Program-made: the position numbers and the translations under genes | DNA from: Aquaticitalea lipolytica | GTDB taxonomy: Bacteria; Bacteroidota; Bacteroidia; Flavobacteriales; Flavobacteriaceae | Direction: 5' to 3' | Assembly (NCBI RefSeq): GCF_014641635.1 | Contig: NZ_BMIC01000002.1 | Location: forward strand, 310,001-374,000 | Length of the DNA stretch: 64,000 bases | In this document: in pieces, positions 1-64,000 of the stretch | How positions within the stretch are numbered: position 1 is the first letter of the stretch | How the letters are laid out: each line of letters begins with the position of its first letter | Notes under the pieces: generated by a model | Database searches by the model: none | What the model was told of the DNA's origin: nothing | What the model saw: only the letters and a program-made list of their open reading frames with translations

Positions 1-1050
1 GTGTTTCTCTAAACAGAAAAAAGTATTATTTGCCTTATTGTCATCTATATGCCAATGTTGTTTTGGTTGATATTGTCTTAAAAACGCTTTTACTTTTTTT
101 GAGATAATTAAGCCTCCAAAGGTGATTAAAATATCTGGTTGTAATTGTTTAAACTCTTCATCAGTAAGAGGAGCAATCATTTTATCGATGCTCGCAAAAA
201 AGTCTTTATGATGTAAATTAGATGTTGTTTCGGTAAATACCACAACACTATCATCCATTGCCAAATCATTTAACCAACGTTGCTCAATCTGGTTTGGTGG
301 ATTAACACCAACTAAAATCATCTTTTTTGAGGCATCGTTCCAATCTTCAATACAATGTTGAAGTTCGAAATTTTCAATTTTTTTCTTTCTAGCTTCAGCC
401 TCAATAACTTTTGGTTTTACTGAAAGTTTATTTGTTAATTCATATAAAGGCTCATCAAAAGGAACATTTATATGTACAGGCCCTTTTTTAAAATTAGCCT
501 TATTTATGGCATTATTTATTTCTTCTTCGTTATGCGATTGAATGCTTTGCTGAAACCCTAAAAAACGCTCTAACTTGCCTTCTATACTCTTTAAAATTGG
601 AAGTTCTTCGTTTTCTGGAATTTTGTGTTCATCTTTTAAATCTAGCTTAAGGTTTGCTGAATATAAAATATGATTCTCAAAAACGTTCTTCTGATTAATC
701 GTTTGTCCGTCACCAATACCTATCAAATAGTTTGGTCTGTCTGCCGATAATACAATTAAAGGTACATCGCTGTAAAAAGCTTCTGCAACTGCAGGATAAT
801 AATTAAGTAAAGCGCTTCCAGAAGTACAAACAACAGCTACTGCTTCATCTAATTGTTGAGCAATACCTATAGCAAAAAAAGCAGCACAACGTTCATCAAC
901 AATACTATAACACTTAAAAAACGGATCGTTAGTAAAGCCTATTGTTAAAGGAGCATTTCTGCTTCCTGGTGAAATAATGATGTGTTTTACTTTTTTTAAT
1001 TTAAAGAGTTGAATTACTGTTTGTGCAAGCGGTATATTAGGATAATTCAT
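1..1050 (-). CDS. menD: 2-succinyl-5-enolpyruvyl-6-hydroxy-3-cyclohexene-1-carboxylate synthase (MenD), 3' end missing
   Basis: This is a thiamine-diphosphate enzyme of menaquinone synthesis. It joins isochorismate and 2-oxoglutarate to make SEPHCHC in the cytoplasm. The reading frame is open from the ATG at 1050-1048 to the window edge, giving 350 codons; MenD is usually about 550-580 aa, so the C-terminal third, including the ThDP-pyrophosphate domain, lies outside. Visible hallmarks are IISPGSRNAPLTIGF near residue 30, which is diagnostic for MenD, the VVDERCAAFFA-like helix containing the catalytic Glu region (here SIVDERCAAFF), and CTSGSALLNYYPAVAEA followed by VLSADRP. It follows menF after a 50-nt gap on the same strand, so menI-menF-menD look like one operon. 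The call is secure; only its 3' end is unknown. Confidence 0.95.
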   Translation of the reverse strand, partial: MNYPNIPLAQTVIQLFKLKKVKHIIISPGSRNAPLTIGFTNDPFFKCYSIVDERCAAFFAIGIAQQLDEAVAVVCTSGSALLNYYPAVAEAFYSDVPLIVLSADRPNYLIGIGDGQTINQKNVFENHILYSANLKLDLKDEHKIPENEELPILKSIEGKLERFLGFQQSIQSHNEEEINNAINKANFKKGPVHINVPFDEPLYELTNKLSVKPKVIEAEARKKKIENFELQHCIEDWNDASKKMILVGVNPPNQIEQRWLNDLAMDDSVVVFTETTSNLHHKDFFASIDKMIAPLTDEEFKQLQPDILITFGGLIISKKVKAFLRQYQPKQHWHIDDNKANNTFFCLEKH

Positions 1051-1100
1051 AAAATGGTTAATATTGAGGCAAAAGTAATGAATCGGCAAACGAAATAAAA

Positions 1101-2216
1101 CTATTGCAACACCTTTTTCATTATCAATGACTTATAAACAGTTTCTTGCCATTCTTCCTCTGAATTAGAGTCTTTTGTAATTCCGCCTCCAATATAAATT
1201 GTTGCTGCTGAATTATTTAACTGCATACAACGCAAGTTTACATACAAATTAGACACCGTTTTTACAGTTGCATAAGCATTGTTTTCAACATTACGCTTGT
1301 TTGTGTTTCTGGTACTTTTTTCTTTTAGATTCAATTCACCTAAAAATCCTGTATAAAACTCACGATTATAAGTTTCGTTTTGCAATATAAATTGTTTGGC
1401 ATCTTCTTTTGGTAAGCCACAGACAGCAGGAGTTGGATGCAAGGTCTTTAAAACGCTTTTAAAACTAGACTGCTTGTTAAATAATCCTGTAATTTTAGTT
1501 TGTAGGTGAAGTAAATTACCCGCTTTTATGGTTGCTGGTTTTGATTGGTATATACTATCAACTGAAGCCTTTAAATTCTTAACAATAAAATCGGTAACGT
1601 ATTGCTGCTCGTCTTGTTCTTTACTTTGCCAATTAACATTTAAAGTTCCACTATAATTTTGGGTTCCAGCCAAAGCCATTGTAGAAAACCTATTCCCTTC
1701 GGTCTTTAATAATGTTTCAGGAGTTGCTCCTAACCACAACCCTATTTTTGGATGATACCAACAATACACAAAAGCAGTATGATATGTATTTAATAGTTTT
1801 TTAAAAATAGCTATAGGATGTTGTTTGCTAGAGATAGATTCACATCTCGATAAGACAACTTTTTGAAGGTTACTTTTATGAATTGCTTCGATTCCTTTTT
1901 GAACTAGAGTAATATGTTTCTGTTTTTCATCAGATGATGAATCATTTGGTGTAGTTTCTTTTAAGTTTTCTTCAGAAATATTATAAGCACTGCTTACAAA
2001 TTCAGATTGCTCCAAAGGAATTAAAATTGTTTTCTCTTTATCATTAAAAGGAGCAAATACAAATCCACTTTCAGTGAATTCAGATGTTGAATACACATTA
2101 CTATTTTTTTGAAGCAAAGCCTTAACCTCTTGCTCATTAGGTTTTCTGTAAGCAACAAAAGGTGATTCAGAAACAAGCTGATTGGTTATGTGTTCAAAAA
2201 AAGCTTCAGAAGTCAT
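1101..2216 (-). CDS. menF: isochorismate synthase (MenF/EntC family)
   Basis: The chorismate-binding enzyme converts chorismate to isochorismate, the first committed step of menaquinone synthesis. The 371-aa protein shows the family motifs in order: QKVVLSR with the probable general-base Lys119, GATPETLL (163-170), ALAGT (181-185), HPTPAVCGLP (260-269) and YIGGGIT (341-347) near the Mg-binding Glu cluster. Its start codon overlaps the stop codon of the upstream thioesterase gene by one base (TAATG), a sign of translational coupling. MenD follows downstream. The men context argues for menaquinone rather than siderophore synthesis, because no ent genes are present. The N-terminal 100 residues are poorly conserved, as is normal for this family. 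Confidence 0.93.
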   Translation of the reverse strand: MTSEAFFEHITNQLVSESPFVAYRKPNEQEVKALLQKNSNVYSTSEFTESGFVFAPFNDKEKTILIPLEQSEFVSSAYNISEENLKETTPNDSSSDEKQKHITLVQKGIEAIHKSNLQKVVLSRCESISSKQHPIAIFKKLLNTYHTAFVYCWYHPKIGLWLGATPETLLKTEGNRFSTMALAGTQNYSGTLNVNWQSKEQDEQQYVTDFIVKNLKASVDSIYQSKPATIKAGNLLHLQTKITGLFNKQSSFKSVLKTLHPTPAVCGLPKEDAKQFILQNETYNREFYTGFLGELNLKEKSTRNTNKRNVENNAYATVKTVSNLYVNLRCMQLNNSAATIYIGGGITKDSNSEEEWQETVYKSLIMKKVLQ

Positions 2217-2641
2217 TACTTGTTTTTAGGCAATGAAATTGTTGACAATCGGCAAATAGACACTAAATTGTCATGATCGTCAGTAACTCTTATATCTAAC
2301 AATTGTGTTGTTCTCCCTTTATGTAAAAATGTAGCTTTAGCGTAGATATAACCTTCGGTAACACTCTTCAAATGGTTGGCAGTAATTTCTAATCCACGAA
2401 CAAACATTTTCTCTGTATCTATAAAAATATGCGATGCAAAACTCCCTACACTTTCGGCCAAAGCAGCAGTTGCTCCACCATGTAAAACACCATCTGGTTG
2501 ATAAACTCTAGAGTTAACAGGCATTCTGGCAACCAAATAGTCATTGCCAAAATCTATCATCTCAATATTAAGGGTTTCCATTAAGGTATTTTTACTCGCT
2601 AAATTCGCTTTTGCTAAAACATCTTCTTTAGATAATTGCAT
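2216..2641 (-). CDS. hotdog-fold thioesterase, probable 1,4-dihydroxy-2-naphthoyl-CoA hydrolase (MenI-like)
   Basis: A 141-aa single-domain hotdog protein of the PaaI/YbdB/YdiI type. The core motif VLHGGATAALAESVGS (52-67) carries the HGG loop and Glu63, the usual catalytic acid on the central helix. Members in men operons hydrolyse DHNA-CoA during menaquinone synthesis, and this gene is first in a minus-strand operon with menF and menD. The substrate assignment therefore rests on family plus neighbourhood; an entH- or paaI-like proofreading role is the alternative. A near-consensus -7 element (TACTTTTA, 2670-2677 on the minus strand) lies about 30 bp upstream, in the 40-bp gap shared with the divergent hydrolase gene. 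Confidence 0.85.
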   Translation of the reverse strand: MQLSKEDVLAKANLASKNTLMETLNIEMIDFGNDYLVARMPVNSRVYQPDGVLHGGATAALAESVGSFASHIFIDTEKMFVRGLEITANHLKSVTEGYIYAKATFLHKGRTTQLLDIRVTDDHDNLVSICRLSTISLPKNK

Positions 2642-2681
2642 AGAAATAATGTATTTTTAATGTCGAATGTAAAAGTACAAA

Positions 2682-3317
2682 ATGAATTTAGAAGACAAAG
2701 AAATATCATACACAACTACCAATAGTTATTCAACTTTAAATACACTAACAGATAAAACTAAAAACGTATGGTTTGTTTGTCATGGTATGGGTTATTTAAG
2801 TCGTTATTTTTTAAGGTATTTTGATGAACTTGATACTAACGAAAATTACATTATTGCACCACAAGCACAAAGTAAGTATTATATTCCTCCTACTTTTAAG
2901 CATGTAGGAGCAAGTTGGCTAACAAAAGAAAATACTATAAAAGAAACCGAAAATGTAATGCACTATTTTGATTCAGTTTTTGAAGCCGAAAAGATTCCAA
3001 AGCATGTTAATCTTATAGTTTTAGGCTACTCACAAGGTGTTAGTGTTGCTTTACGATATATTGCAAAACGACAGTTACAATGCTCACAAATAATAGCTTT
3101 GTCTGGTGGAATACCAAAGGAGTTAGTTGCTAACGATTTTAAGTTTTTAAACGCAAAAGTATCGCTCATTTATGGAAAAAATGACGAATATATGGATGAA
3201 GACCGAATGCTCTATGAAAAAAACAGAGCGTTTGAGTTGTTTGGTAATTCGATAACAATTACGGCTTTTGATGGCAAGCATGAAGTAAAAAAAGAGATTG
3301 TTAATAGTTTGGTTTAA
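2682..3317 (+). CDS. alpha/beta hydrolase, carboxylesterase/phospholipase-like
   Basis: A 211-aa cytoplasmic alpha/beta hydrolase resembling the YpfH / phospholipase-carboxylesterase family. The oxyanion-hole motif HGMG is at 34-37, the nucleophile elbow GYSQG at 115-119 gives Ser117, and GKNDE (165-169) and GKH (198-200) supply the likely Asp168 and His200. There is no signal peptide. The true substrate cannot be read from the sequence. It is divergent from the men operon and three bases ahead of the next GNAT gene, so the two are probably co-transcribed. Confidence 0.8.
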   Translation: MNLEDKEISYTTTNSYSTLNTLTDKTKNVWFVCHGMGYLSRYFLRYFDELDTNENYIIAPQAQSKYYIPPTFKHVGASWLTKENTIKETENVMHYFDSVFEAEKIPKHVNLIVLGYSQGVSVALRYIAKRQLQCSQIIALSGGIPKELVANDFKFLNAKVSLIYGKNDEYMDEDRMLYEKNRAFELFGNSITITAFDGKHEVKKEIVNSLV

Positions 3318-3320
3318 TTT

Positions 3321-3893
3321 ATGACAGCACCACATTTAGAAAACGAGTTTGTAAAACTGACGCTTTTAGATTTAAGTAACTATAAACACTTATCTGAAAT
3401 TGCAAAAACAAAAGACCTTATCTATTATTCGCCTAGCGATATTTCTACAGATGAAAAGCTAAAAGACTATGTGCAAATTGCTGTTGATGGCTACTACCAT
3501 AAAACCACAATACCTTTTATAATTTATGACAAAACCAAACAAGCTTTTGCTGGTAGTACGCGTTTTGGACTTATTAATTGGCACAATAAAGTATTGCATA
3601 TTGGCTGGACGTGGATTGGAAAAGAATTTCAAGGCTCTGGATTAAATAAACACATAAAGTTTTTAATGCTGCAATATGCTTTTGAAAACCTTGGCTTTGA
3701 TAAGGTTGAATTTCGTATAGATGAACGTAATATTCGCTCACGTAAAGCTGTTGAAAAGCTTGGTGCTACATTAGAAGGCATTTTACGAAAAGACACCTTA
3801 ATGATTGATGGTTTTAAACGTAGTACTTGCTGTTACGGAATTTTAAAAGAAGAATGGCTAGATATTAAAAGAACCGTTTTTGAAGGGTTTTAA
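3321..3893 (+). CDS. GNAT family N-acetyltransferase (RimJ/RimL-like)
   Basis: A 190-aa acetyltransferase of the RimJ/RimL type. The acetyl-CoA loop appears as GKEFQGSGLNKHIK at about residues 107-120, and the C-terminal motif FRIDERNIRSRKAVEKLGA is the classical R/KxxNxRSxxAxEKLGF signature of this group. The substrate, a protein N-terminus or small molecule, cannot be deduced. The start ATG lies three nucleotides after the stop of the upstream hydrolase, so translation is probably coupled. It ends head-to-head with an SRPBCC gene after 8 bp. Confidence 0.88.
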   Translation: MTAPHLENEFVKLTLLDLSNYKHLSEIAKTKDLIYYSPSDISTDEKLKDYVQIAVDGYYHKTTIPFIIYDKTKQAFAGSTRFGLINWHNKVLHIGWTWIGKEFQGSGLNKHIKFLMLQYAFENLGFDKVEFRIDERNIRSRKAVEKLGATLEGILRKDTLMIDGFKRSTCCYGILKEEWLDIKRTVFEGF

Positions 3894-3901
3894 AATAGCA
3901 T

Positions 3902-4333
3902 CTATTTAAAGAATGATTTTAACCTGTCATTAATAAAGTAATTCCAGCCTGCTTGGCAGCTTTCTCTTTTAAACTCAGGTATTGTATCGTCAAAATCTTC
4001 AATAACATTATTAGTAAGTCGTAGTAGTGTTTTATTATCTTGCTCAAAAAGTTCAAAGCTAGTGTCTGCACTTCCTTTGCAATCTTTAAACGTCCAGTTA
4101 TAAGTTATTTTTTGCTGTGGTATTACTTCAGTTACCTTCCAAACATGAAGAAAATCTCTGCTTGGTGCTTTTACATTAAATTGTGTAGTAAAGCCAACCT
4201 CAGCTTTAAAGGCTGGTATATTATCAAAATACCAAAGTACCATTTGGTCAATATCTGTAATAGCTTGCCAAACTTGAGCTCTGGTTTTATTAAACAACTG
4301 CTCTGCGATAACTGGTGCTTCAGTAGTTTTCAT
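3902..4333 (-). CDS. SRPBCC (AHSA1-like) domain protein
   Basis: A 143-aa START/SRPBCC-fold protein of the Activator-of-Hsp90-ATPase-1-like group (PF08327). The typical N-terminus is visible, with the pattern KTRAQVWQAITDIDQMVLWY followed by a FKAEVG turn. The middle contains WKVTEVIPQQKITYNWTF, the strand pair that recurs in this family, and the C-terminal helix begins with SCQAGWNYF. These proteins bind hydrophobic ligands in a cavity, but the ligand is unknown. It is a single-gene transcript, convergent with the GNAT gene. Confidence 0.82.
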   Translation of the reverse strand: MKTTEAPVIAEQLFNKTRAQVWQAITDIDQMVLWYFDNIPAFKAEVGFTTQFNVKAPSRDFLHVWKVTEVIPQQKITYNWTFKDCKGSADTSFELFEQDNKTLLRLTNNVIEDFDDTIPEFKRESCQAGWNYFINDRLKSFFK

Positions 4334-4353
4334 CTTAATACATAAAAGTTTAA

Positions 4354-4448
4354 TGTCACTTCGAGTAATTCATAAAATGTATTGTATCGAGAAGGGATAA
4401 ATATAAAGTTCTCGATACATTATGCTTAGCAAAATACTCGAACTGACA
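4354..4448. repeat. REP-like nested intergenic palindrome
   Basis: Two nested inverted repeats make a 95-bp element. The outer arms are TGTCACTTCGAGTA (4354-4367) and TACTCGAACTGACA (4435-4448), with one mismatch. The inner arms, TGTATCGAGAA (4383-4393) and TTCTCGATACA (4409-4419), are perfect. It lies between two minus-strand genes. From memory, elements with TCGAG/GTATCGAGAA arms are common between genes in flavobacterial chromosomes, so it is read as a mobile or repeated extragenic palindrome rather than a simple terminator; no long T-run follows it. Confidence 0.75.
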
Positions 4449-4456
4449 TAAATAGT

Positions 4457-5404
4457 TTAGTGTACTAATTTAGCAATAATATCTTTAGTTGGTAATATTG
4501 CTTTAGTGTATTCTATACTTGGTCCTGCAACCCAAACGGTTTTATAAGTTGCTTTTGTAGCAGCATTTTCAGTGGCTCTCATTCCAATACTAAAACGAAT
4601 CATTTTCACCCACTTTTTAAGTTTTTTGTTTTTATTTAAAACAGATTCTAACCAAGATTCTTTAGTGCCAATTTTTTGTACATAAGGTGTGTTTATTACT
4701 GTACAAGGAGTTCCAGAAATACGTTGTGTCATTACAATATCTTTTGCGCCATAATCAACACAAGCTTGTTTATACTCGTCGGTTACATTGGCTTCAACAG
4801 AAGCAATAAACGGACTTCCAACAGAAACACCTTCTGCTCCATAACCAATCATTTTATCGATATCTGCTTTACAACCTACTCCACCAGCAGAAATAACAGG
4901 AATTTTTAAATTAGAGGTTAATAGTTTTATTAATTCTTCTGGTGAGTAATTTCCTCTATGTCCTCCAGCTTCATTATTTACTGCTATAGCAGCGTCAGCA
5001 CCAAGACTTTCAACTTTTTGAGCAAATTTTAAATCGGTTACATCACAAAATACTTTTATACCAACTGCATGTGCTTGCCTAATGGTCTCTTCAGGACTTC
5101 CTAATGAGGTTATAATAAAATCACAACCTTCTTCACACAACACCTCTAACTGACCTTTGTATTTTATGTTAGATTTATTGACTATTAAATTAAACCCAAA
5201 CGATCCTCCTTCAACTTTTGCAGCTTTAAGTTCTTTAATTGCTGCTCTCAATTCATCTAGTGTTCTGTAATTAAGTGCAGGAATACAACCTGCAATTCCG
5301 CCTTTCATTGCCTCTATTACCATTGCAGTATTTGAGACTAAAAACATAGGAGCTTGTATAATTGGATACTTAATATTTAATAGTTGAGTGAGTTTAGTTT
5401 GCAT
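4457..5404 (-). CDS. nitronate monooxygenase (NPD / 2-nitropropane dioxygenase family)
   Basis: A 315-aa FMN-binding TIM-barrel enzyme that oxidises alkyl nitronates; the same fold is shared by FabK-type enoyl reductases. The N-terminal phosphate/FMN motif IKYPIIQAPM (11-20) is typical. NNEAGGHRG (143-151) holds His149, the usual catalytic base, and ISAGGVG and GAEGVSVGSPF bind the FMN phosphate. Length fits the NMO class. FabK is the alternative, but the AGGHRG motif and absence of fatty-acid genes favour NMO. A -7 element and an 18-bp perfect palindrome lie directly upstream, so expression is probably repressor-controlled. Confidence 0.87.
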   Translation of the reverse strand: MQTKLTQLLNIKYPIIQAPMFLVSNTAMVIEAMKGGIAGCIPALNYRTLDELRAAIKELKAAKVEGGSFGFNLIVNKSNIKYKGQLEVLCEEGCDFIITSLGSPEETIRQAHAVGIKVFCDVTDLKFAQKVESLGADAAIAVNNEAGGHRGNYSPEELIKLLTSNLKIPVISAGGVGCKADIDKMIGYGAEGVSVGSPFIASVEANVTDEYKQACVDYGAKDIVMTQRISGTPCTVINTPYVQKIGTKESWLESVLNKNKKLKKWVKMIRFSIGMRATENAATKATYKTVWVAGPSIEYTKAILPTKDIIAKLVH

Positions 5405-5751
5405 GTCTAAAAATTGATTTTAGCAAATATAATAAATTATTATGCATGCATAATACATGTAGCTTTAAATAATTATATAAGACAGATAAGGTAATTACTA
5501 CAAGTCTTAAATCAATCACAAAAATATCATAAAACATTCTTAATCTGTATTATAAATCAATAATTGATAACTACATTTAAATATAATTTTAAAAAAGAGT
5601 AAAACTTTTAATTCATCAATCAAAAAAAATCAAAATCATCAAAATCATCAAAATCATCACTACCATCAATTTTGTGTTTTAATTGCTTTACACTGTAACC
5701 ATCTTTTAAGATTAGGCTTTTTAATATGTAACCTTTAAAAATTCTAATATT
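5405..5751. other. 347-bp gene-free region with 9-bp tandem repeat
   Basis: No intact gene is visible here. The left end holds the nitronate monooxygenase promoter. At 5629-5655 the 9-mer ATCAAAATC occurs three times exactly, followed by a partial fourth copy. Read on the minus strand from 5700 to 5620 the repeat lies in an open frame ending in GSDDFDDFDDFDFF and a stop; the frame continues upstream through VKQLKHKIDG but has no ATG before a stop inside the next gene. This looks more like the tail of a decayed acidic protein than a regulatory array. The rest is AT-rich and uninformative. Confidence 0.5.
5424..5455 (-). promoter_or_regulatory. promoter -7 element and 18-bp palindromic operator candidate for nitronate monooxygenase
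   Basis: Reading towards the gene, TATATTTG (5431-5424) matches the Bacteroidetes -7 consensus TAnnTTTG. Immediately upstream lies the perfect palindrome TATTATGCATGCATAATA (5438-5455). It covers the spacer and the position where the -33 element should be (5451-5453 reads TTA). A dyad placed over the promoter like this is typical of a repressor operator of MarR or TetR size. No regulator gene is adjacent. Confidence 0.6.
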
Positions 5752-6300
5752 ATGAGAACACAAGTAATTGGTTTATTATTTTTAGGACTAACCAGCCTAA
5801 TGACAGCACAAACTAGTGCAGATGACATTAATGTTGACGATGAAATCAACAATGTAGAACTAAACAACCTTGTTATATCTGCGAACAGCAAATACATGAA
5901 CAAGGCTTATGATGAGAATGCCTCTAATACTGTTAAAAATTTAGAACAAATAGTAGCCAGTTTTAAAATAAAAAACACAAGCACTTATAGTTCGGAATTT
6001 GACAGCTATTTGGTAAACTTTAGAAATGATAAGACAGCCATTAATACAGTTTATAACTCTGATGGAACAATTTTATCTTCTAATGAGAAGTTTAAAGATG
6101 TGTTAATGCCTCATACTGTAAGACAAGCACTTTACAAAGAGTATCCTGGTTGGACAATTCACAAAAACAGTTATCATGTAAGTTATACTGAAAACAGAAA
6201 TGTAAAAAAATTGTATAAAATACAAGTTAGAAAAGATGGAGAAAAAAAGAACTTAAAAGTAGATATAGTAAATAATACAGCTATAGTTTCTACATATTAG
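5752..6300 (+). CDS. secreted hypothetical protein with C-terminal PepSY-like region
   Basis: A 182-aa protein with a clear N-terminal signal peptide (MRTQVIGLLFLGLTSLMTAQ), so it is exported to the periplasm or beyond. The body is acidic at the start (ADDINVDDEIN). From about residue 120 it contains VRQALYKEYPGWTIHKNSY followed by strands ending in KVDIVNN, the pattern of PepSY-like domains (x-A-V-x-x-x-Y-P-G-W) common in small flavobacterial secreted proteins. No enzymatic residues are recognisable and its function is unknown. It is a single gene ending at a bidirectional terminator shared with dnaK. Confidence 0.72.
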   Translation: MRTQVIGLLFLGLTSLMTAQTSADDINVDDEINNVELNNLVISANSKYMNKAYDENASNTVKNLEQIVASFKIKNTSTYSSEFDSYLVNFRNDKTAINTVYNSDGTILSSNEKFKDVLMPHTVRQALYKEYPGWTIHKNSYHVSYTENRNVKKLYKIQVRKDGEKKNLKVDIVNNTAIVSTY

Positions 6301-6325
6301 TGTTAATTATATTCATCAAAAAAGT

Positions 6326-6359
6326 AAAAAAGCGTAACCAACTCTGGTTACGCTTTTTT
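6326..6359. terminator. bidirectional terminator between the PepSY-like gene and dnaK
   Basis: A perfect hairpin, AGCGTAACCA / TGGTTACGCT with loop ACTC, is flanked by A5 on the left and T6 on the right, so it can end transcription from both convergent genes. It lies 26 bp after the upstream stop codon. Confidence 0.9.
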
Positions 6360-6381
6360 AAAATATTAAGATAATTTAAAC

Positions 6382-8286
6382 TTATTTCACTTCTTCGAAG
6401 TCTACGTCTTCAACATCACTTCCTTCTGCTTGTCCATTCTGGCTAGCATCTGGTCCTGGTTGAGTTCCACCTTGTTGAGCCTCTGCTTGTGCTTTGTACA
6501 TTTCTTCGCTAGCAACTTTCCAAGCTTCGTTGATTTTCTCTAAAGCTGGATCGATAACTGCTAAATCTTTTGTTTCAAAAGCTGTTTTTAATTCTTCAAG
6601 AGCTTCTTCAATTGGTTTCTTTTTATCGTCAGATAATTTATCACCAAATTCTTTAAGCTGACTCTCTGTTTGGAAAATCATTGCATCAGCAGCATTTAAT
6701 TTGTCTGCTTTTTCTTTAGCTAATTTATCTGCTTCAGCATTTGCTTCAGCATCAGCCTTCATTTTTTGAATTTCTTCTTCAGTCAATCCAGAAGATGCTT
6801 CAATACGAATATCTTGTGTTTTGTTTGTCGCTTTATCTGTAGCTGAAACTTTAATGATACCATTAGCATCAATATCAAACGTTACTTCAATTTGAGGAGT
6901 ACCACGTCTTGCTGGTGGAATACCATCTAAATGGAAACGTCCAATAGTTTTATTATCTGCAGCCATTGCTCTCTCTCCTTGTAAAACGTGAATTTCTACT
7001 GAAGGTTGATTATCTGCTGCTGTTGAGAATACTTGCGATTTTTTAGTAGGAATTGTAGTGTTAGCTTCAATTAGCTTTGTCATTACATTACCCATTGTTT
7101 CAATACCAAGAGATAAAGGTGTTACATCTAAAAGTAATACGTCTTTTACATCTCCTGTTAAAACTCCTCCTTGTATTCCTGCTCCTACTGCTACAACTTC
7201 ATCAGGATTTACACCTTTACTTGGCGCTTTTCCGAAGAATTTTTCTACTGCAGTTTGTACAGCTGGTATACGTGTAGAACCACCAACTAAAATAACTTCA
7301 TCAATATCTTTAGTAGTTAAACCTGCAGCTTTTAATGCTGTTTGGCAAGGCTCAATTGTACGTTTTACTAAATCGTCAATTAATTGCTCAAATTTAGCTC
7401 TTGTTAATGTACGTACTAAGTGCTTTGGTCCACTAGCTGTTGCTGTAACATAAGGCAAGTTAATTTCTGTTTGTGCTGAAGATGATAACTCAATCTTAGC
7501 TTTTTCAGCAGCTTCTTTTAAACGTTGCAAAGCCATTGGGTCTTTACGTAAATCGATGCTTTCTTCAGCATTAAACTCATCAGCTAACCAATCAATAATT
7601 TTTTGGTCAACATCATCTCCACCTAAGTGAGTATCTCCATCTGTAGATAATACTTCAAATACACCATCACCTAATTCTAAAATAGACACGTCATGTGTTC
7701 CTCCACCAAAGTCAAAAACAACAATTTTTTGATCTTTTCCTTTTTTATCTAATCCGTAAGCTAAAGCAGCAGCAGTAGGCTCGTTAATAATACGACGCAC
7801 TTTTAAACCTGCTATTTCTCCAGCTTCTTTTGTAGCTTGACGTTGAGAGTCATTAAAGTAAGCTGGAACAGTAATTACTGCTTCAGTTACTGTAGTTCCT
7901 AAATAATCTTCAGCAGTTTTCTTCATTTTTTGAAGAATCATAGCTGATAATTCTTGTGGTGTATATAAACGACCATCGATATCTACTCTTGGCGTATCGT
8001 TGTCACCTTTTACCACTTTGTATGGTACACGTTCTGCTTCTTTTTTAGACTCAGAATATTTATTTCCCATAAAACGTTTAATAGAATAAACCGTTTTTGT
8101 TGGGTTTGTTACTGCTTGACGTTTTGCTGGGTCACCAACTTTAATTTCGCCTCCTTCTACAAAAGCAATTACAGATGGTGTAGTACGTTTACCTTCCGCG
8201 TTTGGGATTACAACTGGCTCGCTACCTTCCATTACTGAGACACAAGAGTTGGTTGTTCCTAAATCGATTCCAATAATTTTACTCAT
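6382..8286 (-). CDS. dnaK: molecular chaperone DnaK (Hsp70)
   Basis: A 634-aa Hsp70. The N-terminal ATPase begins with the phosphate-1 loop [12 protein letters not shown] (5-16), followed by the typical [14 protein letters not shown] and [11 protein letters not shown] motifs. The substrate-binding domain contains [14 protein letters not shown], and the C-terminus ends with the EEVD-like bacterial tail [11 protein letters not shown]. It binds exposed hydrophobic segments of unfolded proteins in the cytoplasm with DnaJ and GrpE, neither of which is encoded here. It is a single-gene transcript. No CIRCE repeat is present upstream; instead there is an inverted repeat plus ATTGACTTAA that also precedes clpB (see the regulatory entries at 8333-8377 and 54063-54107). 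Confidence 0.98.
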
Positions 8287-8332
8287 AATACTTATTTATT
8301 GTGTTGAATGTTCATTTTTAAATTCCTTTTGT

Positions 8333-8377
8333 TTAAGTCAATGATTATGCCAAGGAATGAATACTGACAAGCTGTCA
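8333..8377 (-). promoter_or_regulatory. putative heat-shock regulatory element upstream of dnaK
   Basis: In the dnaK direction the sequence reads TGACAGCTTGTCA (8377-8365), a perfect 5-bp-arm inverted repeat, then 22 bp, then ATTGACTTAA (8342-8333), which ends 46 bp before the start codon. The same layout with the same 22-bp spacing stands before clpB, where the half-sites are CGACA/TGTCT and the 10-mer is identical. TTGG also occurs at the same place in both spacers. A consensus TAnnTTTG -7 is not obvious. It may be an alternative promoter or an activator/repressor site. Confidence 0.65.
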
Positions 8378-8431
8378 TTTTTTGTCATAAACTTTATAAT
8401 TAAAAGATAATGGATTCCTTTAAAAACCCTT

Positions 8432-8439
8432 TATATTTG
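8432..8439 (+). promoter_or_regulatory. -7 promoter element for serine deaminase
   Basis: TATATTTG matches the Bacteroidetes -7 consensus TAnnTTTG, 23 bp before the ATG at 8463. No clear -33 TTG is seen at the expected distance. The predicted transcription start near 8445 leaves a short leader. Confidence 0.5.
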
Positions 8440-8462
8440 CTTTACTAAAACGATTGAGTAAT

Positions 8463-9887
8463 ATGGAATGTATTTCTGTTTTTGATATGCTAAAGATTGG
8501 TGTTGGTCCTTCGAGTTCCCATACTTTAGGTCCTTGGAGAGCTGCTGAACGATGGATTAAAGAATTAAAAGCAAATGACAAGTTTAATAACGTTGAAAAA
8601 ATTACTGTCGATTTATATGGTTCTTTATCTTTAACAGGAAAAGGTCATGCAACAGACTATGCTGTTATGCTTGGATTATGTGGTTATGATCCTGAAACTA
8701 TTCCGACAGAAAAAATAGGTGAGATTATTGCCAATATTAAAGACTCGCACGAGCTACTGTTTAATAATGAAGTTAAACTAACTTTTAATCCAGCTACAGA
8801 TATAGTTTTTAACAAGAAATTTTTACCATTTCATTCAAATGGCATTAAATTTTCTGCAACTATTGATGACAAAAAAATTGGCTCTACCTTCTACTCTATT
8901 GGTGGCGGATTTGTTGTAAAAGAAGAACGAAAAAATGCTAAGAAAAACAAAGATATTTTTGCCAATACCTTTCCTTATCCGATTGCATTAGGAACAGAAC
9001 TTTTAGCATATTGCAAAGAACTTAATATGCCAATTTCAGATGTTGTTTTAGAAAACGAAAAATCAATTAGACCAATTGAAACTATAGATTTTGAACTCAA
9101 AAGAATTTGGAGTACCATGCTTGAGTGTATGTATATTGGCTGCCATACCGAAGGTAATCTTCCTGGTGGTTTAAATGTAAGACGACGTGCTTACGATATG
9201 CATCAAAACTTAAAAGGTGATTTGCCTTATAATTCTCCGCAAGAATGGTTAGACACAATCAGATTAACTGAGGTTAAATTTAGACAGATACTAAAATGGG
9301 TAAGCTGCTTTGCTTTGTCAGTAAATGAAGTAAATGCTTCTTTAGGTCGAGTCGTAACTGCTCCAACAAATGGAAGTGCTGGAGTAATTCCTGCTGTATT
9401 AATGTATTATATGGTGATTGAAAATCATGATGCCGATTTTGAGCATATTAAGAAATTTTTATTAGTAGCTGGTGAAATTGGTAGTATATTCAAAAAAGGA
9501 GCAACAATATCTGCAGCAATGGGTGGATGTCAAGCCGAAATTGGTGTGTCTTCTGCCATGGCTGCAGGTGCATTATGTGAGTTATTAGGTGGATCACCAG
9601 AACAAGTTTTAGTAGCTGCAGAAATTGCTATGGAACATCACCTTGGCATGACTTGTGATCCTATTGGTGGATTGGTACAAATACCATGCATTGAACGTAA
9701 TGCAATGGGAGCTATAAAAGCTATAAATGCTGCTGAATTGGCTTTAGATACTGATCCTGAAAATGTAAAAGTACCTTTGGATAAAGTAGTACAAACCATG
9801 TGGGAAACTGCAAAAGATATGAATTCTAAATATAAAGAAACCAGTGAAGGCGGCTTAGCCGTTGGTGTAAATATGGCAGATTGTTAA
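8463..9887 (+). CDS. sdaA: L-serine ammonia-lyase, iron-sulfur-dependent, single-chain
   Basis: A 474-aa [4Fe-4S] enzyme that deaminates L-serine to pyruvate and ammonia. It is the single-polypeptide form, with the beta (substrate) domain followed by the alpha (cluster) domain. Visible motifs include [20 protein letters not shown] at the N-terminus, [15 protein letters not shown], and the cluster cysteines in [34 protein letters not shown] lies nine bases upstream in frame at 8454, but the ATG at 8463 is preferred because homologues begin directly with MECISVFD-like sequence. It is followed after 4 nt by an SH3-domain protein gene. Confidence 0.95.
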
Positions 9888-9891
9888 TATT

Positions 9892-11067
9892 ATGAAATTA
9901 AAAATATTCTTATTCCTTTTTGTTTTTACTACGCTTTTATTTTCTCAAGAACAGAAGTATTTAAATAATGATACACGGTTATACACCAAAGCTAATTCAG
10001 ATTCAGAATTTATAGGCTTTTTTAAAGTAAACGCTCAAGTACAACTTATATCTAAATATAATGATAACTGGTATTTTGTTAAAGCTGACAACAATAATAC
10101 AGGTTATGTGCTCACAAAATATCTTTCTGACAAATACACATCAAATCCTACTGAAGCAGAAGACAAAGAAAACCCAATTCTAAAAGGTGATCAATATTAC
10201 GGAAACTATCATTTATTTATAAATGTAGCATCATTAAGAGCTAGAGGGTTACCTAACGCAACTGGACCTATTGTTAGCATATTAACTACTGGTGAAGCAG
10301 TACCTGTAAAATATATACCTCTTAATGAAGACGATTGGGTTTTTATTTCTAGCGGAAGGTATGTACAAAAAAAATATCTTGGAGAAAGACCTGCTTTTAG
10401 TGAATTGCTGAAACTTTTTGACAGTTTTGAAACTGACAATATTAATGACAGAAAAAAAATTGCTGAACGTCTAGTACAATTAGCTTGGAATGGCGAAACG
10501 GAGAACCTACCTCAGGCTTACAACATATATTATAATGTTGCAAAACAATTAAAAGACATTGCTTTAATTGAAGATATTGAAACTAAACTCATTTTAGTCA
10601 ATGGTTTAACAACTAAAAAACCGTATCAAGAAACAGAAGCTTTTATTGAAAATGCTGATTTTATAATTAGAGGTGTAAACGTTGAAAATCATTTTATAAA
10701 ACTTAATGAGTTAGTTAAAGTCTATGGAGAACCTACCAAAATAGATTTAATTAGTGACGAATGTGGTGTTTATTATAGTGAAACTTTCTACACGTATCCA
10801 AATATGGTTTTGTCAGTTAATAAAGAAGAAAATTTAGCAGATTTATATACTGTTTTTATTAATCCTAATAATAGTTTTAAAATTGATGATGACCATATTA
10901 TAACACATAATACTTCAGAAAGAGATTTTCTTATTAAGTATGCGCAACACATTGTTACAGGAATTGCCAATTTACATATTTATACAATCCAAACTGATTC
11001 CGGTGGTTATAATTTTACTTTTAAAAATGGAAAAATTGTAAGTATTGATTTCTATAATTTGTGTTAG
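9892..11067 (+). CDS. secreted protein with two bacterial SH3-like domains
   Basis: A 391-aa exported protein. The signal peptide is hydrophobic (KIFLFLFVFTTLLFSQEQ). Two SH3b-like modules follow: about 25-78 (TRLYTKANSDSEFIGFF ... GYVLTKYLSD) and about 107-165 (INVASLRARGLPNATGPI ... YVQKKYLGERP). SH3b domains often bind cell-wall peptides or glycans. The C-terminal 220 residues, including a helical stretch with GETENLPQAYNIYYNVAKQL, match no family I can name. It starts 4 nt after sdaA but a metabolic link is not apparent. Its 3' end overlaps the convergent NTF2-like gene by 4 bp. Confidence 0.7.
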   Translation: MKLKIFLFLFVFTTLLFSQEQKYLNNDTRLYTKANSDSEFIGFFKVNAQVQLISKYNDNWYFVKADNNNTGYVLTKYLSDKYTSNPTEAEDKENPILKGDQYYGNYHLFINVASLRARGLPNATGPIVSILTTGEAVPVKYIPLNEDDWVFISSGRYVQKKYLGERPAFSELLKLFDSFETDNINDRKKIAERLVQLAWNGETENLPQAYNIYYNVAKQLKDIALIEDIETKLILVNGLTTKKPYQETEAFIENADFIIRGVNVENHFIKLNELVKVYGEPTKIDLISDECGVYYSETFYTYPNMVLSVNKEENLADLYTVFINPNNSFKIDDDHIITHNTSERDFLIKYAQHIVTGIANLHIYTIQTDSGGYNFTFKNGKIVSIDFYNLC

Positions 11068-11522
11068 TACTCACAACCTTCTTTTCGTCTTGTGTCTATT
11101 AAATAGATAATTTTCCAGGCATCATTCATTTTAACTAATTGAAAAGAATTAACTCCACAATGGCTAAATTGGTCATTTAGCCAAAACTCATATGGCGTCC
11201 AAACATTTGCCATATTACCATCAATTTGAATATTATAGCCTAAAATCTTTTCTTCAAACGTTACTGTACTTGGAATAGAAACTATCGATTTTAGGAACTG
11301 ACTAAATTCATCAGACTTAATAATGGTATTGCCATTTTTATCTCTTCCTATAGATTGAAGAATAATGTTATCTGCAACTACTTGCTTTATAACTGTGCTA
11401 TCCTGTTTATGAAATCCTTCAAAAAAAGTTTCGATGGTTGTTCTCACATTTTCCTGTTCATTGTTTTGTGCAAGAGCTTTAAGCGAACAAAACATTAAAA
11501 TAATAATTACTGCTTTAGTCAT
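11064..11522 (-). CDS. secreted NTF2-like / SnoaL-type protein
   Basis: A 152-aa protein with a signal peptide (MTKAVIIILMFCSLKALAQ) and an NTF2-like fold. The fold is suggested by the opening helix VRTTIETFFEGFHKQDSTVIKQ, the central strands ending in VWTPYEFWLNDQFSHCG and the closing AWKIIYLIDTRR. Such small cone-shaped domains serve as enzymes or ligand binders; many flavobacterial members are uncharacterised. Function is unknown. It is convergent with the SH3 gene, with a 4-bp overlap of the two stop regions. Confidence 0.75.
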   Translation of the reverse strand: MTKAVIIILMFCSLKALAQNNEQENVRTTIETFFEGFHKQDSTVIKQVVADNIILQSIGRDKNGNTIIKSDEFSQFLKSIVSIPSTVTFEEKILGYNIQIDGNMANVWTPYEFWLNDQFSHCGVNSFQLVKMNDAWKIIYLIDTRRKEGCEY

Positions 11523-11641
11523 ACCATTAATTGTTTTTACTAATTTAATTTATAAATCTAAATTTGAATTGTATTGAGCTAAGTTTAACATTATCTACTT
11601 AATTTATTACTTTTACAATCTGGAAAACATATACTAAAAGC

Positions 11642-12460
11642 ATGTCTGTAGCAAAAAAAGAATATAAGAGAATTACTGTAAAAACATTAGTAGATATGAA
11701 AGCCAATGGAGAAAAAATCTCTATGCTTACTGCTTATGATTATACAATGGCAAAAATTGTTGATGGCGCAGGAATAGATGTTATACTTGTAGGTGATTCT
11801 GCAAGTAATGTTATGGCTGGTCACGAAACTACTTTACCAATTACTTTAGATCAAATGATTTATCATGCATCTTCTGTAGTAAGAGCAATAGACAGAGCAC
11901 TCGTTGTTGTCGATTTACCTTTTGGAAGCTACCAAAGTGACCCTAAAGAAGCCTTACGTTCTGCTATTAGAATTATGAAAGAGTCAGGTGGACATGCTGT
12001 AAAGTTAGAAGGAGGAAAAGAAGTAAAAGAGTCGATAAAGCGAATTTTAAATGCTGGAATTCCTGTTATGGGACATTTGGGATTAACTCCACAATCTATA
12101 TATAAATTTGGTACTTATACTGTAAGAGCTAAAGAAGAAGAAGAGGCTATAAAACTAAAAGAAGATGCATTAATGCTCGAAAAATCTGGTTGCTTTGCTA
12201 TTGTTTTGGAAAAAATACCTGCAAAATTAGCTCAAGAAGTTGCCGAGAGTGTTAGTATTCCTGTAATTGGAATTGGTGCTGGAAATGGTGTTGATGGACA
12301 AGTACTTGTTTTGCACGATATGATTGGTATGACTCACGAATTTCATCCACGTTTTTTACGTCGTTATATGAACTTATTTGAAGATATGACAACTGCAATT
12401 TCTCAATATGTAACAGATGTAAAATCTAAGGATTTTCCTAATGATAATGAGCAATATTAA
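11642..12460 (+). CDS. panB: 3-methyl-2-oxobutanoate hydroxymethyltransferase
   Basis: A 272-aa (beta/alpha)8 enzyme that transfers a one-carbon unit from methylenetetrahydrofolate to 2-oxoisovalerate, giving ketopantoate for pantothenate and CoA. Motifs seen are [17 protein letters not shown] (24-40), [18 protein letters not shown] with the metal-binding Asp/Asp-Glu region, [30 protein letters not shown] and [11 protein letters not shown]. Length and all core motifs are standard. The next gene, a pseudouridine synthase, follows after 22 bp. No panC or panD is in the window. Confidence 0.97.
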
Positions 12461-12482
12461 TACAGCTTTTAGCCTATAATTT

Positions 12483-13181
12483 GTGACTAAAATATTATCT
12501 AATAAAAACAACCTTCAAGTAATATACGAAGACAATCACATTATTATTGTTAATAAACGTGCAGGAGATATTGTACAAGGTGATAAAACTGGTGATAAGC
12601 CTTTAAGCGACGTTGTTAAATTGTATATAAAAGATAAATACAATAAACCTGGTAATGTTTATTTAGGTGTTGTACATCGCTTAGACAGGCCAACGACTGG
12701 AGTTGTTATGTTTGCAAAAACCAGTAAAGCACTACCAAGACTTAATAAATTATTTTCAGAAAAAGAGGCTAAAAAAACGTATTGGGCTATTGTTAAAAAT
12801 CTACCTCCAAAAACCAAAGATACTTTAGTGCATTGGTTGAAAAAAAATCCAAAGAACAATAAGTCAACTGCATATATTAAAGAAATATCTGAAGGAAAAA
12901 AGGCTGTTTTACATTACACACACATTAAATCGTTAGATAATTATCATTTACTAGAAGTTGAATTAGAAACTGGTCGTCATCATCAAATTCGTTCGCAATT
13001 AGCCAGTATTGGTTGTCCTATAAAAGGTGATTTAAAATATGGCTTTGACAGAAGTAATCCTGATGCAAGTATACATCTACACGCAAGAGAATTAAAGTTT
13101 ATACATCCTGTTTCTAACGAAAATATTCATGTTATTGCTCCTTTACCAACAGATGCCGTTTGGGATGCTTGTGAAGATTAA
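12483..13181 (+). CDS. RluA family pseudouridine synthase
   Basis: A 232-aa RNA pseudouridine synthase. Catalytic Asp68 lies in the signature VVHRLDRPTTGVVMFAK (63-79), and ETGRHHQIRSQLASIG is the second conserved block. There is no S4 domain, so it is the short RluA/RluC type; the RNA target (tRNA or 23S rRNA) is uncertain. The start is a GTG: an in-frame TAA lies only two codons upstream (12477-12479), and no ATG occurs until residue 76, inside the domain. It is probably co-transcribed with panB. The last 4 bp overlap the convergent histidine kinase gene. Confidence 0.9.
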   Translation: MTKILSNKNNLQVIYEDNHIIIVNKRAGDIVQGDKTGDKPLSDVVKLYIKDKYNKPGNVYLGVVHRLDRPTTGVVMFAKTSKALPRLNKLFSEKEAKKTYWAIVKNLPPKTKDTLVHWLKKNPKNNKSTAYIKEISEGKKAVLHYTHIKSLDNYHLLEVELETGRHHQIRSQLASIGCPIKGDLKYGFDRSNPDASIHLHARELKFIHPVSNENIHVIAPLPTDAVWDACED

Positions 13182-13993
13182 CTTAATGGGTAATCTATAA
13201 TAATTTTTACACCTTCATAAGGTTTTGAGTACATATTAAAAGTCGCGTTGATAAGTTCTGCTCTGCTCTTCATGTTTATAAGTCCAGATCCTTTTTCAAC
13301 AGTTTCCATATTAAATCCTTTTCCATCATCAGAGGCTTCAATTACTAGCATGTTAGGCTGATAATTTAAAAATACGCTTAGGTTTTCAGCCTCAGAATAT
13401 TTTACAGAGTTTGAGAAGAACTCTTGTAAAATTCTAAAAATAATTATTTCATGCTTTTTATCATTAAATGGTACTTTGTCTCCTTTAATATGAAGCTTAG
13501 CTGAGGCAAACTTCATTCGCTTTAATCTGTTAAGCTCGTTATTAATAGACTCTTCAAAACCAATGTTTAAAATTACTTCATTGTTTAATGATTTTGAAAG
13601 TGAACGAACCTCTTTTAAACTCTCTTTTATAACATCTGAAGTAGCATCAATGCTTTCTTTAATATCACTACTAGCTTTAGCAGAAATCATATTCATTTGC
13701 ATACTAGCATAAGCTAATAATTGGCCTACATTATCATGTAGTTCCCAACCAATATGCTTAAGTGTTTGTTCTTGTATTTCGGTTTGAGTTCTAGATATTT
13801 CCTCATCAAACTCTTGTTGTTGTTTAATTTTATCTAATAACAACTTGTTTTTACGTTTCTGAAAGACAATAAAAAATACAATAACTAACGTGGTTACTAT
13901 AATTAAAACAGCTAGCATATATACCAATAAATAGCGCTCTGCAGCAGTTGAAACTGCTCGTTCTTGTAATAAAATATTCAAAAAATTAATCAT
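13178..13993 (-). CDS. membrane-bound sensor histidine kinase (HisKA_3/NarL type)
   Basis: A 271-aa kinase with one transmembrane helix at about 21-45 and no large sensory domain outside the membrane. After a short coiled region, the phosphoacceptor motif KHIGWELHDNVGQLLAY places His86 in the HisKA_3 dimerisation domain. The HATPase domain shows the N-box (ILQEFFSNSVKYSEA), G1 (ASDDGKGF) and G2 (GSGLINMKSRAEL). No response regulator gene is adjacent. It is last in a four-gene operon and overlaps the preceding multi-pass membrane gene by 8 bp, which suggests that protein supplies the signal input. Confidence 0.9.
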   Translation of the reverse strand: MINFLNILLQERAVSTAAERYLLVYMLAVLIIVTTLVIVFFIVFQKRKNKLLLDKIKQQQEFDEEISRTQTEIQEQTLKHIGWELHDNVGQLLAYASMQMNMISAKASSDIKESIDATSDVIKESLKEVRSLSKSLNNEVILNIGFEESINNELNRLKRMKFASAKLHIKGDKVPFNDKKHEIIIFRILQEFFSNSVKYSEAENLSVFLNYQPNMLVIEASDDGKGFNMETVEKGSGLINMKSRAELINATFNMYSKPYEGVKIIIDYPLS

Positions 13994-14696
13994 TTTTTAA
14001 TTCAGGTTTACAATAGATAAGTGCAAATGTAAAGGTTAAGTACATAAATACGTTTGCAAATAAAAATATTTGCCATTTTAGGAACACAAAATTCCAATCT
14101 GAAGTTGAAAAATATATTTCATAAAAAACAATAGGTGTAATAATAAGCCACCAAATAAAAATAACAGCTCCTATATAAAAATACAGCGATTTATAGAAAT
14201 TTAAAACGCTCTCTGATTTTAACATTTCTATAAAATATAATATTACACTCATTAAAATAATAATTGTTCCAAAAACATTTATAATACGCAGAGACTCATT
14301 AAAAAACGAATTATAATTTAGTGCTATACTACAAATACTAAAAAGTAAAAAAACAAACGTTGAATATTTAATAACCTTATTGCTTATCTCTTTTGAAATA
14401 ATTTTTCTAAACAAAAAAGAATAAAAGAGCACTGCTCCAATATTCCAAAAAATTGTAAACCACCAATAATTAGCTTTAATTACAGAGTTTTCTATTAAAT
14501 AACTAAGATTAAATGTTCTTAAAAACCTTGGGTAACCTCCTAGTAAATCAACAAAAAATGCATAAACTAAAAAATAAATAAAATATTTAGCAGCAGTAGT
14601 TTTATACTTCTTTAAACAAAATAAACCAATAACAGCTGCTAAAAGTTCTACTCCATAAGTAATTAAGGCATAATATTGTTTTAAAAATTCTTCCAT
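13986..14696 (-). CDS. multi-pass membrane protein, paralogue A (unknown family)
   Basis: A 236-aa protein with about seven hydrophobic helices and no signal peptide. Conserved positions shared with its upstream neighbour include FIYFLVYAFFVDLLGGYP, NYWWFT-FWN-GA, the WWLIITPIVFYEIYFST block, and the C-terminal FALIYCKPE. The two are clearly tandem duplicates. I do not recognise the family. The 8-bp overlap with the kinase gene downstream suggests a receptor-like or signal-transmitting partner of that kinase, but this is inferred from position only. Confidence 0.75.
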   Translation of the reverse strand: MEEFLKQYYALITYGVELLAAVIGLFCLKKYKTTAAKYFIYFLVYAFFVDLLGGYPRFLRTFNLSYLIENSVIKANYWWFTIFWNIGAVLFYSFLFRKIISKEISNKVIKYSTFVFLLFSICSIALNYNSFFNESLRIINVFGTIIILMSVILYFIEMLKSESVLNFYKSLYFYIGAVIFIWWLIITPIVFYEIYFSTSDWNFVFLKWQIFLFANVFMYLTFTFALIYCKPELKND

Positions 14697-14716
14697 TGTA
14701 CACCCAATTTATAATA

Positions 14717-15433
14717 TTATTTATGTTCTGGTTTACAATAAATTAGAGCAAATGCAAAGATGAGGTACATAAAAATATTAGAAAACAAATAAACATATTT
14801 TCTTAACAATAGATATCCGCTATCTGCTGTTGAAAAATAAACTTCATAAAACAATAATGGTGTGATAATTAACCACCAAATAAGTAATACTGCACTAATT
14901 ATTGAATTTAAAGATTTATAAAAAACTAGTATTTTATCACTATTTAATACTTCAACAAAGTATAAGGCTATACAATTTAAAATAACTATTGCCCCAAAAA
15001 TATTTATAAATTTTAATTGCGAATTAAAAAACGCATCAAGATCATATAAAATATAAATACAACTACTTATAAAAAAAACAAGACCTAAATACCTTATAAT
15101 TTTAATAGATATTTTTGATTTTATTATTTTTTGATAATAATAGGACATAAACAAAGCGCTACCTACATTCCAGAAGGTAGTAAACCACCAATAATTACGC
15201 TTAAAAGGTGTTGTAGAAAGCTTTTCTTTTAAAACATTAAATATATCATACTCAACAAAATAAGTAGGATAGCTACCAATAAAGTCTACAAATGCAACAT
15301 AAACTAAATAATAAATAAAAATTCTACTATCATTATTTTTAAATTTTTTAAAATAAAAAACACCAATAGCAGCAGCTAAAATTATTACAATGTCATTTAA
15401 TTGCGTTGAATAATCTATAATTAAGTCTTTCAC
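14717..15433 (-). CDS. multi-pass membrane protein, paralogue B (unknown family)
   Basis: A 238-aa seven-helix membrane protein, paralogous to the following gene at 13986-14696. Shared blocks are IYYLVYVAFVDFIGSYP, NYWWFTTFWNVGSALF, the aligned LIWWLIITPLLFYEVYFST and the ending FALIYCKPE. The N-terminal third and the loop after the second helix differ most (EYDIFNVLKEKLSTTPF here), which would fit divergence of a sensing surface. The two genes are separated by 20 bp. There is no catalytic motif and no known family was recognised. Confidence 0.75.
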   Translation of the reverse strand: MKDLIIDYSTQLNDIVIILAAAIGVFYFKKFKNNDSRIFIYYLVYVAFVDFIGSYPTYFVEYDIFNVLKEKLSTTPFKRNYWWFTTFWNVGSALFMSYYYQKIIKSKISIKIIRYLGLVFFISSCIYILYDLDAFFNSQLKFINIFGAIVILNCIALYFVEVLNSDKILVFYKSLNSIISAVLLIWWLIITPLLFYEVYFSTADSGYLLLRKYVYLFSNIFMYLIFAFALIYCKPEHK

Positions 15434-15441
15434 TGAACTAT

Positions 15442-15933
15442 TTATTGTGGATAATTAGCACTTGGAGGATTTCCTGGCTCTCCACCATTCAATCCACTAC
15501 CACCAATTACATCACCACTTTTTTGTAAAGACAAGTTAATCATACTGCCTTCAGATAAACTTTTAGTTCCTGTAGGTATAAAAAACATAGTTGTGTAACC
15601 AACAACATCGTCTTTATCAGGATGTGCTCCTAGATATACACGAACACCATCCATAGTATAACCTAAATCTTTAGCTTCGCTTTCAGCAAAATCTAAATAG
15701 GTTCTCATATCTGATAAAGAATACCATGATGAGCGATTATCTGGTCGTTTTACAATTGAGTCGCTAATTAACTGATGTCTTGAGTTAAAGGCTTCATCTA
15801 AAACCTTTGCTTCTGCTGGAGTAATAATACCTTTTGGTGGTAAATACTCTTCAATTGTTTCATTGCAGCAATAAAAATACATTGCAGCAGCACCAACAAT
15901 AATTCCCAATACTAATAATCCAAATTTTTTCAT
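15442..15933 (-). CDS. membrane-anchored hypothetical protein, first gene of the kinase operon
   Basis: A 163-aa protein with one N-terminal hydrophobic anchor (about 4-22, then CC at 22-23; not a standard lipobox). The exposed part has a helical segment beginning ITPAEAKVLDEAFNSRHQ, a compact core with MRTYLDFAESEAKDLGYTMD and VRVYLGAHPDKD, and a Gly/Pro-rich tail (GLNGGEPGNPPSANYPQ). Function is unknown. It lies 8 bp upstream of the paired membrane proteins and the kinase. A role as the periplasmic ligand-binding component is possible but purely positional. Confidence 0.65.
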   Translation of the reverse strand: MKKFGLLVLGIIVGAAAMYFYCCNETIEEYLPPKGIITPAEAKVLDEAFNSRHQLISDSIVKRPDNRSSWYSLSDMRTYLDFAESEAKDLGYTMDGVRVYLGAHPDKDDVVGYTTMFFIPTGTKSLSEGSMINLSLQKSGDVIGGSGLNGGEPGNPPSANYPQ

Positions 15934-16008
15934 GTGATTAGTTTTAAATTAATTAATTGTTTAAATATATTAAAAAGACATTCTATTTGTAGTATTTATA
16001 TTACTTTT

Positions 16009-17547
16009 CTATCCTAACCAACCTTCTCTATCCATACTTCTGTATTGAATAGCTTCACTTATATGTGAACCTTTTATAGATTCAGAACCCTCTAAATCGG
16101 CAATTGTTCTGGATACTTTTAAAATTCTATCGTAAGCTCTCGCAGAAAGATTTAAGCGCTCCATTGCTGTTTTTAGCAATTGCATTGAAGCATCATCAAG
16201 TTCACAATACTTACGTATCTGTTTGGTATTCATTTGAGCATTATAGTGTACGCTTTTAGAATCTTGAAAACGCTTAGTTTGTATAGTTCTAGCTGCTGTA
16301 ACTCTATTTCTAATTTCAACTGAAGATTCTCCTTTTCTTTTGTCAGAAAGTTTTTCAAAAGGCACTGGAGTCACTTCAATATGTATATCAATTCTATCTA
16401 GTAAAGGACCAGATATTTTACTTAAATAACGCTGCATTTCAGCTGGCGATGATGTTATTGGTGCATTAGGATCGTTAAAATATCCACCAGGACTCGGATT
16501 CATACTTGCAACCAACATAAAACTACTCGGATAGGTCACTGTAAATTTTGCTCTCGAAATAGTAACTTCTCTATCTTCTAATGGCTGACGCATTACTTCT
16601 AAAACTTCACGCTTAAACTCAGGTAATTCATCTAAAAACAAAACGCCATTATGTGATAATGAAATTTCTCCTGGCTGTGGATAACTTCCTCCACCAACAA
16701 GCGCAACATTAGATATTGTGTGATGTGGACTCCTAAAAGGTCGTTGTGCCATAAGTCCTGTGTTTTCTTTTACACGACCGACAACCGAATGTATTTTAGT
16801 AGTCTCTAAAGCTTCATGCAAAGTCATAGGTGGCAAGATTGATGGTAAACGCTTTGCCAACATGGTTTTTCCTGCTCCTGGTGGACCAATTAAAATTATA
16901 TTATGTCCTCCAGCTGCTGCAATTTCCATACAGCGTTTTATACCTTCTTGACCTTTTACATCTGCAAAATCAAATTCTGGAAAATTTAGACTTTTATTAA
17001 ACTCTTCTCTAGTATTTATAATAGTTTGCTCGAGTTTTTCGCCTTTATCAAAGTAATTAATAACTTGAGTTATATTATCAATTCCATAAACTTCCAATCC
17101 ATCAACTATTGCAGCTTCTTTAGCGTTCTGACTTGGCAAAATAAACCCTTTAAAACCTTCTTCTCTTGCCTTTACTGCTATTGGTAAAGCGCCTTTTATC
17201 GGTTGTAAATTCCCATCGAGAGACAATTCTCCCATAATTAGATATTTCTCTAAATCATCAGCTTTAATTTGCTTTGAAGCCACAAGAATTCCAACTGCTA
17301 AAGTTAAATCGTAAGCCGAACCTTCTTTACGCAAATCGGCTGGCGACATATTTATAATTATCTTTTTACCTGGAATTTTATAACCATTATTTTGAAGCGC
17401 AGCAGCTATTCTAAAATTACTTTCTTTAATAGCATTATCTGGAAGTCCTACTAAATGGTAACCAACACCTGCATCTACATTAACTTCTACAGTAATAGTT
17501 GTTGCTTCTACACCAAATACAGCGCTTCCGAATACTTTTTTGAGCAT
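16009..17547 (-). CDS. comM: YifB/ComM family Mg-chelatase-like AAA+ ATPase
   Basis: A 512-aa protein of the YifB/ComM family. The N-terminal ChlI-like subdomain contains [13 protein letters not shown] and [19 protein letters not shown]. Walker A is GPPGAGKT (221-228), Walker B is in [23 protein letters not shown], and the C-terminal lid contains [20 protein letters not shown]. In naturally competent bacteria ComM is a hexameric helicase that drives branch migration during uptake-DNA integration. The family is present in many non-competent bacteria, so competence cannot be concluded. It stands alone, divergent from the SLC13 carrier. Confidence 0.93.
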
Positions 17548-17636
17548 AAATTATTGTTTTGTTAAAAATAGCAAAAAAATACACAATCAATTACATTTAA
17601 AAATTGATTACTTTAGTTGAGTAATTCAAAATACAC

Positions 17637-19106
17637 ATGAGTAGAACTAAGCAAATTGGCTTCATTTTAGGTCCTTTATTTTTTATTTTAATCTTATTTT
17701 TTTTTAAACCAGAAGGTTTGTCTGATGAAGCTAGAGCTGTTTTAGCTTCTTCGGCATGGATTGCTGTTTGGTGGATTACAGAAGCAATCCCAATTGCAAT
17801 AACTGCTTTACTCCCAATTGTGTTATTTCCGCTTTCTGGTGGATTAGATTTAAATACAACCACAAGTGCTTTTGGACATAAATACATATTCCTTTTTATG
17901 GGAGGATTTATTATAGCTATTGCGATTGAGAAATGGAATTTACATAAACGTATTGCGCTTAATATTATCAATTTAATAGGCTCTGACGTTAAAAAGATAA
18001 TTTTAGGTTTTATGCTTGCTACTGCTTTTTTATCGATGTGGATTAGCAACACTGCAACTGCTGTTATGATGTTACCTATTGGTATTGCTATTATAACACA
18101 ACTTAAAGACAACCCAAATACTATTGAAGATGAAAACCAAATTTTTGGCAAATCATTAATGCTAGCTATTGCTTATAGTGCTTCTATTGGAGGAATTGCA
18201 ACACTTATTGGCACACCTCCAAACCTCGTTTTAGCTGGTGTTGTTTTAGATACTTATGGTTATGAAATAACCTTTTTACAATGGTTTATGTTTGGATTTC
18301 CAATTTCAATGCTATTACTTTTTATATGCTGGAAATACTTAACAAGCTATGCTTTTAAATTTAAACAAAAAGAATTTCCTGGTGGAAAACAAGAAATTAA
18401 ACGTTTACTAAAATCGTTAGGTAAAATTAGTTTTGAAGAAAAAATTGTGGCTTTAGTATTTTTTACTACTGCTTTCTTTTGGATAACACGATCATTATTA
18501 TTTGATAAATTATTACCTGCACTTGATGACACTATTATAGCAATCGTGTTTTCTATTGTGCTCTTTTTAATTCCTTCAAAAAACAAAAAAGAAAAACTAA
18601 TGTCGTGGGATGATGCTGTAAAATTACCTTGGGGAATTATCTTGCTTTTTGGTGGTGGAATGGCTTTAGCAAACGGATTTGAAAGTAGCGGATTAGCACT
18701 TTGGATTGGTAATCAAATGACTTTATTAGCAGGATTAACAACTATTTTGTTAGTAATTTTACTTATTACAGCTGTTAACTTTTTTACTGAAATCACTTCT
18801 AATTTAGCAACCACAGCAATGCTTTTACCTGTTTTGGCTCCAATGGCAATTATTGTAGATATACATCCATTTATTTTGATGGTTGGAGCAGCTGTTGCAG
18901 CATCTTGTGCGTTTATGTTACCAGTAGCGACACCTCCTAATGCAGTAGTGTTTGGTTCTGGTTATTTAACTATACCTGATATGGTTAGCAAAGGAATTGT
19001 AATGAATATTATATCGATAATTATTCTAACACTATTTGTGTATTTTGTGCTTCCTGAATTATGGAATATTACTGTAAATGGTTTTCCAGAAGCACTTAAA
19101 GGCTAA
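17637..19106 (+). CDS. SLC13/DASS family sodium-coupled dicarboxylate carrier
   Basis: A 489-aa integral membrane protein with about 11-12 helices of the divalent anion:sodium symporter family. Both SNT-type sodium-binding motifs are recognisable: SNTATAVMMLP (about 137-147) with GTPPNLVLAG after it, and TSNLATTAMLLPVLAPM with TPPNAVVFGSGYL near the C-terminus. Bacterial relatives import succinate, fumarate, malate or sulfate; the residues seen do not separate these, but dicarboxylate is most likely. The last codons overlap the convergent YheT-type hydrolase gene by 4 bp. Confidence 0.9.
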   Translation: MSRTKQIGFILGPLFFILILFFFKPEGLSDEARAVLASSAWIAVWWITEAIPIAITALLPIVLFPLSGGLDLNTTTSAFGHKYIFLFMGGFIIAIAIEKWNLHKRIALNIINLIGSDVKKIILGFMLATAFLSMWISNTATAVMMLPIGIAIITQLKDNPNTIEDENQIFGKSLMLAIAYSASIGGIATLIGTPPNLVLAGVVLDTYGYEITFLQWFMFGFPISMLLLFICWKYLTSYAFKFKQKEFPGGKQEIKRLLKSLGKISFEEKIVALVFFTTAFFWITRSLLFDKLLPALDDTIIAIVFSIVLFLIPSKNKKEKLMSWDDAVKLPWGIILLFGGGMALANGFESSGLALWIGNQMTLLAGLTTILLVILLITAVNFFTEITSNLATTAMLLPVLAPMAIIVDIHPFILMVGAAVAASCAFMLPVATPPNAVVFGSGYLTIPDMVSKGIVMNIISIIILTLFVYFVLPELWNITVNGFPEALKG

Positions 19107-20062
19107 ATATTTGTGATGAAATCTAAAGCTCTGGTTTCGTTATAATAAAACTTATTTAGTTTTACAAAGCCAACATGTCCTCCATAATTTGGCATTTCTA
19201 AATGTAGATTAGAATTAGTTTTTGCCTCTTTAACTGGATAACACTCTGGAGATAAAAAAGAATCGTTTAAAGCATTTATAATAAGTGTTGGTGTTTTTAT
19301 ATTATTTAAAAATTGTAGACTACTACTCTTCTCATAATAATCTTGTGCATCAATAAAACCATGTGCTTTTGAAGTATAAACATTATCAAAATCATTTAAA
19401 GTTTTGATAGAATTAATATCTTCAACTTTTAATTTATCAGGATATTGCTTTTGCTTTAGTTTTAATCTTTCAACTAAATACCTTTTAAATCTATCATGAA
19501 ATAATATATTTTTAAAAGTATGTAGTTCTAAAGCTGAACCCTTTAAAAAACAAGGTACTGAAACTGCAATTCCAGCTTTAATTTGAGATGGAACATTATC
19601 TCTTTCGCCTAAATATTTTAAAGTCACATTTCCACCAAGACTAAATCCTTTTATATATATTTCTGAATAGTGTTTTGATTCTATTATATGCTGAACTACC
19701 TCATGTAAATCTTGAGTAGCACCAGAATGATATGAATAATATTTTCGATTTGACTCACCACTACAACCTCTAAAATTTACACAAACTGCATCTATATTAT
19801 TTTCAGTAAACAATTTTGCTGTTCCTGTCATGTATGGTCGTTGAGCATTACCTTCTAAACCATGTAATACAATAATTAACTTATTAGTTTTTGCTTTTGC
19901 AAAACTCCAATCTAAATCTAAAAAATCACCATCAGTAAGTTCTATTCTTTCTCTTTCTTGTTGTAAACCGTTTACACTTCTGAATAGCCCAGAATATACT
20001 GTTGAAACAAATCCTTTTCTAAAAAAATATGGCGCTTTGTAGGTAGATTGTACTATTGGCAT
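19103..20062 (-). CDS. YheT family alpha/beta hydrolase
   Basis: A 319-aa hydrolase of the YheT/ABHD1-3 family. Motifs: HGLEGNAQRPYMTG (oxyanion region), VNFRGCSGESNRKYYSYHSG, which is the family-specific NFRGC-G block, and the nucleophile elbow GFSLGGN. The C-terminal ALNDSFLSPECYP contributes the Asp and PNYGGHVGFV the His. The substrate is unknown; eukaryotic relatives act on lipids. Adenine deaminase and tilS lie immediately upstream on the same strand (gaps of 2 bp and -4 bp), so this is the last gene of that operon. Confidence 0.9.
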   Translation of the reverse strand: MPIVQSTYKAPYFFRKGFVSTVYSGLFRSVNGLQQERERIELTDGDFLDLDWSFAKAKTNKLIIVLHGLEGNAQRPYMTGTAKLFTENNIDAVCVNFRGCSGESNRKYYSYHSGATQDLHEVVQHIIESKHYSEIYIKGFSLGGNVTLKYLGERDNVPSQIKAGIAVSVPCFLKGSALELHTFKNILFHDRFKRYLVERLKLKQKQYPDKLKVEDINSIKTLNDFDNVYTSKAHGFIDAQDYYEKSSSLQFLNNIKTPTLIINALNDSFLSPECYPVKEAKTNSNLHLEMPNYGGHVGFVKLNKFYYNETRALDFITNI

Positions 20063-20064
20063 AA

Positions 20065-21687
20065 TTAGTTAACTTCTAGAGGTGTGAATTTAAATGTTGA
20101 GCCATTAAACAAGCCTTTATCACTTAGTTTTAATGATGGAATTACTAATAAAGCCATAAATGACAAAGTCATGTAAGGTGCATGAAGTGAACTTCCTAAT
20201 TGTTTTGCCATTTTATCTAACTCAGCATATTGCAAACCTATAGTTTTACCATCTTTATCACTCATAATACCTGCTACTGGAAGTGATACAATTTTTTGTT
20301 CTGAATTTGAGACAGCACAGATTCCACCTTTGTTTTCAATAATTAAATTGACTGCTTTACAAATAGCTTCGTCTGAAACACCAACTGCAATAATATTATG
20401 TGAATCGTGACCAACAGAACTTGCAATTGCACCTTCTTTTAGTCCGAAATTCTTTATAAATGCAATTGCTGGTTGCTGATTTTGATAACGATTAACAACT
20501 GTCATTTTGAGGATGTCTTTTTCAATATTTGAGACTATATTTCCGTTTTTGAGCAAACTATCAGCTATGACTTCGTTAGTAACCAACTGACCTTCTAAGG
20601 CTTCTATAACTCGTATTTGCTTTGAATTAGATTCAAACTTAAAATCTGAAATCTCTTTCTTGTCACTATTAAAATTATTTAAAATCTCAAATGGAATTGA
20701 TTCAATTTTTGAAACTCCTTTATCATATACCAATTTGCCATTAATATAGGTTTGCAACGTTTTAAATGCCTTTAAGTCTTCAACAACAATACAATCTGCA
20801 GCGTCACCAATATTAAGCAAACCAACATCTAAATTGTAATGTTTTACAGGATTAATACATGTTGCTTGAAGGACTTTAAATACATCAATTTGTTTAGCAA
20901 CTGCACGAGCACAAAGTCTGTTAATATGATCGACTATTAAATCGTCAGGATGCTTATCGTCACTACAAAACATAATGCTTTCAAAATGCTCTGGAAGTAA
21001 ATCAATTAGTGCTTCAAAGTTTTTGGCAGCACTTCCTTCTCTAATCAAAACTTTCATGCCTTTTTGTAGCTTTTCTAAAGCTTCATCATAAGTAAAACAC
21101 TCATGATCGGTTGAAATTCCAGCTGCTATATATTTTGAAATGTCATCGCCTCTTAATCCAGGAGCATGACCATCAATAGGTTTGTTGTAATGTTTAGCCC
21201 AAGCTATCTTTTTCATTACCTCATCATCATCAAATAAAACACCAGGATAATTCATCATTTCAGCTAAATACTTAATATCAGGATTAGCCATTAAGGATTT
21301 AATATCGTCAGAATTTATGATGGCTCCAGCAGATTCAAAACTAGTTGCTGGTACACAAGAAGGTGCTCCAAAATTGAACTTAAAGGGAGTTTGTTTTCCG
21401 TTATTAATCATAAACTCTACACCTTTAACACCAAGTACATTGGCAATTTCATGAGGATCGGAAACTGTAGCTACTGTACCATGAGTTACTGCCAATCTAG
21501 CAAATTCACTTGGAACTAACATTGAGCTTTCTATATGAATATGAGCATCAACAAATCCAGGAAGGATAAACGTATTTACATTGTGTTCTTTTTCAATTAT
21601 TGATGCTATTTTTCCATCTTTAATAGTGATTTCACCTTTGTAGATCTGTTTGTTTAGAATATCGACTATTTGCCCTTGTAGTATCAT
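20065..21687 (-). CDS. ade: adenine deaminase
   Basis: A 540-aa amidohydrolase that converts adenine to hypoxanthine in purine salvage. The metal-dependent domain begins with [19 protein letters not shown], the HxH plus ESS motif typical of Ade. It continues with [33 protein letters not shown] and [13 protein letters not shown], and contains [12 protein letters not shown] with the metal-binding Asp. The C-terminal domain shows [13 protein letters not shown]. All are characteristic of Ade rather than dihydroorotase or urease relatives. The stop overlaps the tilS frame by 4 bp at the other end. Confidence 0.95.
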
Positions 21688-23000
21688 TTATTTAATTCAA
21701 TCTTTAAAATTTGCTTGGTATTTTCTGTTGCTAAAAACCTATTATCTGCTCTTCGTCCAATTACCCAAACAATATCTTTTTCTGAACATAATAGCCATGT
21801 GTTCTCTTTTTCAATTAAAGACATTTTTTCGTCTTTAAAATATTTGCTCAATTTCTTTTTTCCTGTCATTCCTGAAGGATAAAAAAAGTCTCCTTCTTCC
21901 CATTTACGTAATATAAGTGGATGTTTTAGCTTGGCTTTATCAACATAAATCACATTTGCTTGCGCATCAAAAATTGCATCTGCTTCATTAAAAAACAATG
22001 TGCCAAATGATGTTTTTAATTGCTTTTTATCCTCCGAAATACTTATAGATTCTTGAGTTTCTTCTGAATTATTCTCTATTAGCATTAAGTAATCTCTATC
22101 TTTTAACAAGCGATGTGTTGATGAAAAAACTTGTTTACCTGATTGTGCATCAAGCAAATTTGTAACATCATCCCATTCGGTAAAATTGAAATCTTTCAAC
22201 AACTCGAACAAATAGGCTTTTGGATTTGATAATTTTTTAAGCTTTTTAATACTTAACCTAATTACATTATCATTATCTACATAAACTGCTTTTTTCTGAA
22301 TTCTAACAATTGCATCTTCTATAATTTGTTTAGAATCTTGTAAATGATTTTGAGTACTTTCAAAATTTTGAAGTAAAAAAGGATTAATTTCCTTTAGAAC
22401 AGGTATCACATCATGGCGTAATTTATTGCGCACATATTTATTTGATGCGTTGCTACTATCCTCTCTCCACGTTAACTTATTAGTTTTTGCATACGTTTCA
22501 ATGTCTTCTCTAGAAAAAGTCAAAAGTGGTCTTACAATTTTATTATTAACTTCTGGGATACCCATTAAACCATCTAAACCGGTTCCTCTTGATAGGTTTA
22601 TTAGAAAGGTTTCTAAGTTATCATCAGCATGATGAGCAGTTAAAATAAAATCGAAATTTAACTGTTCTGCCAATTCTTCAAACCAGTTATAACGCAACTC
22701 ACGAGCTGCCATTTGAGTAGATAATTTATATGTTTTGGCATAATCTTCAGTTTCAAAACTTTCAATAAAAACTTCTAAATCTAAATCTTCAGCTAGTTGT
22801 AAAACAAACTCTTCATCACCATCGCTTTCATCTCCTCTTAAATTAAAATTACAATGTGCTAATGCTATATTTAACTTTAATTGGTGACATAAATGTGTTA
22901 ATACTACGCTATCTAATCCACTAGAAATTGCAATTAGAAGTCTGCTCTTGTTTAGAAAAGAAAGATTTTGGTTGATATGATTTTGGAAGTTATTTAACAC
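21684..23000 (-). CDS. tilS: tRNA(Ile)-lysidine synthase
   Basis: A 438-aa N-type ATP pyrophosphatase that adds lysine to C34 of the AUA-reading isoleucine tRNA. The PP-loop is [10 protein letters not shown] (25-34), a small variant of the usual SGGxDS with Ser in place of the first Gly. Other blocks are [24 protein letters not shown]-type [20 protein letters not shown] and GLDGLMGIP. The C-terminal TilS domain has [23 protein letters not shown]-like sequence. The product is essential. The gene is first in an operon with ade and the YheT hydrolase. Confidence 0.95.
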
Positions 23001-23044
23001 TTTTAGAGATTAGTGATTAGTAAAAAGGCATTAGTAATTTGTAG

Positions 23045-23398
23045 TTATTTATTTAGTTTATTAATTAAAGAATTAAGCATTTTCTCAATTTCAACAGATA
23101 AATCGTTAATAGTTGTTAAATCATTTTCATTAATAAAATTTAAATTCTGTGCTATTAGAAATTGTGTTTGCATTTCGAATAATGAACCTCTAGCTATATT
23201 TAAAAATCTTGAATAATCTTTAGTGTAATTCCTACCATAACCTTCTGCAATATTTGACGAAATAGAAATAGAGCTTCTTTTTATTTGTGAAGTTAATCCA
23301 AATTTTTCACCCTCAGGAAATGCATTAATTAATTTATAAACATGAGTTACCATTTCTACAGATTTCTGCCAAACTATTAAATCTCTATAACTTTTCAT
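23045..23398 (-). CDS. four-helix bundle protein (S23 / rRNA intervening-sequence protein family)
   Basis: A 117-aa protein that matches the S23 four-helix-bundle family (PF05635). Visible hallmarks are YRDLIVWQKSVEMVTHVYKL at the start, LTSQIKRSSISISSNIAEGY in the centre and ARGSLFEMQTQFLIA later. The family was first found inside 23S rRNA intervening sequences, but most Bacteroidetes copies, like this one, are free-standing, and no rRNA is near. The biochemical role is unknown; members often sit in variable positions. It is placed between pabB and tilS, with 51- and 44-bp gaps. Confidence 0.9.
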   Translation of the reverse strand: MKSYRDLIVWQKSVEMVTHVYKLINAFPEGEKFGLTSQIKRSSISISSNIAEGYGRNYTKDYSRFLNIARGSLFEMQTQFLIAQNLNFINENDLTTINDLSVEIEKMLNSLINKLNK

Positions 23399-23449
23399 GT
23401 TTTCAAATTTACAATATTTACTTATGCCTTTTGCCTTTAAACTTTTAAC

Positions 23450-24742
23450 TTAGTTTTCTAAAACCTCACGCATAGCTTTAGCTTTAACCAAACACTCTTC
23501 GTATTCACTTAAAGGATCACTTTTAGCTGTAATTGCACCTCCAACAGAATAAGACACATATTTATTAGTTGCATTATATAAAATGCTACGTATAACAACA
23601 TTAAAATCGAAATCATTATTTGGTGTAAAATACCCAACAGCACCAGAATATAAGCCACGTTTGGTTTCTTCTAGTACCTCTATAATTTTCATGGCAGATA
23701 TTTTTGGCGCACCTGTCATACTTCCCATAGGAAATGTTGAAGAAATTACATCAACTGGATGTGTTTTATCACTTACTTGCGATGTTATAGTAGATATCAT
23801 TTGATGTACTTGATTAAAGGTATAAACTTTACAAAGTTCTTCAACCTTTACACTTCCTTTTAATGCTGTTTGTGACAAATCGTTACGTACCAAATCAACA
23901 ATCATGATGTTTTCACTACGCTCTTTCTCACTATTTTCCAATTCTTTTTTTAATTGTTGGTCTTCAATGATATTATCTGAACGCTTTGCTGTTCCTTTAA
24001 TAGGCTGAGAAATTATAGTATTTCCTTCCTTTTTAATATACCGTTCAGGTGAGGCTGATAACAAATATTTATCATTGAGTTTTAAAAAAGTAGCAAATGG
24101 TGGATGCGAAATCTGATTGAGCTTATTATAAGTTTCTACAGGCTCAATTGTTGTATCCTCGGCATAAAACTCTTGACAAAAATTAGCTTCATAAATATCA
24201 CCTCGATGTATATGAGCCAACATACTGTTTAACTTTTCAAAATACTCATCTTTATGAATTCGTAATTTTATTTTTACAGCACTACTAATATTTGAAGGTG
24301 TATAATCAGGTATTTGGTGTATCTCATTCAAATCATTATTTACCTCATCGTCAACCATTTTCAAATATTGAATTTCTAGCATGTTTCCTTTTAATAGAAA
24401 CAGTTTTTTTGGTTGAAAAAAGAACAAATCAGGAAAGTGCAACCCATCAAAATTTTCAGATTTTAAAGCTTCTAAATCATTTTTTAAATCATAAGTCAAG
24501 TACCCAAAAACCCAGTCGTTAGTAACTGTTTGATATTCTTTTAGCTTTTCAAAAGCATTAAAATAATCTGTCTTTATACTTGTAAAGGCATCTACTGCTA
24601 AAATAGCATCATAACTAGACTCTTTTTGAGGATAGTCGTTAGAATCTAACCATAACACATCATCAAATTGTTGACTCCAAGCCAATAATTGTCTCTTGAA
24701 AGTTGAAATTGATTTTAATTTATGTTTAGAGGTTGTTCTCAA
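23450..24742 (-). CDS. pabB: aminodeoxychorismate synthase component I
   Basis: A 430-aa chorismate-utilising enzyme for folate (p-aminobenzoate) synthesis. The motif PIKGT (247-251) carries Lys249, which distinguishes PabB from the PIAGT of anthranilate synthase TrpE. Other family blocks are GDIYEANFCQEF, LLSASPERYI, VDLVRNDLS, HPVDVISSTFPMGSMTGAPK and GAVGYFTPNNDFDFNVVIR. No pabA or pabC is adjacent. The gene's ATG faces a divergent epimerase gene, with a 15-bp palindrome (24785-24799) between them. Confidence 0.93.
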   Translation of the reverse strand: MRTTSKHKLKSISTFKRQLLAWSQQFDDVLWLDSNDYPQKESSYDAILAVDAFTSIKTDYFNAFEKLKEYQTVTNDWVFGYLTYDLKNDLEALKSENFDGLHFPDLFFFQPKKLFLLKGNMLEIQYLKMVDDEVNNDLNEIHQIPDYTPSNISSAVKIKLRIHKDEYFEKLNSMLAHIHRGDIYEANFCQEFYAEDTTIEPVETYNKLNQISHPPFATFLKLNDKYLLSASPERYIKKEGNTIISQPIKGTAKRSDNIIEDQQLKKELENSEKERSENIMIVDLVRNDLSQTALKGSVKVEELCKVYTFNQVHQMISTITSQVSDKTHPVDVISSTFPMGSMTGAPKISAMKIIEVLEETKRGLYSGAVGYFTPNNDFDFNVVIRSILYNATNKYVSYSVGGAITAKSDPLSEYEECLVKAKAMREVLEN

Positions 24743-24784
24743 TAAAAAAAATTAAGCGTAAAGTTAATGAGAATCCTTAAAAAA

Positions 24785-24799
24785 GTACAAGTTTTGTAC
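24785..24799. promoter_or_regulatory. 15-bp inverted repeat between divergent pabB and epimerase genes
   Basis: GTACAAGTTTTGTAC has perfect 6-bp arms with a 3-bp centre, in the 78-bp divergent gap. The dyad covers the probable -7 regions in both directions, so it may simply reflect two back-to-back TACTTTT-type -7 boxes or be a shared operator. Confidence 0.35.
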
Positions 24800-24820
24800 A
24801 TTAGTTTAAAATTATTCTGA

Positions 24821-25711
24821 ATGTATACATTACAAAACGATTTACTTAAAATTGCCATAAAACAAACTGGAGCAGAACTCTGCGAGATATCATCTGTAAA
24901 ACATAAAACTGATTTTATGTGGGACGCAAATCCTGATGTATGGGGAAGCTTTGCTCCTAACCTGTTTCCTATAATTGGTTCAATGAAAAATGATAGTTAT
25001 ATATATAACAATAGTACTTATAAAATGCCAAAGCATGGGTTTTTAAGACACAATACAGATGTAAAACTTATTGAAAACACTAATAACAGCTTAACCTTTA
25101 AGCTTGCATATAATGATGATTTATATAAATTATTTCCCTTTAAGTTTGAATTTTATATTACCTATGAGCTTGTTGACAACACTTTACATTTAAAACATCT
25201 TGTCAAAAATATTGATAACAAACCTATGTTCTTTTCTTTAGGAGGACATCCTGCTTTTAAATGCCCTGTTTTTAGTGACGAAGTATATTCTGATTACCAT
25301 TTAGTATTTGAACAAAACGAATCTGCCGAAACATACTTACTAAATATGTCAAACGGATTACTCACATCAAAAACAAAACCTGTTTTTAATGGTGGTAACA
25401 AAATACAATTACAACACAATTTATTTAATAACGACGCGCTTATTTTTAAAGATTTAAAGTCGCGAAAATTAACATTAAACAGCAAAACTAGAGGCGATAT
25501 TTTAACTATGAAGTTTAATGATTTTCCTTATTTAGGAATTTGGGCAAAACCTAATGCAAATTATGTTTGCATTGAACCTTGGCAAGGAATAGCAGATCAT
25601 GAAGATACTAACCAAGATATTGTCACGAAAGAAGGCATTGTAAAACTAGATAAAAATACTAGCTACCAAGCCATTTACAGTATTGAAATAGACCTTAACC
25701 ATTTAGTTTAA
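24821..25711 (+). CDS. aldose 1-epimerase family protein (LacX/YeaD-like)
   Basis: A 296-aa beta-sandwich sugar mutarotase-like protein without signal peptide. Recognisable blocks are NLFPIIGSMKNDSYIYN, the MPKHGFLRHNTD motif with a conserved His, and FSLGGHPAFKCPV with the second His near the centre. The C-terminal LGIWAKPNANYVCIEPWQGI carries the family's catalytic Glu. It fits the aldose epimerase subgroup close to Lactococcus LacX rather than canonical GalM (which is about 340 aa); the sugar is unknown. The next gene, a helicase, has its own promoter. Confidence 0.88.
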   Translation: MYTLQNDLLKIAIKQTGAELCEISSVKHKTDFMWDANPDVWGSFAPNLFPIIGSMKNDSYIYNNSTYKMPKHGFLRHNTDVKLIENTNNSLTFKLAYNDDLYKLFPFKFEFYITYELVDNTLHLKHLVKNIDNKPMFFSLGGHPAFKCPVFSDEVYSDYHLVFEQNESAETYLLNMSNGLLTSKTKPVFNGGNKIQLQHNLFNNDALIFKDLKSRKLTLNSKTRGDILTMKFNDFPYLGIWAKPNANYVCIEPWQGIADHEDTNQDIVTKEGIVKLDKNTSYQAIYSIEIDLNHLV

Positions 25712-25726
25712 TATGATTATTAGCCT

Positions 25727-25734
25727 TAACTTTG
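25727..25734 (+). promoter_or_regulatory. -7 promoter element for the DEAD-family helicase gene
   Basis: TAACTTTG matches TAnnTTTG exactly and lies 17 bp before the GTG start, giving a leader of only about a dozen bases. No TTG is seen at the expected -33 position. Confidence 0.5.
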
Positions 25735-25751
25735 CAACTTAAAACATAGTT

Positions 25752-27104
25752 GTGAGCTTTAGAGACTTAAAATTAAACACACCATTATATAACGCACTTG
25801 ATGATTTAGGGTTCACTAATCCTACACCAATACAAGCCGAAGCGTTTAACGTAGTTGCTTCTGGGAGAGATGTTGTTGGTATTGCGCAAACTGGTACTGG
25901 AAAGACGTTTGCCTATATGCTTCCTATTTTGCGAGAATTAAAATACTCAAACCAGGCAAACCCAAGAGTTTTAGTTCTAGTTCCAACAAGAGAGTTAGTT
26001 GTTCAAGTTGTTGATGAAATTGAAAAGCTAACAAAATACATCAACACTCGTGTATTAGGTGTTTATGGAGGTGTAAATATAAATACTCAAAAACAAGCAG
26101 TTGCTGAAGGGTTAGATATTATTGTGGCTACTCCAGGACGATTATTCGATTTGGCAGTAAGCCATGTATTACAACTAAAATCTATTCAAAAATTAGTGAT
26201 TGATGAAGTTGATGTGATGCTCGATTTAGGGTTCAGACATCAATTGCTAAATATATTTGATATACTACCTGAAAAAAGACAAAACATCATGTTCTCGGCG
26301 ACAATGACTGAAGATGTTGATGAATTAATTACAGGATTTTTCAAAAAACCAGAGCGAGTTACTATTGCAGTTTCAGGAACACCTTTAGAAAATATTAGTC
26401 AACAACGCTATAATGTTGAAAATTTTTATACTAAAGTAAACCTACTAAAACACTTATTACAAAACGAAGAAGAGTTTAATAAAGTTTTAATTTTTGTGGC
26501 TTTCAAAAAAATGGCAGACACCTTGTTTGAAAAACTAGATGAAAACTTTAAAGAAGAACTTTGTGTGATTCACTCTAACAAAACACAAAATTATAGATTA
26601 CGTAGTATTGAGCAATTTAGAAGTGGTGAAAATAGAATATTAATAGCCACAGATGTTATGGCTCGTGGATTAGATATTGATAATGTAAGTCATGTTATTA
26701 ATTTTGATACACCTCACTACCCAGAAAACTATATGCACAGAATTGGTAGAACTGGTCGTGCAGAACGTAAAGGGCAATCTCTATTATTTTCAACTGCAGC
26801 CGAACAAGATTATATAAAAAGCATTGAAAGTTTAATGCAAATGGAAATTCCTTATGTTGAGTTTCCAGATTCGGTTGAGATTTCTAAAGATTTATTAGAA
26901 GAAGAACGTCCGCAAATTAAAGAGCGTAATAATCCTATAAAACGAAAAGATGAAGATGCTCCTGGACCAGCTTTTCACGAAAAGAAAGATAAAAACAAAA
27001 AAGAAAATCAAGGAGGTTCTTATAAGTTTAAAATTGCTGCAAAATACAAGAAGCCAAAAACAAGAGGCGACAAAAATTATAATAAACGGAATAAAAGAAA
27101 ATAA
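25752..27104 (+). CDS. DEAD-box family ATP-dependent RNA helicase (DEVD variant)
   Basis: A 450-aa RNA helicase with all the classical motifs: Q-motif FTNPTPIQAEA (21-31), Walker A AQTGTGKT (45-52), PTRELVVQ (78-85), motif II DEVD (151-154; Val replaces the Ala of DEAD), SAT, ARGLDIDNVSHVINFDTP and HRIGRTGRAERKG. A basic C-terminal tail of about 75 residues, rich in Lys and Asn, should bind RNA. Such proteins remodel rRNA or mRNA during growth or in the cold. GTG is used as start because no ATG precedes the Q-motif. It is followed by a strong hairpin terminator. Confidence 0.93.
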   Translation: MSFRDLKLNTPLYNALDDLGFTNPTPIQAEAFNVVASGRDVVGIAQTGTGKTFAYMLPILRELKYSNQANPRVLVLVPTRELVVQVVDEIEKLTKYINTRVLGVYGGVNINTQKQAVAEGLDIIVATPGRLFDLAVSHVLQLKSIQKLVIDEVDVMLDLGFRHQLLNIFDILPEKRQNIMFSATMTEDVDELITGFFKKPERVTIAVSGTPLENISQQRYNVENFYTKVNLLKHLLQNEEEFNKVLIFVAFKKMADTLFEKLDENFKEELCVIHSNKTQNYRLRSIEQFRSGENRILIATDVMARGLDIDNVSHVINFDTPHYPENYMHRIGRTGRAERKGQSLLFSTAAEQDYIKSIESLMQMEIPYVEFPDSVEISKDLLEEERPQIKERNNPIKRKDEDAPGPAFHEKKDKNKKENQGGSYKFKIAAKYKKPKTRGDKNYNKRNKRK

Positions 27105-27130
27105 AAAAAGCAACCAAATTGGTTGCTTTT
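27103..27130. terminator. bidirectional terminator, copy 1 of an identical pair
   Basis: A7 followed by GCAACCAAATTGGTTGC and T4 forms a 10-bp-or-longer hairpin directly at the helicase stop. A 28-bp identical sequence recurs at 27992-28019, on the other side of the abortive-infection-like gene. Confidence 0.9.
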
Positions 27131-27139
27131 CTAATTATT

Positions 27140-27910
27140 CTAAAAAGGCAAATCGTCCTCTAATTCCATTTCTACTTCATGCTTTGGATATAACATTTTA
27201 TAATATGAATTGAGAAAGAGTCCTATAGTAGAAATAGTATTAACTATGAAATGCGAATAGATCGAATCTTTTATGATATAATCATCGTCTGTTTTCCCAT
27301 GAAAAAAGGTTTTATCACTCCTCAGTTTTTCAATTGATTGATTTATTGCTAATAAAGAACTCCCTATAGTTTTTAATTCTCTAGGAAAATACTCATTAGT
27401 CAAATTAAATTCTTTAAGAATAATAATACTTAATTTATAGAGGGTTTCATTTCCATTTACTTTAGATGAAATTCTTTCATCTTTTAAAATTTCTTTTATA
27501 ATACTCTCTAATGCTGAATTGGCTAATCCAATTGCTAAACTTGGATCTGATTCTATTTTTTTATAAGCAGATATAAAGGTGTCATAAGAAGTTTTATAAT
27601 CTGACTTTAATTCATTTTTAAAAGTTGGTATAGATGGTATAAAGTCTGGTGTATCCACTCCTAAATCTATAGCTACTCTCAAAATGATATCTCCACCCAT
27701 ATTGTGCAGAGTTTGTAGTAAATCAATTTCATTATTCTCCTTATATGCAATTGTGAAATTCTCGGAATACTTATTCCAATCTACATCTACTACATGCCAT
27801 TTAGATATGTATAATTTAACTTCTTTGTATGATTTATATTCGTCCCAAATTACATCGTGAACAGATTTAACTAATTTCATTTGATACTTCGGTGAAATCA
27901 ACTCGTTCAT
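27140..27910 (-). CDS. abortive infection-like protein (Abi C-terminal domain), accessory
   Basis: A 256-aa cytoplasmic protein. The region at about 105-215 resembles the abortive-infection C-terminus domain (PF14355-like, HEPN-related): IESDPSLAIGLANSALESII, then LYKLSIIILKEFNL, then ELKTIGSSLLAINQSIEKLR, closing with KTFFHG. The N-terminal 100 residues (start MNELISPKYQMKLVKSVHDV) belong to no family I can name. Domains of this kind occur in phage-defence proteins and may act as RNases, but the canonical HEPN RxxxxH is not clear (RSDKTFFH is a loose match). It is a single gene inserted between two identical terminator hairpins, in an otherwise core-gene region. No partner or antitoxin gene is adjacent. 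Confidence 0.65.
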   Translation of the reverse strand: MNELISPKYQMKLVKSVHDVIWDEYKSYKEVKLYISKWHVVDVDWNKYSENFTIAYKENNEIDLLQTLHNMGGDIILRVAIDLGVDTPDFIPSIPTFKNELKSDYKTSYDTFISAYKKIESDPSLAIGLANSALESIIKEILKDERISSKVNGNETLYKLSIIILKEFNLTNEYFPRELKTIGSSLLAINQSIEKLRSDKTFFHGKTDDDYIIKDSIYSHFIVNTISTIGLFLNSYYKMLYPKHEVEMELEDDLPF

Positions 27911-27991
27911 ATATTTTTTTTTAATTCTTATAAAAGCTAAATTATACTTTTAATTTTTATTTAAAGCACTGACTTATTAACAGTTATAAAC

Positions 27992-28019
27992 AAAAAAAGC
28001 AACCAAATTGGTTGCTTTT
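27992..28019. terminator. bidirectional terminator, copy 2 of an identical pair
   Basis: Identical over 28 bp to the hairpin at 27103-27130. It lies 39 bp beyond the lpdA stop codon and is followed by a second small dyad, TTCTGAAACAAGTTCAGAA (28024-28042), of the REP-like kind. Confidence 0.9.
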
Positions 28020-28057
28020 AAGATTCTGAAACAAGTTCAGAATGACAATTTTCTTAA

Positions 28058-29458
28058 TTAAATATGTAACGCTCTATCTTCAGTTGCTGCTAAAGCTGCT
28101 TCTTTAATAGCTTCAGTAAATGTAGGATGCGCATGACTCATACGAGACACATCTTCAGCACTTGCTCTAAACTCCATAGCTACAACTGCTTCTGCAATCA
28201 TATCTGCTGCACGAGCACCAACCATGTGAACTCCTAAAATTTCATCTGTCTTTTTATCTGCAAGTATTTTTACAAATCCGTCTAAATCCATACTCGCTCT
28301 ACTTCTACCTAAAGCTCTCATTGGAAATTGACCTACTTTATAGTCTACTTTTTCTTCTTGTAATTGTTCTTCTGTTTTACCAACAGATGCAACTTCTGGC
28401 CACGTGTAAACAACTCCAGGAATTAAGTTATAATCGATATGTGGTTTTTGTCCTGCTAAAATTTCAGCAACAAAAACACCTTCTTCTTCAGCTTTATGAG
28501 CTAACATAGCACCTTTTACAACATCACCAATTGCATAAATGTTTTTTACATTAGTTTGCAAATGGTCGTTGACTTCAATTTGTCCTCTGTCTGTTAACTT
28601 CACTCCTGCTGCTTCAACATTTAAACCATCTGTATAAGGACGACGTCCTACAGAGACTAAACAATAATCGCCTTTTATAATAACTTCTTCACCTTTTTTA
28701 TTATCTGCTTTAACAATGACTTCTTTGCCTTTTCGCTCAACAGATTTTACTTTGTGTGAAGTATTAATAGTGAATTTTTGTTTTTTGAGAACCTTGTTTA
28801 ATTCTTTAGATAAACCAGAATCCATAGTTGGAATAATTCTATCCATATACTCTACAACAGTAACTTCTGAACCAAGTCGCTTATAAACTTGCCCAAGCTC
28901 TAATCCAATTACTCCTCCTCCAATTACAACTAAATGTTTAGGGATTTCAGTAAGTTTTAATGCTTCTGTTGAAGTTATAACACGTTCTTTATCTAAAGTG
29001 ATAAAAGGTAAACTTGAAGGTTTACTTCCTGTAGCTATAATTATGTTTTTAGCTTCAATTTCAGTCGTTTCTTTTCCTTTGATAGTTATGTGAGTCGCAT
29101 CTTTAAAAGATCCTAATCCTTCATACACATCAATCTTATTTTTCTTCATCAAGAAGTCTATTCCACCTGTAGTTTGGTCAACAACAGACTGCTTGCGAGC
29201 TATCATTTGTTTTAAATTCACCTTGATGTCTCCAGGAATATCAATTCCATGTTCTTCAAAATGCTTAACTGCATCTTCATAGTGATGAGAAGAATCTAAA
29301 AGTGCTTTACTTGGAATGCATCCTACATTTAAACATGTTCCACCAAGCGTAGAATATTTTTCTATAATTGCAGTTTTCATGCCTAATTGCGCGCAACGAA
29401 TTGCTGCTACATATCCTCCAGGACCAGAACCAATAATGGCTACATCGTATGAATTCAT
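28058..29458 (-). CDS. lpdA: dihydrolipoyl dehydrogenase (E3)
   Basis: A 466-aa FAD flavoenzyme that reoxidises lipoamide in the pyruvate, 2-oxoglutarate and branched-chain dehydrogenase complexes. The FAD motif IIGSGPGGYVAAI (8-20) precedes the redox disulfide GGTCLNVGCIPSK with Cys42 and Cys47. VIGGGVIGLELGQV is the NAD-binding motif, and the C-terminal interface has SHAHPTFTEAIKEA with the catalytic His-Glu pair. Length and motifs are complete. No E1 or E2 gene is adjacent, which is usual for flavobacteria. A TACTTTTG -7 element stands 37 bp upstream. Confidence 0.97.
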   Translation of the reverse strand: MNSYDVAIIGSGPGGYVAAIRCAQLGMKTAIIEKYSTLGGTCLNVGCIPSKALLDSSHHYEDAVKHFEEHGIDIPGDIKVNLKQMIARKQSVVDQTTGGIDFLMKKNKIDVYEGLGSFKDATHITIKGKETTEIEAKNIIIATGSKPSSLPFITLDKERVITSTEALKLTEIPKHLVVIGGGVIGLELGQVYKRLGSEVTVVEYMDRIIPTMDSGLSKELNKVLKKQKFTINTSHKVKSVERKGKEVIVKADNKKGEEVIIKGDYCLVSVGRRPYTDGLNVEAAGVKLTDRGQIEVNDHLQTNVKNIYAIGDVVKGAMLAHKAEEEGVFVAEILAGQKPHIDYNLIPGVVYTWPEVASVGKTEEQLQEEKVDYKVGQFPMRALGRSRASMDLDGFVKILADKKTDEILGVHMVGARAADMIAEAVVAMEFRASAEDVSRMSHAHPTFTEAIKEAALAATEDRALHI

Positions 29459-29494
29459 AAAAATAATTTTTAATTGAGTGTGTTAAAACGAGTA

Positions 29495-29502
29495 CAAAAG
29501 TA
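29495..29502 (-). promoter_or_regulatory. -7 promoter element for lpdA
   Basis: On the minus strand TACTTTTG matches TAnnTTTG, 36 bp before the lpdA start. The sequence around it, GTACTTTTGTAC, is also a small dyad. Confidence 0.45.
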
Positions 29503-29554
29503 CGATTTTGAATTATGAATTACGAATGAGAACTCTAATTTTTAAATTTAGTAA

Positions 29555-30181
29555 TCATGAAGGAAATCCTAACATATTTCCCATACCAACTGTAAACAAC
29601 CAACTACCATAAATTGCGTGCTCAATTGACACTAATAATGTAGATTTTGTTTTATTGTAGGTTAATGCAAAAAGTATACCTCCTAAAAAAGTAATTATAT
29701 GAACTAGTGGATTTCTAAACATAGTATGCGCTAACGAAAACACTACAGCATTAATAAAAATAAATAGTTTTTTACTTTTAAATAATTGTTCATATCTCTG
29801 AAAATACAACGTTCTGTAAACAAGTTCTTGAGGGTAAACTGAAAACAAACTATATACAATTAAAATAACTAACCAAAGTAAAGGCTTATTTATAACTACC
29901 TCAAAAAACATTTCTCTATCAGTAAACCAAACAAACACAGAAGTTAATATGGCAATTATTAACAATTTAATACTAGTCTCAGTCCAAAAGCGTTTCCAAT
30001 TTAAATTTGGAGCTATTTTAAATCTATTATTTTCAATTTTTAACAATACATAAATTACATACACAAACCCTATTATACCTAAAATAAATTTTAATATAAC
30101 TGGGTAAGGAATCGCAAAACTTACTGGTAATACTATAAATATTATAAAAAACTCTATTAACTTATATCTTACAGGTTCCAT
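29555..30181 (-). CDS. CPBP family intramembrane protease-like protein
   Basis: A 208-aa membrane protein of about six helices. It matches the CPBP (Abi/Rce1-like) family: motif 1 is PQELVYRTLYFQR (117-129), with Gln in place of the first Glu of EExxxR; motif 2 is AHTMFRN (His), and motif 3 is EHAIYGSWLF. Family members act as glutamic intramembrane proteases or as bacteriocin immunity factors; the first-Glu substitution leaves the catalytic Glu119 in place, so activity is possible. Only 2 bp separate it from the upstream Lrp gene, so they form one transcript. Confidence 0.87.
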   Translation of the reverse strand: MEPVRYKLIEFFIIFIVLPVSFAIPYPVILKFILGIIGFVYVIYVLLKIENNRFKIAPNLNWKRFWTETSIKLLIIAILTSVFVWFTDREMFFEVVINKPLLWLVILIVYSLFSVYPQELVYRTLYFQRYEQLFKSKKLFIFINAVVFSLAHTMFRNPLVHIITFLGGILFALTYNKTKSTLLVSIEHAIYGSWLFTVGMGNMLGFPS

Positions 30182-30183
30182 TA

Positions 30184-30642
30184 CTAAATATTTATTGCTG
30201 TGGTATGTTTAACCTCATTAATTACAAACATACTATGTGTACTTCCTATATGGTTTATAGATGTAAGTTTATTAACCATAAATTCCCTAAAAGCATCCAT
30301 ATCTTTAACTATAACTTTAAGTAGGTAATCATAATCTCCACTAATATGATAACATTCTAACACTTCTACAAGATTTGCTACCTCTTTTTCAAATTTAATA
30401 ACGTAATCCTGAGTATGTTGCACTAACTTAATATGGCAAAAAGCAACAAATGTTTTTTCTACTTTTTCCTTTTTTACAAGAGTGACGTATTTTGATATAA
30501 CACCTTCTTTCTCTAACTTCTTTATTCGTTCATAAACTGCAGTTACAGAAAGATTAAGCTTATTTGAAAGCTCCTTATTTGTTCGCTTACTATCTTTTTG
30601 AAGTAAGTCTAACAACTTTTTGTCTATAGCATCTAAAATCAT
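30184..30642 (-). CDS. Lrp/AsnC family transcriptional regulator
   Basis: A 152-aa feast/famine regulator. The N-terminal winged helix (DKKLLDLLQKDSKRTNKELS, then LNLSVTAVYERIKKLEKEGVI) is followed by the RAM/AsnC ligand domain containing ECYHISGDYDYLLKVIVKDM. It is divergent from a methionine gamma-lyase-family gene across 164 bp, so control of that gene, with an amino acid such as methionine or leucine as effector, is the simplest reading. It is co-transcribed with the CPBP gene downstream. Confidence 0.95.
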   Translation of the reverse strand: MILDAIDKKLLDLLQKDSKRTNKELSNKLNLSVTAVYERIKKLEKEGVISKYVTLVKKEKVEKTFVAFCHIKLVQHTQDYVIKFEKEVANLVEVLECYHISGDYDYLLKVIVKDMDAFREFMVNKLTSINHIGSTHSMFVINEVKHTTAINI

Positions 30643-30806
30643 AATTGAAAATTTTTCTGTTTGTATTCAATAAACAAACACATAAATATATAATAATCTA
30701 TTAAAATATAAATTTATAGATTTATTTTCTAATTAAACCCATATCTATTGATATATTATCTTATTTATACAATATTTGATGTATCAAAAACTTAAAAAAT
30801 AATACA

Positions 30807-32006
30807 ATGGCATTTAAACCAGCAAATAATATTCAGGATTTACAATACTTTGGAGAATTTGGAGGCGTTAACCCTTCTATTTCAGATTCATCTACCTACA
30901 CATTTTTATCAGCAAAAACAATGTTCGATACTTTTGAAGGTAATGCTGATGGATGTTACCTTTACTCTCGTCATTCAACACCTTCAAATTTATATTTAGG
31001 TGAGGCATTAGCTGCTATGGAAGGCACAGAAACAGCTAATGTTACTGCTTCAGGAATGGGAGCAATTACTCCTGTAATATTACAGTTATGCGGATCTGGA
31101 GACCATGTTGTAAGTAGCAGAACTATTTATGGAGGTACTTATGCCTTTTTAAAGAATTTTACACCTCGTTTAGGTATCAAAACTACTTTTGTAGATATTA
31201 CTAAATTAGATACTGTTGAAGCTGCGATTACCCCAAACACTAAAATTCTTTACTGTGAATCTGTAAGTAACCCACTATTAGAAGTTGCAGATATTTCAGG
31301 TCTAGCTAAACTGGCAAAAAAACACAACTTAAAACTAGTTGTAGATAATACTTTTTCACCTTTATCAATTTCTCCTAAAACTTTAGGTGCAGATATTATT
31401 ATACATAGTTTAACGAAGTTTATTAATGGAAGTAGCGATACAGTTGCTGGAGTTATTTGTGGAACACAAGAATTCATTAATGATTTAAGAAATGTTAATG
31501 ATGGTGCTTGTATGTTATTAGGTTCAACTATGGATAGCTTACGTGCTGCATCAGTTTTAAAGAACTTAAGAACACTGCACATAAGAATGCAACAACACAG
31601 TAAAAACGGATTGTTTTTAGCTCAGAAATTTGAAGCAGATGGTTTAAAAACTGTTTATCCTGGTTTACCATCACATCCTTCTCATGAGTTGTTTAAAAGC
31701 ATGATGAATCCGCAATATGGCTTTGGTGGTATGCTAACTATTGATGTTGGTTCTTTAGAAAAAGCTAATGAGCTAATGGAGTTAATGCAGAAGAAAAATT
31801 TAGGTTATCTAGCTGTAAGTTTAGGATTTTATAAAACATTATTTAGCGCTCCAGGAAGTTCAACATCTTCTGAAATACCAGAAGAAGAACAAAAAGAAAT
31901 GGGCTTAAGTGATGGATTGATTCGTTTTTCTATCGGATTAGATGCTGATATTGAGCGTACTTATCAAATGATGAAAGCTTGCATGCAAGAGTTAAATATT
32001 CTATAA
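30807..32006 (+). CDS. Cys/Met-metabolism PLP enzyme (methionine gamma-lyase / cystathionine gamma-synthase family)
   Basis: A 399-aa fold-type-I PLP enzyme. Lys204 in IIHSLTKFINGSSDTVAG is the Schiff-base lysine. Other family residues are YSRHSTPS (53-60), TASGMGAIT, YGGTYAF (stacking Tyr) and ESVSNPLLEVADI, with VVDNTFSP holding the PLP-binding Asp180. Methionine gamma-lyase is likely, because of the divergent Lrp regulator and because no other methionine biosynthesis gene is near. Cystathionine gamma-synthase or O-acetylhomoserine sulfhydrylase cannot be excluded from sequence alone. Confidence 0.87.
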   Translation: MAFKPANNIQDLQYFGEFGGVNPSISDSSTYTFLSAKTMFDTFEGNADGCYLYSRHSTPSNLYLGEALAAMEGTETANVTASGMGAITPVILQLCGSGDHVVSSRTIYGGTYAFLKNFTPRLGIKTTFVDITKLDTVEAAITPNTKILYCESVSNPLLEVADISGLAKLAKKHNLKLVVDNTFSPLSISPKTLGADIIIHSLTKFINGSSDTVAGVICGTQEFINDLRNVNDGACMLLGSTMDSLRAASVLKNLRTLHIRMQQHSKNGLFLAQKFEADGLKTVYPGLPSHPSHELFKSMMNPQYGFGGMLTIDVGSLEKANELMELMQKKNLGYLAVSLGFYKTLFSAPGSSTSSEIPEEEQKEMGLSDGLIRFSIGLDADIERTYQMMKACMQELNIL

Positions 32007-32034
32007 AGATTCAGTCGAATTTTAATTTATATAT

Positions 32035-32060
32035 AGCCTGAAGTTGTCTTCAGGCTTTTT
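32035..32060 (+). terminator. terminator after the PLP-enzyme gene
   Basis: Perfect 9-bp hairpin AGCCTGAAG / CTTCAGGCT with loop TTGT, followed by T5. It lies 28 bp after the stop codon. Confidence 0.9.
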
Positions 32061-32123
32061 ATATTCCATTTGCAAAGCTTATTCTAAAATCGTAACATTA
32101 CATTCCAAAAATTAAAAACAGTA

Positions 32124-33797
32124 ATGCAAGACAATAATAACCTTTCCGATATTGATATTCAAAATCAAAAAATAAAAGACAATAAAGAATTAAATATTTG
32201 GGAAGCACTCGTTCCTGTTGTTCTTTTAATGCTTATGCTAGCATATAATATTTTTTATGCTGATGGAGAAGCTCTTGGTGAATACTCTAATCAATTTATT
32301 TTATTAATTGGTGGTGGTATTGCAGCTATTGTTGGTTTTTTTAATAAGGTGAGAGTTTCTATAATGATTAAAGAGGTTTGGGAAAACTTAAAGAGTGTTT
32401 TTATTCCTTTAATGATTTTATTACTCGTTGGAGCTTTAGCAGGAACTTGGCTTGTTAGTGGTGTAATTCCAGCTATGGTTTATTATGGATTGCAAGTCTT
32501 GAGTCCTGAAATATTTTTACCAGCATCTGTTATAATTGCCGCAATAATTTCAGTAGCAACAGGAAGTAGCTGGACCACATCGGCAACGGTTGGTGTTGCG
32601 CTAATAGGTATTGGTACAAGTGCACTAGGCATGTCGCCAGGAATAGTTGCAGGTGCTATTATATCTGGAGCCTATTTTGGAGATAAAATGTCACCATTAA
32701 GCGATACAACAAATCTTGCTCCTGCAATGGCTGGAACCGATTTATTTACGCACATAAAATATATGGCGTTTACAACTGTTCCAACATTAATAATAACCTT
32801 AATTGCATTTACTATTATTAGTTTAACAATTGAAACACATGGTGCAACAGATGTTAGTGAATTCTTAAATACTATAAAATCAACATTTAATATAACACCT
32901 TATCTATTTATTGTTCCATTGGCAGTAATAGCTCTTATACTATTAAAAACTAAACCACTTGTTGCATTAGGAAGTGGAGTTGTATTAGCTATCGTATTTG
33001 CTTTTATTTTTCAACCAAAAGTTTTAGAAGATTTATCAGATTCGAAAAGTGAATCTGTTGCAAATTCCATTTTGACAGACACAAATATTAAAATTTCAGA
33101 TGAAGAATATTTGGCAAACATATCAAATGAAGAAATAAAGTTAATTTCGTCTGACGAACATTTACAAACTTTATTTAGCGACGACGATTTAGATAAAAAT
33201 TTTACCGATAAAGAATTAGCTTCGTTTTTTGATGTTAAAGGTTTAGAAACTCAAGTTTTAAATAATAAAGTAGCAAGCCTGAAAAACTTAATCACAATAA
33301 AAAAATTAAAAAAACTATTTTCGTCTGGCGGAATGAAAGGGATGCTATGGACTATCTTTTTAATTTGCTGTGCAATGGTTTTTGGTGGTATTATGGATGC
33401 AATTGGAGCACTAGCAAAAATCACAAAATCCTTATTGTCTTTTGCAAGTAGTGTTTTCGGATTATTTGCAAGTACTGTAGTAAGCTGCTTAGGTTTAAAT
33501 GCTATTGCTTCAGATCAATACTTGGCAATTGTTATTCCTGGTAAAATGTTTAAAAAAGCGTATGAAGACAAAAATTTAGCACCAGAAAATTTAAGTCGAA
33601 CACTCGAAGATTCAGGAACGGTTACTTCAGTATTAATTCCTTGGAACACTTGTGGTGCGTACCAAGCTGGAGTTTTAGGAGTACATACTGGTGATTATTT
33701 CATGTATGCTATTTTTAACTGGTTAAGCCCAATTACAACATTAATTTACGCTGCCTTCAGAATAAAAATTAGAATGTTAGCTTCAAAAGTCAAATAG
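32124..33797 (+). CDS. nhaC: NhaC family Na+/H+ antiporter with large acidic cytoplasmic insert
   Basis: A 557-aa polytopic antiporter with about 12 membrane helices. The family signature is ATGSSWTTSATVGVALIGIG (146-165), followed by GAYFGDKMSPLSDTTNLAP (182-200). The last helices contain GLNAIASDQYLAIVIPGKM and LEDSGTVTSVLIPWNTCGAY, both typical of NhaC. Between helices at about 298 and 405 lies a roughly 100-residue soluble segment rich in Asp, Glu and Ser, longer than in the average 460-500-aa relative. The enzyme exports sodium, fitting a marine lifestyle. Confidence 0.92.
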   Translation: MQDNNNLSDIDIQNQKIKDNKELNIWEALVPVVLLMLMLAYNIFYADGEALGEYSNQFILLIGGGIAAIVGFFNKVRVSIMIKEVWENLKSVFIPLMILLLVGALAGTWLVSGVIPAMVYYGLQVLSPEIFLPASVIIAAIISVATGSSWTTSATVGVALIGIGTSALGMSPGIVAGAIISGAYFGDKMSPLSDTTNLAPAMAGTDLFTHIKYMAFTTVPTLIITLIAFTIISLTIETHGATDVSEFLNTIKSTFNITPYLFIVPLAVIALILLKTKPLVALGSGVVLAIVFAFIFQPKVLEDLSDSKSESVANSILTDTNIKISDEEYLANISNEEIKLISSDEHLQTLFSDDDLDKNFTDKELASFFDVKGLETQVLNNKVASLKNLITIKKLKKLFSSGGMKGMLWTIFLICCAMVFGGIMDAIGALAKITKSLLSFASSVFGLFASTVVSCLGLNAIASDQYLAIVIPGKMFKKAYEDKNLAPENLSRTLEDSGTVTSVLIPWNTCGAYQAGVLGVHTGDYFMYAIFNWLSPITTLIYAAFRIKIRMLASKVK

Positions 33798-33831
33798 TAA
33801 AAAACTATAATTAAAAAACATATCTATTTAT

Positions 33832-33885
33832 AAAATCTATAGTGTAATATGAAATAAAAATTTCATAATGCTATAGATTTTTTTA
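33832..33885. terminator. long AT-rich hairpin after nhaC, adjoining the peroxiredoxin promoter
   Basis: Nested arms AAAATCTATAG (33832-33842) / CTATAGATTTT (33871-33881) and TATGAAAT (33848-33855) / ATTTCATA (33860-33867) give up to 19 paired bases, with a T7 run at the right end. It begins 34 bp after the nhaC stop. The right arm reaches the place of the -33 box of the next promoter (33893-33900), so it could also be an operator. Confidence 0.65.
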
Positions 33886-33892
33886 TGTGTTT

Positions 33893-33900
33893 TATATTTG
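33893..33900 (+). promoter_or_regulatory. -7 promoter element for the peroxiredoxin operon
   Basis: TATATTTG matches TAnnTTTG and lies 40 bp before the ATG. The upstream position expected for the -33 box is occupied by the hairpin arm ending at 33881. Confidence 0.55.
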
Positions 33901-33940
33901 CACCACATAAAATTATTAATCTTAAAAATATTTAAAACAC

Positions 33941-34585
33941 ATGGCATTTGTAGGAAAAAAATTTCCAGATTTAAGCGTAAACGTAATGAACGAAATGGGA
34001 GACACATTCAAACTAAACGTTCTTGAAGAAGCTAAAAACAATAACAAAAAAGTACTTTTATTTTGGTACCCAAAAGATTTTACTTTTGTGTGTCCAACAG
34101 AATTGCATGCCTTTCAATCAGCTTTAGCTGAATTTGAAAAAAGAAACACAATGGTAATTGGAGCATCATGTGATACTGCCGAAGTTCACTTCGCATGGTT
34201 AAATACTCCAAAAAACAATGGAGGAATTGAAGGTGTTACTTACCCAATTTTAGCAGACTCTAACAGAAACCTTGCTTCTACTCTAGGTATTTTAGATATC
34301 ACAAATGAAACTTATAACGAAGAAACTGGCGTTGTAACTGTTGAAGGAGACAACGTAACTTACAGAGCTACTTACATTATAGATGAAGAAGGAACTGTTG
34401 TTCATGAAAGTATTAACCATATGCCATTAGGAAGAAACGTAAACGAATTTTTACGTTTAATTGATGCATACACTCACGTACAACAAAAAGGTGAAGTATG
34501 TCCTGCAAACTGGGAAGAAGGTAAAGATGCAATGCAAGCTAACGCTAAAGGTACTGCAGAGTATTTAAAAGCACACTTAAACTAA
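33941..34585 (+). CDS. peroxiredoxin (typical 2-Cys, AhpC/Prx1 type)
   Basis: A 214-aa thiol peroxidase that reduces hydrogen and organic peroxides. The peroxidatic Cys51 stands in DFTFVCPTELHAF and the resolving Cys187 in KGEVCPANWEEG, followed by the flexible C-terminal tail of typical 2-Cys enzymes. VTYPILADSNRNLAS and HMPLGRNVNEFLRLIDA are further family blocks. It heads an operon with a thioredoxin six bases downstream, which is the natural electron donor, and a small DUF6952-type protein. The operon is convergent with katG, so the block handles peroxide. No AhpF is present. Confidence 0.95.
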   Translation: MAFVGKKFPDLSVNVMNEMGDTFKLNVLEEAKNNNKKVLLFWYPKDFTFVCPTELHAFQSALAEFEKRNTMVIGASCDTAEVHFAWLNTPKNNGGIEGVTYPILADSNRNLASTLGILDITNETYNEETGVVTVEGDNVTYRATYIIDEEGTVVHESINHMPLGRNVNEFLRLIDAYTHVQQKGEVCPANWEEGKDAMQANAKGTAEYLKAHLN

Positions 34586-34590
34586 ATAAT

Positions 34591-34905
34591 ATGATTAAGG
34601 AATTAGAACAGGACAACTTAACACAATTAGTATCTGAAAATGATACTGTTGTAGTTCAGTATTCTGCTAGCTGGTGTGGTAATTGTAGAATAATGAAGCC
34701 TAAATTTAAAAAGCTTGCCACTGAAAATGAAAGCATGACTTTTGTAATGGCTGATGCTGAAAAATTTCCTGAATCAAGAAAATTAGCTACAGTTGACAAC
34801 CTTCCAACGTTTGCTGTTTTTAAAAATGGTGCTTTTGTAAATCAAGTTCAAACAAACAAGTTTGAAGCTTTAAAAGATTTGATTGATGAAGTTACCAGTA
34901 ATTAA
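34591..34905 (+). CDS. thioredoxin family protein
   Basis: A 104-aa cytoplasmic thioredoxin. The active site is WCGNC (28-32; Cys29/Cys32), a variant of the classical WCGPC that lacks the central proline; the cis-proline is in NLPTFAVFKNG. The Asn change should raise or lower the redox potential relative to standard thioredoxin. It starts 5 nt after the peroxiredoxin stop and probably reduces that enzyme. Its last 20 bases overlap the start of the next gene, which indicates tight co-translation. Confidence 0.93.
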   Translation: MIKELEQDNLTQLVSENDTVVVQYSASWCGNCRIMKPKFKKLATENESMTFVMADAEKFPESRKLATVDNLPTFAVFKNGAFVNQVQTNKFEALKDLIDEVTSN

Positions 34906-35143
34906 GCATTTGACTCAATTTATTGAAGAAAACGATGAAGATTTTGTAGTTGAAACTATTGAAACTTTAGAAAATCTTACTGAATTACCTTCTTTAAAAA
35001 ACGAAGAGCTAGATGTTATTGGAGAACTAATCTCTAATATGTATGGCGCTTTGGAAGTTAATAAAATGATTAAAGAAGGAACTCCAAAAAAAGAAGCATT
35101 AAATGCATTTATGTCTCGAGTACTTGGAGCTATTGATAAATAA
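34886..35143 (+). CDS. small conserved protein (DUF6952-like), third gene of the peroxiredoxin operon
   Basis: An 85-aa helical protein, MKLPVIKHLTQFIEENDEDF at the start, with ETLENLTELPSLKNEELDVI and ISNMYGALEVNKMI in the middle. The ATG at 34886 is chosen over an in-frame TTG at 34883. It overlaps the thioredoxin gene by 20 bp. As far as I recall, this peroxiredoxin / thioredoxin / small protein trio is conserved in many Flavobacteriaceae, where the third member is classed as DUF6952. It has no cysteine and no known function; a regulatory or adaptor role for the peroxidase pair is inferred only from position. Confidence 0.8.
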   Translation: MKLPVIKHLTQFIEENDEDFVVETIETLENLTELPSLKNEELDVIGELISNMYGALEVNKMIKEGTPKKEALNAFMSRVLGAIDK

Positions 35144-35162
35144 ATTATAGTTCTATTAAAAC

Positions 35163-35194
35163 AAAAAAGCCACTTCAATTGAAGTGGCTTTTTT
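35163..35194. terminator. bidirectional terminator between the peroxiredoxin operon and katG
   Basis: AAAAAAGCCACTTC / GAAGTGGCTTTTTT with loop AATT is a perfect 14-bp stem with A- and T-runs on both sides, serving both convergent transcripts. Confidence 0.95.
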
Positions 35195-35208
35195 AATACT
35201 AAAATTTA

Positions 35209-37479
<2,271 letters not shown>

Positions 37480-37582
37480 TTAAAAATTACTAATCAAAAA
37501 AACTGCATTATTTAATTTTTATAAATTATACTTTGATTGATATAATCTATTAAAACAAAATTTTTAATAGCATAAATAAATA

Positions 37583-37618
37583 AAAAAGCCCTTGCAAATT
37601 AATGCAAAGACTTTTTTT
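37583..37618 (-). terminator. imperfect terminator after the fasciclin gene
   Basis: AAAAAAGcCcTTGCA / TGCAAaGaCTTTTTTT, with two mismatches and a 6-base loop, stands 26 bp beyond the fasciclin stop on the minus strand. It also insulates the katG promoter region. Confidence 0.65.
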
Positions 37619-37643
37619 CAATCAACCTAAAAACTCCACTAAA

Positions 37644-38222
37644 TTATGATTTTGGCAAAAGCACTGTGTCAATTACATGAATAACACCATTTGATTGGTT
37701 TACATCTGCAATGGTTACTTTAGCTGAATTACCATTCTCGTCTGTTATATAAATATCTTTGCCTTTCATCCAAGTTGTTAATGTACCACCAGAAACTGTT
37801 GTGATTATAGCTTTCCCTTTTCCTTCTTTAATTAGTTTAGCAACATCTTTTGCATTCCATTTTCCAGATACAACATGGTATTTTAATATGGTTTGTAAAG
37901 TTGCTTTGTTTTCTGCCATAACTAATGTTTCTACTGTTCCTTTTGGTAATTTATCAAAAGCATTATTAGTTGGTGCAAATACTGTAAAAGGACCTTCACT
38001 CATTAGTACATCTACCAAATCTGCTGCTTTTACTGCTGCAACTAAAGTTGTATGATCTTTAGAATTAACCGCATTTTCTACAATATTTTTTGATGGATAC
38101 ATAGCTGCTCCTCCAACCATTTTTGTGTCTTCTTTCATCATCTTATCTTGTGAAAAAAGATTTTGCCCAATAAACATTGAACCTACTAAAAATGCAATAC
38201 TGAATAATTTTGTTGTTTTCAT
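37644..38222 (-). CDS. secreted fasciclin (FAS1) domain protein
   Basis: A 192-aa exported protein with a signal peptide (TKLFSIAFLVGSMFIGQNLF) and one FAS1 domain. The conserved H1 box reads FTVFAPTNNAFDKLPKGTVE, the central block LQTILKYHVVSGKW, and the H2 box NGVIHVIDTVLLP. FAS1 proteins mediate adhesion; in flavobacteria small single-domain versions are often stress-induced. The upstream sequence contains AAC-N17-CGT (38290 to 38268 on the minus strand), the usual layout for ECF sigma promoters, consistent with an envelope-stress response. Confidence 0.93.
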   Translation of the reverse strand: MKTTKLFSIAFLVGSMFIGQNLFSQDKMMKEDTKMVGGAAMYPSKNIVENAVNSKDHTTLVAAVKAADLVDVLMSEGPFTVFAPTNNAFDKLPKGTVETLVMAENKATLQTILKYHVVSGKWNAKDVAKLIKEGKGKAIITTVSGGTLTTWMKGKDIYITDENGNSAKVTIADVNQSNGVIHVIDTVLLPKS

Positions 38223-38267
38223 AGTTTTAATTTTTAATTGAATATTATTTTCGAATTCACACTACAT

Positions 38268-38290
38268 ACGACAATACCATAACTTGGGTT
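38268..38290 (-). promoter_or_regulatory. possible ECF-sigma promoter for the fasciclin gene
   Basis: Reading towards the gene: AAC (38290-38288), 17 bp, then CGT (38270-38268), which is the AAC-N16/17-CGT frame of ECF sigma factors. It would give a leader of about 37 nt. There is no TAnnTTTG box at a suitable distance. Confidence 0.4.
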
Positions 38291-38386
38291 TTAAAAAAGC
38301 ATAATTTTTATTACAATTAACTCTTTGTTAAGTGTATAAGCGTATTTTTTTCGTATATTAATAACAGAAACTTATACTATTAACTT

Positions 38387-38623
38387 ATGTTAGACAGCAA
38401 TTATATTAAAGTGTTTTCTGGTAGTTTTATAATCGTTCAACTGGTTGTTGATCGATTGGAAAGTGCTGGAATAAATGGTATTGTAAAAGATGAAACAGAA
38501 TCTGGGAGATTAGCTGGATTTGCCTCAACAACAGCTGGATTTCAAGAGCTTTATGTAAACAAGGATGAGTTAGATTATGCTATTCCTATTATTGAGTCTG
38601 TTAAAGAAGAATTAGAAGCATAA
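38387..38623 (+). CDS. DUF2007 domain protein
   Basis: A 78-aa protein resembling the DUF2007 family (PF09413, putative prokaryotic signal-transducing protein). The pattern is KVFSGSFIIVQLVVDRLESA near the start, then GIVKDETESGRLAGFAST, then LYVNKDELDYAIPII. Members are small, cytoplasmic and sometimes fused to zinc ribbons; function is unsettled. It is a single gene followed at once by a terminator that is shared with the convergent ABC-F gene. Confidence 0.85.
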   Translation: MLDSNYIKVFSGSFIIVQLVVDRLESAGINGIVKDETESGRLAGFASTTAGFQELYVNKDELDYAIPIIESVKEELEA

Positions 38624-38653
38624 AAAAAGGTCTTGATTTCTCAAGACCTTTTT
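38624..38653. terminator. bidirectional terminator between the DUF2007 gene and the ABC-F gene
   Basis: AAAAAGGTCTTGA / TCAAGACCTTTTT, a perfect 13-bp stem with loop TTTC. It fills the space between the two stop codons. Confidence 0.95.
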
Positions 38654-38654
38654 A

Positions 38655-40280
38655 TTATGCTGTTACAGCATACATTTTATCGCGTTGCTCTTTTATTTTC
38701 TTATCGTCCATATATTCATCAAAAGTCATATATCTGTCAATAACACCATTAGGAGTTAATTCTATAACTCTATTAGCAACAGTTTGAGCAAATTCGTGGT
38801 CATGTGTAGTAAACATTACTGTACCTTTAAAATTCTTTAATGAATTATTAAATGCAGTAATACTCTCAAGGTCTAAATGGTTTGTAGGTTCGTCTAACAT
38901 TAATACATTAGCTCTCATCATCATCATACGACTCAACATACAACGTACTTTTTCTCCTCCAGAAAGCACATCAGATGTTTTTAAAGCTTCTTCTCCACTG
39001 AAAATCATTTTTCCAAGAAACCCTCTAATATGAACTTCTTCTCTTTCTTCTTCAGTTGTAGCCCATTGACGCAACCAATCTACCAAAGTTAATTTGTTAT
39101 TGAAAAAACTGCTATTATCTAAAGGTAAATAAGATTGAGTTGTAGTAATTCCCCAATTGTAAGTTCCTGCATCAGCTTTTATGTTACCATTAATTATCTG
39201 ATAAAATGCAGTTGTTGCTCTCGAGTCTCTAGAATACACAACTACTTTATCTCCTTTAGCTAAATTAATATCTATATTTTGAAATAATATATCTCCTTCT
39301 GTAGATGCTGCTAATCCTTCAACATGAAAAATTTGATCACCTGCTTCTCTGTCACGCTCAAAAATAATAGCTGGATAACGTCTGCTTGATGGTTTTATAT
39401 CAGAAATATTAAGTTTTTCAATCATTTTCTTTCTACTTGTTGCTTGTTTTGACTTTGCAACGTTTGCAGAAAATCGTCTGATAAATTCTTCTAATTCTTT
39501 TTTCTTTTCTTCAGCTTTCTTGTTTTGTTGTGCACGCTGTCTTGCTGCTAATTGTGAAGATTCATACCAAAACGTATAATTACCTGAATAATGATTGATT
39601 TTTCCAAAATCGATATCTGAAATATGAGTACAAACAGAATCTAAAAAGTGTCTGTCGTGAGACACAACTATTACACAATTATCATAGTTTGCCAAAAAGT
39701 TTTCTAACCAACTAATCGTTTCATAATCCAAGTCGTTGGTTGGCTCATCCATAATTAATACGTCTGGATTTCCAAAAAGTGCTTGAGCTAATAACACTCG
39801 TACTTTTTGCTTACCATCTAAATCTTTCATTAATGTATAATGAAACTCTTCTTTTATACCCAAGTTAGATAACATTGCAGCCGCATCACTATCTGCATTC
39901 CAACCATTCATTTCTTCAAATTGCACTTGAAGTTCTCCTATTTTTTCTGCATTTTCGTCAGTATAATCAGCATAAAGCGCATCTATTTGAGCTTTCAAAT
40001 CAAATAAAGGCTTGTTACCCATAATTATGGTTTCTAAAACTGTATGCTCATCATAAAGGTTGTGATTTTGTTCTAAAACCGACATACGTTTTCCTGGCTC
40101 TAAATGAATATGTCCAGATGTAGGATCCATTTTTCGTGCTAAAATCTTTAAAAAAGTAGATTTTCCTGCTCCATTGGCACCAATAATACCATAGCAATTA
40201 CCTTGATTGAACGTTGTATTAACTTCATCAAATAGTATGCGTTTACCAAATTGAACTGAAAGATTAGAAACTGATAACAT
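38655..40280 (-). CDS. ABC-F family ATPase (YbiT-like) with one degenerate ATP site
   Basis: A 541-aa soluble protein with two ABC domains and no membrane part, as in ribosome-associated ABC-F translation factors. NBD1 has a normal Walker A GANGAGKST (34-42) and Walker B VLIMDEP (174-180), but its signature is LDGKQ (154-158). NBD2 has a normal signature LSGGE (439-443) and Walker B VLMLDEP (459-465), but the Walker A place reads YSRDSRATT (349-357). One composite site is therefore intact and the other lacks both key motifs. The linker at about 240-290 is charged and helical. The closest named family is YbiT; resistance-type ABC-F is less likely. A TACTTTTG -7 box lies upstream. Confidence 0.92.
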   Translation of the reverse strand: MLSVSNLSVQFGKRILFDEVNTTFNQGNCYGIIGANGAGKSTFLKILARKMDPTSGHIHLEPGKRMSVLEQNHNLYDEHTVLETIIMGNKPLFDLKAQIDALYADYTDENAEKIGELQVQFEEMNGWNADSDAAAMLSNLGIKEEFHYTLMKDLDGKQKVRVLLAQALFGNPDVLIMDEPTNDLDYETISWLENFLANYDNCVIVVSHDRHFLDSVCTHISDIDFGKINHYSGNYTFWYESSQLAARQRAQQNKKAEEKKKELEEFIRRFSANVAKSKQATSRKKMIEKLNISDIKPSSRRYPAIIFERDREAGDQIFHVEGLAASTEGDILFQNIDINLAKGDKVVVYSRDSRATTAFYQIINGNIKADAGTYNWGITTTQSYLPLDNSSFFNNKLTLVDWLRQWATTEEEREEVHIRGFLGKMIFSGEEALKTSDVLSGGEKVRCMLSRMMMMRANVLMLDEPTNHLDLESITAFNNSLKNFKGTVMFTTHDHEFAQTVANRVIELTPNGVIDRYMTFDEYMDDKKIKEQRDKMYAVTA

Positions 40281-40301
40281 AATGTGTCTTTAAATTTTTT
40301 G

Positions 40302-40309
40302 CAAAAGTA
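40302..40309 (-). promoter_or_regulatory. -7 promoter element for the ABC-F gene
   Basis: TACTTTTG on the minus strand matches TAnnTTTG; 19 bp further upstream the -33 position reads TTA. The box is 21 bp before the ATG. Confidence 0.5.
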
Positions 40310-40383
40310 GTTAAAATGCTTCATACATTAAGCACAAATAAACATTTAACAGCGCATTAACAACTGTATATGCTTACAAACTC

Positions 40384-40391
40384 TATTTTTG
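40384..40391 (+). promoter_or_regulatory. -7 promoter element for the TlpA-like lipoprotein gene
   Basis: TATTTTTG matches TAnnTTTG. The predicted transcription start near 40397 supports the ATG at 40426 rather than the upstream in-frame TTG at 40399 as the translation start. Confidence 0.45.
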
Positions 40392-40425
40392 TTAAGAATT
40401 GAAAATATTAGCCTACATCAGTTAT

Positions 40426-41853
40426 ATGAAGTATTACATCATTATTTTATTTGTATCAATAAGTTTATTTAGTTGCAAAAATAAAAGTATTGACAAAGGT
40501 GAATATGCTTATTTTGGTGGTGAAATTATTAATCCTACCAACGACTATGTATTGCTATTTAACTCTGAAGATGAGTCAGATACACTTTATCTAGACCATG
40601 ACAATCGATTCCTTCATAAAATTACAAACTTTAAACCTGGACTGTATACTTTTTCTCATGGAGGAGAATTTCAATGGGTTTTAATAGAACCAAAAGACAG
40701 CTTATTATTACGATTAAACACAATTGATTTTGATGAATCTTTAGTTTTTACTGGTAATGGTGCAAGAAAAAACAATTATTTGATTAAGACATTTTTAGAA
40801 AATGAAGACGATAATCAAAAATTTATGCACTTATGCCAAATGGAACCTGAAAAATTTGAGCGTGTTTTAGATTCTATTAGAAAATTAAAACTTAATGAAT
40901 TGAGCGAGTTTTTAGAAGAAAAAGAATACTCCGATTTATTTAAGACGATTGCAAAAACGAGCATAAATTATAATTATTATGCCAATAAAGAGATGTATCC
41001 TTTTGGTTATTATGGTTATAGCAACTTAATACATCATAAAGATTTACCTACAGATTTTTATAATTTTAGAAAAGAAGTAGATTACAATCTTGAAGACTTA
41101 AGCGATTATTATACATATAATAAATTTCTGTTTTCTCACTTTAATAATATTGCATTACAAGAATATTACAAAACTGCAACCCATAATGTAGTTTTTGATA
41201 ACAAATCTGTCGTTTATAATTTAGAAAAGTTAGAGTTAATGGATAGTTTAATTACTAGTAGCTTAATAAAAAACAATCTATTAAAATATACAACTAGAGA
41301 TTTTATAACTGTAAGTCAAGATAGTTTAGAAACTCAAGAAATGTTAAGTTCGTTTATTAAAAAGAGTACAAGCGAAAAAGATAAAGCTTATATAAATGAA
41401 TTAGCATTTTCATTAAAAAACCTAAAGCGTGGTAAACAGCTTCCTAATGTAGCTTTAATAGATTATAATGATATTGAAGTTAGTATAGACACTTTAATAA
41501 AACGACCAACAGTAATATATTTCTGGTCTACTAGTTTACCTCTTTTATTAAGAAATAGTCATTATAAAGTAAGTCAGTTAAAAGCTAAATACCCAAATAT
41601 TGATTTTATAGGAATAAATATAAATGATGATGATAAATCGCATTGGAAAAGTACATTAACACTTTATAAATTTCCTATTACTAATGAATATCAATTTAAA
41701 GATCCTAATGAAGCCTTAAACGCTTTAGCAATTAGCTCAGTAAACAAATCTATTTTAATTGATAAAGACTCTAAAATTATAAACTCTAACGTTCTGCTTT
41801 TTAGTTCAGAATTTGAAGAACAGCTAGAGCATTTAACTCATAAAAAACATTAA
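40426..41853 (+). CDS. TlpA-like lipoprotein with thioredoxin fold but no CXXC
   Basis: A 475-aa lipoprotein: signal MKYYIIILFVSISLFSC with lipidated Cys17. The N-terminal 110 residues resemble the DUF4369-like beta domain of flavobacterial TlpA proteins, and the middle is helical. From about 338 a thioredoxin-like domain follows: GKQLPNVALIDYNDIEV, then PTVIYFWSTSLPLLLRNSHY (361-380), IDFIGINI and ITNEYQFKD. The active-site position reads WSTSLPLL (367-374) and has no cysteine, so it cannot be a thiol oxidoreductase. It probably serves as a binding or structural protein in the periplasm. The start is discussed under the promoter at 40384-40391. Confidence 0.78.
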   Translation: MKYYIIILFVSISLFSCKNKSIDKGEYAYFGGEIINPTNDYVLLFNSEDESDTLYLDHDNRFLHKITNFKPGLYTFSHGGEFQWVLIEPKDSLLLRLNTIDFDESLVFTGNGARKNNYLIKTFLENEDDNQKFMHLCQMEPEKFERVLDSIRKLKLNELSEFLEEKEYSDLFKTIAKTSINYNYYANKEMYPFGYYGYSNLIHHKDLPTDFYNFRKEVDYNLEDLSDYYTYNKFLFSHFNNIALQEYYKTATHNVVFDNKSVVYNLEKLELMDSLITSSLIKNNLLKYTTRDFITVSQDSLETQEMLSSFIKKSTSEKDKAYINELAFSLKNLKRGKQLPNVALIDYNDIEVSIDTLIKRPTVIYFWSTSLPLLLRNSHYKVSQLKAKYPNIDFIGININDDDKSHWKSTLTLYKFPITNEYQFKDPNEALNALAISSVNKSILIDKDSKIINSNVLLFSSEFEEQLEHLTHKKH

Positions 41854-41854
41854 C

Positions 41855-41886
41855 AAAAAAGGCAACTCAAATGAGTTGCCTTTTTT
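41855..41886. terminator. bidirectional terminator between the TlpA-like gene and transaldolase
   Basis: AAAAAAGGCAACTC / GAGTTGCCTTTTTT with loop AAAT and nine or more Ts. It starts two bases after the upstream stop codon and lies 18 bp before the transaldolase stop. Confidence 0.95.
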
Positions 41887-41904
41887 TTTATCTACTAAGG
41901 AAAT

Positions 41905-42558
41905 TTAGTTTCCTTTTTTATAATCTTCTAAAAACTTTGCTAAACCAATATCAGTTAGTGGGTGATTTAATAATCCTGTAATAGAACTTAAAGGTCCAGT
42001 CATAACATCGGCTCCTAGTTTAGCACAATCAATAACGTGCATTGTATGACGCACAGAAGCTGCTAGAATTTCGGTATCAAAACCATAGTTGTCATAAATC
42101 ATTCTAATTTCAGCAATAAGGTTTAAGCCATCTGTAGAGATATCATCTAAACGACCTATAAAAGGCGACACATAAGTTGCTCCTGCTTTAGCGGCCAATA
42201 ATGCTTGTCCTGGAGAAAACACCAACGTTACATTAGTTTTTACGCCTTTATCAGAAAAATACTTACATGCTTTAATTCCGTCTTTAATCATCGGAAGTTT
42301 CACAACTATTTGTTCGTGCAAATCAGCAAGAGCTTCACCTTCTCTAATCATACCTTCGTAGTCAGTAGCAATAACTTCGGCACTAACATCTCCATCTACA
42401 ATATTGCAAATATCAACATAGTGTTTCATTATATTATTAACTCCAGTAATACCTTCTTTTGCCATTAGCGATGGGTTTGTTGTTACACCATCTAAAATAC
42501 CTAACTCTTGTGCCTCTTTAATTTGAGCTAAATTTGCAGTATCAATAAAAAATTTCAT
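41905..42558 (-). CDS. transaldolase, FSA/TalC type
   Basis: A 217-aa class I aldolase of the short transaldolase / fructose-6-phosphate aldolase subfamily. The opening [17 protein letters not shown] and [13 protein letters not shown] (24-36) are diagnostic, and Lys87 in VVKLPM is the Schiff-base lysine. [22 protein letters not shown] and DILAASVRH-type sequence (here [14 protein letters not shown]) complete the site. It links the pentose-phosphate pathway with glycolysis. Whether it prefers sedoheptulose-7-P or fructose-6-P cannot be told from these motifs. Single gene. Confidence 0.95.
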
Positions 42559-42725
42559 CTATTTAATTTATTTGTTGTGTTATAAAGTTTTGCAAATTTA
42601 CAATTAATCAAAAACTTTAAAGTTGTATTTTGGTTAAAACATATTAACAAGTTGTTGGAAAGATAAAATGATGAATATTACAATAGACAAAAAATATTTA
42701 AACTGAATTAAATAAAGAAATTGCA

Positions 42726-43013
42726 ATGAATGAAAGTAAAACTCTAAAGTGGGTTTTTATTATAGCTGGTGGAATTGGAATACTTCTGATTAGTTTTACT
42801 CTAATTTACGACATGTTAATTCCGGATATTTGTTATTATCATACTCACGAAATGAATTCATTTATAGCACTTTTTTATAGTGCTAGCCCTGCAACTAATG
42901 GCCATCCTGAACCGAATATCGCAAACTTCATTTTATCTATAACACTTGGTGGAATTATAGGAAATAAAACCTATAAATTAATGATAAAAAATAGAGACAA
43001 ATCTAACCTATAA
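42726..43013 (+). CDS. small hypothetical membrane protein
   Basis: A 95-aa protein with two predicted membrane helices (about 9-30 and 66-85) and a hydrophilic hairpin between them containing ICYYHTHEMNSF and ASPATNGHPEPNIANF. I recognise no family. The His/Tyr-rich loop might lie on the periplasmic side. The gene ends 3 bp before the stop of the convergent SDR gene. It has ordinary base composition and an A-rich leader (AAATAAAGAAATTGCA) before the ATG, as usual here, so it is probably real. Confidence 0.6.
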   Translation: MNESKTLKWVFIIAGGIGILLISFTLIYDMLIPDICYYHTHEMNSFIALFYSASPATNGHPEPNIANFILSITLGGIIGNKTYKLMIKNRDKSNL

Positions 43014-43016
43014 GCA

Positions 43017-43820
43017 CTACAACTTATAATGCTTCATAAGCATTTTTTCATACACTTTATCTGGTAGTATTCGTTTTAAAACAATAGAAAATTTTTGCAT
43101 AAACTCGCCTACTTTATAATGAATTTTGGGGTTTGGTGTATTTATAACATTAAAAATTGCTTTAGCCATTAGCTGAGGGTCTTTACCAGCATCAACATGC
43201 TCATTCATCATTTTTAAAGTGTTTCCGTAAGGTGTTTTATAAGGCGAGTCGTCTTTTACTGGTGCATGATAACGACCTGCAGCAATATTGGTTGCAAAAT
43301 CTCCTGGAGCAACATTGGCCATTTGTATATTAAAGTCTTTAATCTCCATTCTAAAGGCTTCTGTTACTAGCTCTAAAGCACCTTTACTCGCACTATAAAT
43401 TCCTCTATAAGGCAATCCCATATAACCAGCTATAGATGTAATGTTAATAATAAGCCCAGAATTTTGAATTCGCATTTGTGGCAAAACAGCTTTAATGACG
43501 TTTATTGGTCCAAAAAAATTGGTTTCGAAATTGCGTTTTATTTCTGCTTCAGGAATTTCTTCAATAGGTCCTGTTATACCTGCTCCTGCATTATTTACAA
43601 CAACATCTAAGCGACCTGTTTCTTTAATAATAGCTTGAATTGCATTTTGTATTGATGTGGTATCAGAAACATCTAATTGCACTAATTTAAATTTGCTATC
43701 AGTATATTTTTCTGGTGTTCTGCTAGTTCCGTAAACAGTAAATCCTTTTTCACTTAAAAACTCACCCATTGATTTTCCAATTCCAGAAGATCCACCTGTA
43801 ATTAATACAACTTTAGACAT
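43017..43820 (-). CDS. short-chain dehydrogenase/reductase (classical SDR)
   Basis: A 267-aa NAD(P)-dependent oxidoreductase. The cofactor motif is TGGSSGIGKSMG (8-19), NNAG is in VVNNAGAGITGPIEE, and the catalytic triad is Ser (INITSIAG), Tyr and Lys in YRGIYSASKGALE. The C-terminal region with YKVGEFMQKFSIVLKRILP is typical of the DltE/YkvO-like oxidoreductase group. The substrate is unknown. Arg in SRTPEKY after the second strand suggests NADP preference. Single gene upstream of the SRP RNA gene. Confidence 0.93.
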   Translation of the reverse strand: MSKVVLITGGSSGIGKSMGEFLSEKGFTVYGTSRTPEKYTDSKFKLVQLDVSDTTSIQNAIQAIIKETGRLDVVVNNAGAGITGPIEEIPEAEIKRNFETNFFGPINVIKAVLPQMRIQNSGLIINITSIAGYMGLPYRGIYSASKGALELVTEAFRMEIKDFNIQMANVAPGDFATNIAAGRYHAPVKDDSPYKTPYGNTLKMMNEHVDAGKDPQLMAKAIFNVINTPNPKIHYKVGEFMQKFSIVLKRILPDKVYEKMLMKHYKL

Positions 43821-43878
43821 AAATACTTAAAAATTTGATGAGATAAAAATACAATAATAATAGGAAAGTATTAGGTAC

Positions 43879-43980
43879 AAAAAAAGGCAAGCTACCTACA
43901 TCACACCGCTACGACCATTTACCTTTGCTTCGTTCCCGACCTGGAGGATTCAACAGGAGCTGGTTGTGTAGGACTTGCCG
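43879..43980 (-). ncRNA. ffs: signal recognition particle RNA, small bacterial type (4.5S)
   Basis: On the minus strand the roughly 100-nt transcript contains the universally conserved SRP Alu-free hairpin: GGTCGGGAACGAAGCA, matching the GGUCxGGAAxxAAGCA tip that binds Ffh. The two ends pair: GGCAAGTCCTACACAACC at the 5' side with GGTGTGATGTAGGTAGCTTGCC at the 3' side, separated by the internal loops expected. A T7 run follows as terminator (43885-43879). A perfect TTG-N19-TATCTTTG promoter precedes it, placing the 5' end at about 43980. The RNA scaffolds Ffh-FtsY for cotranslational membrane targeting. Confidence 0.96.
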
Positions 43981-43984
43981 AGTG

Positions 43985-44014
43985 CAAAGATACAATCTTT
44001 TAATAGTTGTGCAA
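43985..44014 (-). promoter_or_regulatory. full-consensus Bacteroidetes sigma promoter of the SRP RNA gene
   Basis: TTG (44014-44012), exactly 19 bp, TATCTTTG (43992-43985), matching the TTG-N19-TAnnTTTG consensus perfectly. The predicted start is 4-6 bp downstream, at the first paired base of the RNA. Confidence 0.9.
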
Positions 44015-44068
44015 TGATTTTTTAAACTGAATTTAATTAAATAACTTGCTCAAAAAATTACAGTTCTC

Positions 44069-45103
44069 ATGTCGTCAATTAAACTTTTTATAATCACCTT
44101 ATTATCAGTTTTTTTATTGAATTGTGGTGATACTTCAGGTTCAAAAAAAAATAATTTTTCTATAGAAACCAATGCGAAAAACAATACTATTGCTTTAGGT
44201 GAAACTCTAAATTTAACACTTAAAAATTCTAAAAACCTTACTATAAACTCTGTTACTTATAAATTAAGTGATCGTATTGTTAATCCATCTTCAGTTCTTG
44301 AAAACATAAATCTTGGCAAGCAAATAGTTACTGCAGTAGTAAAATATGATGACACTTCAGAAGAAATCACTTCAACCATTACTGTTCTTAATAATGAAGC
44401 CCCTAAAATTTATGATTATAAAATTATAAACGAATATCCACATGATATCACCTCATACACACAAGGTTTAGAGTTTCATAATGGTATATTATATGAAAGT
44501 ACTGGACAGTATGGAGAATCTAAATTAAGAAAGCTAGATTACAAATCGGCTGAAGTTCTAAAAAACGTAAATCTCGCGAATCAGTATTTTGGTGAAGGTT
44601 TAACCATTTTAAACAATAACATTTACCAACTTACATGGCAAGAGCAGATTGGCTTTGTTTATAATGTTGAAACATTAGAAAAAACAAGCAGTTTTAAATA
44701 TGGAAAAAGCAAGGAAGGTTGGGGACTTTGCAACGATGGAAAAGCAATTTATAAATCTGACGGAACAGAGGATATATGGACATTAAATGCTACTACTCTT
44801 GCAGAAGAAAGCTTTATACAAGTGTATACAAACAACGGAAAAATACCAAGCCTTAATGAGTTAGAATGGATAAATGGCAAAATTTATGCTAACATTTACC
44901 AACGCAATGGTGTTGTTATCGTAAATCCAGAAAATGGTGCTGTTGAGGGTGTTTTGGATTTTTCTGCTTTAAAAGAAAAAGTAAAACAACATCCTGGTTT
45001 AGATGTATTAAATGGCATTGCTTACAATCCAGAAACCAAAACCATATTTGTTACTGGAAAGCGTTGGGACAAATTGTTTGAGGTTGAAGTTTTTATAAAG
45101 TAA
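44069..45103 (+). CDS. glutaminyl-peptide cyclotransferase, lipoprotein
   Basis: A 344-aa lipoprotein (signal with lipobox LLNC, Cys19). The N-terminal 110 residues form an added Ig-like region; from about 120 follows a five-bladed beta-propeller of the plant-type glutamine cyclotransferase family (PF05096). Visible blocks: TSYTQGLEFHNGILYESTGQ, GEGLTILNNNIYQLTWQE, GWGLCNDGKAIYKSDGTE and LNELEWINGKIYANIYQ. Such enzymes form N-terminal pyroglutamate on exported proteins. One base separates it from the thioesterase gene, so they are co-transcribed. Confidence 0.9.
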   Translation: MSSIKLFIITLLSVFLLNCGDTSGSKKNNFSIETNAKNNTIALGETLNLTLKNSKNLTINSVTYKLSDRIVNPSSVLENINLGKQIVTAVVKYDDTSEEITSTITVLNNEAPKIYDYKIINEYPHDITSYTQGLEFHNGILYESTGQYGESKLRKLDYKSAEVLKNVNLANQYFGEGLTILNNNIYQLTWQEQIGFVYNVETLEKTSSFKYGKSKEGWGLCNDGKAIYKSDGTEDIWTLNATTLAEESFIQVYTNNGKIPSLNELEWINGKIYANIYQRNGVVIVNPENGAVEGVLDFSALKEKVKQHPGLDVLNGIAYNPETKTIFVTGKRWDKLFEVEVFIK

Positions 45104-45104
45104 T

Positions 45105-45494
45105 ATGCAAACCTTCGAAAAAAACATTACAGTAACCGCAGACGATTTAGACCAACTAAACCATGTTAATAATGTGCGTTATGTACAATGGGTTCAAGAT
45201 ATTGCTGCCGAACATTGGAATTCTAAAGTAACAAAACATATAAGTGACTCTTACTTTTGGGTATTACTAAAGCACACCATTGAATATAAAGGTGAAGCAC
45301 TTTTAAACGATGTGCTAACAGTAAAAACCTTTGTTGAAAAATCTGAAGGTGTTACCTCAATTCGTCACGTAGAAATAATTAATAAAAACACTAATAAGCT
45401 TTTAGCAGCTTCTCAAACCACTTGGTGTCTTATATCTAAAGAAACAAAACGACCTTCGCGAGTTACTCCAGAAATAATAAATTTATTTAATTAA
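45105..45494 (+). CDS. acyl-CoA thioesterase (4HBT hotdog)
   Basis: A 129-aa hotdog-fold thioesterase of the 4-hydroxybenzoyl-CoA/YbgC type. The catalytic region is DDLDQLNHVNNVRYVQWVQD, with Asp and the N-N-R pattern of the acyl-ACP thioesterase-like subgroup; the long helix follows, then WVLLKHTIEYKGEALLND. The substrate is unknown; medium-chain acyl-CoA is usual. It starts one base after the glutaminyl cyclase stop, although no functional link is evident. Confidence 0.88.
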   Translation: MQTFEKNITVTADDLDQLNHVNNVRYVQWVQDIAAEHWNSKVTKHISDSYFWVLLKHTIEYKGEALLNDVLTVKTFVEKSEGVTSIRHVEIINKNTNKLLAASQTTWCLISKETKRPSRVTPEIINLFN

Positions 45495-45576
45495 AATACT
45501 GTTCACATACTAATTCATTGATTCAAAAGTTATATTTTTAACCAATTATTGGCCATCAAAAATTAAACTTATACCA

Positions 45577-47118
45577 ATGAAAAGAAGTTTATACTTTTTA
45601 TTTACCATTTCAGTTTTAGTGCTTTGGAGCTCTTGTCGAAAAGACTTTGAGTTTTCACCAAGTACTGGAGATCTTCAATTTTCAAAAGACACAGTCTATT
45701 TAGATACAGTATTTACAAATATTGGTTCAAGCACTTATAATCTAAAAGTTTATAACAGAAGTAATTCTGATATTGTTATTCCAACAATTCGATTATCACA
45801 AGGTCAAGCATCAAATTATCGTTTAAATGTAGATGGAATGCCAGGAAAAGAGTTTCAAAATATTGAACTTCTTGCAAAAGATAGCATGTATATTTTTATA
45901 GAAACCACTTTCGATATTCAAACAGTTGTTGCTGCTAATAATCAGTTTTTATATACTGATGCTATTGAGTTTGATAGTGGCTCCAACCTACAAAAAGTTG
46001 AATTAGTAACACTTGTTAAAGATGCTGTTTTTATATATCCAAACAGAGATAGTGAAGGTGTAATAGAGACTTTAACTTTTGATGTTGATGGCGATGGTAA
46101 TGATGACGAAACGTCTATACAAGGTCGATTTTTAACTGATAGCGAACTCACATTTACAAACGAAAAACCTTATGTTATTTATGGCTATGCAGCTGTTGAT
46201 GAAGGCAAAACGTTAAATATTGATGCTGGAGCAAGAGTACATTTTCATGCAAATTCTGGACTATTAATAACCAATAATGCATCATTAAAAGTAAATGGAC
46301 AATTAAGTACAGACCAAGATATATTAGAAAATGAAGTTATTTTTGAAGGTGATAGATTAGAACCTTTATTTGAAGACATTCCTGGGCAATGGGGAACCAT
46401 ATGGTTGTTTAGCGGAAGTATTGAAAATGAAATTCACTTTGCAACTATAAAAAATGCTACAGTTGGTTTGCTTGTTGAAAACAATCAAAATGCTCCAATA
46501 GACAAGCTTACAATTACTAATTCTAAAATATTCAACTCAAGTAATTTCGGAATTTTAGGTAGAGCTACATCAATTACTGCAGAAAATGTAGTATTAAATA
46601 ACGCTGGACAATCTTCGTTTGCTGGTACTTATGGCGGCAAATATAATTTTACACATTGTACTATTGCTAATTATTGGAATAATAGCTTTAGGCAATTTCC
46701 TGCACTTTTACTCAATAATTATATTGTTGATGAGAATGACACCACCTTTACAAACGATTTAGTTGAAGCTAATTTTAGCAACTGCATAATATACGGAAAT
46801 GATAATCCTGAATTGATTTTAGATGAAGAAAGCGGAAGCGCTTTTAATTACTTTTTTAATAGTTGTTTAATAAGGTATCAGGTAAATAATAATCCAATTG
46901 ATTTTACAGATTCATTACATTATACAAATATTATACTAAATCAAGACCCAGACTTTTTAGATGAGTTTAATAATATGCTAATTATTGGTGATGCATCTGC
47001 TGCAAATGGACAGGGAAATGCATCTTTTGCAAGTCAGGTACCTTTAGATATTTTAAACGTAAATAGAACTGCATCTCCAGATTTAGGTGCTTATCAGCAC
47101 ATCACTTTTGAAGATTAA
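45577..47118 (+). CDS. lipoprotein with probable right-handed beta-helix
   Basis: A 513-aa lipoprotein (signal MKRSLYFLFTISVLVLWSSC). Residues 25-150 look like an Ig-like domain that begins LQFSKDTVYLDTVFTNIGSS, a common flavobacterial opening. There follow repeated short strands, such as EKPYVIYGYAAVDEGKTLNI, then ARVHFHANSGLLITNNASL, IHFATIKNATVGLLVENN and SKIFNSSNFGILGRATSI, which match the turn-by-turn spacing of a right-handed beta-helix. A Ca-binding-like segment DVDGDGNDDET lies at about 168-178. No catalytic residues are evident. It is likely displayed on the cell surface. Confidence 0.75.
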   Translation: MKRSLYFLFTISVLVLWSSCRKDFEFSPSTGDLQFSKDTVYLDTVFTNIGSSTYNLKVYNRSNSDIVIPTIRLSQGQASNYRLNVDGMPGKEFQNIELLAKDSMYIFIETTFDIQTVVAANNQFLYTDAIEFDSGSNLQKVELVTLVKDAVFIYPNRDSEGVIETLTFDVDGDGNDDETSIQGRFLTDSELTFTNEKPYVIYGYAAVDEGKTLNIDAGARVHFHANSGLLITNNASLKVNGQLSTDQDILENEVIFEGDRLEPLFEDIPGQWGTIWLFSGSIENEIHFATIKNATVGLLVENNQNAPIDKLTITNSKIFNSSNFGILGRATSITAENVVLNNAGQSSFAGTYGGKYNFTHCTIANYWNNSFRQFPALLLNNYIVDENDTTFTNDLVEANFSNCIIYGNDNPELILDEESGSAFNYFFNSCLIRYQVNNNPIDFTDSLHYTNIILNQDPDFLDEFNNMLIIGDASAANGQGNASFASQVPLDILNVNRTASPDLGAYQHITFED

Positions 47119-47152
47119 AATCATTATATTTATATCATCAAATAAATAATTT

Positions 47153-47530
47153 ATGATTAATCTTATTTTTGAAATTGCCTGTATTTGTGCTGGAATTTTA
47201 CTTGCTATAACTGCTTTAGACCGATTAGATGGTAAAAGCAACTTCTTTAACAATATTGCAGCTAAATTAAAACCATTTAATGCTGTAATTGGTTTTGCAA
47301 CATTAATTATTGGTATAATTTATATTTTAAAAATTGAATGCATCATATTTGGAGTCGTTGGTATTGCTTGTGGCTTACTACTTTTACCTCAACAACTCAC
47401 AAAAATTCCTGGTATTGGAAATTCACTACTTAAAGCTTCTAACTGGTTAATGCCATTTAAAGTAATTGTTGGAGACGCAGCTTTAATACTTGGAGTATTA
47501 GGATTATTTAATATGAATCCTTTTTGCTAA
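47153..47530 (+). CDS. small hypothetical membrane protein with internal repeat
   Basis: A 125-aa protein with about four hydrophobic segments. Two related halves are visible: LKPFNAVIGFATLIIGIIYI (about 43-62) and LMPFKVIVGDAALILGVLGL (about 102-121), which suggests an internal duplication. The end has a Cys (MNPFC). I recognise no family. It follows the beta-helix lipoprotein by 34 bp and its stop codon is directly adjacent to that of the convergent T9SS protein gene. Confidence 0.65.
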   Translation: MINLIFEIACICAGILLAITALDRLDGKSNFFNNIAAKLKPFNAVIGFATLIIGIIYILKIECIIFGVVGIACGLLLLPQQLTKIPGIGNSLLKASNWLMPFKVIVGDAALILGVLGLFNMNPFC

Positions 47531-49255
47531 TTATTCTAAAATAACCTTTTTGCTAAAAGATTTTGTTTTGGTTTTTATATCCAATAAATAAACACCTTTG
47601 GCATAATTGCTCAAATCTATTTGATTAAGATTAGCATCAATATTTAAAGTTTCTATTCTTCTTCCTAAGTAATCATAAACTAACACTTCGGTAGTTTCTA
47701 ATACATCTGAAAAATATATAATCCCTGTCGATGGGTTTGGATAAATTTTTATGTTTCTGTAATCGTCTTCATTTAAAGACAATGTACTGGTTCCTTCAAT
47801 AACTAATAGCGTTTGATTAGGGCTAACATTATTATATATATCCTCTACTCCACTTAGCCATTTTACTTTAACATAGTCTATTGTTGTTGCATTACCAATT
47901 CCGAAAATTTCTGTCCCAGAGTTTTGAGATAAAAAACCTTCGCCACATAATGTATATCTAAACATAGTTTTGTTATTCGCATAAACTTCTATCCAAGAAC
48001 CTATTCCATTTTTATTACTTTGTACACCTTGCAGTTTAACCTTTAACCAATTATTTGTTCCGCCTGTATTTTGCCATAATGAGTGATTATCAGGTGCTTG
48101 ATTAGCAACAATAAAATCTGTATAACCATCATTATCTATGTCGCCAATCGCATTAGAAAAACTAACATAGTTGTCATTTGCAAATCCAGCATTTGCTGGT
48201 ATTGTATAAGTATAATTTGGCTGACACTCATAAAAGGCCGATGTTAATAAACCTATATTTGGATTGTCTATCATACCACTTACATATAAATCTAAATCTA
48301 TATCATTATCTGCATCAAAAAAAATTGCGCCCCAACCAATACTATTAAAAACGGTTCCAGTACTAACTGCTTGATTTGTAAAAGTTCCATTTCCATTGTT
48401 TTTTAATAAAAAATTTCCTTCGGAAGTATTAGTAACATAAATATCAAGCCAACCATCATAATTATAATCATCAATGGTAGTAGACATTGCATTAGCTGTA
48501 ATATTCGTTGCAGATGCTACGCTTACATCTGAAAACGTACCATTTCCATTATTCCGATACAAAATGTTTTTGTTAGGCAATCTATCATTTGATATATATA
48601 TATCTTGATATCCATCTTTATCGTAATCAAAAAAAGATGCACAAAAAGATAAATGACCAACAGAACTTATGCCAGCTGAATTAGAAATATTAGTAAATGT
48701 ACCGTTTCCATTATTACGATATAGTTGATTAGGAATCACATTTGAATCGTCTTTATTACACAGAAAAACATCTAAATAACCATCATTATCAATATCACCA
48801 AATGCTGCACCATAAGTTTTTAATGAACCTGTGTTAGGAAAACCTGCTGAAGCAGTTACATCTACAAAACTAAAACTCCCATTATTTTGATAAAGTTTAT
48901 TGGCTCCATCTACTTTAGTGACAAATAAATCGTTGTCACCATCATTATCATAATCTACCCATAAAACTTGTTTAGAATGACCAGTGATTGTAAGATTAAA
49001 ATTTTGTTCTACAAATGTTCCAGACACATTTTTATAAAACTTAACTGGCCTATCTGCTTTACATGCAGTAGTAATATCGTCCCAACCATCATTATCAAAA
49101 TCAAAAAAGCTAACACCTCCAAGCTTTACATCATAATTCCAAGAATTAAATATCCCAAGCTGTATGGCTTTATCTTCAAAAAAGGATTGAGAAAAAACAT
49201 ACTGAGATACTAATAGTGTTATTAGTAAAATCTTTATGTTTTTTATAGTATTCAT
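47531..49255 (-). CDS. secreted FG-GAP/VCBS repeat protein with ASPIC/UnbV domain and T9SS sorting signal
   Basis: A 574-aa exported protein. After a signal peptide (about 1-22) come seven or so FG-GAP/VCBS repeats with Ca-binding DxDxDGxxD loops, for example FFDFDNDGWDDI, WVDYDNDGDNDLF, FGDIDNDGYLDVF and IDDYNYDGWLDIY, making a beta-propeller. An ASPIC/UnbV (CRTAC1-like) segment follows at about 410-480. The C-terminal 70 residues are a type A T9SS sorting domain: IKIYPNPSTGIIYF, VYDYLGRRIETL and LSNYAKGVYLLDI, ending in KSFSKKVILE. It should be secreted by the gliding-type system and attached to the surface. Its ligand is unknown. Confidence 0.93.
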   Translation of the reverse strand: MNTIKNIKILLITLLVSQYVFSQSFFEDKAIQLGIFNSWNYDVKLGGVSFFDFDNDGWDDITTACKADRPVKFYKNVSGTFVEQNFNLTITGHSKQVLWVDYDNDGDNDLFVTKVDGANKLYQNNGSFSFVDVTASAGFPNTGSLKTYGAAFGDIDNDGYLDVFLCNKDDSNVIPNQLYRNNGNGTFTNISNSAGISSVGHLSFCASFFDYDKDGYQDIYISNDRLPNKNILYRNNGNGTFSDVSVASATNITANAMSTTIDDYNYDGWLDIYVTNTSEGNFLLKNNGNGTFTNQAVSTGTVFNSIGWGAIFFDADNDIDLDLYVSGMIDNPNIGLLTSAFYECQPNYTYTIPANAGFANDNYVSFSNAIGDIDNDGYTDFIVANQAPDNHSLWQNTGGTNNWLKVKLQGVQSNKNGIGSWIEVYANNKTMFRYTLCGEGFLSQNSGTEIFGIGNATTIDYVKVKWLSGVEDIYNNVSPNQTLLVIEGTSTLSLNEDDYRNIKIYPNPSTGIIYFSDVLETTEVLVYDYLGRRIETLNIDANLNQIDLSNYAKGVYLLDIKTKTKSFSKKVILE

Positions 49256-49264
49256 AATATCTGT

Positions 49265-50536
49265 TTAAGAAAACAAAGGTTTCCCTTTCATCATTTCATT
49301 TACCTTTTCTCCTATAGCTTCTAATTTAGCTTCATCTTGATAGTTATTAATAACTTCATCAATTAACCCAACAATAGCATCCATATCAACCTCTTTCAAT
49401 CCTCTTGTAGTTATAGCAGGAGTTCCTACTCTAATTCCAGAAGTAACAAATGGAGATTTATCATCAAAAGGTACCATATTTTTATTTACCGTAATTTCCG
49501 CTTTAACTAAAGCTTGTTCAGCATCTTTACCTGTAATGTTTTTATTTCTTAAATCTATAAGCATCATATGATTATCTGTTCCATCAGAAATAATATGATA
49601 TCCTCGATCTACAAATGCCTTAGCCATAGCATCAGCATTATGCTTTACTTGCAACATATAATGCATAAAATCGTCTGTTAAAGCTTCTCCGAAAGCAATT
49701 GCTTTAGCCGCAATAATATGTTCTAAAGGACCTCCTTGATTTCCAGGAAAAACTCCTGAATCTAGAAGTGACGACATCATTCTTGTCTCACCTTTTGGTG
49801 TTTTTAATCCGAAAGGATTTTCAAAATCTTCACCCATCATAATCATTCCTCCTCTTGGCCCACGCAATGTTTTGTGTGTTGTAGTTGTAACGATATGGCA
49901 ATGCGGAATTGGATCATTTAAAATACCTTTTGCAATTAAACCAGCAGGATGCGAAATATCTGCCATTAAAATAGCTCCAACACTATCAGCTATTTGACGG
50001 AAAGCTTTAAAGTCCATATCACGAGAATATGCAGAAGCACCTGCAATAATTAGCTTTGGCTGTTCTTTTTTTGCTGTACTTTCTAATTGATTGTAATCTA
50101 TACGACCTGTAGCTTTATCAACTCCATAAAATGAAGGATTATATAACTTACCAGAAAAATTAACAGGCGAGCCATGTGTTAAATGTCCTCCATGTGATAA
50201 ATCAAAACCAAGAATTTTATCTCCAGGTTTTAAACACATCGAATATACTGCTGTATTTGCCTGACTTCCAGAATGTGGCTGCACATTAACATAAGATGCA
50301 CCAAATAATGTTTTTGCTCTATCAATTGCAATTTGTTCAACTTCATCAACAACTTCACAACCACCATAATAACGTTTACCAGGATAACCTTCAGCATATT
50401 TGTTAGTTAAAACAGAACCTGCAGCTTCCATAACTTGCTCGCTAACAAAGTTTTCCGATGCAATTAGTTCTAGTCCATGTAGTTGTCTTTCTTTTTCAGC
50501 TTCAATTAATTCAAAAATTTGTTGGTCGCGTTGCAT
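49265..50536 (-). CDS. glyA: serine hydroxymethyltransferase
   Basis: A 423-aa PLP enzyme that interconverts serine and glycine and loads tetrahydrofolate with one-carbon units. Motifs: [17 protein letters not shown] (25-41), [17 protein letters not shown] (45-61), [10 protein letters not shown] (85-94), and the Schiff-base Lys222 in [14 protein letters not shown]. The Asp in ADISHPAG binds the ring nitrogen. It is divergent from fahA, and is followed by the T9SS protein gene with a 9-bp gap. A TATTTTTG -7 box is at 50616-50609. Confidence 0.98.
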
Positions 50537-50608
50537 ATAAATTTATTTAGTATATTTCTGTAAATCCCTAAAAATTGGGATGAATTGATTTTTAAGTTAA
50601 AAATTTAT

Positions 50609-50616
50609 CAAAAATA
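50609..50616 (-). promoter_or_regulatory. -7 promoter element for glyA
   Basis: TATTTTTG on the minus strand matches TAnnTTTG, about 72 bp before the glyA start, leaving a leader of roughly 65 nt. Confidence 0.5.
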
Positions 50617-50648
50617 ACAAATACATTAGTTAAATTGACCAAAAAACA

Positions 50649-50656
50649 TATATTTG
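50649..50656 (+). promoter_or_regulatory. -7 promoter element for fahA
   Basis: TATATTTG matches TAnnTTTG. Because the transcript would start near 50662, the in-frame TTG at 50635 cannot be the start codon, which fixes the start at the ATG 50695. Confidence 0.6.
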
Positions 50657-50694
50657 ATATAGAATTTAATAAACAACTAATTAACAATACAACT

Positions 50695-51987
50695 ATGCCA
50701 TTATCAGCAAATAATCCAGATAGAACTTCGTGGTTACACGTTGGAAAAAATTCGGATTTCCCAATACAAAATATTCCATTTGGTGTCTTTTTAACTCGAG
50801 ATGACATTATTACTATAGGAACTAGAATTGGTGATACTGCAATTGATCTTGGTGCTTTGCATCAATTGGGTTATTTTGATGGAATTCCTTTAACAGAAGA
50901 TATATTTCTTCAGGATACTTTAAATGATTTTATTGCAGATGGTAGAAAAACCTGGAGAGCTGTTAGAAATAGAATTGCTCAAATTTTTGATAGTAACAAT
51001 ACAGCTTTAAAAAACAACATTAAACATAAAGAAAGAGTTTGTTTTAGATTAGATGAAATTGAAATGCAATTACCAGTACAAATTGGTGATTACACAGATT
51101 TTTATTCAAGTATAGAGCATGCAACTAATGTAGGTACTATGTTTAGAGATCCTGATAATGCTTTATTACCAAATTGGTTACACATTCCAGTTGGTTATCA
51201 TGGACGTAGTAGTTCTATTATTCCATCAGGAATTCCAGTACACAGACCTCAAGGACAAACATTACCAAATGGTGCGACAGACCCAGTTTTTGGACCTTCA
51301 AAGTTGATAGATTTTGAATTAGAAATGGCTTTTATAACTACAGATGCTAACGATTTAGGAGAACCTATTCCTGTTTCAGAAGCTGAAGAATACATCTTCG
51401 GATTAGTTTTATTTAATGATTGGTCTGCACGAGATATACAGAAATGGGAATATGTACCATTAGGACCATTTTTAGCTAAAAACTTTGCTTCATCGATGTC
51501 TCCTTGGATTGTTACTCTAGATGCATTAGAACCTTTTAAAGTAGAAAGTCCTAAACCAATAAAACCTGTATTACCTTATTTACAGAGTAAAGGTAAAAAG
51601 AGTTACGATATTAATCTTGAAGTGGCAATTAGACCAAAAGATGCTAAAGAAACTATCGTTAGTAAATCTAACTTTAAATACATGTATTGGAACATGTCTC
51701 AACAATTAGCTCATCATACAGTTAATGGTTGCCCAGTAAACTCTGGAGATATGATGGGAAGCGGAACTATTTCAGGACCAACACCAGATTCATATGGCTC
51801 AATGCTAGAATTAACTTGGAGAGGAGAAAAACCAATTAAAATGAAAGATGGCACAGAGCGAAAGTTTATTAACGATTACGATACAGTAATAATGAGAGGT
51901 CATTGTGAAAAAGACGGAACTCGAATTGGGTTTGGTGAAGTCTCCACACAACTGTTACCAATTTATAATCCGAAAAAGAAAAAATAA
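50695..51987 (+). CDS. fahA: fumarylacetoacetase
   Basis: A 430-aa hydrolase that performs the last step of tyrosine and phenylalanine degradation, splitting fumarylacetoacetate to fumarate and acetoacetate. The N-terminal SH3-like domain has WLHVGKNSDFPIQNIPFGVF, and the catalytic domain has YTDFYSSIEHATNVGTMFR (metal Asp and active His), HIPVGYHGRSSSI, IDFELEMAF with metal-binding Glu residues, and LFNDWSARDIQKWEY. The start at 50695 is chosen because homologues begin MPLSANNP-like and a promoter box lies between the earlier TTG and this ATG. It is divergent from glyA and followed by a terminator. Confidence 0.96.
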   Translation: MPLSANNPDRTSWLHVGKNSDFPIQNIPFGVFLTRDDIITIGTRIGDTAIDLGALHQLGYFDGIPLTEDIFLQDTLNDFIADGRKTWRAVRNRIAQIFDSNNTALKNNIKHKERVCFRLDEIEMQLPVQIGDYTDFYSSIEHATNVGTMFRDPDNALLPNWLHIPVGYHGRSSSIIPSGIPVHRPQGQTLPNGATDPVFGPSKLIDFELEMAFITTDANDLGEPIPVSEAEEYIFGLVLFNDWSARDIQKWEYVPLGPFLAKNFASSMSPWIVTLDALEPFKVESPKPIKPVLPYLQSKGKKSYDINLEVAIRPKDAKETIVSKSNFKYMYWNMSQQLAHHTVNGCPVNSGDMMGSGTISGPTPDSYGSMLELTWRGEKPIKMKDGTERKFINDYDTVIMRGHCEKDGTRIGFGEVSTQLLPIYNPKKKK

Positions 51988-52012
51988 TTAATTGTCTAAT
52001 TATCAAAATATT

Positions 52013-52048
52013 AACCCTCAGCTTTTTAAAATTGAGGGTTATTTTTTT
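52013..52048 (+). terminator. terminator after fahA
   Basis: AACCCTCA / TGAGGGTT (52013-52020, 52033-52040) with a 12-base loop, then A and T7. It lies 25 bp after the stop codon. Confidence 0.85.
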
Positions 52049-52105
52049 GATTTGGCACACTAATTGGATTTTATACTATAATTAAATTTTTAAAAACCAG
52101 AACTT

Positions 52106-53290
52106 ATGAAAAAATTTCTACTCTTTACAGTCCTTCTTTCAGTATTGGTATCCTGTAGTGGAAGAAAACAAATTGAAAAAGCACTGCATTCTGGTAATTA
52201 CAACCAAGCAATACAAGATGCTTTAAAAAAACTAGAAAACAACAAAGACAAAAAGCGTAAACAAGATTATGTTATGTTGTTAGAAGATGCTTACGCAAAA
52301 GCAAATGAGCGCGATTTGCTTAATATTAAGCACCTAAAAAAAGATGGTAATCCAGAGCATTACAAAACTATTTACGATTTGTATTTAAATTTAAATGCTC
52401 GTCAGGAAGCTGTAAAAGCTGTATTGCCTTTACAAATTAATGGTAGAGACATAAAAATTAAGCTAAACGATTATACAGATGCTATAGTTGAATCACGAGA
52501 AAAAGTATCAGACTATATGTACGATAAAGGGTTGGATTTATTAGAATCTGATGATAAATATACTATTAGACAAGCTTATGATGTATTTAAATATATAGAG
52601 CGAATAAACCCTAACTATGAAGACACAAGAAGTCTTTTACAAGAAGCACATGAGCGTGGTACTGAGTTTGTTATTGTTACTATAGAGAATCAGACAAATC
52701 AAATAATTCCACGTCGTTTGGAAGATGATTTATTAAATTTTGATACCTATGGATTAAATCAGTTTTGGATTGTCTATCATGCAAACTCAAACCCACAAAT
52801 AGATTATGATTATGCTATGCAATTGCAACTAAAGCGTATTAATATTTCGCCTGAAGAATTGCACGAAAAGCAATTATTAAGAGAAAAACAAATTGTTGAT
52901 GGATGGAAATATCAGTTGGACGATGCAGGAAATGTGATGAAAGATAGCTTAGGTAACGATATTAAAATCGATAATATAGTAAATGTAAGAGCTCGCTATT
53001 TTGAATTTAACCAGTTTAAATCAACTCAGGTAATTGCAAATGTAGTTTATGTAGATCTAAAAACTAATCAGGTTTTAGATGCTTTTCCAATAGATAGTGA
53101 ATTTGTGTTTGAAAACAGATTTGCAACAGTTAGAGGAGATGAACGCGCTTTAACCAATGAAGATTTAAACATAGTTAGAAATCGTCGAGTTCCATTCCCA
53201 TCCAACGAACAAATGGTGTATGATACAGGCGAAGATTTAAAGATAAAACTCAAAAATATTATAACATCTTATCGAATGCGGAGAGGATAA
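52106..53290 (+). CDS. conserved flavobacterial lipoprotein, helical (TPR-like)
   Basis: A 394-aa lipoprotein; the signal MKKFLLFTVLLSVLVSC gives lipidated Cys17. Residues 22-150 are helical with a TPR-like rhythm (IEKALHSGNYNQAIQDALKK, VMLLEDAYAKANERDL, then IYDLYLNLNARQEAVKAVLP). The C-terminal half has alternating strands (FVIVTIENQTNQIIPRRLED, TQVIANVVYVDLKTN) and a conserved YRMRRG end. Homologues are, as I recall, widespread in Flavobacteriaceae but unnamed. The protein probably faces the periplasm or surface. The promoter looks like TTG-N19-TACTATAA just upstream (52050-52080). Confidence 0.75.
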   Translation: MKKFLLFTVLLSVLVSCSGRKQIEKALHSGNYNQAIQDALKKLENNKDKKRKQDYVMLLEDAYAKANERDLLNIKHLKKDGNPEHYKTIYDLYLNLNARQEAVKAVLPLQINGRDIKIKLNDYTDAIVESREKVSDYMYDKGLDLLESDDKYTIRQAYDVFKYIERINPNYEDTRSLLQEAHERGTEFVIVTIENQTNQIIPRRLEDDLLNFDTYGLNQFWIVYHANSNPQIDYDYAMQLQLKRINISPEELHEKQLLREKQIVDGWKYQLDDAGNVMKDSLGNDIKIDNIVNVRARYFEFNQFKSTQVIANVVYVDLKTNQVLDAFPIDSEFVFENRFATVRGDERALTNEDLNIVRNRRVPFPSNEQMVYDTGEDLKIKLKNIITSYRMRRG

Positions 53291-53373
53291 AAAATAAAAA
53301 CTCGCAAAGTAATTTGTGTGTTAACAACATAAAACTTACTTTTATGAATAACATTTAATAAAAAAACAAAAAC

Positions 53374-53517
53374 ATGGAAGGATATTGCGTAAAATGTAAG
53401 TCAAAAAAAGAGATGAAAGATGCTAAAGAAACTACAATGAAAAATGGTAGAAAAGCTATGAAAGGTAAATGCCCAACTTGTGGAACAGGAATGTTCAGAA
53501 TAATGGGTAAAGCATAA
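53374..53517 (+). CDS. 47-aa zinc-ribbon protein (DUF5679-like)
   Basis: A short gene easily missed: ATG at 53374, TAA at 53515-53517, encoding 47 residues. It has two CxxC pairs, in MEGYCVKCKSKKEM and GKCPTCGTGMFRIMG, 27 residues apart, which form a zinc ribbon of the DUF5679 type. The protein is very basic between them (KNGRKAMKGK), suggesting nucleic-acid binding. It has its own near-consensus promoter (TTG-N20-TACTTTTA around 53312-53343) and its own terminator, which supports its reality. Function is unknown. Confidence 0.88.
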   Translation: MEGYCVKCKSKKEMKDAKETTMKNGRKAMKGKCPTCGTGMFRIMGKA

Positions 53518-53540
53518 GCAATCATTATCTTAAAAAAATT

Positions 53541-53573
53541 AAAAACTCCCAAAACAAATTTGGGAGTTTTTTT
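53541..53573. terminator. bidirectional terminator between the zinc-ribbon gene and ytxJ
   Basis: AAAAACTCCCAAA / TTTGGGAGTTTTT, a perfect 13-bp stem with loop ACAAA and T8 on the right, 24 bp after the stop. Confidence 0.93.
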
Positions 53574-53593
53574 TATTCTAAAATATATCTAAG

Positions 53594-53980
53594 TTAAACA
53601 AACTTACTTAAATCTACCTCATTAATTGCTCCATGACTTGCATGTGTAACCACTACTCCATTTTTAATAATTAACAATTGAGGTGATTCATGTAGTACTT
53701 GAAACTTATAACCAGTTTCGTTAGACACCTCTCTGTAGTTTAACAAATCCAAATAATATAAATCTATATTAGCATCAATATCAAAAGCGTCTACAAACTG
53801 ACTCATAACCATTCTACTAATTCCACAACGTGTAGAGTGCTTAAATATCGTTTGAGTTTTATCTTTCGATTTTTGTTCTATATCACTTAATTGATCTATA
53901 CTAGTTAAAGCAATCCAAGGTAATACCTTCTCTTCTTTTGGCGTTGTATTGCTGTTAAATATCTTGTTTAAAAAACCCAT
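53594..53980 (-). CDS. ytxJ: bacillithiol system redox protein YtxJ
   Basis: A 128-aa monothiol thioredoxin-fold protein (PF11009). The active-site motif FKHSTRCGISRMVMSQF places Cys52 in TRCxIS. ESPQLLIIKNGVVV carries the cis-Pro loop, and the ending is VDLSKFV. In Bacillus and relatives YtxJ (BrxC) is proposed to be a debacillithiolating monothiol bacilliredoxin; many Flavobacteriaceae also make bacillithiol. Single gene with a leader of its own; its position next to clpB may or may not be meaningful. Confidence 0.9.
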   Translation of the reverse strand: MGFLNKIFNSNTTPKEEKVLPWIALTSIDQLSDIEQKSKDKTQTIFKHSTRCGISRMVMSQFVDAFDIDANIDLYYLDLLNYREVSNETGYKFQVLHESPQLLIIKNGVVVTHASHGAINEVDLSKFV

Positions 53981-54062
53981 AATTCGTATTTTATTTATTT
54001 AAGTCGCACAATCATTAAAATCTTACAATAAGACAAAAAGTCACTCTATTGCAGTGATTTAA

Positions 54063-54107
54063 CGACATTTTGTCTTTAAAAATGTATTGGTAAGATAATT
54101 GACTTAA
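54063..54107 (+). promoter_or_regulatory. putative heat-shock regulatory element upstream of clpB
   Basis: CGACATTTTGTCT (54063-54075), then 22 bp, then ATTGACTTAA (54098-54107). Layout, spacing and the 10-mer are the same as upstream of dnaK (8377 to 8333). TTGG at 54087-54090 also aligns with TTGG in the dnaK spacer. A further GACAAAAAGTC dyad lies at 54032-54042, and TCACT/AGTGA arms at 54041-54057. The start codon is 62 bp downstream of the element. Confidence 0.65.
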
Positions 54108-54169
54108 CCTTTATGTAAAGAAAAAGAAATTGATTTCCTCTTACAAGGAAATAACGTAAATAAAATCAT

Positions 54170-56773
54170 ATGAATTTTAATAATTATACTATAAAATCGC
54201 AAGAAGCCATACAGCAAGCACAACAGCTTGCTCAAAGTTATGGTCATCAACAAATAGAAAACGAACACCTCTTTAAGGCTATTTCTGAAGTTGATGAAAA
54301 CGTATTACCATTTATTCTTAAAAAACTAAATGTAAACGAATTAGTATTACAACAAGCATTAGATAAGCAACTAGAAAGTTTTTCAAAAGTGTCTGGTGGA
54401 GACATCATGCTCTCACGCGAAGCTGGCAAAACGCTAAACGAAGCTTCAATTATAGCAAAAAAAATGAACGATGATTATGTGTCTATTGAACATTTAATTC
54501 TTGCTGTATTAAAGTCTAATAGTAAAATTGCACAAATGCTAAAAGATCAAGGTGTAACTGAAAAAGATTTAAAAGCTAGTATTAATGAATTACGCAAAGG
54601 CGATAGAGTTACTTCACAAAGTCAAGAAGAAACTTACAACTCACTTAATAAGTATGCAAAAAACCTAAACCAATTAGCAAAAGACGGAAAACTAGATCCT
54701 GTAATTGGTCGTGATGAAGAAATTCGTAGAATACTTCAAATTTTATCGCGTAGAACAAAAAACAACCCAATACTAGTTGGTGAGCCAGGTACAGGTAAAA
54801 CTGCTATTGCTGAGGGTTTAGCGCATAGAATTGTTGATGGCGATGTCCCTGAAAATTTAGTTGACAAACAAATTTTCGCACTAGATATGGGAGCGTTAAT
54901 CGCTGGAGCAAAATACAAAGGCGAGTTTGAAGAACGTTTAAAAGCAGTTATAAAAGAAGTTACTGAAAGTAATGGTGACATCGTACTCTTTATTGATGAA
55001 ATTCATACACTTGTTGGAGCTGGTGGTGGACAAGGCGCAATGGATGCAGCAAATATTTTAAAACCTGCATTAGCTCGTGGCGAACTTCGTGCAATTGGTG
55101 CTACAACCTTAGATGAGTATCAAAAATATTTTGAAAAAGATAAAGCACTAGAGCGTCGTTTCCAAAAAGTAATGGTCAACGAGCCAGATACCGAAAGTGC
55201 GATTTCTATACTTCGTGGAATTAAAGAAAAATATGAAACACATCATAAAGTTCGTATAAAAGACGAAGCTATCATTGGTGCTGTTGAACTTTCAGAGCGA
55301 TATATAACCAATCGCTTTTTACCAGATAAAGCTATTGACTTAATGGATGAAGCTGCTTCTAAATTACGAATGGAAATCAATTCAAAACCTGAAGAGTTAG
55401 ACGTTTTGGATAGAAAAATTATGCAATTGGAAATAGAGATTGAGGCTATAAAAAGAGAAAAAGATGAAACAAAACTGAAATCGCTTCGTTCGGATTTAGC
55501 AAATTTAAAAGAAGAACGTAATGAGATTAATGCAAAGTGGAAAAGTGAGAAAGAAGTTGTAGATAATATTCAAACTGCAAAAGCAAATATTGAAGATTAT
55601 AAACTTGAAGCAGAACGTGCTGAACGAGAAGGTGATTACGGCAAAGTAGCGGAATTACGTTATGGGAAGATTAAAGAAGCGCAAGAGCATTTAGAAAAAC
55701 TTCAAAAAGAGTTGCAAAAAAATCAAAATGAAAGCTCTTTAATAAAAGAAGAAGTAACTTATGAAGATATCGCTGAAGTAGTTGCAAAATGGACAGGAAT
55801 ACCTGTAACCAAAATGATACAAAGCGAACGTGAGAAGCTTTTAAAACTTGAAGATGAGTTGCACAAACGCGTAGTAGGTCAAGAAGAAGCTATTGCAGCT
55901 GTAAGTGATGCTGTAAGACGTTCTAGAGCAGGATTACAAAACCCACAAAAACCTATTGGTACATTTTTATTCTTAGGAACAACTGGCGTTGGTAAAACAG
56001 AGCTTGCTAAAGCGTTGGCAGAGTATTTATTTGATGATGAAAACGCAATGACCAGAATAGATATGAGTGAATACCAAGAACGACATGCAGTTAGCAGATT
56101 AGTTGGTGCACCTCCAGGATATGTTGGTTATGATGAAGGAGGTCAACTCACTGAAGCAGTTCGAAGAAAACCATATTCAGTTGTTTTATTAGATGAAATT
56201 GAAAAAGCTCATCCAGATACGTTTAATATTCTATTACAAGTACTAGACGAAGGTCGCTTAACCGATAATAAAGGTCGTGTTGCAGACTTTAAAAACACAA
56301 TTATTATTATGACTTCTAATATGGGAAGCCAAATAATACAAGAGCGTTTTGAAGCTACTAAAGATATTGAATCTGCAATTGAAGCTGCGAAAGTAGATGT
56401 CCTTGCACTATTAAAACAAAGTGTAAGACCAGAATTTTTAAACAGAATTGATGATACTATAATGTTTACACCTTTAAGCCAAGCAAATATTACTGCTATT
56501 GTAGGCTTACAATTAAAAGGAGTAACCAAAATGTTAGCACAGCAAAACATTACATTCGATGCAACTAAAGAAGCAATTGAGTATTTAGCAAAAAAAGGCT
56601 ATAATCCAGAATATGGAGCAAGGCCAGTAAAACGAGTAATACAAAAAGAAGTGCTTAACGCATTAAGTAAAGAAATACTATCAGGTAAGGTTACAACAGA
56701 TAGTATAATATTACTTGATGAGTTTAATGATAACCTAGTGTTTAGAAACCAAAGTGATTTGGTGACTAAATAA
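54170..56773 (+). CDS. clpB: ATP-dependent chaperone ClpB (Hsp104 family disaggregase)
   Basis: An 867-aa hexameric AAA+ disaggregase working with DnaK. Order: N-domain (about 1-145), NBD1 with Walker A GEPGTGKT (204-211) and Walker [15 protein letters not shown], the coiled-coil M-domain (about 400-520, for example [20 protein letters not shown]), NBD2 with Walker A GTTGVGKT and Walker [14 protein letters not shown], and the C-terminal small domain ending [17 protein letters not shown]. The M-domain separates it from ClpA/ClpC. Single gene, terminated at 56797-56836. Its upstream element matches that of dnaK. Confidence 0.98.
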
Positions 56774-56796
56774 TTAGTGTGGTTGGTTAGTTTGAG

Positions 56797-56836
56797 AGCA
56801 GCGAGAGTCTTTTTAAGATAATCGCTGCTTTTTTTT
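56797..56836 (+). terminator. terminator after clpB
   Basis: AGCAGCGA / TCGCTGCT with a 17-base loop, followed by T7. It lies 23 bp after the clpB stop. Confidence 0.85.
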
Positions 56837-56885
56837 GTAACATTTTTATAATATTACTCACCTATATAAAAACTAAAAACAAATT

Positions 56886-57746
56886 ATGAGAAAATTACTT
56901 TACATTTTTGCTTTAAGCATCACATCACTTTTTCAAATGCAAGCGCAAAAATTAGAAAAATCATTGCTTTGGGAAATTTCAGGTAATGGTTTAGAAAAAT
57001 CTTCATACTTATTTGGAACAATTCATATGACATGCGACGCATCTTTAGATGATAATATCAAAATAGCATTAGACAATACAACACTTTTGGTTTTAGAATT
57101 AGATATGGATGATCCTAATATGCAAACGGAAATGATGAAAGGTATTTACATGAAAGATGGAAAAACCATAAAAGATTTGGTAAATGAAGAAGATTATGAG
57201 CTTTTAGGAGCATTTTTAAAAGAAGAAATTGGAATGCCAATAACTATGGTAGGAAATATAAAGCCATTCTTTTTAACAGCTATGATGTACCCAAAACTAC
57301 TTAACTGTACTGTTCAATCATTTGAAAATGAGCTTATTAAAGTAGCACACGAACAAGAAGAAGAAGTTTTAGGTTTAGAAACTATTGAAGAGCAGCTAAA
57401 TGTGTTTGAAGCTATTCCTTATGAAGATCAAGTAACAGATTTATTGCGTTCAGCTAAAGATAATATGGCTTACGATAAAGAAACATTTCAAAAAATGCTA
57501 GAATTATATGATGCTAAAGATTTAGAAGGACTCAACACAATGATGATGGAAGACAAAAACTTAAGCACAACTAAGCATAAAGATGTTATGTTAGACAATA
57601 GAAATGAAAACTGGATTGAAAAAATTGAAGGTTTCTCAAAAAAGCAAGCCACTTTTTTTGGTGTTGGAGCTGCCCATTTACCTGGAGATAATGGTGTAAT
57701 TAATTTATTACGCAAAAAAGGATATACAGTAAAAGCTGTTTTATAA
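56886..57746 (+). CDS. secreted TraB/GumN family protein
   Basis: A 286-aa exported protein with signal peptide (MRKLLYIFALSITSLFQMQA). The TraB/GumN/PrgY pattern (PF01963) is clear: LLWEISGNGLEKSSYLFGTI followed by HMTCDA, the central ALDNTTLLVLELDMDDP, GLETIEEQLNVFEAIPYEDQ and the closing FFGVGAAHLPGDNGVINLLR with KKGYTVKAV. The two His motifs (GTIH, GAAH) suggest a metal site, and Tiki-type relatives are proteases. The substrate is unknown. Single gene with its own terminator. Confidence 0.9.
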   Translation: MRKLLYIFALSITSLFQMQAQKLEKSLLWEISGNGLEKSSYLFGTIHMTCDASLDDNIKIALDNTTLLVLELDMDDPNMQTEMMKGIYMKDGKTIKDLVNEEDYELLGAFLKEEIGMPITMVGNIKPFFLTAMMYPKLLNCTVQSFENELIKVAHEQEEEVLGLETIEEQLNVFEAIPYEDQVTDLLRSAKDNMAYDKETFQKMLELYDAKDLEGLNTMMMEDKNLSTTKHKDVMLDNRNENWIEKIEGFSKKQATFFGVGAAHLPGDNGVINLLRKKGYTVKAVL

Positions 57747-57772
57747 AAAATAATATTATATCATAAAAAGTT

Positions 57773-57799
57773 AAAAGCCTCTTAAAATGAGGCTTTTTT
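57773..57799 (+). terminator. terminator after the TraB/GumN gene
   Basis: AAAAGCCTC / GAGGCTTTTTT with loop TTAAAAT, 26 bp after the stop codon. Confidence 0.9.
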
Positions 57800-57945
57800 G
57801 GTGTTAAAAATCAAATAAAAACAATAAATGAGCGTTTTTTCATTAAATTAATGAGATATTAAAATTCTCACATTTAAGCAATTAAAAAAATAATGGTTTC
57901 TTTTCGATAAAATGCACCCCAAATAATCGCATTTCATTTTTTAAA

Positions 57946-57968
57946 ACAAACCGTTTGTCGTATTTTTG
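57946..57968 (+). promoter_or_regulatory. promoter with palindromic operator candidate for deoC-deoD
   Basis: TATTTTTG (57961-57968) matches TAnnTTTG, and the 13-bp palindrome ACAAACCGTTTGT (57946-57958; perfect 6-bp arms around one C) occupies the spacer just upstream. A dyad between the -33 and -7 positions suggests repression, plausibly by a nucleoside-responsive regulator. The ATG follows 23 bp later. Confidence 0.5.
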
Positions 57969-57991
57969 ATACATCTTAACCTACATTTATT

Positions 57992-58654
57992 ATGAATATT
58001 AACGCATATATAGACCATACCCTATTAAAACCCACCACAACAGAAAGAGATATAATCGATTTATGTAATGAAGCAAAAAGATTTCAATTTTATTCTGTCT
58101 GTGTTAATAGTAGCTATATTCCTTTAGCTAAACAATTATTATCAAAATCATCAGTAAAAATTTGTTCTGTAGTTGGTTTTCCTCTTGGAGCAATGTCTAC
58201 TGCATCCAAAGTTTTTGAAGCTCAAAAAGCTGTACATGATGGTGCAGGTGAGATAGATATGGTTATTAATATAGGCTTCTTAAAAAGTAAAAACCACGTG
58301 GCTGTTCTAAAAGATATTACAGACGTTAAAATGGCTATTGGCAGAATACCTCTAAAAGTTATTTTAGAAATAAGTGAACTCTCTAAAAACGAAATTGTTA
58401 AAGCTTGTGAAATTTGCTTAGATGCCAAAGTCGATTTTATTAAAACCTCTACTGGTTTTTCTAAAAGTGGTGCAACTTTAACTGCTGTAAAAATTATTAA
58501 GAAAACAGTAAGAGACAGAGCTAAAATAAAGGCTTCAGGAGGTATTAAAGACCTTGAAACAGCTCAAAAATATATTGATGCTGGCGTAAGCCGAATAGGC
58601 ACTTCATCTGGTGTTGCTATAGTAACTAATAAAACATCTGTTGCTAAATATTAA
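57992..58654 (+). CDS. deoC: deoxyribose-phosphate aldolase
   Basis: A 220-aa class I aldolase that splits 2-deoxyribose-5-phosphate into acetaldehyde and glyceraldehyde-3-phosphate. Lys151 in VDFIKTSTGFSKSGAT is the Schiff-base residue; Lys180 in KASGGI and Asp89 in EIDMVINIG assist. The start IDHTLLKPTTT is typical. The gene is followed after 32 bp by deoD, so together they degrade purine deoxynucleosides. No deoA, deoB or deoR is adjacent. Confidence 0.97.
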   Translation: MNINAYIDHTLLKPTTTERDIIDLCNEAKRFQFYSVCVNSSYIPLAKQLLSKSSVKICSVVGFPLGAMSTASKVFEAQKAVHDGAGEIDMVINIGFLKSKNHVAVLKDITDVKMAIGRIPLKVILEISELSKNEIVKACEICLDAKVDFIKTSTGFSKSGATLTAVKIIKKTVRDRAKIKASGGIKDLETAQKYIDAGVSRIGTSSGVAIVTNKTSVAKY

Positions 58655-58686
58655 TTTTTATCTTTATGATAAATTAATTTATTAGC

Positions 58687-59385
58687 ATGAGTGTACATAT
58701 TAATGCCAAAAATGGCGATATCGCTGAAACTATTTTACTTCCTGGCGACCCTTTAAGAGCCAAATGGATAGCAGAAACATTTTTTGAGAACCCAGTTTGT
58801 TTTAACGAAGTTAGAGGCATGTATGGCTATACAGGCACTTATAATGGCAAACAAATTTCAGCTATGGGAACAGGAATGGGAGTTCCAAGCATTTCAATTT
58901 ATGCACACGAATTAATCACCGAATTTGGAGTAAAAAACCTTATAAGAGTTGGTAGTTCTGGTTCTTACCAAAGCCATGTAAAAGTTAGAGATATTGTGCT
59001 TGCTATGGCTGCTTCTTCAACCTCTGGTGTTAACGAATTACGCTTTGGAGGAGCTGACTTCGCTCCTACTGCAGACTTTAATTTATTTTTAAAAGCTGTT
59101 GAAATTGCTAAGTCTAAAAAAATTGAACTTAAAGGAGGAAATGTACTAACAAGCGACGAGTTTTATGCTGATGAGTTTGAATCTTACAAAAAATGGAGCA
59201 AATTTGGTGTGCTTTGCGTAGAAATGGAAACTGCAGGATTATATACTGTAGCAGCAAAACATAATGTAAGTGCTTTAAGCATCCTTACCATTTCAGACTC
59301 TTTGGTAACTGGCGAGCGCACTACGAGTAAAGAACGAGAAACCACTTTTAAAGATATGATACGAATAGCTCTAGAATTAGCTTAG
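58687..59385 (+). CDS. deoD: purine-nucleoside phosphorylase, DeoD type
   Basis: A 232-aa hexameric phosphorylase that frees purine bases from (deoxy)ribonucleosides. Motifs are [20 protein letters not shown], the RVGSSGSY phosphate loop, [15 protein letters not shown] (Glu-Met-Glu ribose site) and [14 protein letters not shown] with the catalytic Asp of the DeoD group. Adenine released here could be used by the adenine deaminase encoded at 20065-21687. It lies between deoC (32 bp upstream) and a GNAT gene (5 bp downstream). Confidence 0.97.
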
Positions 59386-59390
59386 ACTAT

Positions 59391-59939
59391 ATGATAAACA
59401 TCTCTGATTTAATTCAACTGCAAAATATAGAGATAAGGCATCAACCTGAACTAAAATTGTTGATGAAACGTATTTATCCTCCTGCATATAAATCATTTTG
59501 GAACAATGAAGACTGCAGTTGGTACCTCAATAAAATGTATGATATAGAGAATTTTTCACTTGAATTTTCAGAACAAAACAGCCATTATTATTTTATCATA
59601 TACAATTCAAAAAAAGTTGGCATTTTAAGGTTGCAACATGATAAACCTTTAGTAGACTTCCCTGATAAAAAAGCCACTTATTTACATCGAATATATCTAG
59701 GCGAAGAAGCTCAAGGCAAAGGTGTTGCTAAACAAATAATGGATTGGACAGAATCTAGCGCAAAACTAAAAGGTAGTGAACTTATTTGGCTTAAAGCTAT
59801 GGATACACAATCGCAAGCACTACGCTTTTATGAAAAACATGGGTTTTCTATTAGCAATACAACTGTTTTAGATTTTGAGCTCATACACAAACACTTAAGA
59901 GGAATGAATATTTTATATAAATTTCTAGACGATAAATAA
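59391..59939 (+). CDS. GNAT family N-acetyltransferase
   Basis: A 182-aa acetyltransferase. The acetyl-CoA motif is RIYLGEEAQGKGVAKQIMDW (the Q/RxxGxG/A loop QGKGVA), followed by ELIWLKAMDTQSQALRFYEK with the typical Tyr near the end of the domain (FYEKHGF). Substrate unknown. It begins 5 bp after deoD and 34 bp before the SixA-like gene, so it may belong to the deoC-deoD transcript without sharing its function. Confidence 0.88.
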   Translation: MINISDLIQLQNIEIRHQPELKLLMKRIYPPAYKSFWNNEDCSWYLNKMYDIENFSLEFSEQNSHYYFIIYNSKKVGILRLQHDKPLVDFPDKKATYLHRIYLGEEAQGKGVAKQIMDWTESSAKLKGSELIWLKAMDTQSQALRFYEKHGFSISNTTVLDFELIHKHLRGMNILYKFLDDK

Positions 59940-59973
59940 TTCTGTATATTTATTTTTTTAATTATCAATCAAA

Positions 59974-60498
59974 ATGAAACACTTACAAATACTCGCCATT
60001 GCATTACTCTTTGTTTTTAATGTAAATGCACAAGAAAAAGCTAAAAACAATAGTGAAACTACAGTAACAACGTATTATTTTATTCGTCATGCAGAAAAAG
60101 ACAGGACAGATAAAACCGATAGAGATCCACACTTAATAGACATTGGATTAGATAGAGCTGAACAATGGAATGCTATTCTAGCAAATATTAAGTTTGATGC
60201 TGTTTACTCTACTAACTACAACAGAACAAAAGAAACTGCGCAGCCTACAGCTACAAAAAATAATCTTGAGATAACACTTTACGATCCAAGAGGTATAGAT
60301 AATGCTGAAGGGTTTTTAAATGATACTAAAGGAAAAACGGTTCTTGTTGTTGGACATAGTAATACTACTCCAGCCTTTGTAAATGCTGTTATTAAGCAAA
60401 AAAAATATCAAGATATCGATGACAATAATAATGGTAATATATACATTGTTACAATTATTGATGGTAAAATTTCTGATACTGTTTTAACTATTAATTGA
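59974..60498 (+). CDS. secreted histidine phosphatase family protein (SixA/PGAM-like)
   Basis: A 174-aa phosphatase with signal peptide (MKHLQILAIALLFVFNVNAQ). The catalytic motif is YYFIRHAEKDRTD (RHxE; His-phosphoenzyme), an Arg follows in YSTNYNRTKETAQPTA, and the second active His lies in VLVVGHSNTTPAFVNA. SixA removes phosphate from HPt proteins in the cytoplasm, but this one is exported, so another substrate is likely. It overlaps the convergent DUF6503 lipoprotein gene by 8 bp. Confidence 0.88.
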   Translation: MKHLQILAIALLFVFNVNAQEKAKNNSETTVTTYYFIRHAEKDRTDKTDRDPHLIDIGLDRAEQWNAILANIKFDAVYSTNYNRTKETAQPTATKNNLEITLYDPRGIDNAEGFLNDTKGKTVLVVGHSNTTPAFVNAVIKQKKYQDIDDNNNGNIYIVTIIDGKISDTVLTIN

Positions 60499-61231
60499 CA
60501 GTAACTTCTTTAAGCTCAATTTTAGATAATAATTCAAGCTTATTATCAATAAACTGCTTGTCTAACTCTTCAAGTTTTGAAGTATTATCTTTTGGTTTGT
60601 AATTGTTATAATCTACAAATCTAATACCTTTAACATAGCGTTCATTATAGGCTTCTCTAAATCGTAATCCTTTACCATCATCTTCATTATAAGAATAGGC
60701 TAGATAATCAACTTTACTTGTTACTGTATTAACCAAATACATAAAAACATCTTCAAAATCTTCTCCTCCACCTTCTTCATTAAATGTGACTTTTATTTTA
60801 TGATACGATTTGCCTTTTATATCAACCTCATTAACATAAGTTTTATTTACAGCCTTTCCATCCAAACCATAAGGTAAAACAGCAAAATAATGCACAGAAT
60901 TTACTGATGCAGAATATTTTGTAGCCATTGAATCTGGAAGATTTACTAAACTTTCATTAATATACCTATCTAACCCATTATTACTCAAAACATCTCTGAT
61001 TTCACCTATTGAGTCTAAAAAAACACGCTCTAACTTAAATTTTCCACCTAGTCGTGTTGCCTTATAATTAATATCTCTAAAGTTAAATTCTATAACTGAA
61101 GTATCTATTTTATGACCTCCTGAAACCTGAATAGATTCATCTATAATTTTATTAGCATTAATAACTTCTGTTTTGTTGTCATTACAGTTAAATAGTAAAA
61201 AAGATAAAAGCAGAGTAATAAAATATTTCAT
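60491..61231 (-). CDS. DUF6503-like lipoprotein
   Basis: A 246-aa lipoprotein (signal with lipobox LLFNC, Cys16). The sequence ANKIIDESIQVSGGHKIDTS, then VIEFNFRDINYKATRLGGKF, then SVHYFAVLPYGLDGKAVNKTY and LAYSYNEDDGKGLRFREAYN follows the DUF6503 family found in Flavobacteriaceae. It resembles LolA/LolB-type beta-sheet lipoproteins in overall layout, but this is only impressionistic. Function unknown. Its 3' end overlaps the SixA-like gene by 8 bp. Confidence 0.75.
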   Translation of the reverse strand: MKYFITLLLSFLLFNCNDNKTEVINANKIIDESIQVSGGHKIDTSVIEFNFRDINYKATRLGGKFKLERVFLDSIGEIRDVLSNNGLDRYINESLVNLPDSMATKYSASVNSVHYFAVLPYGLDGKAVNKTYVNEVDIKGKSYHKIKVTFNEEGGGEDFEDVFMYLVNTVTSKVDYLAYSYNEDDGKGLRFREAYNERYVKGIRFVDYNNYKPKDNTSKLEELDKQFIDNKLELLSKIELKEVTVN

Positions 61232-61309
61232 GTTTATTGTTTTTCTGAATATAGTCGTAAAACTATCAATTACTTTTCGTTTCCATTTAAAAAGTTATCT
61301 TAATTTATT

Positions 61310-61317
61310 TACCTTTG
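61310..61317 (+). promoter_or_regulatory. -7 promoter element for smpB
   Basis: TACCTTTG matches TAnnTTTG and ends six bases before the ATG at 61324, predicting a leader of at most a few nucleotides. Confidence 0.5.
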
Positions 61318-61323
61318 ACCTCC

Positions 61324-61782
61324 ATGCAAAAAAACATCAATATACTAAACAAAAAAGCACGTTTTGCCTATGAAATATTAGACAAATATACTGCTGGCAT
61401 TGTACTTACAGGAACAGAAATTAAATCGATTAGAAGTAGTAAAGCTTCAATTGCCGAAAGTTTTTGTGAGTTTAATGATAAAGGTGAGTTGTTTGTAATA
61501 AACATGACTATTGAAGAGTATGCATTTGGTAACTATTACAATCACAGACCAAAAGCAGAACGTAAATTACTCCTCAATAAAAAGGAGCTAAAAAGTCTTC
61601 ATAAAGACATACAAACCAAGGGCTTGGCCATAATTCCGTTACGATTATATATTAATGAAAATGGATATGCCAAATTAGAAATTGCTTTAGCAAAAGGAAA
61701 AAAACTTTTCGACAAAAGAGACACTATTAAAGATAGAGACAACAAACGAAATCTTGATAGGATTAAAAAAATATACAAGTAA
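61324..61782 (+). CDS. smpB: SsrA-binding protein SmpB
   Basis: A 152-aa tmRNA-binding protein needed for trans-translation and rescue of stalled ribosomes. Motifs: NKKARFAYEILDKYTAGIVL, TGTEIKSIRSSKASI, then IEEYAFGNYYNHRPKAERKL, LIPLRLY-type IIPLRLYINENGYAKLEIAL and KGKKLFDKRDTIKDRD at the end. The ATG at 61324 is preferred to an in-frame TTG at 61315, because homologues start with MQKNI-like sequence and the TTG sits inside the -7 promoter element. The tmRNA gene is not in the window. Confidence 0.97.
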   Translation: MQKNINILNKKARFAYEILDKYTAGIVLTGTEIKSIRSSKASIAESFCEFNDKGELFVINMTIEEYAFGNYYNHRPKAERKLLLNKKELKSLHKDIQTKGLAIIPLRLYINENGYAKLEIALAKGKKLFDKRDTIKDRDNKRNLDRIKKIYK

Positions 61783-61890
61783 TTTTAAGATTGCTATAAC
61801 AACTTGTAAGATTTTTTATAATTATGTTTGATTAATCTTAGGCAACTATTTGTCAAAAAAATGCGTCTATAGATATATAACCATACAATT

Positions 61891-64000
61891 ATGACAAAAT
61901 CTTTATTAATTATTCTTATTGGCTTAATTAGCTTCTCATCGTTCTCTCAAATTAACGGAATCGTTAAAGACAATAAAAACCAAACACTTCCTTTTGTAAA
62001 TATATATGTAGAAAATACATATATAGGCACTACTAGTAATGAAGAAGGTAATTATGAGTTAAACATTAGAAAAGCAGACACTTACACTATAGTTTTTCAG
62101 TTTTTAGGATATAAAACAGTAAAGAAAACTGTTAAAATTGAAACATTTCCATATACTTTAGATGCAATTTTAGCTGAAGAAGAAATTTCACTTAATGAAG
62201 TAGTAGTTAACTCTAACGAGAATCCAGCTAATAAAATAATTAGAAAAGCTATAGAGTTTAGAAAATCTAATCTTGAAAAAATAAATTCGTATAAAGCCGA
62301 TTTTTACTCTCGAGGATTAATAAGAATTAAAAATGCACCTGAAAAAATATTTGGTCAAGATATTGGTGATCTTGGAGGAGGGTTAGACTCAACGAGAAGT
62401 GGTGTTATTTACTTATCTGAAACGATTTCAAAAATTGAATTTTTAAGACCCGACAAACTTAAAGAAAAGATAACAGGCTCTAAAGTAAGTGGTGATGATA
62501 GTGGTTTTAGTTTTAATACTGCTATAGATGTAGATTATAATTTTTACGACAATACTATAGAGCTTGGCAATCAGATCATATCTCCAATTGCAAACAATGC
62601 TTTTAGTTACTACAATTATAAATTAGATGGTATTTTTTATGATGATAAAGGTAACCTCATCAATAAAGTTACAGTAATTCCTAAAAGAGAAAACGACCCT
62701 ATTTTTGCAGGAACCATATACATTGTAGAAAACCAATGGACTATTTATGCTCTAGAACTTGATATAACAGGCACACAAGCTCGAATACCTGCAGCAGACG
62801 TTATAACTATAAAACAAGACTTCTCATATTCAGAAACAGATAAAGTTTGGGCTAAAATATCTCAAAAAATAGATTTTAAATATGCTATTTTTGGTATTAA
62901 AGGTGATGGTCGTTTTACAGCAGTTTATAGCAACTATATTTTTAATCCAGAAATAACAAAAAAAGAGTTTGGTAGAGAAATAGTGGCTTTTGAAGACAAT
63001 GCCAATAAAAAAGATTCAACATTTTGGCAAGCTATTCGTCCTGTACCATTAACAGATGAAGAGATCACAGACTACATAAAAAAAGATAGTATTCAGGTGG
63101 TACGCGACTCTAAAACCTATAAAGATTCTATTGATAGAGTAAATAATAAGTTTAAAATTGGCAAGCTCTTTTCTGGTTACAATTACAGTAATACTTATAA
63201 AAACTGGAATGCAGGAATAACATCTCCAATTTCAACTTTCACATTCAATACAGTACAAGGTTGGAATGCTAATATTAGTGCTTACTATCGTAAAAACTAT
63301 GACGAATACAAACGCTATTTTTCTCTTAGTGGAACAGTAAACTATGGCTTTAGTGATGATAGGTTAAGAGGAACCCTTGCCGCTACTTATAAATTTAATA
63401 ATATTAGTAGACCTTTTTTAACTATTTCTGGAGGTATAACTACACAACAATTTAATGCAAGCGAGCCAATATCAAGATCTCTAAATAGTGGTTTTTCTTT
63501 ATTCTCAGAACAAAACTATATGAAAATATATGAAAATAGTTTTGCTCAAATTGCCTATTCTAATGAATTATTTAATGGCTTCCGATTAAACTCTAGTATT
63601 AGTTATCAAAACAGAAAAGCGTTATTTAATACTACAGATCAAGCTTGGTATCCAAAGGACAACAGAGAATATACAAGCAATAACCCATTAGATGATACAG
63701 CATATGGTATTGCTCCATTTAATAATCACACTATTTTTAAATTAGATATTAGTGGTCGAATTAATTTTGATCAGGATTATATGAGCTATCCTGATAGCAA
63801 GTTTAATATTCCAAACGGCAAGTATCCAACTCTAATTTTAGGTTATGAAAAAGGATTCTCATCATCTATTTCAGATTATAATTTCGATCAGATTAAGGGT
63901 AGGTTAACACAAAGCTTTAATATTAGAGACAAAGGTCGTTTTCAATACAACTTAAAAGCTGGACAGTTTTTTAATGCCGATAATATTGCTTTTATGGATT
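61891..64000 (+). CDS. DUF5686/CarboxypepD_reg-like outer-membrane protein, 3' end missing
   Basis: The frame is open from the ATG at 61891 to the window edge (703 codons). A signal peptide (TKSLLIILIGLISFSSFSQ) is followed by a CarboxypepD_reg-like domain at about 20-110 (INGIVKDNKNQTLPFVNIYV, then GTTSNEEGNYEL), and then the DUF5686 region (VVVNSNENPANKIIRKAIEF, then KINSYKADFYSRGL). Later stretches alternate aromatic and polar residues (TISGGITTQQFN, FAQIAYSNELFNGFRL), as in an outer-membrane beta-barrel. Full-length relatives have about 800-850 residues. Function is unknown; the regulatory-like domain resembles that of TonB-dependent receptors but no TonB plug is seen. Confidence 0.9.
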   Translation, partial: MTKSLLIILIGLISFSSFSQINGIVKDNKNQTLPFVNIYVENTYIGTTSNEEGNYELNIRKADTYTIVFQFLGYKTVKKTVKIETFPYTLDAILAEEEISLNEVVVNSNENPANKIIRKAIEFRKSNLEKINSYKADFYSRGLIRIKNAPEKIFGQDIGDLGGGLDSTRSGVIYLSETISKIEFLRPDKLKEKITGSKVSGDDSGFSFNTAIDVDYNFYDNTIELGNQIISPIANNAFSYYNYKLDGIFYDDKGNLINKVTVIPKRENDPIFAGTIYIVENQWTIYALELDITGTQARIPAADVITIKQDFSYSETDKVWAKISQKIDFKYAIFGIKGDGRFTAVYSNYIFNPEITKKEFGREIVAFEDNANKKDSTFWQAIRPVPLTDEEITDYIKKDSIQVVRDSKTYKDSIDRVNNKFKIGKLFSGYNYSNTYKNWNAGITSPISTFTFNTVQGWNANISAYYRKNYDEYKRYFSLSGTVNYGFSDDRLRGTLAATYKFNNISRPFLTISGGITTQQFNASEPISRSLNSGFSLFSEQNYMKIYENSFAQIAYSNELFNGFRLNSSISYQNRKALFNTTDQAWYPKDNREYTSNNPLDDTAYGIAPFNNHTIFKLDISGRINFDQDYMSYPDSKFNIPNGKYPTLILGYEKGFSSSISDYNFDQIKGRLTQSFNIRDKGRFQYNLKAGQFFNADNIAFMD

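Follow-up and report, generated by a model that had tools for sequence, protein, structure and literature searches.

The dnaK and clpB genes of Aquaticitalea lipolytica are preceded by a common composite element, which is real and can largely be explained as a chaperone promoter of the sigma-54 type, a kind of promoter that is partly published. In our preferred reading, to which we assign a probability of about 0.65, each copy would combine a sigma-54 (RpoN) promoter with a proximal operator, and the likeliest reader of that operator would be a sigma-54 activator (here called the EBP) through which the chaperone genes are co-activated. A preliminary description, made from the window (the whole 64,000-nucleotide stretch that was analysed), had taken the element to be a shared chaperone control site and not a duplication. 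This holds, and further copies stand before htpG and groES in the same genome and before grpE elsewhere.

Upstream of dnaK, TGACAGCTTGTCA is followed after a spacer of 22 bp by ATTGACTTAA; upstream of clpB, CGACATTTTGTCT is followed, again after 22 bp, by the same ATTGACTTAA (Table 1). The equal spacing, and the equal position of TTGG within both spacers, had been described beforehand and are exact to the base. By itself the 10-mer is weak evidence and unremarkable: the window holds three copies against 0.71 expected, and the third lies within clpB, at 55334-55343. The dnaK operator lies in the intergenic region 8287-8462, which dnaK shares with a divergently oriented gene similar to L-serine dehydratase.

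Table 1. Positions of the promoter elements and genes at dnaK and clpB, numbered from the first letter of the window.
Feature	Position	Strand	Basis
dnaK operator, perfect palindrome TGACA-N3-TGTCA, 11 bp before TTGG	8365-8377	-	Sequence; gap 11 in 24/30 genera
dnaK sigma-54-type core TTGGCATAATCATTGAC, GA not GC at -12	8337-8353	-	-24/-12 geometry
10-mer ATTGACTTAA at dnaK, overlapping the -12 box	8333-8342	-	Sequence
dnaK, 634 aa	6382-8286	-	Named by eye from sequence
clpB proximal operator CGACATTTTGTCT, 11 bp before TTGG	54063-54075	+	Sequence; gap 11 in 22/30 genera
clpB distal palindrome AGACAAAAAGTCA, 32 bp farther upstream than the proximal one (43 bp before TTGG)	54031-54043	+	Sequence
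clpB sigma-54-type core TTGGTAAGATAATTGAC	54087-54103	+	-24/-12 geometry
10-mer ATTGACTTAA at clpB	54098-54107	+	Sequence
clpB, 867 aa	54170-56773	+	Named by eye from sequence

The upstream part of the element is a palindrome, TGACA-N3-TGTCA, that ends 11 bp before TTGG, and this register is conserved. We compared the regions upstream of dnaK, groES and clpB in 30 of 60 Flavobacteriaceae genomes, one per genus, picked as nearly complete; seven of them had no match in the family pattern search described below. The core TTGGYA...TTGNC was placed by score alone, with the palindrome unused, and TGACA-N3-TGTCA was then located at 7 or more of its 10 letters. It stands at a gap of exactly 11 bp in 24/30 dnaK, 25/30 groES and 22/30 clpB regions, against 1.1-1.4% per position, with binomial values only indicative because the 30 genomes are related. 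Among neighboring gaps, 12 bp adds four dnaK regions and 10 bp adds four clpB regions. With GG counted as -25/-24, the center of the proximal palindrome would lie near -45. At clpB, a second palindrome, again matching at least 7 of 10 letters, occurs at gap 43 in 23/30 genera.

Farther afield, in 17 distant groES genes, a best core was present, and the proximal palindrome was often reduced to a TTGTC half-site or indistinct. Matches to 9 of the 10 palindrome letters, 42-84 bp before these cores, were considered as a classical enhancer and rejected: by eye, many lie within a hairpin of the form TGTCAGG...CCTGACATTTTTT, which is probably the secG terminator, and we therefore draw no claim from them. 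As a separate observation, the hairpin in the secG-groES gap was seen at loci L335, L336, L338, L340, L344, L346 and L347, where its half-sites, TGTCA and TGACA, lie 50-75 bp upstream of the groES core. The secG terminator and a distal operator might overlap there.

A candidate for the reader is encoded next to groESL. PF00158 has ten matches above cut-off in this genome, three of them strong (E 7e-68 or better). The EBP, a protein of 422 aa (L074, 3162-4430), has an N-terminal AAA+ sigma-54 activator domain (PF00158, E 4.9e-67) with a GAFTGA-type loop, GSFTGA, then a linker and a C-terminal Fis-type HTH (PF02954, E 8.2e-12), and no receiver domain. Its AAA+ part scores 271 bits against the PspF-type family TIGR02974, below the cut-off of 443.55. 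The linker contains a conserved stretch like sERe.lYKvLFdmk.d..dlKkl, where, speculatively, a chaperone or a signal could act. The gene lies in a cluster ordered miaB-X-EBP-lptE-TPR-secG-groES-groEL. A second strong PF00158 protein, of 387 aa, is a response regulator without an HTH that has GAFTSA instead of GAFTGA; this receiver-plus-activator protein (L033, 1081-2241, on C3 of the same genome) adjoins a channel-like gene and may fail to activate in the usual way. Another is a PAS-GAF hybrid.

Within the class Bacteroidia, 79 of 80 genomes have a best match to the EBP at E ≤5.1e-94, with identities of 50-76% apart from the own genome and with 14 alignments over the AAA+ part only; class genome G111 has a paralogue-like match only. 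Beyond the class, identity of the best match is 42-54%, and in 20/55 genomes that match is as good as the weakest one in the class, so the EBP is older than the class. Its neighborhood is another matter. Among 20 class loci, taken from the 80 class genomes and covering 15 families, groES-groEL belongs to the EBP cluster in 17, versus 0/12 loci outside. The trait that follows the class is the EBP-groESL linkage, not the EBP itself. The strict form of the operator pattern, in a sample of the phylum, occurs in 9/37 class genomes and 0/111 outside (Fisher p 1.7e-6, with relatedness ignored; reversed control 0/148), and so misses most class genomes; two of the nine class matches, in G000 and G032, adjoin their dnaK. 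Binding of the EBP to TGACA-N3-TGTCA is suggested by this linkage and this range. An attempt to tie protein to operator through the recognition helix failed, as SERTLYRK is the same inside the class (29/30 proteins) and outside it (10/10).

The proposed mechanism runs as follows. RNA polymerase carrying sigma-54 would occupy TTGG(C/T)A-N6-TTG, and a dimeric regulator would sit on the palindrome, about 11 bp upstream of TTGG and centered near -45. This regulator, most likely the groESL-linked EBP, would switch on dnaK, grpE, htpG, groESL and clpB jointly, in the role that RpoH or HrcA has elsewhere. We infer both its part as activator and the signal, which would be protein damage or heat.

Several points count against the EBP as reader. 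The enhancers of such activators usually lie far upstream and are movable, so an operator fixed near -45 is unexpected; the strict operator pattern was found in 0/111 genomes outside the class, while the EBP and its SERTLYRK helix are present there; and the proximal groES site of distant families is often a half-site or indistinct. A less probable account, though one to be weighed seriously, is that the core is a sigma-54 core and the palindrome is read by some other protein, for example, a repressor or co-activator of chaperone genes, with the EBP acting from elsewhere or from solution. A position fixed near -45, odd for an EBP site, would fit a protein that contacts polymerase or stands in its way; the EBP recognition helix is alike in groups that have the strict pattern and in groups that lack it; and this genome encodes two more sigma-54 activators. 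However, the linkage of EBP and groESL tracks the range of the operator, and an unsystematic look noticed no other regulator beside the chaperone genes. We consider this account unlikely and retain the EBP as the preferred reader.

The sigma-54 assignment itself comes from the downstream half of the element. In this genome, the dnaK, clpB and htpG sites have in common TTGTC-N12-TTGG(C/T)A-N6-TTGAC, of which TTGG(C/T)A-N6-TTG has the -24/-12 geometry of sigma-54 promoters (GG-N10-G). The sigma-54 consensus is TGGCAC-N5-TTGCW. Carrera-Reyna et al. (2025, PMC12316311) give TGGCACN5-7TTGCT. At groES, TTGTC stands at the same distance from a canonical core, TTGTC-N12-TTGGCACATTTTTAGCA (TTGGCAC...GC). 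All four promoters have the GG doublet of TGG(C/T)A at -24 and 10 bp between it and the -12 doublet, which is GA at dnaK, clpB and htpG and the consensus GC at groES. Over the 90 promoters of the 30 genera, GG at -24 and G at -13 are present in 90/90, under a placing score that rewards both and has the GG to -12 spacing built in. The base at -12 is A in 54, C in 21, T in 13 and G in 2; by gene, it is A in 25/30 dnaK and 22/30 clpB promoters and C in 17/30 groES promoters. Under the TTGNC-weighted score, 30/30 dnaK, 24/30 clpB and 10/30 groES regions have a best core above the 99th percentile of shuffled sequence; the groES -12 box deviates from this score. Because dnaK, clpB and htpG have GA instead of GC, the case that their promoters work like sigma-54 promoters is stronger than the case that they fit the consensus; the predicted control of dnaK and clpB by sigma-54 is based on geometry and on a relative's mapped starts, with an imperfect consensus. 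Transcription would start near 8326 for dnaK and near 54114 for clpB. The genome encodes an RpoN in which all three of the sigma-54 Pfam domains are present, as well as at least one intact activator. RpoN is present in 60/60 family genomes, which makes the presence or absence of rpoN uninformative as a test within the family.

The preliminary description had also offered an alternative sigma promoter with TTGTC and ATTGAC as its boxes. The alternative sigma factor stands and the boxes do not: these are TTGG(C/T)A at -24 and TTG at -12, and TTGTC is half of the separate palindrome upstream of the core. That TTGTC and ATTGAC instead form the -33 and -7 boxes of a promoter for the primary sigma factor or another member of the sigma-70 family is very improbable. 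TTG does lie at a plausible distance from ATTG, and an ECF factor with such boxes would be compatible with the protein searches. Yet TTGG is conserved inside the supposed spacer, the groES core is canonical for sigma-54, and TAnnTTTG, sought from 25 bp before TTGG to the start codon, occurs in 2/90 promoters against 4.4 expected from shuffles, which leaves the primary-sigma version unsupported. The corresponding starts in Flavobacterium psychrophilum are, moreover, assigned to sigma-54 in the available text of Guerin et al. (2021, PMC9723704).

In the 3.14-Mb genome, GAC-N4-TGTC-N24-TTGACTTA without mismatch finds dnaK and clpB only (two matches). At up to 3 mismatches there is no genome-wide enrichment (47 matches versus 67 for the reversed control), nor is there any for the loose TGTC-N11-14-TGGYA-N6-TNG (11 versus 12). 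Since the loose patterns are unenriched, their value lies in which matches fall outside open frames: 7/11 are in frames that run for 150 codons or more without a stop, and the other four precede dnaK, clpB, htpG and groES. Four matches to the first pattern have 2 mismatches. L006 lies directly before htpG: its match ends 46 bp ahead of a GTG and 70 bp ahead of an ATG, both belonging to a frame recognized by eye as HtpG (MTKGNINVSVENIFPLIKKFLYS); L004 maps upstream of clpB on the opposite strand; L003 is within a long open frame; and for L005 no explanation was found. Across the 60 Flavobacteriaceae genomes, TTGTC-N12-TTGG-N8-TTGACT with at most 1 mismatch occurs in 46, with 87 matches versus 24 for the reversed pattern. 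At the 30 loci that this search gave, read by eye with minus-strand loci left unturned, the genes downstream include clpB, dnaK and htpG. They also include thioredoxin (L071) and secA (L050), each in another genus of the family and each with a TTGTC-N12-TTGG-type site at 1501-1535; genes other than the classical chaperones may also belong to the regulon.

On a wider scale, we scanned the contigs of 84,980 species for TGACA-N3-TGTCA-N10-13-TGGCA-N6-TTG, a pattern that favors dnaK-type sites, and found at least 117 stretches with at least 118 sites. Among the matches listed, 117/117 stretches carry record titles of Bacteroidota, including Flavobacteriaceae, Cryomorphaceae, Bacteroidales, Prevotellaceae, Alistipes, Dysgonomonas, Chitinophaga and Cyclobacteriaceae, and 112/118 sites precede dnaK, grpE, htpG, groESL or clpB. 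The next gene among these matches encodes DnaK at 65 sites, GrpE at 23 (with a Pfam GrpE match in 15/15 of the proteins tested), HtpG at 11, GroES/GroEL at 9, ClpB at 4 and none of these at 6. Of the six, L183 and L229 run off the retrieved sequence, L240 is the antisense of a groES site, and L180, L188 and L263 stand before other genes, with no explanation found. The gap to the TTGG-type core among the 118 sites listed is 11 bp in 94, 12 bp in 15, 10 bp in 9 and 9 bp in none, under a pattern whose shortest gap is 9 and which excludes gaps above 12. It had been envisaged that the motif might be absent in relatives or fall at random before unrelated genes; the palindrome register kept over 30 genera and the predominance of chaperone genes among the listed sites speak against both. 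That the two window sites are alike by chance or local conservation is next to inconceivable: neither the 10-mer alone nor the composite at up to 3 mismatches is rare, but one gap recurs in three unlinked promoters over 30 genera, and chaperone genes recur in the collection scan. As an observation apart, at L180 (minus strand of a Taibaiella MAG, CALMWT010000207.1, about 2050-2996) 32 bp separate the composite from a downstream SMODS/CD-NTase gene (PF18144, E 1.3e-9), after which comes a frame of 300 aa. This is possibly a defense operon under a chaperone-type promoter or else a chance match of the scan.

We put at about even odds the broader proposition that throughout the class Bacteroidia the core chaperone genes are controlled by one dedicated EBP, linked to groESL and working via sigma-54 from an operator locked near -45. 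If true, sigma-54 would be used here at short range and in a register-dependent way, and the chaperone circuit would be distinct in kind from those of RpoH and HrcA. An activator site for sigma-54 that is locked beside polymerase would challenge the picture of distant, movable enhancers. The open-licence literature says little about how chaperones are controlled in Bacteroidia, which make up much of the gut and marine bacteria. The outcome here is a promoter, an operator and a single candidate protein that can each be tested in laboratory strains.

Parts of this picture are published. In F. psychrophilum, sigma-54-type promoters with mapped starts are reported at groES-groEL, lon, dnaK, grpE-dnaJ, htpG, skp and clpB, and three PF00158 proteins are named as possible activators (PMC9723704). 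These SM4 promoters match ours in chaperone genes, in the -24/-12 description and in the three PF00158 activators; the available text differs in giving no fixed-distance palindrome and no named activator for the chaperone group. Its summary of the sigma-54 group lists blood agar, osmotic pressure, plasma and freshwater, with heat absent, and the SM4 mutagenesis it reports was done at remFG-sprCDBF and at no chaperone gene. A table in the same source places a sigma-54-dependent regulator with LptE under another motif; this is probably the same EBP. A second study predicts sigma-54 regulons and reports an enrichment of chaperone genes in those of Flavobacteriia and Bacteroidia; it also calls the grpE and groES promoters of Bacteroides thetaiotaomicron and F. 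psychrophilum sigma-54-dependent, citing another reference (PMC12316311). It differs from ours in predicting core promoters only, with no upstream activator site in its available text. The term "heat shock" does not occur in the available text of PMC7366714. We found no other description of an operator or activator of these chaperone promoters in the main text of the open-licence literature; an earlier one may exist. To call the regulator undescribed or poorly described was therefore partly wrong, because sigma-54-type chaperone promoters are published for F. psychrophilum (PMC9723704), and it remains apt for the locked operator and its probable reader, which we did not find described. As far as we have seen, the new elements are the locked palindromic operator, its use almost exclusively at chaperone genes in Bacteroidota records, the additional palindrome at clpB, and the activator linked to groESL as the operator's likely reader.

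The arrangement resembles two kinds of known system. First, like the heat-shock regulons of RpoH (sigma-32) and HrcA/CIRCE, in which one control element serves several chaperone genes, it has one element common to dnaK, grpE, groESL, clpB and htpG. It differs from them in that its core is of the sigma-54 type and that no CIRCE stands at these genes. Indeed, the reported absence of CIRCE is borne out: the window has none at up to 3 mismatches of 18, and the best match to TTAGCACTC-N9-GAGTGCTAA has at least 6 mismatches in each of the 90 dnaK, groES and clpB upstream regions of the 30 genera. Second, PspF-type EBPs have an N-terminal AAA+ sigma-54 activator domain, no receiver domain and a C-terminal Fis-type HTH. 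The EBP has the same domain order; it departs from the PspF type in a score below the family cut-off, a long linker, its clustering with groESL and a proposed operator close to the core.
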